Of a DNA stretch of 41,172 nucleotides, positions 1 through 41,172 are shown in pieces. Under the pieces are notes generated by a model. It was given only the letters and a program-made list of their open reading frames with translations, was not told the origin of the DNA and ran no database searches. The stretch spans positions 1-41,172 of IMG/VR virus record IMGVR_UViG_3300035703_000178. One strand, written 5' to 3'. This stretch comes from a virus. Within the stretch, counting starts at the first letter, position 1. Each line of letters starts with the position of its first letter. The position numbers and the translations under genes were made by a program.

Positions 1-120
1 GACTGGAAAGCCTTTTTCGCAACCGCAAAAGCTGGTTCAAAGACAGAATTTTCATTCCCAATAGAAGACGCAAAAGTGTTGACTAACACGACTGCGACGA
101 TTACTTACGCTAACATTTAA
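1..120 (+). CDS. 3' end of decoration-like head protein (duplicate of the right-edge gene)
   Basis: Reading starts in frame at base 1 (residues DWKAFF) and stops with TAA at 118-120. It is the same sequence as the last 40 codons of the gene at 40692-41165. It is not a separate gene; it appears twice only because the contig ends overlap. Confidence 0.9.
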   Translation, partial: DWKAFFATAKAGSKTEFSFPIEDAKVLTNTTATITYANI

Positions 121-127
121 AAAAAAA
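1..127. repeat. Terminal direct repeat, left copy (circle junction)
   Basis: These 127 bases recur exactly at 41046-41172, at the other end of the window. An exact end overlap of 127 (an odd number often used as a k-mer length) is what an assembler leaves when it walks round a circular or circularly permuted molecule. Unit length is then 41,045 bp. A true short terminal repeat of the virion DNA is the alternative. Confidence 0.9.
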
Positions 128-133
128 TAAGAA

Positions 134-1117
134 ATGGCCTTAGTTGAATTTAGTCAATTAGACGTAGCATTCAGGGGTACTGAAGCTAACAATATATTTT
201 TAGAACCAGTTTTTTTTGACGACGATTTACGTTCACAATTTCGTGTGCTTGGTAATGTTGCCAATAAAAAGAAAATGATTTTTGTCGCAGCTTTGGAAAA
301 CATCGTAAGAAAATACTCAGGTTGCGGCTTTACTCCAGTTGGTAAGACAGAGATTTACGAAAGGTCAATCGACGTTGAGAAAATGAAGGTTGACCTTGAA
401 ATGTGTTGGGATGAGTTTGAAGACACCGTTTTTGAAGAGTTACTAAAAACAGGTACAAGGCTTCCAGATGTTTCGGGAACTTTGATTGAAAATATTTTGC
501 TTACTCGCACACAACAGGCGATTCGTCAAGATATTACCCGTTTATCTTATTTCGGTTCTCAGTCATCATTGAATCCAAATTACGATTCATTAGATGGATT
601 TTGGACTGTTTATTACCCAGATTTGGTTGCAAAAGACTTGATTCCAAGAACTAACACAGGTTCAGGAAGTGACCTTGCAGCTGGTGATGGTTTTGCAATT
701 CTTCGTGCTATTTATGACCAAGCACCTTTACAGTTGAAAGGATTACCAGCTAACCAAAAGGTATTCAATGTAACTGGTTCAGTTTACTCACAACTTCGTG
801 AAGACATTGAAAACGGCGGCGGTGGTGATTACGGCTTACTTCAGTTAATTAATGGAGTTGAGCAATTCACTTTCCGCGGTGTTCCAGTTGTGGCTCAGTG
901 GAGATGGGATGACATTCTTACAGGCTTAGGAACAACAAAGCCTCATTACGTTGAATATACAACGCCTTTAAACAAGGTTTTGGCAACGGATGTGTTAAGT
1001 CCTGAGACTGCATTGGAACTTTGGTATGACCAAAAAGATGAAAAGGTATATATCAAAGCAAGGTTTAAAATGGGTGTAAATTATATCCATAATTCATTAA
1101 TCAGCGTAGGCTACTAA
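134..1117 (+). CDS. Major capsid protein (probable)
   Basis: A 327-residue protein with no signal peptide or membrane segment. It follows the protease/scaffold gene and a small decoration-like gene across the circle junction, the classic place for the shell protein. The C-terminal half has the feel of an HK97-fold capsid protein: a long central helix region, then GVPVVAQWRWDD around residue 255, a segment assigning peptide coordinates near 280-300, and an ending rich in aromatic strands (ARFKMGVNYIHNS). The assignment rests on length, position and these weak family resemblances; no catalytic motif exists to confirm it. Start ATG at 134 follows an A-rich leader, 13 bases after the previous stop. 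Confidence 0.7.
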   Translation: MALVEFSQLDVAFRGTEANNIFLEPVFFDDDLRSQFRVLGNVANKKKMIFVAALENIVRKYSGCGFTPVGKTEIYERSIDVEKMKVDLEMCWDEFEDTVFEELLKTGTRLPDVSGTLIENILLTRTQQAIRQDITRLSYFGSQSSLNPNYDSLDGFWTVYYPDLVAKDLIPRTNTGSGSDLAAGDGFAILRAIYDQAPLQLKGLPANQKVFNVTGSVYSQLREDIENGGGGDYGLLQLINGVEQFTFRGVPVVAQWRWDDILTGLGTTKPHYVEYTTPLNKVLATDVLSPETALELWYDQKDEKVYIKARFKMGVNYIHNSLISVGY

Positions 1118-1129
1118 TCAAGATATAAT

Positions 1130-1678
1130 ATGAGTAGTATAACAAGTGGATGGCTTAATCAATGCGTTGATGGAACTTGTGCAGGTGGTATTGGTAAACT
1201 TTATATCGCCAATGCTAATCAAGTGACTGGTTTTACAGCCAATGCAACCGCAGCGGTTACAGCCATTACAATGTCATCAACTGCCGCAGTATTTTACGAG
1301 GTGGAATTCAGAGACAATTCAGGTGCTTTCACGGAAACAGTTACGCAAGACCCAGACACTTTGTCTGTTGCCGTTGAGCAAAGTTTAGTAGGTATTATAA
1401 ATTGCCGTGACCAGGAGTTAAGAAACTTGATTCAAGACATGGCAAATCAAGCTTGCGGTCTTGTTTGTGTTCACGTTGAAAATACCGGTAATTACTGGAT
1501 TTGGGGTGCTGAAACAGTTGGAGGTAAGAAAAGACCAGCAAGATTAACCACGTCTGAAGGTTTATCGGGTGCATTGTTTACCGATTCCAACCAAGAAACA
1601 TTGACAATTTCTTGTAGAACAACAAACAAAGCAAGATATATTGTAAATGGTGAAACCGTAATGGGTGCGCTTGATTAA
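1130..1678 (+). CDS. Virion structural protein, possibly tail tube
   Basis: A 182-residue protein 12 bases downstream of the capsid gene. The N-terminus (GWLNQCVDGTCAGGIGKLYIAN) is followed by a beta-rich body containing YEVEFRDNSGAFTE and a central helix (RDQELRNLIQDMANQACG). Proteins of this look occur beside capsid genes in phages of Bacteroidota. A beta-rich body with one helix suits a tail tube or a head accessory protein, but I cannot decide between them. Several cysteines are present, unusual for a cytoplasmic structural protein. Confidence 0.45.
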   Translation: MSSITSGWLNQCVDGTCAGGIGKLYIANANQVTGFTANATAAVTAITMSSTAAVFYEVEFRDNSGAFTETVTQDPDTLSVAVEQSLVGIINCRDQELRNLIQDMANQACGLVCVHVENTGNYWIWGAETVGGKKRPARLTTSEGLSGALFTDSNQETLTISCRTTNKARYIVNGETVMGALD

Positions 1679-1688
1679 AATATAGAAT

Positions 1689-1910
1689 ATGATAGTCAGG
1701 GAAAAAAGTAAGTTAATGATTTACGTTGGGGCAGACCCAACAGGAAAGGCAGGAATACTAAAGAAGGCTATCGGTAATTTTACACAAGCAGAGTTAAGGG
1801 GTTGGTATCATACCAACCCCACATCTGTTAGCCAACACGTTATTTATACTCCTGAGAAAAAAACCTATGAGCCAATTAAAGAAGATTCAAGCAGTACCGA
1901 ACAGGGCTAA
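1689..1910 (+). CDS. Small hypothetical protein before portal
   Basis: A 73-residue protein of unknown function. It reads as a short beta-hairpin (KLMIYVGAD) followed by a helix and a hydrophilic acidic tail (EPIKEDSSSTEQG). Its last 44 bases overlap the start of the portal gene in another frame, suggesting translational coupling. The local context is head assembly. Confidence 0.6.
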   Translation: MIVREKSKLMIYVGADPTGKAGILKKAIGNFTQAELRGWYHTNPTSVSQHVIYTPEKKTYEPIKEDSSSTEQG

Positions 1911-3285
1911 AAGAAATTTAAGAAGGAATCAAAGCCCTTTATTGGCTTCGGTTACTTTAGATACCTCAAATACTATGTTGGTACAAGAGGATATTTTCAA
2001 TGAACCTTCAAGGGAAAGGCTTGATTTCACAGGGGCAAAGTGGGTGCGATTCTTTACCCAGAAAGACGACTTTTTAAAAAGCCTTATCGCTATTGTAAAT
2101 AATTCGCCAACACTTAGGCGCATTGTTGAGGATAAGGTTAACATGGTGGTAGGTGATGGCTTCATTCCTATGAAAGGAAAGTCAAATACTTTGCTTACAA
2201 CATCGATGAAGGGTGAGGTAATAACCGATGATTCTTTGAATGAAATTGAACAAGTCATTGGACAAGTTAACTTGCATTCACAGAATTTGCAAGAAGTACT
2301 TGCTTCATTGACTTTTGATTATGATGCTTTTGGCAATTGCTTTGCAGAAATAGTTAGGGGAAGGGTTGGTAATCAACCCTTTACTTATATTTACCATGTT
2401 CCTGTTTATAATACAGGAATCAGAAAAGCTGAGGCTGACCAAATAATAAGGTCAGTTGGTATTTATGATAACTGGGAAGAAGTGCCACTTACAACAGATG
2501 GATCATTTTACGAGAAAGAAGGATTCAGGGAAGTACCGATTTACCCAGAGTTTAAAGATTTTGAAGATGGAACGCAGCGTTCAATTATCCATGTAAAGCA
2601 ATACGCGGCTGGTTACTTTTACTTTGGCTTACCTGAGTGGATAGGTGCGAAAATGTGGGCTGAGATTGAATATAGAATTCAGCGCTTTAATACAAGCAAA
2701 TTTGAAAATGGTTTCATGCCTTCAGGCTTGTTACAATTTTTTGGCTCTATGAGTTCAGATGAGGCAAAGAAACTTGTTCAAGGTATTGAATCAAAGTTTA
2801 CGGGAATGGGTAATAACCATAAATTATTCGTTCAGGTTTTAAGAGATGAAAAATTAAAGGCAAATTGGATTCCAACCTCAAAAGAAAATGAAGGCGAATT
2901 TTTAAACCTTCAAAACCTTGCAGCCTCAGCTATTGTAGTGGCTAATAGGTGGAGCAAGTCATTAGCTGGTTTTGCTACAAGTGGACAACTTGGAAGTAAT
3001 CAGCAGATAAGGCAAGAAATGGAATACTTGCAAAACACGGTTATAAAGCCGCGTCAAAACTTGATGTTATCAAAGATTATAAATCCATTCTTACAAGAAA
3101 TTGGCGCTTATAATCCAGCGTTTAAAGACGTTTCGTTTGGTATTTCAAACACTTTACCTGTTTCATTTATGGGTGAAATTAAGGTGGAAGAAAACCTTTC
3201 GATAAATGAAAAGAGAGAAATATTGGGTTACGCACCCGTCGAAATAACAACCCCAACAAATGAGCCAATTAATACAACCGAGTGA
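1867..3285 (+). CDS. Portal protein
   Basis: A 472-residue portal protein, the dodecameric channel at the capsid vertex through which DNA is packaged and to which the tail attaches. Visible features are an N-terminal basic segment, a long middle region with the helix-rich clip/stem (IEYRIQRFNTSKFENGFMPS), and a C-terminal helical crown with QIRQEMEYLQNTVIKPRQ and the ending SINEKREILGYAP, which is typical of phage portal proteins of the PBSX/HK97-like groups. It lies nearly 15 kb, going round the circle, from the terminase genes it must cooperate with, instead of directly next to them. The start at 1867 overlaps the previous gene by 44 bases; a later in-frame ATG at 1975 is a weaker alternative. 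Confidence 0.8.
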   Translation: MSQLKKIQAVPNRAKRNLRRNQSPLLASVTLDTSNTMLVQEDIFNEPSRERLDFTGAKWVRFFTQKDDFLKSLIAIVNNSPTLRRIVEDKVNMVVGDGFIPMKGKSNTLLTTSMKGEVITDDSLNEIEQVIGQVNLHSQNLQEVLASLTFDYDAFGNCFAEIVRGRVGNQPFTYIYHVPVYNTGIRKAEADQIIRSVGIYDNWEEVPLTTDGSFYEKEGFREVPIYPEFKDFEDGTQRSIIHVKQYAAGYFYFGLPEWIGAKMWAEIEYRIQRFNTSKFENGFMPSGLLQFFGSMSSDEAKKLVQGIESKFTGMGNNHKLFVQVLRDEKLKANWIPTSKENEGEFLNLQNLAASAIVVANRWSKSLAGFATSGQLGSNQQIRQEMEYLQNTVIKPRQNLMLSKIINPFLQEIGAYNPAFKDVSFGISNTLPVSFMGEIKVEENLSINEKREILGYAPVEITTPTNEPINTTE

Positions 3286-3799
3286 AGTAATAGCAGGAGG
3301 GGTTGCAAGACCAACGCCAGCAGATATAAGACTTGATAAGTCACTTATAAGCCCACATATTCAAGATGCAGAGTATCGTTGGATTGTTCCAGCCATTGGT
3401 TTGACTTTTTACGATGCCTTAGTGGCAGACAAAGGAAATTCAACCGCGTTTACATCAACCGCTTATCAAGAGTTATGGGATAATCAATTAAAATCCTTTT
3501 GCGCCAATGCCGTGTTATATGAGGCATCGCCTTACATGGTTATGCAACTTGGTACAAATGGCTTATATACTTTGGATAACGAATACGGGCAAAACGTGGG
3601 CGTTGATGGTTTGAAATTTTATCAAGATACCTTGTTGCAAAGGTTGGACGTTAAAAAGAAAAGGATTAAAGATTATTTATGTGCATCTGCTTTAGCATTC
3701 ACAGGCTTTGTTCCAAGTGCTATTGGTTGTCATGAGGCAACTTGCAATGAAGATGAAGAAATTACAGACATTTATAATACTTTAGGAATAGTTTTATAA
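3260..3799 (+). CDS. Head-tail connector (DUF6712-like)
   Basis: A 179-residue mostly helical protein whose gene overlaps the portal gene by 26 bases and touches the fibre gene at its stop codon (TAATG). It resembles the Bacteroidota phage family DUF6712, thought to be gp6-like head completion proteins that stack beneath the portal. Seen features are the opening with LDKSLISPHIQDAEYRWIVP and the helix KFYQDTLLQRLDVKKKRIKDYL. The assignment is by family resemblance and position directly downstream of the portal gene. Confidence 0.65.
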   Translation: MSQLIQPSEVIAGGVARPTPADIRLDKSLISPHIQDAEYRWIVPAIGLTFYDALVADKGNSTAFTSTAYQELWDNQLKSFCANAVLYEASPYMVMQLGTNGLYTLDNEYGQNVGVDGLKFYQDTLLQRLDVKKKRIKDYLCASALAFTGFVPSAIGCHEATCNEDEEITDIYNTLGIVL

Positions 3800-5763
3800 T
3801 GGAAAAAATAAAAAAAGAAAGGCGTTTTTTAAAAACGTTAGGGAAAGTAGGTGAGATTCTTATTCAGGAGGTTTTAATCAAAGTCGGGAGTAGTTTAATT
3901 AAGAGGATTGGAGGCAAAAAAAATATGCCTTCAATTCTTTTTTTATTCCTTTCGATTAACCTTTTTGCCCAGTACCCAAACACAGGAAACAAACAAAGGT
4001 TAGGTTACCAGACTACGGCTGACGGGTTGGTTTGGAGAGGTTCAATTTCAGATACTGCATCTATTCAACCTGTATCAAATCAAAACGCCTGGGTTATTCT
4101 TGACACCGGTAACCTAAAAATATACTCATTTGATTTTACTTCGAATGTTTGGAATCAAGTAGGTGGCGGTGCTTTTGCCCAACCCATAGATTCATTATTT
4201 TTTAAAACAAGTGTTTCGCCAAATAACGTGGACACGGCTAAAATGCGGTGGGATTATGAATTAGGTACAGTGGTTTTAGGTATGTATGACCAAGTGCCAA
4301 ATGAATTAGGGTTCAAAAACTTTTGGCTTGTAAAAAATCAAACAGGTTCAACTATTACTAAAAATAGCCTTGTTTATGCTTCAGGAACAGTTGGAACAAG
4401 TGGACGTATATCTGTATTAAAATTCATAGCTAACGGGACAATAGATGCTAAATATTTACTTGGTATTACGGCACATGATTTAAGTGACGGTGAAGACGGT
4501 TATGTTATTTCATTTGGCAAAATTAGGCAAGTTAACACAGATACCTTTGCGGCTGGGGCTATTCTTTATCCTTCGCCAACTACGGCTGGTGTTTGGACAG
4601 ACGTTGAGCCTGTTGCACCTAATATTGATATGCCTATCGGCTTTTGTATTAACTCTTCTTCAAATAATGGAACAATAGCCATTCGTTATGCTTCAGGATA
4701 TAAATTAAACGAGCTTCATGATTTGGCTGTTTCTTCACCAGTTGACAAGGCTTCCTTGTATTATTCTGGTGGTTTATGGAGAGATACAACTGCAGCAGTT
4801 TTAACAAGTGATACCTCTTCGATGCTTACAAATTACTTGCGTTCGGGTATTGCAGCTTTAACTTATTTACCATTGACTGGCGGAACTTTGACAGGTGCGT
4901 TAAATGGGACAACAGGAACATTTGCAGGCTTAAATGTTATAAATTCATCTACTGAAGGTGTTTTAACTTTACAAGGCGCTGATAATAACACAGCTGAAAG
5001 AATAAGATTTAATACAACAGGAAGTATAAGAAAAGAAATTGTTTTACCGTCAGCTACTTCAAACCTTGAATTTAGAACAAGCACTGTCGGTGGAACCGAA
5101 GGGGGTTATTCTTTTTATACAAGACGAAATCCAAATGCAGAACAATTAGCGTTTAATATAGATTATAATAGAGACATACAAATGTACGGGGCTTTGTCGG
5201 TAACAGGCGCAACGACATTGACTGGCGCACTCACCGTAAACAATGCTACTGTATTAAACGAAGGCTCAGGCGACTTTGACACAAGGATTGAAAGTGATGG
5301 AAATGCAAACATGGTTTTTGTAGATGCCTCAACAGACCGCGTGGGCATTGGAACAAATGCGCCTTCAAAGACGCTTGATATTGTTGGTACATTAGGTGTT
5401 TCAAGTACAGCAACATTTGCAGGTAACACAGTTATAGATGGCGGATTAAAAGGTAAAATAAAAAAAGAGTCAGGAACAGGTGGTTTTTTTAATCAAATAC
5501 CTTCAGATGTTATTACCTATATTTTTGAGTATACTGGAGTAACTACTGGTGGTGGGTCAACTGATTTTTTAGGAAGTCCAGCAAGTCACACAAATAGAAT
5601 TATAAATATAATTAATGTAAGTGATGTTGATTATTTTCTTGGATTTACAACAAATTTGCCTTATATTAAAACAAACACTACAATTACTCAATTAGACTAC
5701 GGAAAATCTATGACAGTACAATCTGATGGTAGTAAATGGTGGGTTATATCAAGAAATTTTTAA
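3799..5763 (+). CDS. Tail fibre / adhesin-like protein with internal signal peptide
   Basis: A 654-residue protein. Residues 1-42 are basic and amphipathic (KVGEILIQEVLIKVGSSL). Residues 43-59 (MPSILFLFLSINLFAQ) look like a complete signal peptide ending in the FAQ cleavage site common in Bacteroidota. The rest is beta-rich with fibre-type repeats: LTGGTLTGALNGTTGTFAG, VTGATTLTGALTVNN, and DRVGIGTNAPSKTLDIVG, which is common in phage fibres and adhesins. The likely role is host recognition. Two starts are possible: 3799, coupled to the previous stop, or ATG 3925, which would make a secreted protein. A fibre needs no signal peptide if it is assembled in the cytoplasm, so the domain may be host-derived. 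Confidence 0.65.
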   Translation: MEKIKKERRFLKTLGKVGEILIQEVLIKVGSSLIKRIGGKKNMPSILFLFLSINLFAQYPNTGNKQRLGYQTTADGLVWRGSISDTASIQPVSNQNAWVILDTGNLKIYSFDFTSNVWNQVGGGAFAQPIDSLFFKTSVSPNNVDTAKMRWDYELGTVVLGMYDQVPNELGFKNFWLVKNQTGSTITKNSLVYASGTVGTSGRISVLKFIANGTIDAKYLLGITAHDLSDGEDGYVISFGKIRQVNTDTFAAGAILYPSPTTAGVWTDVEPVAPNIDMPIGFCINSSSNNGTIAIRYASGYKLNELHDLAVSSPVDKASLYYSGGLWRDTTAAVLTSDTSSMLTNYLRSGIAALTYLPLTGGTLTGALNGTTGTFAGLNVINSSTEGVLTLQGADNNTAERIRFNTTGSIRKEIVLPSATSNLEFRTSTVGGTEGGYSFYTRRNPNAEQLAFNIDYNRDIQMYGALSVTGATTLTGALTVNNATVLNEGSGDFDTRIESDGNANMVFVDASTDRVGIGTNAPSKTLDIVGTLGVSSTATFAGNTVIDGGLKGKIKKESGTGGFFNQIPSDVITYIFEYTGVTTGGGSTDFLGSPASHTNRIINIINVSDVDYFLGFTTNLPYIKTNTTITQLDYGKSMTVQSDGSKWWVISRNF

Positions 5764-5775
5764 AAAAAACTAAAC

Positions 5776-6369
5776 ATGAAAAAAATATTAATCCTTTTGT
5801 CCTTATTTCCTTCCTTTGCTTTGGCACAGGATACTGTTATTATTACAAAGGTTTTTTCCGATGATACATTATGGAGTGTAAAAAAAGTATATGCAAATCA
5901 AGATGTGCAAATTAAATTGTTTGAAGATTCGTCTGCTATTTATTATTACATCTTGAATGACATTGTAGATGAGGCCAGGAAAATGACAGATGCTTTTAAC
6001 ATTTACGAAAACCGTAACAAGTTTTTAAATTCTTTGTATAAACTTGACAAAAGCATGGTTAACGGTAAAGTTGAAAGTAGTTTTACATACCTTTCTAATT
6101 TATACGCTTCATTTTGGATAGGCAATTACAATGCCGTTGCCAATGGAACAAAGGTTCTTGCTGGGGCTGAAATATTTTTTAACAAGAATAATGAGTTAAG
6201 AATTAAAATTGGCGAAAGTATTAATAAGCCATTTATTGCCGTTGCAGATACTTATGGCATCATTGCAAATTATCCAAATACTGGATATAGATTTGTTATG
6301 TATAAAACAAATGAAAAGTCGTTTAAGGACTTGGATAATAAATTAATCCTTAAAAAATTAAAACAATGA
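5776..6369 (+). CDS. Secreted/periplasmic protein of unknown function
   Basis: A 197-residue protein with a clear signal peptide: MKK, hydrophobic ILILLSLFPSFA, and LAQ as a probable cleavage site at residue 18. The mature part is charged and mixed alpha/beta, with no cysteines for a lipoprotein anchor. It ends in an ATGA overlap with the holin gene, so it belongs to the lysis end of the late operon. Possible roles are a periplasmic lysis helper, superinfection exclusion or surface change; none has motif support. It is the second signal-peptide-bearing product in a row here. Confidence 0.6.
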   Translation: MKKILILLSLFPSFALAQDTVIITKVFSDDTLWSVKKVYANQDVQIKLFEDSSAIYYYILNDIVDEARKMTDAFNIYENRNKFLNSLYKLDKSMVNGKVESSFTYLSNLYASFWIGNYNAVANGTKVLAGAEIFFNKNNELRIKIGESINKPFIAVADTYGIIANYPNTGYRFVMYKTNEKSFKDLDNKLILKKLKQ

Positions 6370-6770
6370 AAGCAATAATATTAAATATTTTAAAACTTGG
6401 CTATGATGGCATCGCTTTTGCGGTGTGTTGCGGCTTTGTTGCATCGTTTTTTATACCAATCAAGGGCTTCCTTTTGTTTACAGTGTTCGTTGTTTTTGCT
6501 GATACCGTTACAGGAATCTTGGCGGCAAACAAAAGAGGCGAAAGGATAACAAGCAAAGGATTATATCGTACATCGCAGAAAGTAGTTGTTTACTTTGTTG
6601 GCATTATGATTTTTGAGGGTGCAAGAAATACTTTTTCATTACCTTTAAACATTACATACATGGTTGCCTTTACGATTGCCACAACTGAACTTTATAGCAT
6701 TGCAGAAAATATAAAGTCGATGACTGGTGTAAATATTGGAACATTAATTTTAAGATTTTTTAGACGTTAA
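6366..6770 (+). CDS. Holin (phage holin family 4 type)
   Basis: A 134-residue inner membrane protein expected to form holes that release the endolysin. Hydrophobic segments lie at about residues 14-30, 33-53, 73-88 and 94-112. The second ends in FADTVTGILAANKRGE, the acidic-residue plus TG motif characteristic of the toxin secretion/phage lysis holin family (PF05105). The C-terminus is basic (RFFRR). The start ATG overlaps the stop of the preceding gene (ATGA). The amidase lies 0.4 kb downstream, completing a lysis cassette. Confidence 0.8.
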   Translation: MKAIILNILKLGYDGIAFAVCCGFVASFFIPIKGFLLFTVFVVFADTVTGILAANKRGERITSKGLYRTSQKVVVYFVGIMIFEGARNTFSLPLNITYMVAFTIATTELYSIAENIKSMTGVNIGTLILRFFRR

Positions 6771-6781
6771 AACAAAATAAA

Positions 6782-7075
6782 ATGCAAACAAATTTAAAAG
6801 AAGCTTTAAAAAGCGCAGACACAATTAAAAGTCCTTTAGGTGACGTGGCTTGTTATTCAATGAATTTTGCCGAACTTGCAAGTGAAATAAACGTTCATCT
6901 TGAAGGCAATAAGGTAAAATTTACATGGCGCGAATACGTTCAACTTGCTCAAATTATTTGGAACAAGATTAAGCAGACTTCGCGCGAATGTGCAGGAAAA
7001 GAGATTTCGGTTACTTTACCGCCTAAATTTTCCATAATTTCCGCAGCTTTTTCCCTTATCGGGTTTAAATTATAG
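6782..7075 (+). CDS. Hypothetical protein between holin and endolysin
   Basis: A 97-residue soluble protein. The middle is helical (FTWREYVQLAQIIWNKIKQ) and the last 20 residues are hydrophobic (FSIISAAFSLIGFKL), which could be a membrane anchor or a buried helix. The position between holin and amidase would suit a lysis regulator or spanin-like protein, but there is no lipobox or signal peptide. Function unknown. Confidence 0.6.
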   Translation: MQTNLKEALKSADTIKSPLGDVACYSMNFAELASEINVHLEGNKVKFTWREYVQLAQIIWNKIKQTSRECAGKEISVTLPPKFSIISAAFSLIGFKL

Positions 7076-7106
7076 GCGCAGACGATTCGCTACCTTATGC
7101 GGCTTC

Positions 7107-7134
7107 AGGGAGGTATATTGAGTTATGCCTCCCT
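7107..7134 (+). terminator. Strong hairpin between small lysis gene and endolysin
   Basis: AGGGAGGTATA (7107-7117) pairs with TATGCCTCCCT (7124-7134): an 11-bp stem with one G-T pair and a 6-base loop, followed by TTAAAATTA. It sits in the 75-base gap before the amidase. The U-tract is weak, so it is either a leaky terminator limiting amidase expression or an mRNA-protecting hairpin. Confidence 0.5.
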
Positions 7135-7150
7135 TTAAAATTATAAAAAT

Positions 7151-7810
7151 ATGAAAGCAAATCAATTTTGTGTATTTCTCGATGCTGGGCATGGAGGCAT
7201 TGACACAAAGAAAAAATTACCTTATAATTACACCACATACCCATCTAAATGCTTCCAGCATAATAACGCAAAGTTCCACGGGTACGGCTGGTTTTTTGAA
7301 GGCTTGTTTAACCGTGAAGTTGCGGCAAAGATAGAGCAGTATTTAAAGGATTGGGGAATGTCGGTTATAAATGTGTATGACCCTGTGATTGATATAAGCC
7401 TTAACAAACGAGTATTAAAAGCAAACATGGCAGCAAGTAATTACCAAGCTTCTTTGTTTTTAAGCATACACGGAAACGCGGCAACGCCAACGGCAAGGGG
7501 TTTTGAAGTGTTTACTTCCATTGGACAAACGAAGGCAGACATTTATGCGGAGTTTCTTTTTAATGAAGTAAAAGAGGCTTTTCCTAAATGGGTTTATCGA
7601 ATGGATACCATTGACAATGACCCAGATAAAGAGGCAAATTTCTTTGTCCTGAGCCAAACAAGTATGCCAGCCGTGTTATCTGAAAACGGGTTCTTTACCA
7701 ATTACAAGGACGCCTTGATGATGTTTGACCCAGCTTTCCAAGATACATTGGCATTGTCTCATGCTCGGGCGGTGGTTGATTACGCAAAGACGCAAGGGGT
7801 TACGTTTTAA
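7151..7810 (+). CDS. Endolysin: N-acetylmuramoyl-L-alanine amidase (Amidase_3)
   Basis: A 219-residue zinc amidase that cuts the bond between N-acetylmuramic acid and the stem peptide. The zinc and catalytic residues of the Amidase_3 fold are visible: H14 in FLDAGHGG, E50 in FEGLFNREVA, H107 in LSIHGNA and E178 in VLSENGFFTN. There is no signal peptide or cell-wall-binding domain, as expected for a Gram-negative phage lysin released through a holin. It is the last gene of the rightward late operon; the next gene converges from the other strand. Confidence 0.88.
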   Translation: MKANQFCVFLDAGHGGIDTKKKLPYNYTTYPSKCFQHNNAKFHGYGWFFEGLFNREVAAKIEQYLKDWGMSVINVYDPVIDISLNKRVLKANMAASNYQASLFLSIHGNAATPTARGFEVFTSIGQTKADIYAEFLFNEVKEAFPKWVYRMDTIDNDPDKEANFFVLSQTSMPAVLSENGFFTNYKDALMMFDPAFQDTLALSHARAVVDYAKTQGVTF

Positions 7811-7818
7811 AATGGAAA

Positions 7819-7840
7819 GGGTTAGCGCAAATGCCAACCC
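7819..7840. terminator. Possible bidirectional terminator between convergent operons
   Basis: GGGTT (7819-7823) pairs with AACCC (7836-7840), with two further GC pairs inside. It lies in the 67-base gap between the rightward amidase and the leftward early genes. There is no U-run on either side, so the call rests on position and pairing only. Confidence 0.35.
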
Positions 7841-7877
7841 CGATTTCACCACTAAATAACAAACGTAACCTATTCCT

Positions 7878-8165
7878 TTAATTTATAACTTTCTTTATAA
7901 TTTTCATACATAAATCCTTTATTACCTCTCCATCTGCATCTTTATAAGTTTTGTAAGCAATGGTTAACATTCTACCTTTGTCCATAAATTCAATGGGCGC
8001 TGATTCATTTGGAAGGATTGGGTCAAGGTAGAATTTTAGCATGGCAATTTTTGCCTGTGTGCCTTGAGCAAACCTTATATCCTTTGGGTAATTTAAGGTT
8101 ATTTTTTCAATTTCCTTCCATTTTTCGATTGATAATTCATCAATGATTCCATTACTTTTTTTCAT
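7878..8165 (-). CDS. Hypothetical protein, last early gene
   Basis: A 95-residue soluble protein, alpha/beta and charged, with no recognised motif. Its start overlaps the upstream gene by 14 bases. It is the promoter-distal gene of the leftward early region and ends 67 bases from the convergent late operon. Confidence 0.6.
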   Translation of the reverse strand: MKKSNGIIDELSIEKWKEIEKITLNYPKDIRFAQGTQAKIAMLKFYLDPILPNESAPIEFMDKGRMLTIAYKTYKDADGEVIKDLCMKIIKKVIN

Positions 8166-8373
8166 TTGTCTTTGTTTTACTTAGTTCCTCAATTAAAGTG
8201 TCTGCAAGTTGTACAGCATACTTTGAATAATCTTCAATAGATTCTGATTCGTAATCTGATAGCAATCCTTGCATTGCCATAGCTGCAAAATATTCACGTT
8301 TTGTTAATCCATAAGATATATAATTATTATTATATTCTATTGTATGAATTGGTTCATTTGGTTTTACTTCCAT
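8152..8373 (-). CDS. Small conserved phage protein (REYFAAMAMQGLL motif)
   Basis: A 73-residue helical protein with GLTKREYFAAMAMQGLL in the middle and AVQLADTLIEEL near the end. This pattern recurs in short hypothetical proteins of many unrelated phages, usually among early genes; its function is not known to me. It overlaps the resolvase gene upstream by 20 bases and the following gene by 14, so translation is probably coupled. Confidence 0.7.
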   Translation of the reverse strand: MEVKPNEPIHTIEYNNNYISYGLTKREYFAAMAMQGLLSDYESESIEDYSKYAVQLADTLIEELSKTKTNEKK

Positions 8374-8848
8374 GTTTTTGATATTTTTTTGCTTGTAATG
8401 CCAATGAAAAACAGTCGATTTCGTCTTGGCTTATTTTTTCTGGTTTAAAATTAGGTTCAAATTTGTAGCCTTCTGATTTAAAGACTTTCATAAATATTTC
8501 CTTTCCCCATTTACTGCCCTTTTGCAAGGGTGAAATATTATATCCTTCAAATTCATTTTCCTTTATCCATTCGTAAGCTATTCTTGAAGCCGCTTGGTTC
8601 ATGCCAACGTTTCTGGACATACGGGAAAGGATTGCTCGGTTAATGGAATTATTAAAAGTTATATTCTGAAGGCTTGAATCTTCTACCAATACAACAGGGT
8701 GTTCGTATTTTTTCCAGTTTGGAACATCGAGGATAAAATCCACGAATCTTTTATATTTCGTGAATCTTACCTCTTTGTTTCCTTGAATGATGCAAGCCGC
8801 CATTCCGTTTATTCTTATTGCTGGGTCAACTCCGATATATGTTCTCAA
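8354..8848 (-). CDS. RuvC-like Holliday junction resolvase (RNase H fold)
   Basis: A 164-residue protein expected to cut branched DNA during recombination or before packaging. The acidic residues of a RuvC/RNase H core are in the right order: D8 in YIGVDPA at the first strand, E56 in VVLVEDSSL, and D142/D145 in SQDEIDCFSLAL near the end. NVGMNQAASRIAYEWI matches the helix seen between the second and third acidic sites in phage RuvC-like proteins. It overlaps its upstream neighbour by 4 bases (ATGA). Catalytic residues look intact. Confidence 0.75.
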   Translation of the reverse strand: MRTYIGVDPAIRINGMAACIIQGNKEVRFTKYKRFVDFILDVPNWKKYEHPVVLVEDSSLQNITFNNSINRAILSRMSRNVGMNQAASRIAYEWIKENEFEGYNISPLQKGSKWGKEIFMKVFKSEGYKFEPNFKPEKISQDEIDCFSLALQAKKYQKHGSKTK

Positions 8849-9381
8849 ATTGATATCGTTTGAAACGAAGTTACATAACCGCTACTTTGTTTTGGCGTAT
8901 CTTCATTGACTTTTTTTGCAATTGGCTTCCTTCTTCTTCTTTTGATTACTTTTGGCTCATTAATACCGTATGCCTCAACACCCTTGTCAACAAAGTTTAT
9001 TTCAAGTAAATATCCAAATACAACGATTGTGCCAACAAATAAAAACATGGTTATAAATTCGCCACCTTCGTATTGTTCCTGTAATCCAAAAAATATTTCT
9101 ATTAAAGCCACAATAGTCGCTCCTAATGCTATTTTAGGTGGGTAAGTGCTTCTACCCTTAGTTGGGTTTAAAAAGTCCATAAAAACGACTGCAAATCGTC
9201 CTAATTGCAAGATTGAGGCTGCTATGATAGCTAACCAAAAATCTAAGGGTAAAAATATTGCAGTCAGGTAGGCATTTATGCCATACGTCAAAAGAATGGT
9301 TATCAGCATAATAGTAGGTATGTTATCCGATATGCTTTCGAACGTCCATTTGAATTGAGTGTTAGTGAAATTCTTTTCCAT
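8845..9381 (-). CDS. Membrane protein with four transmembrane segments
   Basis: A 178-residue membrane protein. Hydrophobic segments lie at about 21-41, 47-69, 85-100 and 109-127. The C-terminal 45 residues are hydrophilic with a strongly basic patch (KRRRRKPIAKK, about 147-157) that could contact nucleic acid or lipid head groups from the cytoplasm. It resembles no family I can name. As an early gene it may act on the host membrane, for example in superinfection exclusion; this is only inference. Confidence 0.65.
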   Translation of the reverse strand: MEKNFTNTQFKWTFESISDNIPTIMLITILLTYGINAYLTAIFLPLDFWLAIIAASILQLGRFAVVFMDFLNPTKGRSTYPPKIALGATIVALIEIFFGLQEQYEGGEFITMFLFVGTIVVFGYLLEINFVDKGVEAYGINEPKVIKRRRRKPIAKKVNEDTPKQSSGYVTSFQTISI

Positions 9382-9397
9382 TTTAGCCTTATTTTAT

Positions 9398-9793
9398 TTA
9401 CTTATTAGGTTTACCTCCAAAAAAATTGGAAGCCAAGTCATTAAAGTCTTTTGTTGCAAATTTTGGTAATTCAAAGTTATTTGGATAAAATTGTTTAGGT
9501 TTATCTTTTTGAGTAATTACTTTGTTTTCTTTTAAGTTTAATAATTCTTGTTTAACATCATTCCAATAGCCATAACTTATTAATGTTCCTTCGCTATGAA
9601 TTATTTCAATTATTTCATCAGCTGCAATTAATGCACAGTTGATAGCAGAATAATAAGATTCCCAATCATTTACATGTTCTTCTGTATAATCTATATAATT
9701 ATAATTTTCATTATAAGGTCTTGTGTGATGTCGGAAACTATCTATTAATTCTTTTGCTTTTTCTTTTGGTGTCATTGGTTTATAAATTTTCAA
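9398..9793 (-). CDS. KAKEL-type small phage protein, paralogue A
   Basis: A 131-residue protein beginning TPKEKAKELIDSF, then NCALIAADEIIEII and YGYWNDVKQELLNLKENK. The same three blocks occur in the same order in the product of 17948-18196, so the two are paralogues. The family (EKA.EL ... IA..EII ... YW..VK.E) is widespread in phages of Bacteroidota but has no known function to me. This copy has an extra C-terminal tail of about 45 residues ending NFFGGKPNK. It overlaps the upstream gene by 14 bases. Confidence 0.7.
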   Translation of the reverse strand: MKIYKPMTPKEKAKELIDSFRHHTRPYNENYNYIDYTEEHVNDWESYYSAINCALIAADEIIEIIHSEGTLISYGYWNDVKQELLNLKENKVITQKDKPKQFYPNNFELPKFATKDFNDLASNFFGGKPNK

Positions 9794-10016
9794 GTTGTTT
9801 AGTTAGTGTTAATACCTTTTCTTTTAAAGTAAAAATAGAATGATTCACTATTTCATTTACAATTTCTTTGTCAAGAAGAATAAAATTATTTATATTATGT
9901 AGCTTACTAAAATGTATGCTATGCGTTTCGCTAAATGTTAAATAATGAATTGATTCTCTATATTCAAGAATTTTTTGCAAAATATCAGATGCTTTTTTTG
10001 CTTGATTTTCTGTCAT
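9780..10016 (-). CDS. Small helical hypothetical protein
   Basis: A 78-residue protein predicted to be nearly all helical, with a C-terminal amphipathic segment (IVNEIVNHSIFTLKEKVLTLTKQLENL) that could form a coiled coil. The start is preceded by the AAAAAACCAAAATC-type leader seen before other early genes. It is the first gene after the terminator at 10043-10069, so it is either expressed by read-through or has its own weak promoter. Confidence 0.6.
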   Translation of the reverse strand: MTENQAKKASDILQKILEYRESIHYLTFSETHSIHFSKLHNINNFILLDKEIVNEIVNHSIFTLKEKVLTLTKQLENL

Positions 10017-10042
10017 GATTTTGGTTTTTTAGTTGTTAAAAA

Positions 10043-10069
10043 ATAGGGCAGCTTGGGTGACTGCCCTAT
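10043..10069 (-). terminator. Intrinsic terminator after gene 10080-10694
   Basis: On the minus strand ATAGGGCAG pairs with CTGCCCTAT, a perfect 9-bp stem with a 9-base loop, followed directly by TTTTTAAC. It lies 11 bases past the stop codon of the leftward gene ending at 10080. Confidence 0.85.
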
Positions 10070-10079
10070 AAAACAATTA

Positions 10080-10694
10080 TTAAGCGTAAACAATTTCTTC
10101 AACTGAAAATTTGCCGTCGATATATTTTAAACGGCGTGTTGGCAATTCTTCTTTGTTAGATTTTTTAGCCGTTGCAGATGGACGGTAATCAGTTTTTAAT
10201 AAAGCGTAAGCAATTACCCAAAGTTGTTTGTCAGTATAAGTTGATTGACTTGTTAGAATATTATAGGCCAAAGATCCTTCAGAAAGATAAGATTTGATTT
10301 CGCTTACCTTTGTAGCTATTGCATCTAATCTTGCTTCGCTTACATAAGAGCCAACTGAACTTACATGATTTTTTGTTGGGTTAATAAAGTTGATTGAGTT
10401 AAATACTTCCTTAACGCTTATTGGTGCAAGTTCTTCCTGTACGTCAACTATTGGCGCGTACCAGGCACTTTCAAATTTTCTTCCTCTGGAAGTATATGAA
10501 GTGTGGTTAAGGTGGTAGTAAATACCATTTTTTACAATAACTAAAGGCGCATCTTGTAACTCAATGCCATTTTCGGCAATGAATTTCTTAGCAGTTTTTT
10601 TGTAGATAACTGGCTTTATATTCTTTACATTCATTAAAGATTTTAAAGCTAATCTTAATTCGTTTTTTGGTGCTGAGTAATTTAAAGTTGTCAT
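10080..10694 (-). CDS. Hypothetical early protein in its own transcription unit
   Basis: A 204-residue soluble protein with a basic N-terminal part (YKKTAKKFIAENG), a beta-rich centre (PLVIVKNGIYYHLNHTSY) and a helical C-terminal half. I recognise no family. It is the only gene between its own promoter-like motif (10740-10785), with a palindrome at the expected transcription start (10718-10740), and a strong terminator (10043-10069). Such private control suggests that its dose or timing matters. Confidence 0.65.
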   Translation of the reverse strand: MTTLNYSAPKNELRLALKSLMNVKNIKPVIYKKTAKKFIAENGIELQDAPLVIVKNGIYYHLNHTSYTSRGRKFESAWYAPIVDVQEELAPISVKEVFNSINFINPTKNHVSSVGSYVSEARLDAIATKVSEIKSYLSEGSLAYNILTSQSTYTDKQLWVIAYALLKTDYRPSATAKKSNKEELPTRRLKYIDGKFSVEEIVYA

Positions 10695-10717
10695 TTTGTT
10701 GTTTTTTAAGTGGTGAA

Positions 10718-10740
10718 ATATCGTTTGTTTGTTTCGATAT
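10718..10740. promoter_or_regulatory. Operator-like palindrome at transcription start
   Basis: ATATCG (10718-10723) and CGATAT (10735-10740) form a perfect 6-bp inverted repeat with an 11-base spacer. Its edge overlaps the -10 part of the 10740-10785 motif, so a protein bound there would block the promoter. A hairpin in the mRNA leader is the alternative. Confidence 0.5.
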
Positions 10741-10785
10741 GTAAATATAAAAACAAATTATGAAACAAAAAAATATTTACACAAA
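10740..10785 (-). promoter_or_regulatory. Phage early promoter motif, copy C
   Basis: On the minus strand: TTTGTG, TAAATATTTTTTT, exactly 17 bases, then TATATTTACA. The same elements with the same spacing occur at 11956-12001 and 16899-16944. TATATTTA resembles the Bacteroidota -7 box TAnnTTTG. It lies 46 bases upstream of the 10694 start codon. Confidence 0.7.
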
Positions 10786-10800
10786 TATTTAAAAAAAAAC

Positions 10801-11646
10801 TTAAAATTGATTGTATTCTTTTTTCAAGGGAAAATTATCCCTTTTTATCTGCCAGTATTCAGCCATTAATGATGCGCGAAATTTGTAATCTGTGTCGGTG
10901 TGGTACCCTGATTTATACACGCATTTACAAATACTTTCGTACAACTTAATGCCTTTTAACTTGTAATTTGCCTTCTTGCAAGCTGCGTATCTTCCAGAGT
11001 TCAAAACGCCAGCCCAAAGTTCCATACCTTGTTCGGTTGATTCTGCTTTCATGAACTTTGCCCTGATATACTTGTTTTTACCTCTTATGACTTCGCGTGT
11101 TCTGTATGTTACGTAATCATATCCTTTCAATGCCTTAACTCCTCCAGCGTTGGCGTGCTTGCGCCATAGTTCTGTTTCAATACCTTGTGAGGTTGCCTCG
11201 ATAATAAAGAAAGAATAAATCATTGATATTGGGAAATCTGTTAAATGATGTACATTCATTAACATACTTTCATAGCAATATGCAAGGTATATTCTGCGAA
11301 GTTTTGCCCGGTCAACTTTTACAAGGTTTCGAAATCCTCTACCTTCCAATGTTTGCCTAAGTTGTTCGCCTGATAACTTGCGCACCTCCCAACCGTAGCT
11401 GCGAGATCCATAGGCGCTTTCGTCTATTTCTTTCTTTTCCTCCTTACCTTCAATGGTAAGCGATGTAATTTTATGGACATACACCGTGTCACGCTGGATG
11501 ACAGGAATAAAAGAAGTGTATTGGTAATTTGTATTTATAGGGCTATATATTAACCCAACAACAAAGGCAACGCCAATGCTTCCAGCAACTTGGTAAGGAA
11601 GGCGTTTGTTTTGTGGTACGTATGTTTCGATTATTGGCTTTTTCAT
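10801..11646 (-). CDS. Membrane-anchored glucosaminidase-like protein
   Basis: A 281-residue protein. Residues 18-35 form one hydrophobic segment, probably a signal anchor placing the rest in the periplasm. Residues about 130-265 match the pattern of peptidoglycan glucosaminidases (FlgJ/Bax-like): FPISMIYSFFIIEATSQG with E150 as candidate catalytic acid, a helix pair with HANAGGVKALKGY, KFMKAESTEQGMELWAGVLNSGRYAAC, and SGYHTDTDYKFRASLMAEY. The expected reaction is cleavage of glycan strands. The typical ESGWG is altered to EATSQG, so activity is uncertain. It lies among early genes, far from the holin-amidase cassette. It abuts the gene upstream (shared base 11646). Confidence 0.65.
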   Translation of the reverse strand: MKKPIIETYVPQNKRLPYQVAGSIGVAFVVGLIYSPINTNYQYTSFIPVIQRDTVYVHKITSLTIEGKEEKKEIDESAYGSRSYGWEVRKLSGEQLRQTLEGRGFRNLVKVDRAKLRRIYLAYCYESMLMNVHHLTDFPISMIYSFFIIEATSQGIETELWRKHANAGGVKALKGYDYVTYRTREVIRGKNKYIRAKFMKAESTEQGMELWAGVLNSGRYAACKKANYKLKGIKLYESICKCVYKSGYHTDTDYKFRASLMAEYWQIKRDNFPLKKEYNQF

Positions 11647-11912
11647 TATACCGTTGTTAATTGTTCTGCATAAAAATAGCCTCCATCATACTCGATTGTT
11701 TCGTCGTGTGCATCTGCAATAACATTGCCGTCGCAATCCTTGACAAGTCCTCCCCATTCAAATTCATTGACTGGAAAATAATCTGAATTTAAAATGGCTG
11801 CGTAAAACCTCTCAACGGCTTCGCGCTTTGAAATGGCGGCAATTTCCTGATGCAATTCTTGGTATTTTTTGGCATTGCCCAGGTACTTTACAGCGTAAAT
11901 GTTCTTTTCCAT
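11646..11912 (-). CDS. Hypothetical early protein
   Basis: An 88-residue acidic protein of unknown function with a helical N-terminal half (KREAVERFYAAILNSDYF) and an acidic beta-rich end (DAHDETIEYDGGYFYAEQ). It is the first gene downstream of promoter copy A and is preceded by the leader TTTTAAAACAACCAAA, shared with other early genes. It is cotranscribed with the glucosaminidase-like gene. Confidence 0.65.
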   Translation of the reverse strand: MEKNIYAVKYLGNAKKYQELHQEIAAISKREAVERFYAAILNSDYFPVNEFEWGGLVKDCDGNVIADAHDETIEYDGGYFYAEQLTTV

Positions 11913-11955
11913 TTTGGTTGTTTTAAAAGTTAATAATCATTTGTTCTTTTCTGTT

Positions 11956-12001
11956 TGTAAATTTAATAATAATTTATGTATTAAAAAAATATTTATACAA
12001 A
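11956..12001 (-). promoter_or_regulatory. Phage early promoter motif, copy A
   Basis: Minus strand: TTTGTA, TAAATATTTTTTT, 17 bases, TAAATTTACA. It is identical in layout to the copies at 10740-10785 and 16899-16944. It sits directly downstream of the terminator at 12011-12040 and upstream of the 11912 start codon, so it restarts transcription. Confidence 0.7.
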
Positions 12002-12010
12002 TAAATGTAA

Positions 12011-12040
12011 AAAAAAATCCCGTACCAACATGATACGGGA
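12011..12040 (-). terminator. Intrinsic terminator ending the 16872-12064 operon
   Basis: Minus strand TCCCGTA and TACGGGA form a 7-bp perfect stem with a 9-base loop, followed by eight T in a row. It lies 23 bases after the stop codon of the small gene ending at 12064 and just before promoter copy A. Confidence 0.88.
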
Positions 12041-12063
12041 CAAAACCAACACTTTTCAACAAC

Positions 12064-12210
12064 TTAATATTTCGATTGTCCAAACTTTGAAACGCTTATC
12101 TCAAAGTTTTTAACATCAATTTTTAACTCTTTGAATTGCTCCAATGCCTTTTCAACATTGTCAGCCTCAATAATCATTCGTTTATCATTGTATTTTATTT
12201 CGTATTTCAT
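12064..12210 (-). CDS. Small protein, 48 residues
   Basis: It starts MKYEIKYNDKRMIIEA and continues as VEKALEQFKELKID and FEISVSKFGQ: a small beta-alpha-beta layout. Its ATG overlaps the stop of the upstream gene (TGATG), which supports it as a real coupled gene, and a strong terminator follows its stop by 23 bases. Function unknown. Confidence 0.6.
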   Translation of the reverse strand: MKYEIKYNDKRMIIEADNVEKALEQFKELKIDVKNFEISVSKFGQSKY

Positions 12211-12338
12211 CAGTACCATTTTTTCAAAGTGTCAAAAATAAAGTAAATAGCGTAGGCTAAAGTAATTAAACCTCCAGCGATAATAAAGACTAATTTAATG
12301 TCTTTAATTAATTTTCTTTTTTCTTGTTCAGTTATCAT
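12210..12338 (-). CDS. Small single-pass membrane protein, 42 residues
   Basis: MITEQEKRKLIKDIK is followed by a hydrophobic stretch (LVFIIAGGLITLAYAIYFIF) and DTLKKWY. It starts inside the stop of the upstream gene (ATGA) and its stop overlaps the start of the downstream one. The basic N-terminus suggests it stays in the cytoplasm. It may act on the host membrane; no family is recognised. Confidence 0.6.
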   Translation of the reverse strand: MITEQEKRKLIKDIKLVFIIAGGLITLAYAIYFIFDTLKKWY

Positions 12339-12592
12339 TTTTTTTGTTTTTGTTCTTTTTTTCTTTTACGATATTCGGCTTGGTAAACCTTGATTTTTTC
12401 AATGTTTTTGTAATAATAATTTTGCGTTTTTTCTTTTCCAGATGGCGTTCCATCTTCATTTAATCCGTGGTAATTATTGTACTTTGTTTGCAAATTTTTC
12501 AAACGTCTTTTTTCCTTCTGAAAGCGGCTGAGGTTTGCGTAATAATTTTTCATGTATTCGCGCTTCTTTGCTTTCTTTTCTTCGTCTGTCAT
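12335..12592 (-). CDS. Small highly basic protein with KREYMKNYY motif
   Basis: An 85-residue lysine- and tyrosine-rich protein: KKAKKREYMKNYYANLSRFQKEKRR, then an NEDGTPSGKEK turn, and YYYKNIEKIKVYQAEYRKRKKE. The spaced Lys/Arg/Tyr pattern resembles nucleic-acid-binding helices of small phage proteins; the product of 22022-22231 has a similar composition (EYKRSYM, RRIYYEANKERIRLRQLEYY). DNA or RNA binding is inferred from composition only. Confidence 0.6.
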   Translation of the reverse strand: MTDEEKKAKKREYMKNYYANLSRFQKEKRRLKNLQTKYNNYHGLNEDGTPSGKEKTQNYYYKNIEKIKVYQAEYRKRKKEQKQKK

Positions 12593-12594
12593 GG

Positions 12595-12714
12595 CTATTT
12601 GTTTATTAAGTAATAAATCAAATCAGAAATTAAACCTATTCCCATAAATACTGACACCATAAACCAAATGTAAAAATTTAATTCATGTAATTTATCTCTT
12701 TGCTTTTCGGTCAT
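12595..12714 (-). CDS. Small single-pass membrane protein, 39 residues
   Basis: MTEKQRDKLHELN is followed by about 20 hydrophobic residues (FYIWFMVSVFMGIGLISDLIYYL) and INK. The same AATAGCCATGAC junction precedes this gene and the next one downstream, linking its initiation to the stop of the upstream gene. It is the second tiny membrane protein of this cluster. Confidence 0.55.
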   Translation of the reverse strand: MTEKQRDKLHELNFYIWFMVSVFMGIGLISDLIYYLINK

Positions 12715-12716
12715 GG

Positions 12717-13250
12717 CTATTTATTTAAATAGTTTTTTGAGGCAACTGGTTCTTTGCCCTGATTTGAATACTTTGCATCTGCTTTTGAAGCATAATCGGT
12801 GTATGGCATTTCACTTATATCATGATAACAGATTTGCGCTATTTTCATGCCAGGGTAAATCTTGACTGGCTGAATACAAGCCAGTTCAAGCGTCCAATGT
12901 CCTTTAAAATTAACATCTCCGAACCCTGCTGTAATATGGACAAATAAACCAAGCCTTCCTAATGATGATTTGCCCTGAATAATTGGAACGTGGCGAAGTG
13001 TCTCCGTATATTCGACAGTTGAGGCAAGGTAAAGAATGCCTGGTTGTAAAATCATGCCTTCATCGGGAATAATAATTTCTGCATAATCATTTTTATTTCT
13101 TGTATCCAATACCTGGTCGGTGTACAGTAACAAAGTTTTGGATAACGTTAAATCAACGCTATTTGTCCCAATGTTTGCCTCAATCAATGGCTCAATAACG
13201 ATGTTTTTAGCTGCGATTTCGTCAATGATGGTTTTGTCTGTTAAAATCAT
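12717..13250 (-). CDS. dcd: dCTP deaminase
   Basis: A 177-residue enzyme of the dCTP deaminase/dUTPase superfamily, which converts dCTP to dUTP (or directly to dUMP in bifunctional members). Family motifs are present: GTNSVDLTL at 28-36, GKSSLGRLGLFV at 93-104, the nucleotide-binding AGFGD at 108-112 and the catalytic glutamate E122 in HWTLELA. Length fits monofunctional Dcd. With ThyX encoded upstream in the same operon, the phage can route dCTP to dTMP, raising T in an AT-rich genome. It overlaps the upstream gene by 4 bases. Confidence 0.85.
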   Translation of the reverse strand: MILTDKTIIDEIAAKNIVIEPLIEANIGTNSVDLTLSKTLLLYTDQVLDTRNKNDYAEIIIPDEGMILQPGILYLASTVEYTETLRHVPIIQGKSSLGRLGLFVHITAGFGDVNFKGHWTLELACIQPVKIYPGMKIAQICYHDISEMPYTDYASKADAKYSNQGKEPVASKNYLNK

Positions 13251-13471
13251 TTGTCTTCTTTTTTATAAGTTTCATTGTAATATTGTTCTGCTGATATAGT
13301 TATAAAACTTCCAGAATCTGAAAGGTAATCTCTTTCATCTCCATGAGCATCCTTTATCTGCTCCTTTTCCATTTCTTTGGCTTGTTCACGAATATTATTC
13401 CATTCAGATATAGTGTGTTTTTCGGTTATCATTTTATTAAATAACCATTCAACTGCCGTTTGTTTGCTCAT
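13247..13471 (-). CDS. Small phage protein, tandem paralogue 2 (AEQYYNETYK)
   Basis: A 74-residue helical protein: MSKQTAVEWLFNKM, EMEKEQIKDAHGD, SAEQYYNETYKKEDK. The next gene upstream encodes the same three blocks in the same order, so this is a tandem duplication. The family is common in phages of Bacteroidota and has no function known to me. It overlaps both neighbours by 4 bases (ATGA). Confidence 0.7.
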   Translation of the reverse strand: MSKQTAVEWLFNKMITEKHTISEWNNIREQAKEMEKEQIKDAHGDERDYLSDSGSFITISAEQYYNETYKKEDK

Positions 13472-13674
13472 TTTTCTTTGTTTTTGTAATTTTCATTGTA
13501 ATATTGTTCTGAATCTCCTTGATTTTCAGTTGCTGAATATCCTGCTAAATAAGCATCTATTATCATTTGTTTTTCAATTTGTAAAACTTCATCTTGAAAC
13601 TGTTTTGAAACTCGTATTCCAGCATTTACCCGTAATACCTCTATTAAATATTGAACTACCGTTGGTTTACTCAT
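13468..13674 (-). CDS. Small phage protein, tandem paralogue 1
   Basis: A 68-residue protein with MSKPTVVQYLIEVL, QIEKQMIIDAYLAGYSATENQ and DSEQYYNENYKNKEK. It pairs with the downstream product (identical MSK.T.V, IEK/MEK.QI.DA, EQYYNE.YK positions). The two copies have diverged over most of their length, so the duplication is old. ATGA overlaps on both sides. Confidence 0.7.
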   Translation of the reverse strand: MSKPTVVQYLIEVLRVNAGIRVSKQFQDEVLQIEKQMIIDAYLAGYSATENQGDSEQYYNENYKNKEK

Positions 13675-13976
13675 TTCTTTAAATCATTTAATTCTGGGTG
13701 CGTAAAATAAAACTCCGTAAGCATTGCGGCATTACACATTAAATGTGCTGCATGAAGTAAACCACTTTCAGGGTCTATTTCTTCACCAAGTCGCATTGCT
13801 TCCAGGTGACGCATTGCGGAGGCAATGACAACGGAAAAGGGAAAGCCTTTCTCCCAATTTCGGGCAGGATACTTTTCTAATCCTTGTGTCCAAACCTTCG
13901 CATATTCCCTTTGTGCTATTGCTGGGCAAAGGTCATATCGTATTTTATTTTCGTTGTGTCTTATAGCTTCATTCAT
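13671..13976 (-). CDS. dATP/dGTP diphosphohydrolase-like protein (DUF5664)
   Basis: A 101-residue all-helical protein: RHNENKIRYDLCPAIAQREYAKVW, GLEKYPARNWEKG, SVVIASAMRHLEAMRLGEEIDPESGLLHAAHLMCNAAML. This is the signature of the family called dATP/dGTP diphosphohydrolase N-terminal domain (PF18909). The ending EIDPESGLLHAAH holds the acidic and histidine residues expected to bind metal. Expected reaction: dNTP to dNMP plus pyrophosphate. Relatives in some phages supply precursors for modified adenine, but no PurZ-like gene is present here. It overlaps thyX by 4 bases. Confidence 0.75.
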   Translation of the reverse strand: MNEAIRHNENKIRYDLCPAIAQREYAKVWTQGLEKYPARNWEKGFPFSVVIASAMRHLEAMRLGEEIDPESGLLHAAHLMCNAAMLTEFYFTHPELNDLKK

Positions 13977-14614
13977 AAGTGAAAGGCTTCAAGTGATAAT
14001 TGAAATTTGTTTGTTAGTTTTAATTCATGGAGCATCTCCATGGCAATGTACCTTGTTTCCGCTTGAGCGTTTTTATCAATGCGTTGCTTAAACATATTGA
14101 TATATGCGTAAAGCGATCCAGTCCAGATAAAGGTAGTATTTAAGTTTAACGGTAAAATAGTACGCGCTTGTTCTTTGGAAACGCCAAGTTCAATCAATGC
14201 CTTATAGGCTCGTTTAGCATGGTCAATCATTTGGTGTTCTATAAATTTTGCTTTTTCTTCATTATCTGGTAAAATTATACCTTTGCTACCTTGCTTACTT
14301 GACTTGCTTTGTTTCCTCCATACATTAACTTTCGTGTATGTATCGGAAAAATCAACGTATCTTCCAGAGATACTATTTGCCGTTAAGCCTACCTGGTGTT
14401 TAAATAACTGCCTTTCAACGTATATTGGACAGGTTATTCTGTATTGTATCTGAGGATGGCGAAATGGAGACGTATGTCTATGTGATGCAAGATAATTTAT
14501 AAGGCTTTTATTTTCGCCACTGGTATAATTACTTGCTTCTTTGCCAAATGACACGCGGGCCGCATTTACAACCATGTCATCATTGCCAAATATTTCTAAT
14601 AATTCAACTTTCAT
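13973..14614 (-). CDS. thyX: Flavin-dependent thymidylate synthase
   Basis: A 213-residue ThyX, which methylates dUMP to dTMP using methylene-tetrahydrofolate, FAD and NADPH. The family signature region is at 68-86: RQLFKHQVGLTANSISGRY. The usual RHR is replaced by K72-H73-Q74, eight residues separate it from S83, and RY follows. The substrate-binding end is also recognisable (QARTILPLNLNTTFIWTGSLYAYINMFKQRID). The start is preceded by ACATAAATAAAAAA, a typical A-rich leader. Together with dcd and the DUF5664 protein it forms a nucleotide cluster of overlapping genes. Confidence 0.88.
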   Translation of the reverse strand: MKVELLEIFGNDDMVVNAARVSFGKEASNYTSGENKSLINYLASHRHTSPFRHPQIQYRITCPIYVERQLFKHQVGLTANSISGRYVDFSDTYTKVNVWRKQSKSSKQGSKGIILPDNEEKAKFIEHQMIDHAKRAYKALIELGVSKEQARTILPLNLNTTFIWTGSLYAYINMFKQRIDKNAQAETRYIAMEMLHELKLTNKFQLSLEAFHL

Positions 14615-14618
14615 TTTT

Positions 14619-15224
14619 TTATTTATGTGAATGTAAAAAACTTTTATAATGTTCGCTTATCTCCTTGCAAGTTTGTTCAATTAAAACAATGGCTTTCAAA
14701 AGTTCATCCATTTCAAAGGTATGATTTAATTCAAAACTTTCACCTGTAAAATCTAAGCCTTTGCGTGTTTTCGTTGTGCCAAGCCAATTAATCTGGCACT
14801 GAGGAATATTATCGCCATTAACAAACATTGCAAGGGCGTAGACCTTCATTTGAAGGCTATTTTTAAGGTTGTTTATATTCCACGGTATGCCTGAAGTTTT
14901 AAAGTCAATGACCTTGTTATTTTCTTTGTCCCAAGCGTCAATGAATCCTTTGACTTGAATGTCATTAATTGAAAGGCTTATTTCCTTTTCAGCTTCAAGC
15001 CCTTTCATTGGGCGTATTTTGTCGATGTAAAAATCTGGAAAGGTTTCCATAATTATTCCATCTTTTATATACGCCTCCGTGTCTTCGGCAAATTGTTTGC
15101 CAAAATCCATATAAATAGATGGCTTTTCAGGAAGATTAAGGTAATACCTGTTAATGTATTTTTGTCTGTCAGAATACCAAAGATTTATTTGGCTTACAGA
15201 GATATATGATTTTGGAAGAAGCAT
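14619..15224 (-). CDS. PD-(D/E)XK exonuclease (Cas4/RecB-like)
   Basis: A 201-residue nuclease. The core motif is clear: VKGFIDAWDKENNKVIDFKTSG (aspartates followed by the D.K pair), then the downstream QMKVYALAM helix that completes Cas4/RecB-type sites. An upstream helix (YISVSQINLWYSDRQKY) matches the start of the fold. The first ATG, at 15257, lies in the loop of a GC-rich hairpin and lacks an A-rich leader; ATG 15224, preceded by AATAAAAAACAAAACA, gives MLLPKSYIS and is chosen. It probably acts with the OB-fold protein encoded next to it in phage recombination. Confidence 0.75.
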   Translation of the reverse strand: MLLPKSYISVSQINLWYSDRQKYINRYYLNLPEKPSIYMDFGKQFAEDTEAYIKDGIIMETFPDFYIDKIRPMKGLEAEKEISLSINDIQVKGFIDAWDKENNKVIDFKTSGIPWNINNLKNSLQMKVYALAMFVNGDNIPQCQINWLGTTKTRKGLDFTGESFELNHTFEMDELLKAIVLIEQTCKEISEHYKSFLHSHK

Positions 15225-15247
15225 TGTTTTGTTTTTTATTGGTAAAT

Positions 15248-15271
15248 CCCCAGCCATATTTCAGGCTGGGG
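15248..15271 (-). terminator. GC-rich hairpin between OB-fold and nuclease genes
   Basis: CCCCAGCC and GGCTGGGG form a perfect 8-bp stem with an 8-base loop, the most GC-rich stem in the early region. No U-run follows, so it may be a Rho-type pause or an mRNA-processing or stabilising hairpin instead of a true intrinsic terminator. It sits between the stop at 15292 and the chosen start at 15224. Confidence 0.45.
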
Positions 15272-15291
15272 CAAACATACCAATTATGAAA

Positions 15292-15750
15292 TTAAAAAAA
15301 TTTGCCAATTTGAATAAATATCGTGGCGGCTGCTGGTTGTGCCTGTGCTGGTTCAAGTCCTGAGGCTTGCAACTGGTGAAAAATATCTGCGTAAATGCCT
15401 GTCATAAAAGTTGCCTTTTCGCTTATTTCTTCCGCGGTTAATTTCCCATTAGTTTTTTGCGCCACATTTGCCGTCTGCTGCACGTTCGTTTGTTCCGTGA
15501 ATGTTTGTACCTTTTCAGGTATTTCGTTCGCTGTAACCATGTCAAAAGCGACTTTGTAAGATTTTCCGTCGTGTATAATGGTCACGGCGTCATCTTTCTT
15601 CAATGCCATCAATTTTGTATCGTCTGGTTTACCGTACACGCGGACGTCTGTACCGTTATCCAATGTAATGGCTGCATTGATGGAAGGACCGTATTGCCCT
15701 TCAAAAACTTTTCCAGCCGTGTATTTAACCTTGCCTTTTAGAATATTCAT
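15292..15750 (-). CDS. OB-fold-like DNA-binding protein (putative)
   Basis: A 152-residue protein starting MNILKGKVKYTAGKVFEGQYG. Residues 1-70 alternate short strands (INAAITLDNGTDVRVYG, DAVTIIHDGKSYKVAFD), a pattern seen in OB-fold phage proteins that bind single-stranded DNA. A Q/T-rich linker (about 75-100) leads to a C-terminal helical part (EEISEKATFMTGIYADIFHQL). The start is set at 15750, because the upstream extension to 15807 lies fully inside the neighbouring gene and lacks a leader. It lies next to the PD-(D/E)XK nuclease, which fits a recombination module. The other SSB of this phage is at 21643. Confidence 0.55.
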   Translation of the reverse strand: MNILKGKVKYTAGKVFEGQYGPSINAAITLDNGTDVRVYGKPDDTKLMALKKDDAVTIIHDGKSYKVAFDMVTANEIPEKVQTFTEQTNVQQTANVAQKTNGKLTAEEISEKATFMTGIYADIFHQLQASGLEPAQAQPAAATIFIQIGKFF

Positions 15751-15982
15751 GACCCATGTTAATTTGAAAGTTTTGAGAATCGTACCATAATGATTTTTTA
15801 TGGTCACTTATTTTTTTCCAGTCGATTTCCTCGTTATAATGAATGGCATTTCCTGATACAAAGTATTTTTCAAGTTCGCCGACACCGCGTTCCCTCCACC
15901 ATTTTTTCAGGTGGAGAGGCTCAACAATATGAGAAGGGCAAACGGTTATTGATGCTTTTAAAGCAAAGTCTTGTATTTTCAT
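15725..15982 (-). CDS. Hypothetical early protein
   Basis: An 85-residue protein starting MKIQDFALKASI, with a basic patch (LHLKKWWRERGVGELEKYF). The ATG at 15982 overlaps the stop of the upstream gene (ATGA), which decides this start over the in-frame ATG at 16006. It overlaps the OB-fold gene by 26 bases. No family recognised. Confidence 0.6.
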   Translation of the reverse strand: MKIQDFALKASITVCPSHIVEPLHLKKWWRERGVGELEKYFVSGNAIHYNEEIDWKKISDHKKSLWYDSQNFQINMGHEYSKRQG

Positions 15983-16329
15983 CTTGCTGCTGATATTTGT
16001 TCGCATTTAACAATAGCTTCATTACAACGGGTAATCACTTCACGTCTTAAACGATTTATTGATGTATCCAGAGCCGTTATGTTATGCGATTCTAAGTTTT
16101 TTAATATGTTTTTTATTAAATCAAAGTAATGGTCATGGTTGGATTCCTTGTGAAACATTACATAAGTTTCAATGATTCTTTGCGCGTAAATCCAAAAATC
16201 CAAAGTAATTTGATAGTCGGCTCTTGCTTCATTCTGTAATCTTTCTTTTTCGCCTTCAAGGTATTTGATGCGAAGTTCGTAATACCTTGTCAAGGCATTG
16301 TCTGTAAGTGTTGTTGGTAAAGTGTCCAT
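15979..16329 (-). CDS. Hypothetical helical early protein
   Basis: A 116-residue, mostly helical protein (ALTRYYELRIKYLEGEKERLQNEARADYQ) with a coiled-coil-like start. I place the start at ATG 16329 because it is preceded by AAACAACCAATC, the leader also found before 16606 and 16872, whereas an in-frame ATG at 16383 lies inside the neighbouring gene. Function unknown. Confidence 0.6.
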   Translation of the reverse strand: MDTLPTTLTDNALTRYYELRIKYLEGEKERLQNEARADYQITLDFWIYAQRIIETYVMFHKESNHDHYFDLIKNILKNLESHNITALDTSINRLRREVITRCNEAIVKCEQISAAR

Positions 16330-16351
16330 GATTGGTTGTTTAAAATGTTTA

Positions 16352-16606
16352 TTAATCAATATAAAGTTGCCAAAGGTCTTCATTATCCTCTATGATTTGA
16401 AGAAATGAATTTCTGTTTAATTGTTTTTCTGGATAATCTACAAGGTAACCAGGATCAACCTCGTATGAATGCAAGTCAATGAGATTAGGAAAATCATTGT
16501 TAATTTGTCCAAATAATCCCCAGCCGTATGAAAAAATTACATTTGCATAGTATTTTTTCTTTTCGTCGCCCAGGGGAATCCGTGCTTTGTATTTTGTAAT
16601 TTTCAT
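16352..16606 (-). CDS. Hypothetical early protein
   Basis: An 84-residue acidic protein with a beta-rich first half (KARIPLGDEKKKYYANVIFSYGWGLFGQ) and a helical end (RNSFLQIIEDNEDLWQLYID). It is preceded by AAAACAATCAATC, a one-base variant of the shared early leader. Unknown function. Confidence 0.6.
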   Translation of the reverse strand: MKITKYKARIPLGDEKKKYYANVIFSYGWGLFGQINNDFPNLIDLHSYEVDPGYLVDYPEKQLNRNSFLQIIEDNEDLWQLYID

Positions 16607-16656
16607 GATTGATTGTTTTAAAATGCAGTTTTGGCGGATGCTGCACCCCGTTTTGA

Positions 16657-16872
16657 TTATATAATTTGCCTTGCGCCAATTAATTGATTTACATTAAATT
16701 TACATTCAGCAATTGCTTTTTTTAAACAATCTGGATAACCTAATCCAGAAGTTATAATGTAATGACTTCTACTGTTTTTACCTTCTTTTAATGCACCAGT
16801 TTTTGTTGTCGCTTTTTTTACGGTTGGAAATGATGTGTATAAAAATTTCCATGTTTGAATTACGTTTGTCAT
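16657..16872 (-). CDS. Small basic early protein
   Basis: A 71-residue basic protein (MTNVIQTWKFLYTSFPTVKKATTKTG) with PDCLKKAIAECKFN near the end. The start at 16872 is chosen because the shared leader ACAAAACAACCAATC precedes it; the in-frame ATG at 16896 would bury that leader in coding sequence. It is the first gene downstream of promoter copy B. Confidence 0.55.
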   Translation of the reverse strand: MTNVIQTWKFLYTSFPTVKKATTKTGALKEGKNSRSHYIITSGLGYPDCLKKAIAECKFNVNQLIGARQII

Positions 16873-16898
16873 GATTGGTTGTTTTGTTATTTTCAATA

Positions 16899-16944
16899 TT
16901 TAAATTTAATTATAATTATTTACATAAAAAAATATTTACAACAA
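16899..16944 (-). promoter_or_regulatory. Phage early promoter motif, copy B
   Basis: Minus strand: TTGTTG, TAAATATTTTTTT, 17 bases, TAAATTTAAA. The T7 tract and the spacer length match the copies at 10740-10785 and 11956-12001. It lies directly downstream of the terminator at 16951-16981 and 27 bases before the chosen start codon at 16872. Confidence 0.68.
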
Positions 16945-16950
16945 TTTTTT

Positions 16951-16981
16951 AAAAAAAAGTGGGAAATAAAATACTTCCCAC
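16951..16981 (-). terminator. Intrinsic terminator after gene 17007-17741
   Basis: Minus strand GTGGGAA and TTCCCAC form a 7-bp stem with a 9-base loop, followed by eight T. It ends the first early operon (19458 to 17007), 26 bases past its last stop codon. Confidence 0.88.
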
Positions 16982-17006
16982 CATGAAAACCAGATTGCAT
17001 GAAAAA

Positions 17007-17741
17007 TTATTTCTTATTAAGAACGATTCGCCAAACTGCTAACTTTTGCGCAATGATTACCGCTCTTTTCTTACTTTCTTCCCCTGCCCTGTGTAACTGA
17101 GTTTTAAAATCTATATAACTATCAGCCTGTATTTTTTGTTTACTTGCAATTTCCTGAGCCTCTTCCCAGATGGCGCGTTTTTCTCCCTCAGCATAACCAA
17201 TTAATCCAGCGTTCATGGCTGCATCGTACCAATATACTGGGACATCTTCGTATGATATCCCTTTAAAACCTGTAAGCATCTCTGGAAATTCCTCGTAAAA
17301 CTTTTTCTTTGCTTCCAGTTGTCTTTGTTCTTGCTGTATCTTTGCTCTTTTCTTTTCATCTTCCATGTCCACGGTAAAATAAACCTTTTGCCTCCAGTTG
17401 ATATAAGCGTTAAGTATTCGCCCAATGGCTGCCAAGTCAACTTTGCCATATAACTTGTGGTCATCAATTTTCAATTCTTGCCGTGCAAACTTTTCAAAGG
17501 CAAGTTTTATCTCATCAACGGCAATTAATTTGTACGTTGCGATAAAGTCGGTTACCTCGACAAGGTGTTCTGGACTTGCCTCAATGCCATACAGGGGAAG
17601 GAGTTGTTTAATAACTTGGTTAATTTTTGCTAAGGATTCCATAATACCTGTTTTAAACAATCGCTTTTCACGATTGTCAATAACAAGTTGAATATCATGA
17701 ACATTTTCTTCAATTGTCATTGCAATGGCTGGTAAATTCAT
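17007..17741 (-). CDS. Hypothetical protein, possibly replication-associated
   Basis: A 244-residue, almost entirely helical protein. KLAFEKFARQELKIDDHKLYGKVDLAAIGRILNAYINWRQ in the first half is followed by a long charged helix (EDEKKRAKIQQEQRQLEAKKKFYEEF). The leader AAACAAACAAAACCAATTTTT precedes the ATG. It closes the operon opened by two winged-helix proteins, one a likely replication initiator, so a helicase loader or replisome accessory is plausible. I see no ATPase motif. The function is unproven. Confidence 0.6.
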   Translation of the reverse strand: MNLPAIAMTIEENVHDIQLVIDNREKRLFKTGIMESLAKINQVIKQLLPLYGIEASPEHLVEVTDFIATYKLIAVDEIKLAFEKFARQELKIDDHKLYGKVDLAAIGRILNAYINWRQKVYFTVDMEDEKKRAKIQQEQRQLEAKKKFYEEFPEMLTGFKGISYEDVPVYWYDAAMNAGLIGYAEGEKRAIWEEAQEIASKQKIQADSYIDFKTQLHRAGEESKKRAVIIAQKLAVWRIVLNKK

Positions 17742-17763
17742 AAAAATTGGTTTTGTTTGTTTT

Positions 17764-17970
17764 TTAAAATAAACTTAATTGTTTTGGCTCAATTATTTGT
17801 AGTTCAGTAATTTGTCTCATATACTCCCCATGTTCCCACTTAAAAGATAACCAACAAATACTCCAGTCGTTATTATTAAAAACAATGTGATTAATAATGC
17901 CTTTTCTATTCATCGTTAGGTCTAACACCTTTTTGCCAATCAATGACTTATAATATATTTCGTTGTTCAT
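17764..17970 (-). CDS. Small protein with C-terminal beta-clamp-binding motif QLSLF
   Basis: A 68-residue protein with a compact beta-rich body (KVLDLTMNRKGIINHIVFNNNDWSICWLSF) that ends EPKQLSLF. The last five residues (64-68) match the bacterial sliding-clamp-binding consensus QL(S/D)LF exactly and are at the free C-terminus. The known role of such motifs is binding the groove on DnaN used by polymerases and mismatch repair. The phage encodes no polymerase, so this protein may recruit or block the host clamp. It overlaps the upstream gene by 23 bases. Confidence 0.6.
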   Translation of the reverse strand: MNNEIYYKSLIGKKVLDLTMNRKGIINHIVFNNNDWSICWLSFKWEHGEYMRQITELQIIEPKQLSLF

Positions 17971-18196
17971 AATTTTTGTTTTTATAAATTATTAATTCCT
18001 CTTTAACTTCTTTCCAAAAATAAGTCGATGTTAAAGGTGTTGTTGCTTTTATTATTTCATTTACTGCAATTAAACACGATTGTTTAGCCAAGATTGAAAT
18101 AATTATCTCGTTTGTTAATTCTCCTCCATTATTTAAAATAAGGATATAGTAATCGTCAAAAAGTTCTTTTGCCTTTTCTTCTGGTGTTTGGTTCAT
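17948..18196 (-). CDS. KAKEL-type small phage protein, paralogue B
   Basis: An 82-residue protein: TPEEKAKELFDDYY, SCLIAVNEIIKAT, YFWKEVKEELIIYKNK. These blocks match the product of 9398-9793 in order and spacing. The gene is at the opposite end of the early region from its paralogue and is under different control (upstream of the terminator at 16951-16981). Function unknown. Confidence 0.65.
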   Translation of the reverse strand: MNQTPEEKAKELFDDYYILILNNGGELTNEIIISILAKQSCLIAVNEIIKATTPLTSTYFWKEVKEELIIYKNKNYEQRNIL

Positions 18197-18208
18197 AATT
18201 ATTGGTTT

Positions 18209-19180
18209 TTATTGTGTTTGATATTTCTTCATCTTTTCAGCAAGTAACCTGTCAACTTCATCATCATACGCTTTTTTCTTTGCCGCTGGGCTGGAAGTCT
18301 GGTAAGCCGTGTATATCTTCCCAGCCTGTCCGTACAATGTCGCTGGGTTAAAGTTAGCCTTAATCCACTTATCGTTCAAGTCCCATGCCGCTTGTAAAAA
18401 TACTTTTAATGCCGTAATGTTATCATTATTCCTATCAACTTTTTCAATCCAACGTAAAAGGTAAACCATGCCTCCAGCATCTTTGGGACTCATGATATAA
18501 TTGCCCTTTTGATCCGTGGGATACGCCGCACCAGATAACTGTTCAAATGTTTGGCAGAACACCGTGAAGGCTTCGTACGTCGGGTTGGGCTTCCGCTCGG
18601 GTTTCGGGGAGCTTTCTTTTTCTTTTTTACCCGAAGTTTTTTCTTTTTCTTTTTGACTTTGCAAATTAGCAACAACGCTAAATGGGTTTACTTTGCTACT
18701 TTGCTTTTCATCAATTGTAATTGTTTCAAACTTCGAAAATTCCGAAGGATTTTCAAAAAAATTATCTTCTTGTAAGTTGATATTCTTTATTATTTGTTCT
18801 TCTTTAAACTTGTTCTTCTTAAGTGAAGGATTTTTCCGTGACGGAAATTCACCGTGTCGGGTTTTTTCCGATACGGTTAAATCTGGATTTGGTATGAAAT
18901 CTATAACATAATCATAACTATCAAATCTCCCTAATTCGCTTCGTTTTTGTGTTCTTTTCAAATATCCTGTTGAGACTAATTCATCAAGGTATTTCCTTAA
19001 AGTGTCTTTAGAATACCCTAAATCTTTAGCCATTTTTGATTGGTAAAATTGCCAGTCTTCAGACATTGATGACATATAGCAATATAAAAATCTCGCTCTA
19101 TCAGAAATATTTGAATTTCTTATCAAGTCATTAGGTATTTGAGTAAAAAACTTCTTTGTTTTATTTGTTACTTTATTCAT
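18209..19180 (-). CDS. Replication initiator-like winged-helix protein
   Basis: A 323-residue protein. Residues 10-95 form a winged helix of the HTH_36 kind (FTQIPNDLIRNSNISDRARFLYCYMSSM, then FYQSKMAKDLGYSKDTLRKYLDELVSTGYLKR), typical of phage and plasmid replication proteins. A charged low-complexity linker (about 150-205, rich in K, E and S) leads to a C-terminal helical domain (AFTVFCQTFEQL to the end) that may load the host helicase. It lies second in an operon that begins at the likely origin region. The start overlaps the upstream stop (ATGA). No polymerase or helicase is encoded by this phage, so the initiator is the main replication gene. Confidence 0.65.
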   Translation of the reverse strand: MNKVTNKTKKFFTQIPNDLIRNSNISDRARFLYCYMSSMSEDWQFYQSKMAKDLGYSKDTLRKYLDELVSTGYLKRTQKRSELGRFDSYDYVIDFIPNPDLTVSEKTRHGEFPSRKNPSLKKNKFKEEQIIKNINLQEDNFFENPSEFSKFETITIDEKQSSKVNPFSVVANLQSQKEKEKTSGKKEKESSPKPERKPNPTYEAFTVFCQTFEQLSGAAYPTDQKGNYIMSPKDAGGMVYLLRWIEKVDRNNDNITALKVFLQAAWDLNDKWIKANFNPATLYGQAGKIYTAYQTSSPAAKKKAYDDEVDRLLAEKMKKYQTQ

Positions 19181-19458
19181 AATTTCTCTATAATTTTTGA
19201 ATTGATTAAATAAGTATTTGATTTTTGACCTCCATATCTTTCATCATAAGAAAAATTTACTTTTAATAAATCTTTTTCCTTTAATTCGTTTTTTACCCTC
19301 AGTAATTTTGATTCTCCAAAGCCTGTAATTTTACTTAGGTCAGCATTACTTATACTTGCTTCGCGCTTGTGATTCATGTAATTTGCCAAATGACATAACA
19401 AATAAAACTGGTCAGCAGTTAAGCCTTTTTCAAGTTCTAAATTTAATCTTAATTCCAT
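19177..19458 (-). CDS. Winged-helix DNA-binding protein, first early gene
   Basis: A 93-residue protein that is one winged-helix domain: MELRLNLELEKGLTADQFYLLCHLANYM, ISNADLSKITGFGESKLLRVKNELKEKDLLKV, then the wing (FSYDERYGGQKSNTYLI). It is related in style to the first domain of the next protein and could be a regulator, or a replication partner acting at the nearby origin. The start codon lies 17 bases after the terminator-like hairpin at 19465-19500, so it can be expressed only if transcription passes that hairpin. Its stop overlaps the next start. Confidence 0.65.
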   Translation of the reverse strand: MELRLNLELEKGLTADQFYLLCHLANYMNHKREASISNADLSKITGFGESKLLRVKNELKEKDLLKVNFSYDERYGGQKSNTYLINSKIIEKL

Positions 19459-19464
19459 TTTTTT

Positions 19465-19500
19465 AAAATAAAAAAGCCAATGAGTAGGAGTTCATTGGCT
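19465..19500 (-). terminator. Terminator/attenuator hairpin in the early leader (H3)
   Basis: Minus strand AGCCAATGA and TCATTGGCT form a perfect 9-bp stem with loop ACTCCTAC, followed by TTTTTATTTT. It has the form of an intrinsic terminator but sits in front of, not behind, a gene: the first early start codon is 7 bases past the U-tract. The loop complements the H1 loop (19543-19552) over 7 bases. Confidence 0.75.
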
Positions 19501-19565
19501 AAGTGAAACAATGCGGAAATTGTCTCAAAACTCTTTTGAATCGCTCCTACCTGATTCAAAAGAAC
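19465..19565 (-). ncRNA. Structured leader or small RNA with kissing-loop hairpins
   Basis: From a predicted start near 19565 the RNA would open at once with hairpin H1: TCTTTTGAATC (19563-19553) pairs perfectly over 11 bp with GATTCAAAAGA (19542-19532) around loop AGGTAGGAGC. A weak hairpin H2 (ACAAT/ATTGT, 19508-19523) follows, then terminator hairpin H3 with loop ACTCCTAC. GTAGGAG in H1 and CUCCUAC in H3 are exact complements, so the loops can kiss in one molecule or between two. The RNA would be about 100 nt if it ends at H3, or the leader of the early operon if transcription passes it. Pairing is seen in the sequence; the function is inferred. Confidence 0.6.
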
Positions 19566-19569
19566 ATTG

Positions 19570-19602
19570 CAAATATACTAAATATTTTTTACATTTTACA
19601 AA
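19570..19602 (-). promoter_or_regulatory. Bacteroidota-type promoter for the early leader
   Basis: Minus strand TTTG (19602-19599), 21 bases, TATATTTG (19577-19570): both boxes match the Bacteroidota sigma consensus (-33 TTTG, -7 TAnnTTTG) at the usual distance. The start point should fall around 19565, at the base of hairpin H1. Confidence 0.75.
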
Positions 19603-19638
19603 CTTTTTCCCGTTGTCAGGAACATGGTTAAGAATTAA

Positions 19639-19759
19639 GCAAGGGCTGGACTTGATACCAGCAAAGCTTCCGCACTTCTGCGTTGATACCCTTTTTTTTT
19701 AACGTGAGGATTAGCCTACCTCATTACAGTTTTTTAGCGTCTACCTTCCGCCACCTTGC
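19639..19759 (-). ncRNA. tRNA-like cloverleaf RNA (candidate)
   Basis: GCAAGG (19759-19754) pairs with CCTTGC (19644-19639). After two bases (TG) comes a D-arm-like hairpin GCG/CGC with loop GAAGGTAGA, as in leucine tRNAs. At the other end GCTGG/CCAGC with loop TATCAAGT resembles a T-arm with one extra base and abuts the closing stem without a gap, exactly as in tRNA. Between them, in place of an anticodon arm, are two other hairpins: TGAGG/CCTCA and CGCA-GAAG-TGCG. The 121-nt length and lack of an anticodon stem rule out an ordinary tRNA. It could be a decayed tRNA, a tRNA mimic or a tmRNA-like element. A -7 box at 19764-19771 would start it at its first base. Confidence 0.4.
19652..19690. 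repeat. Direct repeat TTGATACC x2
   Basis: TTGATACC occurs at 19652-19659 and 19683-19690, 31 bases apart (three helical turns). Equal phasing suits two protein-binding sites such as initiator or repressor boxes in the divergent control region. One copy falls in the T-loop-like sequence of the RNA candidate, so the repeat may instead be structural. Confidence 0.4.
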
Positions 19760-19763
19760 ACCA

Positions 19764-19771
19764 CAAAGATA
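19764..19771 (-). promoter_or_regulatory. -7 promoter box (TATCTTTG) before the tRNA-like RNA
   Basis: TATCTTTG on the minus strand fits TAnnTTTG. The predicted start, 5 bases further, is the first base of the cloverleaf closing stem. A TTTG lies upstream (19789-19786) but only 14 bases away, closer than the usual 19-21, so the promoter may be weak or activator-dependent. Confidence 0.4.
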
Positions 19772-19818
19772 AAATTATTTACTTACAAATTATTATTTAT
19801 TTATAAAAAAATAAAGTT

Positions 19819-19826
19819 TATATTTG
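19819..19826 (+). promoter_or_regulatory. -7 box giving a leaderless mRNA for the plus-strand operon
   Basis: TATATTTG (19819-19826) is a perfect TAnnTTTG box and ends 4 bases before the ATG at 19831. With the usual start about 5 bases past the box, transcription would begin at or next to the start codon. The -33 position holds only TTTA. The 370-base gap 19459-19830 has no convincing gene. Confidence 0.6.
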
Positions 19827-19830
19827 TCAC

Positions 19831-20532
19831 ATGAAATACTTGATTATAACCTCAATTACTGGAGACAAGGACGTACTTGTTGACCCAGATACCACGTTTG
19901 ACAATTGCACTTATGTTGCTTTTGTTGATAAGGTTAACCATAACCTTAATGTCTGGAATCAAATAAAAAACCATGACTTTAGCTTCATTGACAGGCATAA
20001 AGTTAGGCGCAATGCGAAGGCTGAAAAAATACTTTGTATCCCCCAGGCTTTGAACATTGACTTTGATTACATTGTATGGCATGATGGAACACACCAGTTG
20101 GCAGTAAATCCTGATGAAATTATTAAGGAATATGGCGATGCTGATATGTATGTTTTTCGCCATGCACAAAGACGGTGTTTATATCAGGAAGCAGCTGCAG
20201 TAATTGAGGCTAAAATGGATATGGAAGAACTTGTAAAAAATCAAATAGCATTTTATCAAACAGTTGGAATGCCTCCGTACTTTGGTTTATTTGAAATGGG
20301 ATGTTATATTAGAAAGGTAAATCAGGTAACCATTGACTTTGGTTTAGCTTGGTTTGAACAGGTGGCAAAGTTTAGTAGTAGGGATCAACTTTCATTTCCT
20401 TTTATTCTTTGGTTATTTGAAGACAGGATAAAAATAAAAACATTAAAAGGCAATTGTTCAAAGTACATTGGTACACCGTTTGAAAACGAAGGAAACAAAT
20501 ATTTTATTAATCATTCAAACCATCAAAAATAA
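19831..20532 (+). CDS. Glycosyltransferase-like protein (TOD1/MUCI70, DUF616 family)
   Basis: A 233-residue protein. The pattern matches family PF04765: KILCIPQALNIDFDYIVWHDGTHQL (the HDG in the place of a DxD metal site), IIKEYGDADMYVFRHAQRRCLYQEAAAVIE, then GMPPYFGLFEMGCYIRK and SRDQLSFPFILW at the end. Members are glycosyltransferases with a GT-A-like fold; the donor and acceptor here are unknown. Start ATG 19831 begins the first strand (KYLIITSITGDKD), and the upstream box leaves almost no leader. Its stop abuts the next start codon. It is the first gene of the sugar cassette. Confidence 0.7.
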   Translation: MKYLIITSITGDKDVLVDPDTTFDNCTYVAFVDKVNHNLNVWNQIKNHDFSFIDRHKVRRNAKAEKILCIPQALNIDFDYIVWHDGTHQLAVNPDEIIKEYGDADMYVFRHAQRRCLYQEAAAVIEAKMDMEELVKNQIAFYQTVGMPPYFGLFEMGCYIRKVNQVTIDFGLAWFEQVAKFSSRDQLSFPFILWLFEDRIKIKTLKGNCSKYIGTPFENEGNKYFINHSNHQK

Positions 20533-21642
20533 ATGATACCATTATTCAAAGTTGCCATGAATCCAGAGGCAGAAAAATCGGTTGCAAATGTTTTAAACTC
20601 AGGATTTATTGGACAGGGAGAAATTGTTGAAAAGTTTGAAAGGCAGTTAAAAGAATCATTTAATAATAATAACCTTATTACTGTTAACTCTGGAACATCT
20701 GCCTTGCAATTGGCATTAAGATTGATAAAGGATAAACACCCAGATAAGGAGTATATTATTTCAACTGCCATGACTTGCACGGCGACTAACTGGGCGATAC
20801 TTGCGGCTGGGTTTAAAATTATTTGGGCAGATATTGAGCCTAATACCTTAAATATTTGCCCTTTGTCGGTGGGTAAAAATATTAATTCAAAGGTTGCCGC
20901 GGTAATGGTTGTTCATTGGGGTGGCTCAGCAGCCAATGTAAAATTAATAAAGTCATTAACTGGGCTTGATATTATCGAGGATTGCGCACACGCTTTTGGT
21001 TCATACTACGAATTACCCGTTTTTCCTGATGAAATTACAAAGGTTGGTAATTCTGGGAATTATTGTTGCTTTTCCTTCCAAGCTATTAAACACCTTACAA
21101 CTGGTGACGGTGGTATGCTTATTTTGCCAAATGAACAGGAATACAAAAAAGCAAAGTTACTTCGTTGGTATGGCATTGACCGTGAAGGTGCTAGGAAGGA
21201 TTTTCGTTGTGAAGCACCGATAAATGATTGGGGTTATAAATATCACATGAACGATATAAACGCTGCTATTGGCATTGAAAACTTAAAAATTGTTGGCGAT
21301 AACATCAAAACGCACATGAATAATGCTGGTTTTTATGACTGGTGGCTTCATGAAAATTGTAAGTCAATTACGCCATTAAATTTTGATAATGGCTCAGCGT
21401 ATTGGATTTATTCTATTTTGGTTGAAGAAAGGGACAATTTTCAAAGAGCTATGAAAGACAGGGGTGTAATGACCTCGCAAGTGCATGAAAGAAATGACTT
21501 GCACCCTTGCGTCAAGGAATTTAAAACAGAACTTCCAAACCTTGAAGCTGTGATTGGCAAGTTATCAAGCCTTCCAGTTGGCTGGTGGGTGACAAATGAA
21601 AACAGAGAATATATTGTTGAACAAATAAAAAAAGGTTGGTAA
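20533..21642 (+). CDS. DegT/DnrJ/EryC1/StrS-family sugar aminotransferase
   Basis: A 369-residue PLP enzyme expected to transfer an amino group onto a keto-sugar nucleotide. Family marks: N-terminal IPLFKVAMNPEAEKSV and GFIGQG, GTSALQLAL at 54-62 (phosphate binding), D150 in IIEDCAHAFGS (pyridine nitrogen), and K186 in CFSFQAIKHLTTGDGGML (Schiff-base lysine). Length is normal. All catalytic residues are present, so it should be active. No gene for the preceding dehydratase step is seen, so the substrate must come from the host. It directly follows the glycosyltransferase and directly precedes the SSB gene (TAA ATG junctions). Confidence 0.88.
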   Translation: MIPLFKVAMNPEAEKSVANVLNSGFIGQGEIVEKFERQLKESFNNNNLITVNSGTSALQLALRLIKDKHPDKEYIISTAMTCTATNWAILAAGFKIIWADIEPNTLNICPLSVGKNINSKVAAVMVVHWGGSAANVKLIKSLTGLDIIEDCAHAFGSYYELPVFPDEITKVGNSGNYCCFSFQAIKHLTTGDGGMLILPNEQEYKKAKLLRWYGIDREGARKDFRCEAPINDWGYKYHMNDINAAIGIENLKIVGDNIKTHMNNAGFYDWWLHENCKSITPLNFDNGSAYWIYSILVEERDNFQRAMKDRGVMTSQVHERNDLHPCVKEFKTELPNLEAVIGKLSSLPVGWWVTNENREYIVEQIKKGW

Positions 21643-22020
21643 ATGATTAAATTAGTCGTAAGTGGTCGCGTTGGACAAGACGCTGAGGTAAAAAATGTTG
21701 GTGATACAACTGTTTGCTCTTTTTCTGTTGCACACACGGAAAAAGTATATGGACAAACACCGTCAGAAAAAACAGTATGGATAAATTGTTCAATTTGGGG
21801 TGAACGTGGGGTTAAACTTGCACCGCACATTTTAAAAGGAACTTTTGTCGTGGTTGAGGGTACTGGTGGCGTAAATGCGTTCATGAAAAACGGTACACCT
21901 GAAGGCGTTATTCGTTGCATGGTTAATTCTTTGGAATTTGGAGGCAAGCCAACGGCTGTTGAAAATACAAAAGTAACTGAACAAACAACTTTTAAAACTG
22001 AATCAGATTTCCCTTTCTAA
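21643..22020 (+). CDS. ssb: Single-stranded DNA-binding protein
   Basis: A 125-residue OB-fold SSB: MIKLVVSGRVGQDAEVKNVGDTTVCSFSVAHTEK and WINCSIWGERGVKLAPHILKGTFVVVEG are the typical core. A short linker leads to the acidic tail ESDFPF, which mimics the bacterial DDIPF tail used to recruit partner proteins. It coats single-stranded DNA during replication. It is odd that it lies within a sugar gene cassette, on the strand opposite the other replication genes, with exact gene-to-gene contacts. That suggests the cassette assembled around an existing ssb operon, or that these genes are expressed early together. Confidence 0.9.
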   Translation: MIKLVVSGRVGQDAEVKNVGDTTVCSFSVAHTEKVYGQTPSEKTVWINCSIWGERGVKLAPHILKGTFVVVEGTGGVNAFMKNGTPEGVIRCMVNSLEFGGKPTAVENTKVTEQTTFKTESDFPF

Positions 22021-22021
22021 A

Positions 22022-22231
22022 ATGAATGCAGAATATAAAAGAAGTTACATGGCGCAGATGTCTGATTATGCTAAAGCAAAACGTTCTAAATATGTTAAAA
22101 TACGTTACCATTCTTTAAACCCTGAACAGATGGCAATACTATTGGAGAAAAGGCGTATTTACTATGAGGCAAACAAAGAAAGAATAAGGCTTAGGCAGCT
22201 TGAATATTATCATGCAAATAAAAATAAATAA
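22022..22231 (+). CDS. Small basic protein
   Basis: A 69-residue Lys/Arg/Tyr-rich helical protein (EYKRSYMAQMSDYAKAKRSKYVKIRY, EKRRIYYEANKERIRLRQLEYYHANKNK). It is similar in composition to the product of 12335-12592 and may bind nucleic acid. Its stop overlaps the next start (TAATG). Function unknown. Confidence 0.55.
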   Translation: MNAEYKRSYMAQMSDYAKAKRSKYVKIRYHSLNPEQMAILLEKRRIYYEANKERIRLRQLEYYHANKNK

Positions 22232-22770
22232 TGGCTTATTTCAACTACCCGATTTCATCAAGCTATCACAAAAACAACCTGGGCAAAACATTATACAATA
22301 CGGTGTTAACCATGAAGCCAGATATTATCATCGAATTTGGCACATTGAACGGTTATTCAGCAGTCGCAATGGCTCAGGCATTAAGGGATTTAGATAGTAA
22401 AGGGAAAATATATTGCCATGACCTTTGGAAAAAATACCCTTACAAAAATGCCTCAATGGAAAGTACGCAATCAACCATCTTTTCATTGGGATTGTCAAAG
22501 TATATTGAATTAATTGAAATGGATTTTTACAATTGGATTCCAGAACCATTTGATTTGATGCACTTTGATATAAGTAACCACGCTGGGCATATTAGGTATT
22601 TAAAAAATCTTATGGATAATAATATATGCAACGGCACAGTTTTGTTTGAAGGTGGAACGAAGGAAAGGGATAAAGTCGCATGGATGAAGGATTTTAAGCC
22701 GATAAATTCATCAGGTATTAAATTTATTACCATAGATGAGAATTTCCCATCATTATCAATGCTTTTATGA
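22231..22770 (+). CDS. SAM-dependent methyltransferase-like protein
   Basis: A 179-residue protein with a class I methyltransferase start: DIIIEFGTLNGYSAVAMAQALRDL (motif I, glycine-rich loop E-F-G-T-L-N-G) and GKIYCHDLW (acidic residue after strand 2), then PFDLMHFDISNHAGHIRYLKNL. It is close to the cephalosporin-hydroxylase/Methyltransf_24 type found in sugar biosynthesis clusters. Short, but the core is complete. The setting among glycosyltransferases suggests a sugar O- or N-methylation step. ATGA overlap with the next gene. Confidence 0.6.
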   Translation: MAYFNYPISSSYHKNNLGKTLYNTVLTMKPDIIIEFGTLNGYSAVAMAQALRDLDSKGKIYCHDLWKKYPYKNASMESTQSTIFSLGLSKYIELIEMDFYNWIPEPFDLMHFDISNHAGHIRYLKNLMDNNICNGTVLFEGGTKERDKVAWMKDFKPINSSGIKFITIDENFPSLSMLL

Positions 22771-23471
22771 AATTAGCCGTTGTTGCCTCAGGTTGGCATT
22801 TCCCATTAGATTTTTACGAATCTGTTTCCAGACAAATTGTTTTAAATAATTGGCAATACGATTTGTTTTGTATTTCGCACCGTCACCCGAAATTTGCAAG
22901 GGAAGAAAAACAAGGACTTGATTTAAAGGAACTGGACACGATTTTATACAAGGAAATTGCAACCATTGAACAAATAAAAGCCTTAGGATGGCATTACAAG
23001 GAATATCCAAATACTATTGGCGATTGGGGATGTTCTAATCAATGGTTGGAAGAAAATAATTACAATGATTACGATTTACTTTTGTTTACCCATGATGACA
23101 ATTTCATTCATAATTACAAATGGTTTGGTAATGTGATTCATTTCATGAATGAGGAATGGGAAATATTATCCAATTCGTGTGGCGATCCCGTAGGTTGGCT
23201 ACGTGGTTCGTGCGAGTTCTTTAAACCTTCTTTGCTTCAAAAGATTGGCGGCAAATTTGATTTATCATTGGTTACATTGAACAGGGAAGAACAAACTTCA
23301 AGCCCTGACAACTGGGTGGACTTGTTCGACTGGAATAACACGGTACATCCTTTGATGAAATTGATATCAGAAAATAATATAAAAGTTGGACACCTGTCAA
23401 AAACTTACAGGCATTCAATGTTTGTCTCAGAAGGTGAGCGCGGATTTATTTCTCCCATTTTAAAAAAATAA
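22767..23471 (+). CDS. Glycosyltransferase-like protein (GT-A type, putative)
   Basis: A 234-residue protein. The first strand MKLAVVASGWHFPLDFYESV and the central NDYDLLLFTHDDNFIHNYKWF (the HDD in DxD position, after a hydrophobic strand) match the layout of GT-A enzymes, as does the later WLRGSCEFFKPSLLQKIGG acceptor-side segment. The donor is unknown. It overlaps the methyltransferase-like gene by 4 bases and ends just before an internal promoter at 23475. Confidence 0.6.
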   Translation: MKLAVVASGWHFPLDFYESVSRQIVLNNWQYDLFCISHRHPKFAREEKQGLDLKELDTILYKEIATIEQIKALGWHYKEYPNTIGDWGCSNQWLEENNYNDYDLLLFTHDDNFIHNYKWFGNVIHFMNEEWEILSNSCGDPVGWLRGSCEFFKPSLLQKIGGKFDLSLVTLNREEQTSSPDNWVDLFDWNNTVHPLMKLISENNIKVGHLSKTYRHSMFVSEGERGFISPILKK

Positions 23472-23474
23472 TAT

Positions 23475-23482
23475 TATATTTG
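23475..23482 (+). promoter_or_regulatory. Internal -7 promoter box
   Basis: TATATTTG lies 18 bases before the ATG at 23501, in the short gap after the GT-A-like gene. It matches TAnnTTTG exactly; no clear -33 TTTG is present. It would separately express the small gene, the GT-B enzyme and the ParB-methyltransferase. Confidence 0.55.
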
Positions 23483-23500
23483 TATAATAATTTTAAAAAA

Positions 23501-23671
23501 ATGAACAAAACAAAACCTCAAGAAATGTACGGCGTTACCTTTCGCAATAAGGTAATCAGGCAACGGCTTTTGGATATTCAATTTGATTTGTGGAAGGAAA
23601 CATCAAAAAAACATTCGATGGAAGCGGTGTTGGAAGTTTTATTGGATAGTTATAAAAACAACAAGAAATGA
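23501..23671 (+). CDS. Small protein, 56 residues
   Basis: Starts MNKTKPQEMYGVTFRNKV and continues with a helix (RQRLLDIQFDLWKE) and HSMEAVLEVLLDSYKNNKK. The start is the ATG after TTTTAAAAAA; an earlier TTG start would lie in the promoter box and is rejected. A possible ribbon-helix-helix-like layout (strand, two helices) would suit a small DNA-binding regulator, but this is a weak guess. ATGA overlap with the next gene. Confidence 0.55.
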   Translation: MNKTKPQEMYGVTFRNKVIRQRLLDIQFDLWKETSKKHSMEAVLEVLLDSYKNNKK

Positions 23672-24672
23672 GGATTGGCATTGTTGTAAATTTAAGCAGC
23701 CCGACGACTGATTATTATAGAACCGTTAATCCTTACATGAGGCTTAGGGATGCGTACCCAGAATTTACCGTGAAAATGATTAACCCAGACTCCGTAAAAT
23801 GGTATGATTTTTACGATGTCGATGTGGTTATCTTTCAACGTGCAAATGGTAACGATATTTTGGGCATGATAAACGAGGTTAAACGCATGGGTAAAAAGAT
23901 TGTCTTAGACCATGACGACCTGTTACACGAGGTAAGCCCTTCTAATCCATCAAGCGCACATTTTAACAAGCCTCAAGTCAAAGAATCAGTTGAAAAGGCT
24001 TTTAAATACGCTGACTGGGTTACAGTTTCAACGCCTTACTTAAAAGAATTTTACTCCCAGTTTCACGATAAGGATAAAATAACGATTGTACCCAATGGCA
24101 TTGACTTTACAGTTACGCCAATGCAGCCTGTAAAAAGGGATAAAATGATTGATGCAAAGAAGCGTGTCATGTGGCGCGGAAGTCAAACGCACCTTGAAGA
24201 CCTTGCAACTATAAGTAATTTCTGGGTTGAATTACAAAGGAAACCAAATGTTGAAATTGGCATTGTCGGTTTGCCTGAGTTTATTGCAAGAACATTGTAT
24301 CCAAAAACCATTGTAATACCGTGGAATAATTCACTATTCCAGTATTTTGAAATGCTTAAAAACAGTGCGCCACATTATGGCGTATTCCCTTTGACCATTG
24401 ACAATTTTAATCAAGCGAAGTCAAATAACTTTGCAATGGAGATGCTTGTTGCTGGTTGTATTTCTTATGCACCTGAGGAAATAAAGGAATTTAATATTCC
24501 TGGGGTGCGGACGTATAAAAACGAATTACAATTAATCCATCTTTTTACTAAGGCTTTGGATAAAGATGATGCTTACTTTGTTGACTTGGAAGCTGGGCGC
24601 AAGTGGCTGAGGGAAGAAAGGGACTTGGTAAAGGTGAATGAGTTAAGGTTAAATGTATTAAACGCTTTGTAA
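23668..24672 (+). CDS. Glycosyltransferase, GT-B fold (GT4-like)
   Basis: A 334-residue enzyme. The N-terminal Rossmann half has MRIGIVVNLSSPTTDYYRTVNPYMRL, DVVIFQRANG and KIVLDHDDLLHEV; the link TIVPNGIDF is the classic GT4 sequence before the donor domain; the C-terminal half has VMWRGSQTHLEDL and NNFAMEMLVAGCISYAP (the place of the E-x7-E motif, with E in NFAMEML). Expected role: transfer of a nucleotide-activated sugar. It is slightly short for the family. It completes the three-glycosyltransferase set of the cassette. Confidence 0.75.
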   Translation: MRIGIVVNLSSPTTDYYRTVNPYMRLRDAYPEFTVKMINPDSVKWYDFYDVDVVIFQRANGNDILGMINEVKRMGKKIVLDHDDLLHEVSPSNPSSAHFNKPQVKESVEKAFKYADWVTVSTPYLKEFYSQFHDKDKITIVPNGIDFTVTPMQPVKRDKMIDAKKRVMWRGSQTHLEDLATISNFWVELQRKPNVEIGIVGLPEFIARTLYPKTIVIPWNNSLFQYFEMLKNSAPHYGVFPLTIDNFNQAKSNNFAMEMLVAGCISYAPEEIKEFNIPGVRTYKNELQLIHLFTKALDKDDAYFVDLEAGRKWLREERDLVKVNELRLNVLNAL

Positions 24673-24673
24673 A

Positions 24674-24862
24674 ATGATAGACATTGAATTAATGGACGAA
24701 TTTTCTATATGGATTCGCGATAATCATTGGAAACAATGTGTTTTTGATAATTATTCACCTATTGTGGATAATTTAGCAAAATGGTATAACGAAGATTTTA
24801 GAAATAGAACTTATTTATTTTCAGAACTTTATCAAATGTTTTTAGAAAGCAAGAAGGCATGA
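24674..24862 (+). CDS. Small acidic protein
   Basis: A 62-residue acidic protein rich in aromatic residues (IELMDEFSIWIRDNHWKQCVFDNYSP, LFSELYQMFLESKKA). No family is recognised. It overlaps the ParB-methyltransferase by 4 bases (ATGA). Small acidic phage proteins beside methyltransferases can be DNA mimics, but nothing specific supports that here. Confidence 0.5.
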   Translation: MIDIELMDEFSIWIRDNHWKQCVFDNYSPIVDNLAKWYNEDFRNRTYLFSELYQMFLESKKA

Positions 24863-25980
24863 TAATCGAGAAAAAGAAAATATCTGATTTAATTCCAGCA
24901 CCGTATAACCCAAGACAAAGTACGGCAAAGCAAGAGCAACACTTAAAGGAAAGCCTTGAAAAGTTTGGCTTGGTTGAACCGATTATATTTAATAAACAAA
25001 CGGGATACATCGTCGGCGGTCATTTCCGTGTCCGTGAACTTAAGAAGCTGGGAATCAAAGAGGTGGAATGCGTTATCGTTGACTTGAACGATGCAGACGA
25101 AAAGGAGTTGAACATAAGGCTCAATGCAAACACGGGCGGCTGGGATTGGGACACTTTGGCGAACGACTGGGAGGCTGGGGACTTAGAAGCGTGGGGCTTG
25201 GAGATACCGCAGTTTGACACGGTGGAGGAGTTGGAAGCGGAAGAGGACGATTATGAAGTACCTGAGGGAGGCATTGAAACAGACATTGTTATTGGTGACT
25301 TTTTTGAGATTGGGGAACATCGTTTGCTTTGTGGGGATAGTACGGATAGCGACCAAGTGCAACGGTTGATGAACGGGGAAAAGGCGGACATTTGTTTAAG
25401 TGACCCACCTTACGGAATTTCTGCAATAGAAAAAAATTCAAGGATGAAACAGTTAGGATGGGAGCAATATGAAAATGATGGAGATATTAATACAGCCGTT
25501 GATGCTTTTAATTTAGCATTTTCAATATGCGATAAATTAGTTTTTTGGGGTGCTAATCATTATGCAAATAAATTGCCAAATGTTGGCGGTTGGTTAATAT
25601 GGGATAAACAAGATGGGAAAGATACGACCACTTATTCAATGGGCGAATTAGCTTGGACAAATATTTTAAATAATGTACAAATCTTTAAACACATTTGGGA
25701 TGGTTTTAGAAAAGATAGTGAAAAGGGGGAAGCAAGATTACACCCAAGTCAAAAGCCTGTTAAATTGCACGAATGGGTTTTAAATAAAATAGATGCAAAT
25801 TTAGTACTTGATTTATTCTTAGGCAGCGGTTCAACAATGGTAGCAGCGCACCAACTTAAACGCAAGTGTTATGGCATGGAGTTAAACTCTAAATACTGCC
25901 AAGTCATAATTGACAGAATGCGCAAACTTGATTCATCATTGATTATTAAGCGTAATGGCATTGAGTTAAAACAGGCATAA
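24859..25980 (+). CDS. ParB-domain/DNA methyltransferase fusion
   Basis: A 373-residue protein of two parts. Residues 1-120 are a ParB-like domain (ISDLIPAPYNPRQ, IVGGHFRVRELKKLG at 51-65). Residues 140-370 are a beta-class DNA methyltransferase: DPPYG at 182-186, then the target region, HPSQKPVKLHEWVL at 295-308 and LDLFLGSGSTMVAA at 317-330 (SAM binding; order DPPY before FxGxG). It should methylate adenine N6 or cytosine N4. The fusion is well known in phages. No restriction partner is present, so protection of phage DNA from host enzymes is likely. It ends the cassette just before TerS. Confidence 0.88.
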   Translation: MIIEKKKISDLIPAPYNPRQSTAKQEQHLKESLEKFGLVEPIIFNKQTGYIVGGHFRVRELKKLGIKEVECVIVDLNDADEKELNIRLNANTGGWDWDTLANDWEAGDLEAWGLEIPQFDTVEELEAEEDDYEVPEGGIETDIVIGDFFEIGEHRLLCGDSTDSDQVQRLMNGEKADICLSDPPYGISAIEKNSRMKQLGWEQYENDGDINTAVDAFNLAFSICDKLVFWGANHYANKLPNVGGWLIWDKQDGKDTTTYSMGELAWTNILNNVQIFKHIWDGFRKDSEKGEARLHPSQKPVKLHEWVLNKIDANLVLDLFLGSGSTMVAAHQLKRKCYGMELNSKYCQVIIDRMRKLDSSLIIKRNGIELKQA

Positions 25981-25990
25981 TACAGGCAAT

Positions 25991-26326
25991 ATGGCAAAAG
26001 GAGGTAAAATATCACCCGAAACCGAATTTAAGAAAGGACAATCAGGCAACCCAAACGGTCGCCCAAAGAAGCTACCTGAAATAGACAAGCTAATGGCTGA
26101 AGTCATGGGCGAGGAAAAGGACGGTATAACCGCAGCGCAAGCCATTTTAAACATGCTAAGGGGCAAAGCTGCAAAGGGTGATATCAAAGCGGCTCAGTTG
26201 CTCCTTGAAAGGGCGTACGGCAAAAGCAAACAAAACATTGATATAACGACGCAAGGGGAAAAGGTAACCGTGCCAACGATTATATTCACAAAGGATAACA
26301 AGGCAAATGAAAAAAATAATGATTAG
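25991..26326 (+). CDS. Terminase small subunit-like protein (DUF5681)
   Basis: A 111-residue protein with the signature KKGQSGNPNGRPKKLPEIDKL at the start, then a helical segment (AAQAILNMLRGKAAKGDIKAAQLLLERAYGKSKQ). The KGQSGNPNGRP motif marks DUF5681, found next to large terminases and thought to bind DNA as the small subunit. Its gene lies 10 bases past the methyltransferase and one gene before TerL. Confidence 0.7.
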   Translation: MAKGGKISPETEFKKGQSGNPNGRPKKLPEIDKLMAEVMGEEKDGITAAQAILNMLRGKAAKGDIKAAQLLLERAYGKSKQNIDITTQGEKVTVPTIIFTKDNKANEKNND

Positions 26327-26630
26327 CCAACCAATTAATGGCTTAACGGAAGAACAAATTTTAGAAACAAAAAACAGGTTTTTAAATTTTGCAAAAAAGG
26401 AAAATATGGAAGTGGTAAACACTTATTTCAAAGATGAGTGGTTTGCAAAAATTGAATTAAACCATGTGGGCGTAATTCAAGTACCCGTTTATTATTTGGC
26501 AAAAGCACTTGAAAAAATGGCTCATTGTGATTGTGTTTACTTTGTTAAGGGTTGGGAAAATGCAAGGGGTTGTAAAATTGAACATGAAGTTGCCTTGCAA
26601 TATGCCTTAGATATTATTTATGAAGAGTAA
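26307..26630 (+). CDS. DUF4406 protein (nucleoside 2-deoxyribosyltransferase-like)
   Basis: A 107-residue protein: MISQPINGLTEEQILETKNRFLNFAKK, then YLAKALEKMAHCDCVYFVKGWENARGCKIEHEVALQYALDI. This is DUF4406, related to nucleoside 2-deoxyribosyltransferases; the E in GCKIEHEVA takes the place of the catalytic glutamate. A role in nucleotide metabolism or signalling is likely but undemonstrated. It is inserted between TerS and TerL and overlaps TerS by 20 bases. Confidence 0.65.
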   Translation: MKKIMISQPINGLTEEQILETKNRFLNFAKKENMEVVNTYFKDEWFAKIELNHVGVIQVPVYYLAKALEKMAHCDCVYFVKGWENARGCKIEHEVALQYALDIIYEE

Positions 26631-26648
26631 ATTTAAGTAATTCTTATA

Positions 26649-27878
26649 ATGCAGATAAAGGTAAGTGAAAAGTATGAAGCACTTTGGAAACATCGCACCC
26701 GTTATTTCCTGATAACTGGTGGGCGTGGTTCGGCAAAGTCATTCACCGTGGGGCTTTGGGCGTGTAATATGCTCCTTGCCAACAAAGATTGGAAAATGCT
26801 TTATACACGTTACACCCTTTCATCTGCAAATATTTCAGTAATACCGGAGTTCCGTGAAAAGATTGAGTTGCTCGGCGTTGGCGATGAGTTCCAGATGACA
26901 AATGCTTTGATAAGTCACAAGGTTACAAAGAGTGAAATAATATTTTCAGGCATTAAAACAAGTTCAGGAAATCAAACGGCAAAGTTAAAATCAATACCAA
27001 AGTTAAACGTGTTTATTGTTGATGAGGCTGAGGAGTTTGTAAGTGAAAAAGACTTTGATACCATTGACGAATCAATACGTATGCCTGACACGCCTAACAT
27101 TGTTATCCTTGTAATGAATCCACAGGACGTGGAGCATTGGATTTGGAAGCGTTGGTTTGAAAAGTCGCACCGTATGGAAACGATTGACGGGCAAATAATA
27201 CCAATTAGCATTCACCCAGATATTACGCATATTCATACAACGTACCTTGATAATTATATGAATCTTAGCAAGGATTACATTGACAAGGTTAACAAAGTAA
27301 AGGAGTTGAATATTGAGGCATACGCACACAGGTTTTTGGGTAAATGGCTGGATAAGAAACAAGGGGTTATATTTGACAATTGGATTGAGGGGGAATTTGA
27401 TGTAAGCCTGCCTTTTGGTTACGGGCTTGACTTTGGATTCTATCCCGATCCTTTGGCATTAGTTAAAGTGGCAGTTGACAAAGGGGCAAGGAAAATATAT
27501 GTGCAAGAAATCATTTATAAACAGTCGCTTTCGTATGAGGCAGTCATTGACCAAATGAAGTATTACGTTGAACCCAACGCAATGGTTGTGGCAGATACAA
27601 GTGAGCCACGTTTGATTGAGGCTTTGCAGATAAACGGCTTAAATGTACACAAGGCTGAGAAAGGGGCTGGGTCAATCGTGGAAGGCATAAAAAAGATGCT
27701 TGATTACCAAATCATTGTAACGTCAAATTCTTATAATTTGAAATTTGAATTAAGGAATTATATTTGGAATGATAAGAAATCTTCCACGCCAATGGATATG
27801 CATCAGCATGGAATTGACGGCCTCAGATATATCTTCCAGAGACTTGCACAAGGCAGCGATTTACTTGCATTTAATTAA
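26649..27878 (+). CDS. terL: Terminase large subunit (PBSX type)
   Basis: A 409-residue packaging motor and nuclease. Walker A is GGRGSAKS at 24-31, Walker B VFIVDEAEE at 121-129, and the coupling motif VMNPQD at 155-160. The RNase H nuclease domain has acidic residues D261 in YGLDFGFYPDP, D316 in VADTSEP and D390 in HGIDGLRY. All key residues are present. It belongs to the PBSX/Terminase_3 group and is the best anchor for phylogeny here. The portal is not its neighbour, which is unusual. Confidence 0.93.
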   Translation: MQIKVSEKYEALWKHRTRYFLITGGRGSAKSFTVGLWACNMLLANKDWKMLYTRYTLSSANISVIPEFREKIELLGVGDEFQMTNALISHKVTKSEIIFSGIKTSSGNQTAKLKSIPKLNVFIVDEAEEFVSEKDFDTIDESIRMPDTPNIVILVMNPQDVEHWIWKRWFEKSHRMETIDGQIIPISIHPDITHIHTTYLDNYMNLSKDYIDKVNKVKELNIEAYAHRFLGKWLDKKQGVIFDNWIEGEFDVSLPFGYGLDFGFYPDPLALVKVAVDKGARKIYVQEIIYKQSLSYEAVIDQMKYYVEPNAMVVADTSEPRLIEALQINGLNVHKAEKGAGSIVEGIKKMLDYQIIVTSNSYNLKFELRNYIWNDKKSSTPMDMHQHGIDGLRYIFQRLAQGSDLLAFN

Positions 27879-27889
27879 AACAAAGAAAT

Positions 27890-28177
27890 ATGACAGATAA
27901 AGAAAAGGCATTGATTATTATTGACATGATTGAAAAGGTAACGCAAGAAATCATTGATAAGCCATTGCACCGCAAACGATTATTACAAATGCGTGGACAC
28001 CTTGAAAAAGCCGTGAAGCTAACAGGCAACGGAATCAAAAGGGAATGGTCACGCCCTCCTAGTATTCCAATCTTCCAGCATGAAGTTGCACCGCCGCAAG
28101 TATACAAAGCAAATGAAGGTGGCGACGTATTAGCAGATAACATTCCCGAACCAACCAAAAAAGCAAGGAAACGATAA
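27890..28177 (+). CDS. Hypothetical protein after TerL
   Basis: A 95-residue protein with a helical first half (DKEKALIIIDMIEKVTQEIIDKPLHRKRLLQMRGHLEKAV) and a proline-rich, basic C-terminus (PTKKARKR). Unknown. The stop touches the next start (TAATG), so it belongs with the tail assembly chaperone gene. Confidence 0.6.
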   Translation: MTDKEKALIIIDMIEKVTQEIIDKPLHRKRLLQMRGHLEKAVKLTGNGIKREWSRPPSIPIFQHEVAPPQVYKANEGGDVLADNIPEPTKKARKR

Positions 28178-29058
28178 TGGTAATATTTAACATTGGAAAC
28201 AAAGCCATCAAGTACAATTATCCTGAAACGGCTGAGGATATAACATTGGAACAATATATTTACTTTGCAAAATTCCTTTTGCCTGAGCATCCAAAGGTTG
28301 AATTGGAAGCGATTAAATACATGAACGAACGCGATGCGGTGTATCAAAAGATTTTGCCGTATGCAAAGAAGTTGAAGGTGATTACAAAGGATGTTTTACA
28401 AACAAATGTTATTATTGAACTTGAAGACATTTTAAAAAACAAAGACGTAAAGGATAATGTACGTCGTTTCCTTCCCCCTTTGATGTTTCAATGGAGAACG
28501 AACGATGAGCAATTAAACCAACGCCTTGAAATAATGGACGAAGTCTGGGAAGCAAAGGAAAGATACCCGTACATGGCAAAGGTTGTTAATTACTTTACAG
28601 GCATTCCAATTGAAGCCTGTTTTGGCAAAGTGGCAGATAGCCTTGAATTAAAATATCTTGTATTTATTTACAGTAAAATAATGAATGCCATTAATACGCC
28701 TGAGGAATTAACTTATAAACAACTGTACGATTTTAACGGCAAGGTGTACACCCTTCCAGAACGGTTGATGGAAAAGTCAACGCTCCTTGAATTTACAATG
28801 GCAGCGCAGTATGACAAAGCAATGAACCAAGTTAAGAACGGCGATCCTGCTGGCTTGTTAAATATCATGGCGGTTCTGCTTAAACCATTGGGCGAAGATT
28901 ACAGTGATGAACTCTTTGAACAAAACAAAGTTGACTTTTTACAAATGTCATTACAAACATCGTATGAGGTTGCTTTTTTTTTGACCAAGTTAAGCGAGAA
29001 ATTTACGTTAGATTTGCAGACCTCTATGCTTCAACAGGCAATGGCAAATCTCAATTAG
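28177..29058 (+). CDS. Tail assembly chaperone, short form (G-like)
   Basis: A 293-residue, mostly helical protein with GDPAGLLNIMAVLLKPLGEDYSDELFEQNK in the C-terminal third. Tail assembly chaperones coat the tape measure protein while the tube is built. Two features support this: size and helical nature, and above all a T9 slippery run at 28974-28982 near the 3' end with a long open -1 frame, the hallmark of the G/GT pair. Unusually, the tape measure gene is 6.6 kb downstream instead of next. Confidence 0.65.
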   Translation: MVIFNIGNKAIKYNYPETAEDITLEQYIYFAKFLLPEHPKVELEAIKYMNERDAVYQKILPYAKKLKVITKDVLQTNVIIELEDILKNKDVKDNVRRFLPPLMFQWRTNDEQLNQRLEIMDEVWEAKERYPYMAKVVNYFTGIPIEACFGKVADSLELKYLVFIYSKIMNAINTPEELTYKQLYDFNGKVYTLPERLMEKSTLLEFTMAAQYDKAMNQVKNGDPAGLLNIMAVLLKPLGEDYSDELFEQNKVDFLQMSLQTSYEVAFFLTKLSEKFTLDLQTSMLQQAMANLN

Positions 29059-29255
29059 CAAGTGAAAGGCTCAATGAAAAATACGGTTGGTATCTTACCA
29101 TTAAGAAAGTGGCAGAATCTGGATTATTCAATTTAAGCGGTTATACACCTATGGAATCAGCAGAAAAAGCAAAATTGTACCAAGTCTTTCAATACCTTGC
29201 GAGCAAAGCAGCCGAGGAAAAGGTTATTGAAGACCTATCAAAGCAAAAGAAATAA
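28968..29255 (+). CDS. -1 frame extension of the tail assembly chaperone (GT-like)
   Basis: An open frame of 95 codons without an early ATG; it is entered by frameshift at 28974-28982, giving a fusion of about 359 residues (268 from the short form plus 91). The extension reads DQVKREIYVRFADLYASTGNG, then KYGWYLTIKKVAESGLFNLSGYT and YQVFQYLASKAAEEK, i.e. a small helical domain like lambda T. Its stop overlaps the next ATG (TAATG), so the frame fits the surrounding packing of genes and fills an otherwise empty 196-base gap. Confidence 0.72.
   Translation, partial: GCFFFDQVKREIYVRFADLYASTGNGKSQLASERLNEKYGWYLTIKKVAESGLFNLSGYTPMESAEKAKLYQVFQYLASKAAEEKVIEDLSKQKK
28974..28982 (+). other. -1 programmed frameshift site (T9)
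   Basis: Nine T in a row, read in frame as GCT TTT TTT TTG. A slip of one base keeps T-T pairing in both sites and moves ribosomes into the -1 frame, which is open from 28968 to its stop at 29253-29255. It provides the only good explanation for that frame, which has no early start codon. Confidence 0.75.
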
Positions 29256-30736
29256 TGACTTTAAGAACAATAAGCGATATATTCAAGGCAGTTGCCAATG
29301 ACATTGACGAAGTTAAAAGTTATAATTTCGGATGGCCTTCTGACAGAACACGTTCAACAAATACTGAGGACTTTCAAGAATTGAACGAATATCCCCGTGT
29401 TTTCTTTGCCGTGCCAACCGTGCCAGCCTCGAATCAAATAAGAAAACAAGACACATACCAAGTTACTGTTTTTGTTGATGACCTTTTGGGTTATGATAAT
29501 GAAGGCGATGCAGATTTGACTTTGCAAATTGATAAATGGTCGGATTTACAAGTCATCGCAACAAAGTTTATTCAAAGGTTAAACGCCTTGAAGCAAACAT
29601 TACTTCCTGATTACATTTACATTCCTGAGCCGCCACAAATGACATTTGATTCCTTTGTTTCTATGCAAAGGTTGGTAACTGTTCAAGTTAATTTTAACAT
29701 TGTTGTTCCAACAAATTGTGACACCGAAATACAAAGGCAAGTTTTGGTATTTGCAAACCTTTTGGGCGAAGCAACTTTACAGGCTGGTATAAATATCAAT
29801 GTTAAGGTATCATCGCAAATGACAGGCAGCGCGTCACTTGAAGCAAATCTTCAGCTTACTAAGTTGGCAAGTGCAGCTTTATCCGCTTCCGCTTCCCTTT
29901 CCGCAAGTGCATTGGTTAGCAAGTTGGCGGCATCATCTTTATCAGGCGCAGGAACATTGGCAGCAACTTTGACAGTGACAAGTGGCTTTGACGCAGACGC
30001 ACAGGCATTTTTTAATCGTGTTACAACGGCTGGTGGAACATTGTCACTAACAGAACAAAACGCGGTTAACACTTTGGTTATTGCATTAAAGGCAGATGGC
30101 ATTTGGACGAAGATGAAAGCCATTTACCCTATGGTTGGCGCAAGTGCGGCAGCGTGTGCGCAGAATTTAGTAAGTTCAAGTTTTACAGGAACATTTACAA
30201 GTGGGTGGACATTTGCAAGTACTGGTGTTACACCAAATGGCACAAGCGCATTTATGAATACATTCTATAATCCGTCAGTTAATGGTTTACTAAATTCTGC
30301 ACATTTAAGTTATTATGCAAGAACAGCTCCTATAAGTGGTAGAGTATTTTTGGGTGGCAATAATTTAAATTCATCATCTGTAATGATAAGACATTATATA
30401 GGCGAAGGAATAGCATTTTCGTCTATAAATTCCAGTGCTGAAGGCAATTATACACCAAGTAATTATTTAGGCTTAAATTTAATTAGTAGAATAATTTCAA
30501 CAGAAACAAAACAATTTAAAAATAATATATTAACAAATACATCAACTATCAATTCAATAGAATTAACAAATATAAATTTATATATTGCGGCAAGAAATTC
30601 AACCGGAATACCTCTTAATTTTAATATTTCGGAATGTGCTTTTGCTTCAATAGGCGATGGTTTAACAAATACAGACATATCTAATTTTTACACAGATATT
30701 CAAGTCTTTCAAACAAATTTATCCAGACAAGTATGA
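29255..30736 (+). CDS. Tail/neck protein with C-terminal lectin-like domain
   Basis: A 493-residue protein with three parts. Residues 1-175 (TISDIFKAVANDIDEVKSY, then EYPRVFFAVPTVP, YQVTVFVDD) look like a tail-terminator or completion fold. Residues about 195-240 are a Ser/Ala repeat (LSASASLSASALVS). Residues 245-493 start with FDADAQAFFNRVTTAGG and IWTKMKAIYPMVGASA, a module common in Bacteroidota phage structural proteins, followed by a beta-rich lectin-like fold. The fusion could place a sugar-binding domain on the neck or tail. The first part also has resemblance to a chaperone partner; the assignment is tentative. Confidence 0.5.
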   Translation: MTLRTISDIFKAVANDIDEVKSYNFGWPSDRTRSTNTEDFQELNEYPRVFFAVPTVPASNQIRKQDTYQVTVFVDDLLGYDNEGDADLTLQIDKWSDLQVIATKFIQRLNALKQTLLPDYIYIPEPPQMTFDSFVSMQRLVTVQVNFNIVVPTNCDTEIQRQVLVFANLLGEATLQAGININVKVSSQMTGSASLEANLQLTKLASAALSASASLSASALVSKLAASSLSGAGTLAATLTVTSGFDADAQAFFNRVTTAGGTLSLTEQNAVNTLVIALKADGIWTKMKAIYPMVGASAAACAQNLVSSSFTGTFTSGWTFASTGVTPNGTSAFMNTFYNPSVNGLLNSAHLSYYARTAPISGRVFLGGNNLNSSSVMIRHYIGEGIAFSSINSSAEGNYTPSNYLGLNLISRIISTETKQFKNNILTNTSTINSIELTNINLYIAARNSTGIPLNFNISECAFASIGDGLTNTDISNFYTDIQVFQTNLSRQV

Positions 30737-30951
30737 TAGGATATAAATTAATAACAGAACAAAAAGAAATAATACAAGGGCAATTTTACGCATCTTATCA
30801 ATTTATTAATTGTGTACAAGATATAAACAATGATTGGTTTACCTTTTTTACAGACGAAGACAAAGCAATTATTGAAACAAGTAAATACGCATGGGTTTTA
30901 GATTGTCCACAGGAAGAATATGTTCCGCCTGTTTACGATTTTCCAATATAA
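30733..30951 (+). CDS. Small protein downstream of lectin-domain gene
   Basis: A 72-residue acidic protein with aromatic residues (YKLITEQKEIIQGQFYASYQFINCV, DWFTFFTDEDKAII). Small genes of this look often follow adhesin or fibre genes and may help them fold. ATGA overlap with the previous gene (30733-30736). Unproven. Confidence 0.5.
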   Translation: MIGYKLITEQKEIIQGQFYASYQFINCVQDINNDWFTFFTDEDKAIIETSKYAWVLDCPQEEYVPPVYDFPI

Positions 30952-30969
30952 ACAACAAAAAAAATAAAC

Positions 30970-31362
30970 ATGGCATTTTCAAACTATTTAGAAGACCAAA
31001 TAACCAACTGGATAAACGGACAAGCCTTTGCCTCCGCTATCACAGGTGGCACATTCGTACAGTTGTATTCCCAAGACCCCACGGAATCAGGATCGGCAAC
31101 GGGCGCGTTATATTCCCGTGTTAACGTGGCGGCTGGTGGCTGGACAAGGGTTACAAGTGGCACGGCATCGGTGGCAAACACAGGAGCGATTATGATAACA
31201 TCAAGTGCAGCAAGTGGCGCAACGGCAACGTATGTCGCGGTGTTTGATGCTTTGACAGGTGGTAATATGCTTTTTTATGGCTTACTTGCGGCATCAAAAG
31301 TAATTGCAACGGGGGATGAGGTTAAATTTAACGCTGGGGCATTGGTTTTGACCGTTAATTAA
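30970..31362 (+). CDS. Beta-rich structural protein
   Basis: A 130-residue protein (NYLEDQITNWINGQAFASA, GGTFVQLYSQDP, ALYSRVNVAAGGW) with regular glycine-threonine beta-strands. The pattern resembles short phage fibre or decoration proteins that start with a helix anchor. No enzymatic motif. It is followed by a strong hairpin. Confidence 0.5.
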   Translation: MAFSNYLEDQITNWINGQAFASAITGGTFVQLYSQDPTESGSATGALYSRVNVAAGGWTRVTSGTASVANTGAIMITSSAASGATATYVAVFDALTGGNMLFYGLLAASKVIATGDEVKFNAGALVLTVN

Positions 31363-31368
31363 AAACAT

Positions 31369-31397
31369 GGTAACTTAAAAAAAGTTACCTTACCTTT
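31369..31397 (+). terminator. Hairpin terminator inside the tail operon
   Basis: GGTAACTT (31369-31376) and AAGTTACC (31382-31389) form a perfect 8-bp stem with a five-A loop, followed by TTACCTTTT. The U-tract is broken, so it is probably a leaky terminator that lowers expression of later tail genes. It lies 13 bases before the next ATG. Confidence 0.5.
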
Positions 31398-31401
31398 TAT
31401 T

Positions 31402-31929
31402 ATGGAAGCATCTTTACAACAGTTAGCGGATGAGATTAGCGTGTTAGCCATTGCCGTGGTTGCCAATGAATGGCGATTGCAAGGGCATGAGTTGACAGGT
31501 TCAGCCGTTAAGCAAATGGAAACAATGGTAAGGATGGAAATAAACACCTTGATAATTGAAGGCTTTGTACCTGATTACATGGCTATAAATAATTCAGGGG
31601 TCACGGCTGCAAGGATACCTTATACGCCAAATTCAGGAAGACCTCCAAGTAAATATATAAGCGGCTTAATTGACTATGTACAAAGGAGAATGGGTAAAAG
31701 TGAAAAGGAAGCTAAATCGATTGCTTTTGCCATCGCAAGCAAACATAAGAAAGAGGGCATGCCTACAAAGACGTCTGCAAGGTTTAGCAAGACGGGAAAA
31801 CGTACAGGGTTCATCGAACAGGCTTTGGACAAAAATAGTGCAAAGTTTATTGAGTTAATTGAACGCAGCGTGGCGGCAACCGTGGAAGTGTTATTTGAAA
31901 GTTATTACAAATCAATATTAAACAGATGA
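31402..31929 (+). CDS. Virion morphogenesis protein (neck/tail completion-like)
   Basis: A 175-residue protein with a helical start (LQQLADEISVLAIAVVANEWR), a central PYTPNSGRPPSKYISGLIDYVQRRMG, and a basic helix (KSEKEAKSIAFAIASKHKKEG). Small proteins with this basic, helix-rich pattern commonly lie between neck and tail genes and act in joining head to tail. The role is inferred from context. ATGA overlap with the next gene. Confidence 0.45.
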   Translation: MEASLQQLADEISVLAIAVVANEWRLQGHELTGSAVKQMETMVRMEINTLIIEGFVPDYMAINNSGVTAARIPYTPNSGRPPSKYISGLIDYVQRRMGKSEKEAKSIAFAIASKHKKEGMPTKTSARFSKTGKRTGFIEQALDKNSAKFIELIERSVAATVEVLFESYYKSILNR

Positions 31930-33128
31930 GTTACACGATAAATCCAGACACATTATCAAGCCTTCTTTATCCTGTATCTTATCGAAGCATTGAACCTTCG
32001 GCAGTTGTTCAGCAGCAAATCGATGTGTACGTTGGTGGAAGCCTTGCTGGATCATTTTTAGCCGTGCAAACCGGTACAAGCGGAAGCAGCGCGGTTTTTG
32101 ATACCAATGTACAAAGTTTCCTTTACTCAGACGTTGCACCCGTGACAGGTAGCAAAACAAGTATTTTTGGAACACTTGATGCATATTCCTTAACAACGAA
32201 TACAGATGTAATAAAATCCATTTATTGCGTATCAAAAAATCAAACGGTTTCAAGTGCTGGATTCCTTGTTACCTCAACCGCGCCTCAGAATAGTTCAACG
32301 GCTTATGTTATTCCAGCACAATTTTACGCAAATGAATTTGATTTAAACGACTTTTATCAACCTTCGGCAAATCCTTTTAAATTTCTTACCACGAATAACC
32401 AAGACAGGCGATGCAATGATGAAGGTAATATATTCCTTTCATTTATTGGTAAAGGTGTAAACGCGGCTCAATTTGAGTTCTGGACAAAGTCCGGAAGTTC
32501 AGCAGTGACTATTGTAGATTTTGTAAATTCAACCGCAAACAATGACTTATATACTTTATCTGTTGGTGTGTCTAATGTATTCGGGAGCAGTGCTGTTTTT
32601 CATTCTGGCAACTTTCCCATTAATTCCACTGATTATTCGTTCTATGAAGTTAGCGTTGGTAATTATTCGGGTACGTTTACACAACTATCTGAAAAGATTC
32701 AAATAAACATTGAGCCTAATTGCAATGATAACATTGATTTACATTGGTTCGGAAAATATGGCGGTGCAGAAAGTTATCAATTTCGTGGTTTGATTCAAGA
32801 ATTACAAACGGCAAATGCTAATATTATTAACGTATCTCAGCCGTGGAACGTGGCGGCTTCGCCCAGGGCAAATAGTTTTGACAAAACAATCATTAAGACA
32901 AATCAAAGGATAAACAAAAGAAAACAAGTTAAATGTAATATACCGCATGAAGACGCCGTGTATATTACTTCCTTGTTTTATTCGCCTGAGGTGTATATTA
33001 TTGAAGATGGAAAGTATGTGAATGTTACCATTTCAAATGGTGATATTTTGACAGATAATAATAGAACAACGGATATAGAATTATCATTTGAAATTACATA
33101 TCCAAATAAACCAACCGCCCAGCTATGA
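31926..33128 (+). CDS. Tail structural protein
   Basis: A 400-residue beta-rich protein (YPVSYRSIEPSAVVQQQIDVYVGG, DLHWFGKYGGAESYQFRG, VYIIEDGKYVNVTISNGD). The middle and end resemble distal tail or baseplate hub proteins in Bacteroidota phages. No catalytic motif. It is followed by an overlapping large tail gene, so the order is small joining protein, this protein, tip protein and then tape measure. Confidence 0.5.
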   Translation: MSYTINPDTLSSLLYPVSYRSIEPSAVVQQQIDVYVGGSLAGSFLAVQTGTSGSSAVFDTNVQSFLYSDVAPVTGSKTSIFGTLDAYSLTTNTDVIKSIYCVSKNQTVSSAGFLVTSTAPQNSSTAYVIPAQFYANEFDLNDFYQPSANPFKFLTTNNQDRRCNDEGNIFLSFIGKGVNAAQFEFWTKSGSSAVTIVDFVNSTANNDLYTLSVGVSNVFGSSAVFHSGNFPINSTDYSFYEVSVGNYSGTFTQLSEKIQINIEPNCNDNIDLHWFGKYGGAESYQFRGLIQELQTANANIINVSQPWNVAASPRANSFDKTIIKTNQRINKRKQVKCNIPHEDAVYITSLFYSPEVYIIEDGKYVNVTISNGDILTDNNRTTDIELSFEITYPNKPTAQL

Positions 33129-35560
33129 TAAAATTATACATCGGTGGACAAGAGGTTGATTTAGACCAAAAGGAAATTAATGTAACCATTGATTATTCTA
33201 TTGAAAACATTGAAATTAGAAATATATCTGGAGCGCATTCAAAGAGGAACGTAACCCTTCCAGCAACGAAAACAAACGTCAATATATTTCAAAACATTAC
33301 CGATGCTGGGGCGATTGTTACTAATGCTTACAAGTTATTATCTGCAAGACTTGAAGCAGACGGCGTGCCAATACTTACGGGAAAAGCAAGGCTTGAAGGT
33401 GCAGATTTACAAGCAATAAATTCAGGCTTCCTTGCTTCCAATTTCAAGGTGTCATTGATTGGAAATAATGCAGATTGGTTTGCCGATGTGGGTAATATCC
33501 TTGTTCGTGACTTGGGTTGGAGTACAATTGAAGTAAGCGAAACAACAGTCAAGGTAAATTATGATCCTGTAACGGCTGAGTATTGTTTTATCTTAATGAA
33601 ATGGAAGGCCTGGGAAAATGAAACATACATTTTATACAATGAGTTAACGCCAGCCATTTTCATTTGGCAGATATTGGAAAAGGCTTTTGCAAACAAGGGG
33701 TATCAGCTTAATAGTATCTTTAAGACAGACCCATTTAATCGTTTGATTATTCCAATGGGTTTAAATCTTGATGCTGATTACATCAAAGACTTTGTAAACC
33801 TTAGGGCATCAAATCCAAATCCTTCAAGCATTTCTTATTCGGCTGGTGATTACGGAACGATTGATATTGCATTCACCGATGAAACAACGTCTCCAAATTT
33901 TGACACTGGGGGCAATTACACGGGTGGCGTTTACACTGTACCAATTAATGCCTTATATAACATTATTGCAGAATTAAACGTCAATTTAACCGCTTCGATT
34001 GGTGATATTAACCAATTTGCAGAACTTATTTTATTCTTTGAAGTCAATGGAAACAATGTTTCAACGTATGATTTAACTAATGAAACATCGTTAAATGATT
34101 CAATTATCCTTGAATTCATTGGCGATTTGGTGGCAACTGATACGGTTAAACTGAGATTAAGATACGAAAATGTAACATTTAGTTTGAGTCTTGCTGGGTC
34201 ATTGTCAGTTGTGGCTGAAAAGGAAGGCTTAGAAACAGGGGAAACGGTTAACCTTCAATATATCATTCCTATTTCATGGTATGTAAGGGATATAATAGCA
34301 GATTTAACAACCATTTTCAATCTTGCATGGGAAACAGATGTTTTAAACAAACAGGTTTACGCATATCCAAAAGATGATTATACCATAAGATACCGAGCCG
34401 ATGCAACTGGGGCAATAAGCCTAACAAGTTTTGACGGTTTCTTTAAATCATCTGATAAATATGATTTAAATACCCGTGACGTTGAAGGCTCAGAGTTTCA
34501 AGTCTTAGACGGGTATAAATCAAGTCAAGTATTGGCGTATGCTACGGACGACGATACCACAAACAAAGAAGAAGAAAGAAGAGGTGTAAACATTTATTCA
34601 GGTGGTTACAACTTTCCCCAGGACAGATTTGAAAATGGCATTGAATTTATTTATACAAATTTCTTTGCCAAAGCCATTCATATAAACGACGTGCCGATAA
34701 CATCGGGCGGAACATACGGCGCACAAATGCCTTTAGTATTTGGCGATGATTACAACACGGTTACAGATGCCGAGCCAAATTATAATCTTGCACCTCGTTT
34801 ATTATATTATGCTGGAAGGCGTAACGGCTTAGATGGTTATATTCGTTTGTATGATGAAACATCAAGTGCCTCAAGTGCCTTTGACTTTCCAGCCGCATTC
34901 ATGGTTAATTACAACGACCCCAGCGGTGCAGATTTTAACCTTTCATTTTCTGATGAAGTTACCAATTACACAAATGTAATGCAAGGTATTTTTAAAACCT
35001 TTCATTTGCAGACTTACAAGCGTGTTGAACTTGGTAAAGTTTACACCACGTTTGCAAAGTGGAAGCCAAAAGATATAACTCAGTTATCATTCAGGCGTAA
35101 GGGAATTATTGGTTCATCAAACTTTATAATACAAAGTTTAGAATATAATCCAAAATCCAATAGCCCAGCCAAAACGGTATTGATTTACGATGAAAAGCCT
35201 AATGAAAACGATTTGACAAAAGTTGTCAACACGATTACACTTGCTGGGGCATCCCCTCAAACGGGAACGGTAACAGGATCGGGCAGCGGTTTAGTGGGTG
35301 CAAATGGGGCAACGGTGAATATTCAATTGTCTTACAATCCTTTCCTTAATTCAAATACAAATATTCTTGTTCTTCCTGCCAACTCAGGCATTACTCAGGT
35401 AAGCAACACGAATGCCAATGTACTTGTATTCATGAACGGACAAAAATTAATACCAACTATTCAATATATTATTAGTGGTTCAACAATTGGTATAAATGTA
35501 GATACGCATTTTGACGGTGCAAATTATGAAGTGGTTGTAAACGGTGTAACGAAAGGATAA
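33125..35560 (+). CDS. Large tail tip/baseplate-like protein
   Basis: An 811-residue protein. The start (IKLYIGGQEVDLDQKEINVTIDYSIENIEIR) and the repeated beta patterns suggest a tail hub or tip assembly; the end has a glycine-rich linker (GSGSGLVGANGATVNIQLSYNP) and a small beta domain that could be exposed for binding. Size and position between other tail genes and the tape measure fit a central tip protein. ATGA overlap with the previous gene. No peptidase motif seen. Confidence 0.55.
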   Translation: MIKLYIGGQEVDLDQKEINVTIDYSIENIEIRNISGAHSKRNVTLPATKTNVNIFQNITDAGAIVTNAYKLLSARLEADGVPILTGKARLEGADLQAINSGFLASNFKVSLIGNNADWFADVGNILVRDLGWSTIEVSETTVKVNYDPVTAEYCFILMKWKAWENETYILYNELTPAIFIWQILEKAFANKGYQLNSIFKTDPFNRLIIPMGLNLDADYIKDFVNLRASNPNPSSISYSAGDYGTIDIAFTDETTSPNFDTGGNYTGGVYTVPINALYNIIAELNVNLTASIGDINQFAELILFFEVNGNNVSTYDLTNETSLNDSIILEFIGDLVATDTVKLRLRYENVTFSLSLAGSLSVVAEKEGLETGETVNLQYIIPISWYVRDIIADLTTIFNLAWETDVLNKQVYAYPKDDYTIRYRADATGAISLTSFDGFFKSSDKYDLNTRDVEGSEFQVLDGYKSSQVLAYATDDDTTNKEEERRGVNIYSGGYNFPQDRFENGIEFIYTNFFAKAIHINDVPITSGGTYGAQMPLVFGDDYNTVTDAEPNYNLAPRLLYYAGRRNGLDGYIRLYDETSSASSAFDFPAAFMVNYNDPSGADFNLSFSDEVTNYTNVMQGIFKTFHLQTYKRVELGKVYTTFAKWKPKDITQLSFRRKGIIGSSNFIIQSLEYNPKSNSPAKTVLIYDEKPNENDLTKVVNTITLAGASPQTGTVTGSGSGLVGANGATVNIQLSYNPFLNSNTNILVLPANSGITQVSNTNANVLVFMNGQKLIPTIQYIISGSTIGINVDTHFDGANYEVVVNGVTKG

Positions 35561-35775
35561 TGGAAGACAAAGAAGCATTAGGCAAAAAGATATTTCTTGA
35601 ATTTTATTCTTCTTTTATTCTCGATGATGAAATTGAGGAAATGGGTCGCGTCTTTTACCTTGCTCAAAAAGCTTCAATAATTCACCTGAATTTGATACGC
35701 GGTGTTTTGCAAAACGATGAATATATTATTAATATGGCATATTTAAAGAATGTCATTAATAAAATAAAAATATAA
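35560..35775 (+). CDS. Small protein before tape measure
   Basis: A 71-residue helical protein (ALGKKIFLEFYSSFILDDEIEEMGRVFYLAQKASIIHLNLIRG). It lies exactly before the tape measure gene (4 bases apart). This is the place of a chaperone in other phages, yet the frame-shifted chaperone lies elsewhere here, so this may be a second helper. Function unknown. TAATG overlap with the previous gene. Confidence 0.55.
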   Translation: MEDKEALGKKIFLEFYSSFILDDEIEEMGRVFYLAQKASIIHLNLIRGVLQNDEYIINMAYLKNVINKIKI

Positions 35776-35779
35776 TATA

Positions 35780-38728
35780 ATGGCAGATAAGGTAATTGGT
35801 TTTAAAATCCAGATTGAAGGATTATCTGGGACAATTGAAACGGCAACGCAATTAAAAAGGCAAATTGCTGAGTTAAATGCCGAGTTAAAAAAGACGGCAG
35901 ACGTTGACGAAATCAAGAAACTTGAAAAGAAGTTAGTCGATTTAAAAGCCGCTCAGTCACTTGTTAACGATGTTACCCGTGAACAGGTTAAGTTACGCAA
36001 AGAAGAAATCGCTGGCATTGACAAAAGCGAAGGGGCATACCGTCGTTTATCAAAACAATTAAACGACCAGCGAAACAGATATAAAGATTTAGCCGCAGCC
36101 GAACAAGCATCAAGTCAGGAAGCAAGAGATTTAATTGTTTCTATTAGTGCATTAGATAAGAAGTTAAAAGGCATTGACGCAAATGTTGGACAATTTCAAA
36201 GAAACGTCGGTGGTTATACCGAAGCCTTATCAAATTTCTTTCCAAAACTTGGTGGTACATTAGGACAAGTAACAGGGGCGATTGGTGGTTTAAGTATGGG
36301 AATTACCCAACTGGGAAAAACAACAGGTGCAGCAAATATAAGTCTTGGTGCAATTGGTGTTGCTTTGACTGCTTTTAGTGCTATTAGTGAAATATTTGCA
36401 ACGATTAATCAAACGGTTGAGGAAACAAGGCGTTTATCGCAACAAGTAAGCAATTTTACACAGGCTACTGGATCAACCTTACAAAGTTTTGTTTCTCAAT
36501 CAAAAGCCATAGCAACAACTTATTCCAAAGATGTAAATGAAATAATTGTTGCGGCTAATACGGCAAGTAAGGAATTAGGCGTTACTTTTCCAGAGGCATT
36601 AAATTTAATTGAAGTTGGATTTAGAAAAGGTGCAGATGCTCAGGGTCAATTCCTTGATGGTTTAAGGGAATATCCAGCACAATTTAGAGACGCTGGATTA
36701 AGCGCAGAAGATTTTATAAAAGTTTCTATTGCAGCTGCAAATGAAGGTATTTATTCTGACAAAGGTTTAGATGTTGTAAAAGAATTTAGTTTAAGAATAA
36801 GGGAACAAACAAAGGCTTCAAGAGATGCTTTAGAAAATGCTTTTGGAAAACAATTCACAAATGATTTATTTAATAATCTTAATAATGGTACTTTAACTGC
36901 TGGTCAGGCATTAACTAAAGTAACTGGAAAAATAAACGAAACAGGATTAGCTGGTTCAGAATTACAAACAGTAATAGCAGATGTTTTTGGCGGACCTGGT
37001 GAAGATGTTGGACAAAGATTTTTAAGTACATTAGGGGAAATATTAAATACAACTGAAGATATAACTAAGTCAAGTAATAAATATCAGACACAACAAGAAG
37101 CAATTTATAAAAGTAATTTAGACCTTGAAGAAAGTCAAGCGGCATTAAATGAAATGTTGGTTAAAACATCTGGAGAATTTACTATTATTAACAATGCTTC
37201 TAAAACATTTTTTAATAATGTTTTACTTGGATTAGTTGAGTTAGTTAATCAATTTCCAGCCACATTTAAGGCGATGTCAATTGGCTTTCAAACATTCTTT
37301 GCAACTGGTAATTTAAAAGTTGCTTTAGATGCAAATAGAATTGTATTTAGAAATGAAATTGATAAGATAAACAAAGAAGATGAAATTGCTTTAAAAAATG
37401 CAGAAAAGCAAAGAAAAGCAACTGAAGAACAATTAGCAAAGGAAAGATTACAAAGGGAAAAGGAAAGAAGAAATAAAGAAAGAGCGCTTGCAAATAAAAA
37501 TGGCAAAGATAATGCGCAAGCCTTTGTCGATGGTTCATTAGCAAAACTACAAGAAGACCAAAGTAAATTACAAAAGGCATTTAGCGAGGCTGTGGTTGGT
37601 TCTGAATCACAAAAGGAATTAGGAGTAAAGTTAAACGCAATTAATAATCAAATTAAAGATGCGGTTGAACAACAGAATCAAATATTAGCAGATGCCTTGC
37701 GTGGTAACTTGCTTAAAAATCTGCAACAAGCCCAAAAATTAGCAACCTTACCATTAACCGTTGCTCCTTTAAAAAGTATAAAACAAAGTGATTTAGATAA
37801 AAAAGAGGCTGAAGAAATAAAAAAGGTTCAGCAAGACATTATAAAGTCGTCTAATGATGCAAATAAAAAAAGAATTGAAAACGAAAAGAAAACAAATGAG
37901 GAATTAATTCAACAAAGGCAAGAATATATTGACGCAACGGCTAATTCTATACTTTCAGTCACCGACATTATCTCTAACTTCCAACAGGCAAGAGCAGAAA
38001 AGGAAGCACAGGCAATAAATGAACAGATAACTAACACGGAAAACAACATTGCAGAACTTGAAGCAAAGGCTGAAAAAGCATCGGGAGTAAGAAGAAAAAG
38101 GATTGAAAAGGATATTGCAAATCAAAAAATATTACTTGAGCAACAACAAGCCGAAGCGGAAGCAATCAGGTTAAAAGCCGCAAAAGAAGAAAAGAAAATA
38201 GCGGTTATACAAGCAATCATTCAAGGTGCTTTGGCGGTGCAAAGGGCTTTAGCATCTGTTCCTTTTCCAGCAAATTTGGCAGCAGCCATTCCAACGGGTA
38301 TAGCAGCCGCCGCACAAATCGCAACGATAGTCGCTCAGCCACTTGCAGAAGGTGGCGTCGTAACAGGGCAAAGGATAAATCAAAAGCAAAATATACCCAC
38401 GCGTTCAAATGGTGACAATGTACTTGCATTTGTTAAACGCGGTGAGGTTGTATTAAATCAACGTCAACAAAGTTTGCTTGGAGGATCGCCAACGTTTAGA
38501 AAGTTGGGTATTAAAGGCTTTGCTGATGGTGGTTTAGTACCTCCAATTTCTGCACCGATACAAGCAATATCAGGCGAAAATGGATATAGCAAGTATTTTG
38601 AATTAATCGAGGCAAAAACAGATGCAATTAACAATCGCATTGATAGGCTTCAGGCTTACGTTGTTTCAGATGACATTGCCCGTGATTTGGCTGAAGGTAA
38701 TAAGTTAAAAGTAAAAGCAACCTTATAA
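35780..38728 (+). CDS. Tape measure protein
   Basis: A 982-residue protein that sets tail length. Features in order: coiled-coil N-terminus (TATQLKRQIAELNAELKK), hydrophobic glycine-rich stretch at 160-210 (VTGAIGGLSMGITQLG, ALTAFSAISEIFATI), a TP901-like middle with VNEIIVAANTASKELG and ENAFGKQFTNDLFNNL, a charged coiled coil (about 530-580 and 690-800), and a hydrophobic end (IQGALAVQRALASVPFPANLAAAIPTGIAAAAQIATIVAQ) before a glycine-rich tail. At about 1.5 angstrom per residue it predicts a tail near 150 nm. Length and layout are clear evidence. Confidence 0.88.
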   Translation: MADKVIGFKIQIEGLSGTIETATQLKRQIAELNAELKKTADVDEIKKLEKKLVDLKAAQSLVNDVTREQVKLRKEEIAGIDKSEGAYRRLSKQLNDQRNRYKDLAAAEQASSQEARDLIVSISALDKKLKGIDANVGQFQRNVGGYTEALSNFFPKLGGTLGQVTGAIGGLSMGITQLGKTTGAANISLGAIGVALTAFSAISEIFATINQTVEETRRLSQQVSNFTQATGSTLQSFVSQSKAIATTYSKDVNEIIVAANTASKELGVTFPEALNLIEVGFRKGADAQGQFLDGLREYPAQFRDAGLSAEDFIKVSIAAANEGIYSDKGLDVVKEFSLRIREQTKASRDALENAFGKQFTNDLFNNLNNGTLTAGQALTKVTGKINETGLAGSELQTVIADVFGGPGEDVGQRFLSTLGEILNTTEDITKSSNKYQTQQEAIYKSNLDLEESQAALNEMLVKTSGEFTIINNASKTFFNNVLLGLVELVNQFPATFKAMSIGFQTFFATGNLKVALDANRIVFRNEIDKINKEDEIALKNAEKQRKATEEQLAKERLQREKERRNKERALANKNGKDNAQAFVDGSLAKLQEDQSKLQKAFSEAVVGSESQKELGVKLNAINNQIKDAVEQQNQILADALRGNLLKNLQQAQKLATLPLTVAPLKSIKQSDLDKKEAEEIKKVQQDIIKSSNDANKKRIENEKKTNEELIQQRQEYIDATANSILSVTDIISNFQQARAEKEAQAINEQITNTENNIAELEAKAEKASGVRRKRIEKDIANQKILLEQQQAEAEAIRLKAAKEEKKIAVIQAIIQGALAVQRALASVPFPANLAAAIPTGIAAAAQIATIVAQPLAEGGVVTGQRINQKQNIPTRSNGDNVLAFVKRGEVVLNQRQQSLLGGSPTFRKLGIKGFADGGLVPPISAPIQAISGENGYSKYFELIEAKTDAINNRIDRLQAYVVSDDIARDLAEGNKLKVKATL

Positions 38729-38992
38729 ATGTGTAATTGTATGAAAGGAAATAGTATTTGGGGAGAACTTGCAAGTCGCATTCCTGAGGAATATAAAGAA
38801 CAAGTCATTGCAACGGTTGACAGGACTTACCGTGTCATAACGATTGACCCAGGTGACATGGATTATTTATTCAATATTTATAACAATTTTGTAAACAACT
38901 ATGAGCCTGAAAGAAGAAATTGTCCAGCTTGTAGGACAAAAGTTGTTGGTAAAATGAGGCAAATAGTACAATTCTGGAGAGATGAGCAATGA
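38729..38992 (+). CDS. Small cysteine-rich protein downstream of tape measure
   Basis: An 87-residue protein with CNC at residues 2-4 and CPAC at 65-68, four cysteines that could bind zinc. Centre: IWGELASRIPEEYKEQVIATVDRTYRVITIDPGDMDYLFNIY. Small proteins with the same ILxYNxF pattern are common in Bacteroidota phages. Function unknown. Its start abuts the tape measure stop. Confidence 0.6.
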   Translation: MCNCMKGNSIWGELASRIPEEYKEQVIATVDRTYRVITIDPGDMDYLFNIYNNFVNNYEPERRNCPACRTKVVGKMRQIVQFWRDEQ

Positions 38993-39335
38993 AAAAAATA
39001 ACATTGATAAGGAGTTATTAATTGAATTTCAGGAAAGTATCTTGATAAAATTCAAGGCATTGTGCGAAAAAGATGGAATAAAACATAGTTATCCAGCCTT
39101 AATTGACTTTCTATACCAAACAAATATTATAAAAGATTTAACCATAGCAAAGTATATGGTAATGGAATTATACCCAGCAGCCTTGTTTGAAAATGAAAGT
39201 AAAATGAATGCCATCATGGATATTAGTATCCAAACAGGACTGAGCGAAAAAACCGTGTACAATATGATACAACACCCTGAGTCGTTTGGCTATGGAATCA
39301 GCAAAAAAAGGAATAAGAAAAATAATAATAAATAA
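38982..39335 (+). CDS. Hypothetical protein before the head protease
   Basis: A 117-residue helical protein (ELLIEFQESILIKFKALCEKDGIKHSYPALIDFLY, GLSEKTVYNMIQHPESFGY) with a basic end (KKRNKKNNNK). The second part resembles a helix-turn-helix (YNMIQHPESFGYGISKK). It lies at the head-module border. Function unknown. It overlaps the upstream gene by 11 bases. Confidence 0.55.
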   Translation: MSNEKNNIDKELLIEFQESILIKFKALCEKDGIKHSYPALIDFLYQTNIIKDLTIAKYMVMELYPAALFENESKMNAIMDISIQTGLSEKTVYNMIQHPESFGYGISKKRNKKNNNK

Positions 39336-39345
39336 ATTTACGACC

Positions 39346-40692
39346 ATGACATACGCAGATTATCCAGAGGCGGCAAAAAACAATGCAAAACGGGCATTGA
39401 AACACAAAGAGGACAACGGTTCTTCTTGTGGAACAAACGTCGGCTGGTTACGCGCTAATCAAATCGCAAAGGGTGAAAGCTTGTCTGAGGATACCGTTCA
39501 AAGAACGTACTCTTTTCTTTCCCGTGCTGAGGTATATGACCAGGGGAAATATTTTGACGAAGATGGGAATGAGATTTGCGGCTCAATCATGTATGATGCA
39601 TGGGGAGGAAGTGCGATGAAAACATGGGCAGAAGCAAAATTTAAACAAATTGAAAGAGAAAAGGAAAAGAATAGCTTAATGGCAAATGTTAATATTGACA
39701 TCTTAGGTGAGATTTCGGAGTATCAAAATTCCTTTAATTATCTTAAATACAAGATAGATGAGGCAAAGGGTGAGGCTATTGATTTTACCATTTCATCTGG
39801 CGGTGGCTCAGTCACCGAAGGAATGGGAATGGCAGATTTGATTGCAAATTACCCAGGAGAAACGACGGCAAAAGGAATCGGCTTGGTAGCAAGTATTGCA
39901 ACGGTTGTACTTTTGTCCGCAAAGAAAGTCAAGATGACTGAAAATTCATTTTTAATGATTCACAGACCGTGGTCACAGGCAGTAGGTAACTCTGAGGAAC
40001 TTGAGGCAACGGCTGATCTGTTAGACAAAATGGAAGAGAAGTTACTTGACATTTACGTCAATGCCGTTGAAAAAAGGGGTGGCGGTACTGAAATGAACCT
40101 AAGAAAGAAAATTAAAAAAATGTTGGCAGCCGAAACATGGCTAACAGCACAGGAAGCAAAGGAGTTTGGTTTCATTGATGAAATTGTTAAAACAGGCGAA
40201 AAAAATATTGATTTATTACCGTTGCAAAGTAGTTTAAGCAAGTTCACTAATGTTCCAGCCGCTTTATTAATTAATAAAAACGATGATGATATGGGTAATA
40301 CCATTTTAGAAAAAATTAAAAATCTGTTAAATCAGACAGAAGAAGTTACGGCAATTGAGCCGAAAGTTGAACCAATTGTTGAGCCTGTAAAGGTTGATGA
40401 TTTGGAAGTTGCTATGAATGTTTTAAAGGAAAAAGGTTACACGGTTTTAAGTGTCGAAGAAATGAACGCCTTGACTGAAAAATCAAACGAGCAAACAACT
40501 TCTATAAACGAAATCGAAACAGTTCTTGAAACCTTAGGCGCTGAACTTGTTGCTTTAAGAGCGCAAGTCAAAAAAGGCGTTGGTTTACCTTCAGGAGGAT
40601 CGGCAAACGAAAAGACAACTGAAACAAAAGCAAAATCGAGTCACTTTGATTCTTTCGCTTCATTAGTTAAAAACAAAATTTCACAAAGATAA
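39346..40692 (+). CDS. Head maturation protease (ClpP-like) fused to scaffold-like tail
   Basis: A 448-residue protein if started at ATG 39346; an in-frame ATG at 39286 lies inside the previous gene. Residues 1-105 are a conserved N-terminal domain (NGSSCGTNVGWLRANQIAKGE, DQGKYFDEDGNEICGS). The ClpP-like domain has SGGGSV at 151-155, the nucleophile S183 in VASIAT, H206 in MIHRPW and an aspartate near 235. The last 140 residues are acidic and coiled-coil (EMNALTEKSNEQTTSINEIETVLETLGAEL), as in scaffolds. It should cut the scaffold during capsid maturation. One product thus supplies both functions. Confidence 0.8.
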   Translation: MTYADYPEAAKNNAKRALKHKEDNGSSCGTNVGWLRANQIAKGESLSEDTVQRTYSFLSRAEVYDQGKYFDEDGNEICGSIMYDAWGGSAMKTWAEAKFKQIEREKEKNSLMANVNIDILGEISEYQNSFNYLKYKIDEAKGEAIDFTISSGGGSVTEGMGMADLIANYPGETTAKGIGLVASIATVVLLSAKKVKMTENSFLMIHRPWSQAVGNSEELEATADLLDKMEEKLLDIYVNAVEKRGGGTEMNLRKKIKKMLAAETWLTAQEAKEFGFIDEIVKTGEKNIDLLPLQSSLSKFTNVPAALLINKNDDDMGNTILEKIKNLLNQTEEVTAIEPKVEPIVEPVKVDDLEVAMNVLKEKGYTVLSVEEMNALTEKSNEQTTSINEIETVLETLGAELVALRAQVKKGVGLPSGGSANEKTTETKAKSSHFDSFASLVKNKISQR

Positions 40693-41165
40693 TGGCATTC
40701 AATCCAACCGCCCAAAATGAAAACGGCTATTTGCAATCCAATACATACGTTGGTAAAAATAGCCTTAATCGTACTAACCCTTACGCAAATGTTGATGGCA
40801 TTAACGCTGAGCAACTTTACGGGGTTGATACTTTTGAAAATAGAATACCTGTTAGCTTTACATGGCTTGTTGCCTCTGCTGGTGCAAGGGTGTCTGTAAC
40901 GCCAATATACGGTGTAACAAGTGCATCTGATTACTTTAAGTTTACCGTTGCTGATGGTGCTGGAAATGAGGCTTACGGAAGATGGATTTCATCTGCTCCT
41001 TCAGCTGCTTTTGACATTACCACAACTGCATTGAACTCAGGTACTGACTGGAAAGCCTTTTTCGCAACCGCAAAAGCTGGTTCAAAGACAGAATTTTCAT
41101 TCCCAATAGAAGACGCAAAAGTGTTGACTAACACGACTGCGACGATTACTTACGCTAACATTTAA
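40692..41165 (+). CDS. Decoration-like head protein
   Basis: A 157-residue beta-rich protein (MAFNPTAQNENGYLQSNTYVGKNS, FTVADGAGNEAYGRWISSAP, KTEFSFPIEDAKVLTNTT). The position, directly after the protease/scaffold gene and directly before the capsid gene across the junction, is that of a head decoration or stabilising protein. No motif proves it. ATG overlaps the previous stop (TAATG). Its last 120 bases are repeated at 1-120 by the circle overlap. Confidence 0.55.
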   Translation: MAFNPTAQNENGYLQSNTYVGKNSLNRTNPYANVDGINAEQLYGVDTFENRIPVSFTWLVASAGARVSVTPIYGVTSASDYFKFTVADGAGNEAYGRWISSAPSAAFDITTTALNSGTDWKAFFATAKAGSKTEFSFPIEDAKVLTNTTATITYANI

Positions 41166-41172
41166 AAAAAAA
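41046..41172. repeat. Terminal direct repeat, right copy (circle junction)
   Basis: Exact copy of bases 1-127; see that entry. It includes the end of the decoration-like gene and the A-rich leader of the capsid gene. Removing one copy gives a seamless circular map in which the capsid gene follows the decoration-like gene. Confidence 0.9.

Follow-up and report, generated by a model that had tools for sequence, protein, structure and literature searches.

A Structured Early-Leader RNA with Covarying Kissing Loops and a Putative Role in Early Transcription Control in an Uncultured Tailed Phage and Its Relatives

Introduction

Why would a phage place a transcription terminator directly in front of its first early gene, and why would the loop of this terminator be the exact complement of the loop of a hairpin that opens the same RNA? 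The question is raised by a locus in a 41,172-nucleotide stretch of viral DNA (IMG/VR virus record IMGVR_UViG_3300035703_000178), which at its full length is called the window here. The window belongs to an uncultured tailed phage with genes for terminase, portal and head protease, and the locus lies on its minus strand, where the early genes (minus strand) and the late genes (plus strand) diverge.

Results and Discussion

Promoter, Hairpins and Early Genes in the Window

Promoters of Bacteroidota (sigma-ABfr) have the consensus TAnnTTTG at -7 and TTTG at -33 (PMC7366714). The window has both elements at 19570-19602 (minus strand), with TTTG at 19602-19599, a spacer of 21 nt and the -7 box TATATTTG at 19577-19570. 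The first hairpin, H1, begins within 6-7 nt of this box, and in 57 of 57 relatives a -7 box TAnnTTT[G/A] ends 4-6 nt upstream of H1; because of this short distance, transcription is expected to begin on the first bases of H1, which in the window would be at about position 19564. Judged from the promoter type only, the host of this phage group is probably a member of Bacteroidota.

H1 (19532-19563, minus strand) has a perfect stem of 11 bp (TCTTTTGAATC/GATTCAAAAGA), supported by sequence, folding and covariation, and a loop of 10 nt with the layout 2+7+1, in which the seven-letter kissing code GTAGGAG occupies 19550-19544. The spacer hairpin H2 (19504-19527, minus strand; TGAGACAAT-TTCCGC-ATTGTTTCA) has 9 bp with one G-U, and the terminator hairpin H3 (19475-19500, minus strand) has a perfect stem of 9 bp (AGCCAATGA/TCATTGGCT; sequence and covariation) and a loop of 8 nt with the layout 1+7(+0), which holds the anti-code CTCCTAC at 19490-19484. 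The U-tract of the intrinsic terminator, TTTTTATTTT, follows directly 3' of H3 (19465-19474, minus strand). Code and anti-code are exact 7-nt complements about 60 nt apart, and each occurs once in the window (read on the plus strand), in these two loops only. The original prediction had named the promoter, the two perfect stems and the complementary loops, all of which sequence and folding bear out on the minus strand; H2 had been called weak, and it is indeed the weaker hairpin, yet a real one.

The folding z-score of the leader, computed on the plus strand, is -5.0, and none of 200 shuffles folds as well; the minus-strand fold gives the identical three hairpins. For a 10-nt and an 8-nt loop of random sequence, the chance of seven complementary bases is 1/2048 at equal base frequencies, in agreement with the 1 in 2000 estimated beforehand, and 7e-4 at the composition of the window. 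Since the loops of relatives remain complementary in spite of different letters (see below), the match goes beyond such single-sequence estimates. A short CAUUG/CAAUG match between H2 and H3 is also present in the window; a classic attenuator with this alternative stem seems less likely, as the match was not seen in the few relatives read by eye.

The first early gene (19177-19458, minus strand) encodes a replication-initiation-like HTH_36 protein of 93 aa, with its ATG 16 nt past the H3 stem, and the second (18209-19180, minus strand) an HTH replication initiation protein of 323 aa. This arrangement supports the earlier proposal of a leader RNA with a terminator 5' of the first early gene, and of the two outcomes offered with it, attenuation of the early operon or a separate 100-nt RNA, the former is likelier, because the start codon stands directly past H3 with no promoter in between.

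On the 5' side of the leader there are stretches that resemble tRNAs, end alike (GCAAGG...CCCTTGC) and in some cases have a long central part; they lie at 19757-19643 (minus strand) of the window, at about 3747-3891 of locus L006, 4134-4231 of L012 and 835-1080 of L014. The copy in the window was not called by ARAGORN; true tRNA-Tyr genes with ends of this type are present in L002 and L003, and tRNA-Tyr calls were also obtained in L008 and L111.

Relatives of the Leader and Its Novelty

Scans of IMG/VR gave about 55 distinct relatives of the leader. Loci L002-L014 were found when the proteins of the two early genes were scanned against IMG/VR, and wherever these loci include the upstream region, its layout is identical and the loop letters differ (CTGGACA/TGTCCAG, GTGAAGG/CCTTCAC, GTAGCAG/CTGCTAC, GTGGAAG/CTTCCAC and GTGGTAG/CTACCAC). 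Dozens more came from scans of DNA patterns for H1, H2 and variant stems of H1. When 50 whole records were searched with model R2, nearly all had one or two true copies, one had only a copy cut by the contig end, and the weak extra matches were mostly the opposite strand of true copies. It had been suggested that the AGGAG in the H1 loop could meet 16S rRNA; the corresponding loops of relatives read GTGAAGG, GCACTAC, CTGGACA and others, and this pairing was rejected because the loop letters are not conserved.

Rfam 15 gave no match at the gathering threshold and, with 401 bases at E<=10, only sub-threshold ones. Cultured phages showed no match at the DNA level and only distant ones at the protein level, the H1 pattern found only non-members in GTDB genomes, and in the open-access literature we found no kissing-loop phage leader or terminator element of such kind. 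The earlier statement that no comparable phage element was known from Bacteroidota is in line with the lack of an Rfam match and of a cultured-phage DNA match. A small-molecule riboswitch was rejected, as there is neither an Rfam match nor an invariant unpaired core. We consider the leader a new and well-supported structured RNA element, with a putative role in early transcription control.

Covariation of the Two Loops

The pairing of the loops was followed in three tests in which complementarity was no part of the selection: a covariance model (R1), a scan seeded with the H2 sequence and a loop-blind descriptor. R1 contained no kissing pairs and, as its structure string was one column off, worked mostly as a sequence model; it found 15 additional, weaker copies whose H1 stems differ, every one of them with a fully complementary pair of 7-nt loop segments, and seven of the codes were new. 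In the H2-seeded scan 24 of 24 true members were paired, as against none of five chance matches in unrelated sequence. The descriptor consisted of the -7 box, H1, H3 and the U-tract, without any condition on the loop sequence, and was run on loci gathered by the earlier searches; 55 of its 56 distinct matches have 7/7 Watson-Crick loop-loop pairs, while in the 56th (L013), a true member, the descriptor slipped out of register, and the loops pair once the register is corrected. The best-paired register per 12-base bin was taken here, a choice that alone cannot yield 7/7 at the observed rate.

In alignment A2 two-sided changes are present at all seven kissing pairs, 98.8% of the kissing cells are paired and none of 500 shuffles reaches the observed scores; when the partners are slid by 1-3 columns, pairing drops from 94% to 39-50%. 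There are 16 distinct 7-nt codes, with a nearly constant kiss strength of -7 to -11 kcal/mol. Members found without a loop condition have no G-U pair in the kiss, whereas 9% of the pairs in the nested stems are G-U (in members found by the exact-complement scanner, G-U in the kiss was excluded by construction). The two complementary loops and their covariation are what characterizes a loop-loop kissing RNA. Relatives thus conserve the stems together with the loop complementarity, the opposite of what was named beforehand as refutation, and this speaks for a functional loop-loop pairing. From these comparisons, the pairing is real and far beyond chance, and the leader is almost certainly a structured RNA.

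The stems are also inverted repeats near a promoter, which would suit operators acting at the DNA level. Such a reading, or plain chance, is very improbable and already contradicted: the loop letters co-change at a distance in the 16 codes, the H1 and H3 stems covary separately from them, the loop layouts of 2+7+1 and 1+7 are fixed, the U-tract is always on one strand, and the descriptor has 136 matches in real sequence compared with 5 in 1.7 Mb of shuffled sequence.

Shared Anatomy and the Genes behind the Leader

In all 47 distinct elements folded (minimum-energy fold, codes held unpaired) there are three separate hairpins, with stems of 10-13 bp (H1), 5-9 bp (H2) and 9-11 bp (H3) and linkers of 2-6 nt and 1-5 nt. 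The H2 sequence is swapped in some relatives with the hairpin kept, so that several unrelated H2 sequences occur. Among the measurable members, 54 of 54 have T at 6-8 of the 8 positions that follow H3 and a start codon 13-30 nt 3' of H3, and none of the 54 has a -7 promoter box between the two. Since the start codon adjoins H3 and no promoter intervenes, the downstream genes can be transcribed from the leader promoter only through H3.

This proximity also bears on the possibility that the product is a free and stable noncoding RNA of about 100 nt, in which the kiss makes a nuclease-resistant body and the gene behind is reached by leak-through only. Such an RNA would be self-contained, its 5' end locked in H1 (with the start expected on its first base) and its 3' end in H3, with both terminal hairpins strong and the U-tracts good; but start codons always follow at 13-30 nt, in front of many gene families, which fits a leader better, and the variable codes leave no fixed base-pairing target. 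We regard the free RNA as a minor possibility.

Many families are represented among the downstream genes, such as HTH replication types, HNH-like genes and ParB-like DNA methyltransferases; one code is found before different genes and different codes before one gene. Because codes and downstream genes combine so freely, the leader appears to be a portable promoter-attenuator cassette. A family of proteins of about 160 aa starting with MAKEIQLTQGKVAIVDD, HNH/AP2-like by eye, is often the first gene behind the leader; it stands directly past H3 in L005, L006, L008, L010, L068, L131 and others, and is possibly a cargo that swaps at the leader site. A ParB-like domain fused to a DNA methyltransferase is encoded at 24859-25980 (plus strand) of the window and at 4613-6506 (minus strand) of L216, where the gene sits behind the first leader and is followed by a gene for 191 aa, which might, as a guess, be a restriction enzyme.

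The H1 stem CTTTTGA/TCAAAAG is kept in most members, in part because most of them were found through it. Together with the constant order of the three hairpins, this retention of one stem where other pairs would do could indicate that a phage or host factor, or RNA polymerase itself as with the put RNA of HK022, recognises the leader for antitermination, with the kiss only holding the fold. We find this improbable, since the H1 stems CTTTAAATT, CCTTTTGC and CCTTTGGA and the several unrelated H2 sequences occur as well and there is no sign of a binding factor.

Proposed Attenuation in Cis

With moderate confidence, we favor the leader as a cis-acting attenuator of early transcription in which the loop of H3 is captured by H1. 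What this starts from is seen in the sequence: a promoter motif, three hairpins, a U-tract, an adjoining start codon and, by covariation, the kiss. To hypothesize, RNA polymerase would start at the first base of H1, after which H1 and H2 would fold; as the H3 loop leaves the polymerase, it would form seven Watson-Crick pairs with the H1 loop of the same transcript, and this kiss would alter the speed or completeness with which the H3 stem closes at the U-tract. In such a way it would set what fraction of the polymerases continues into the early genes, with the others stopping and releasing an RNA of about 100 nt.

We infer that the pairing takes place within one molecule and acts on termination, because the partner is only 60 nt away, there is no sign of other targets and the genes behind need readthrough. 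As to its sign, the kiss would most likely lower termination and thus serve as a built-in antiterminator; this is suggested by the genes behind, replication initiators in many members, which need expression, and by the lack of any other known antiterminator pairing in these leaders. Otherwise, the replication initiators would stand behind an always-closed terminator.

The geometry of a contact in cis is tight. By a crude A-form rod estimate, the linker barely covers, or slightly misses, the distance between fully closed stems (the median slack is -1 angstrom with a 45-degree bend and -7 without it), so either the kiss would compete with full closure of the stems in cis, for which some end pairs would have to open, or pairing between molecules would be favored. 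Linker length does not track rod length (the correlation is weakly negative), and this relation was dropped as a proof of cis pairing.

In the repC leader of pT181, the leader hairpin is kissed by an antisense RNA that is transcribed separately from the opposite strand, and an antiterminator segment pairs with the stem of the terminator (PMC4878617, PMC3753616). Both systems have the leader of a replication gene with a 5' sensing hairpin and an intrinsic terminator in the 5' UTR before the gene, and in both the recognition is by kissing loops whose letters set specificity; they differ in the partner, which is a separate antisense RNA in pT181 and the terminator's own loop, on the same transcript, here. 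By eye, no T-run as for a pT181-type antisense gene, which has a promoter and terminator of its own, was seen behind H1 on the plus strand of the window, and no recurring stem-stem alternative like the pT181 antiterminator in a few members. We see the pT181 attenuator as the nearest functional relative in the literature consulted and claim no membership.

The put RNA of HK022, a pair of hairpins which makes RNA polymerase ignore distant terminators, is not known for loop-loop pairing to a terminator. It resembles the present leader in having hairpins right after an early phage promoter and a tie to terminator readthrough, but put acts on the polymerase, while here there is no evidence of a persistent modification of it. 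In the purine riboswitch, the L2-L3 contact is likewise an intramolecular kiss in a leader that controls a terminator; the present leader has no three-way junction and no P1, the terminator hairpin itself takes part in the kiss and the letters vary freely. ColE1 RNAI/RNAII and other 7-bp kissing complexes share the 7-bp loop-loop helix, the variable letters and the fixed geometry; RNAI and RNAII are two RNAs from opposite strands, whereas both loops lie on one strand here.

Complementary loops could in principle also link molecules into rings, as in a pRNA-like multimer for DNA packaging. This is extremely improbable for an RNA that is the leader of early genes, that occurs in many phages as two copies of different code and that belongs to a phage with an ordinary terminase large subunit; moreover, neither a dimer of the phi29 pRNA kind nor a put-like action accounts for the partner loop being the terminator's own.

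Change of the Codes and Phages with Two Leaders

The codes seem to have diversified more than a purely structural contact in cis would need, and this brings in a system of specificity in trans, in which the terminated RNA from one copy would kiss the leader of another copy (H1 with H3), with feedback on early gene dose or exclusion of a co-infecting phage of the same code as the result, in the manner of plasmid incompatibility RNAs or the P4 and P1 immunity RNAs; codes would then diversify because matching codes interfere. Two close relatives, L181 and L139, fit such a view. Their downstream gene is 96-97% identical and their upstream bases about 95%, and the changes in the 92-nt RNA are concentrated in the code: two compensatory code swaps, one compensatory swap of the closing pair of H3 and one T. 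Furthermore, the tree of their downstream gene, though weakly supported, shows at least three switches between the codes GTGAAGG and GTGCAAG, and taut geometry in cis would favor intermolecular pairing. On the other hand, a partner in cis is always within reach and should prevail, and exchange of codes by recombination would give a similar pattern; the changes could come from selection for new codes or from recombination of whole cassettes. Members with the code GTAGGAG share the H1 and H3 surroundings of the code but differ in H2, in whose place unrelated hairpins stand.

Some phages carry two copies of the leader, and such records always showed two different codes, as the trans view would expect, but the avoidance of equal codes within one genome is not significant (P = 0.18). 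The mean cross-pairing energy of the two codes has P = 0.035 when pooled and 0.26 with positions kept, so that orthogonality of two codes per genome is suggestive and not significant. Codes occur elsewhere in their own contigs 35 times against 40.5 expected, with no enrichment over other codes, and for this reason there is no sign of another target in the genome. All together, we consider regulation in trans unlikely, though worth keeping beside the cis attenuator that we prefer.

The P4 CI and P1 c4 RNAs belong to temperate phages or satellites, where they act in trans. They are comparable as short phage RNAs from the leader of the controlled operon, complementary to a site in this leader; the differences are that here the complement lies in the loop of the terminator and that no integrase was found. 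Neither a tyrosine integrase (PF00589) nor a resolvase (PF00239) was present in 21 records, many of them fragments, which makes lysogenic immunity less likely. If the codes do act in trans, phages without sign of lysogeny would here possess an incompatibility system based on RNA.

A broader picture, which we offer tentatively, is a family of lock-and-key attenuators: cassettes of promoter, H1, H2 and terminator, with key and lock co-changing under selection and codes orthogonal between phages and between the two operons of one phage, which would set early expression and mark self versus competitor in co-infection. In any case the covariation in this family of structured RNAs is unusually clean, and its 16 natural loop codes, many on one scaffold, offer a test bed for how a kiss affects termination; orthogonal RNA attenuators for Bacteroidota might also be drawn from them. 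An example of two leaders in close vicinity is L211 (the record of L114), where GCACTAC and GTGCAAG flank one short gene at a distance of only about 600 bases from each other.
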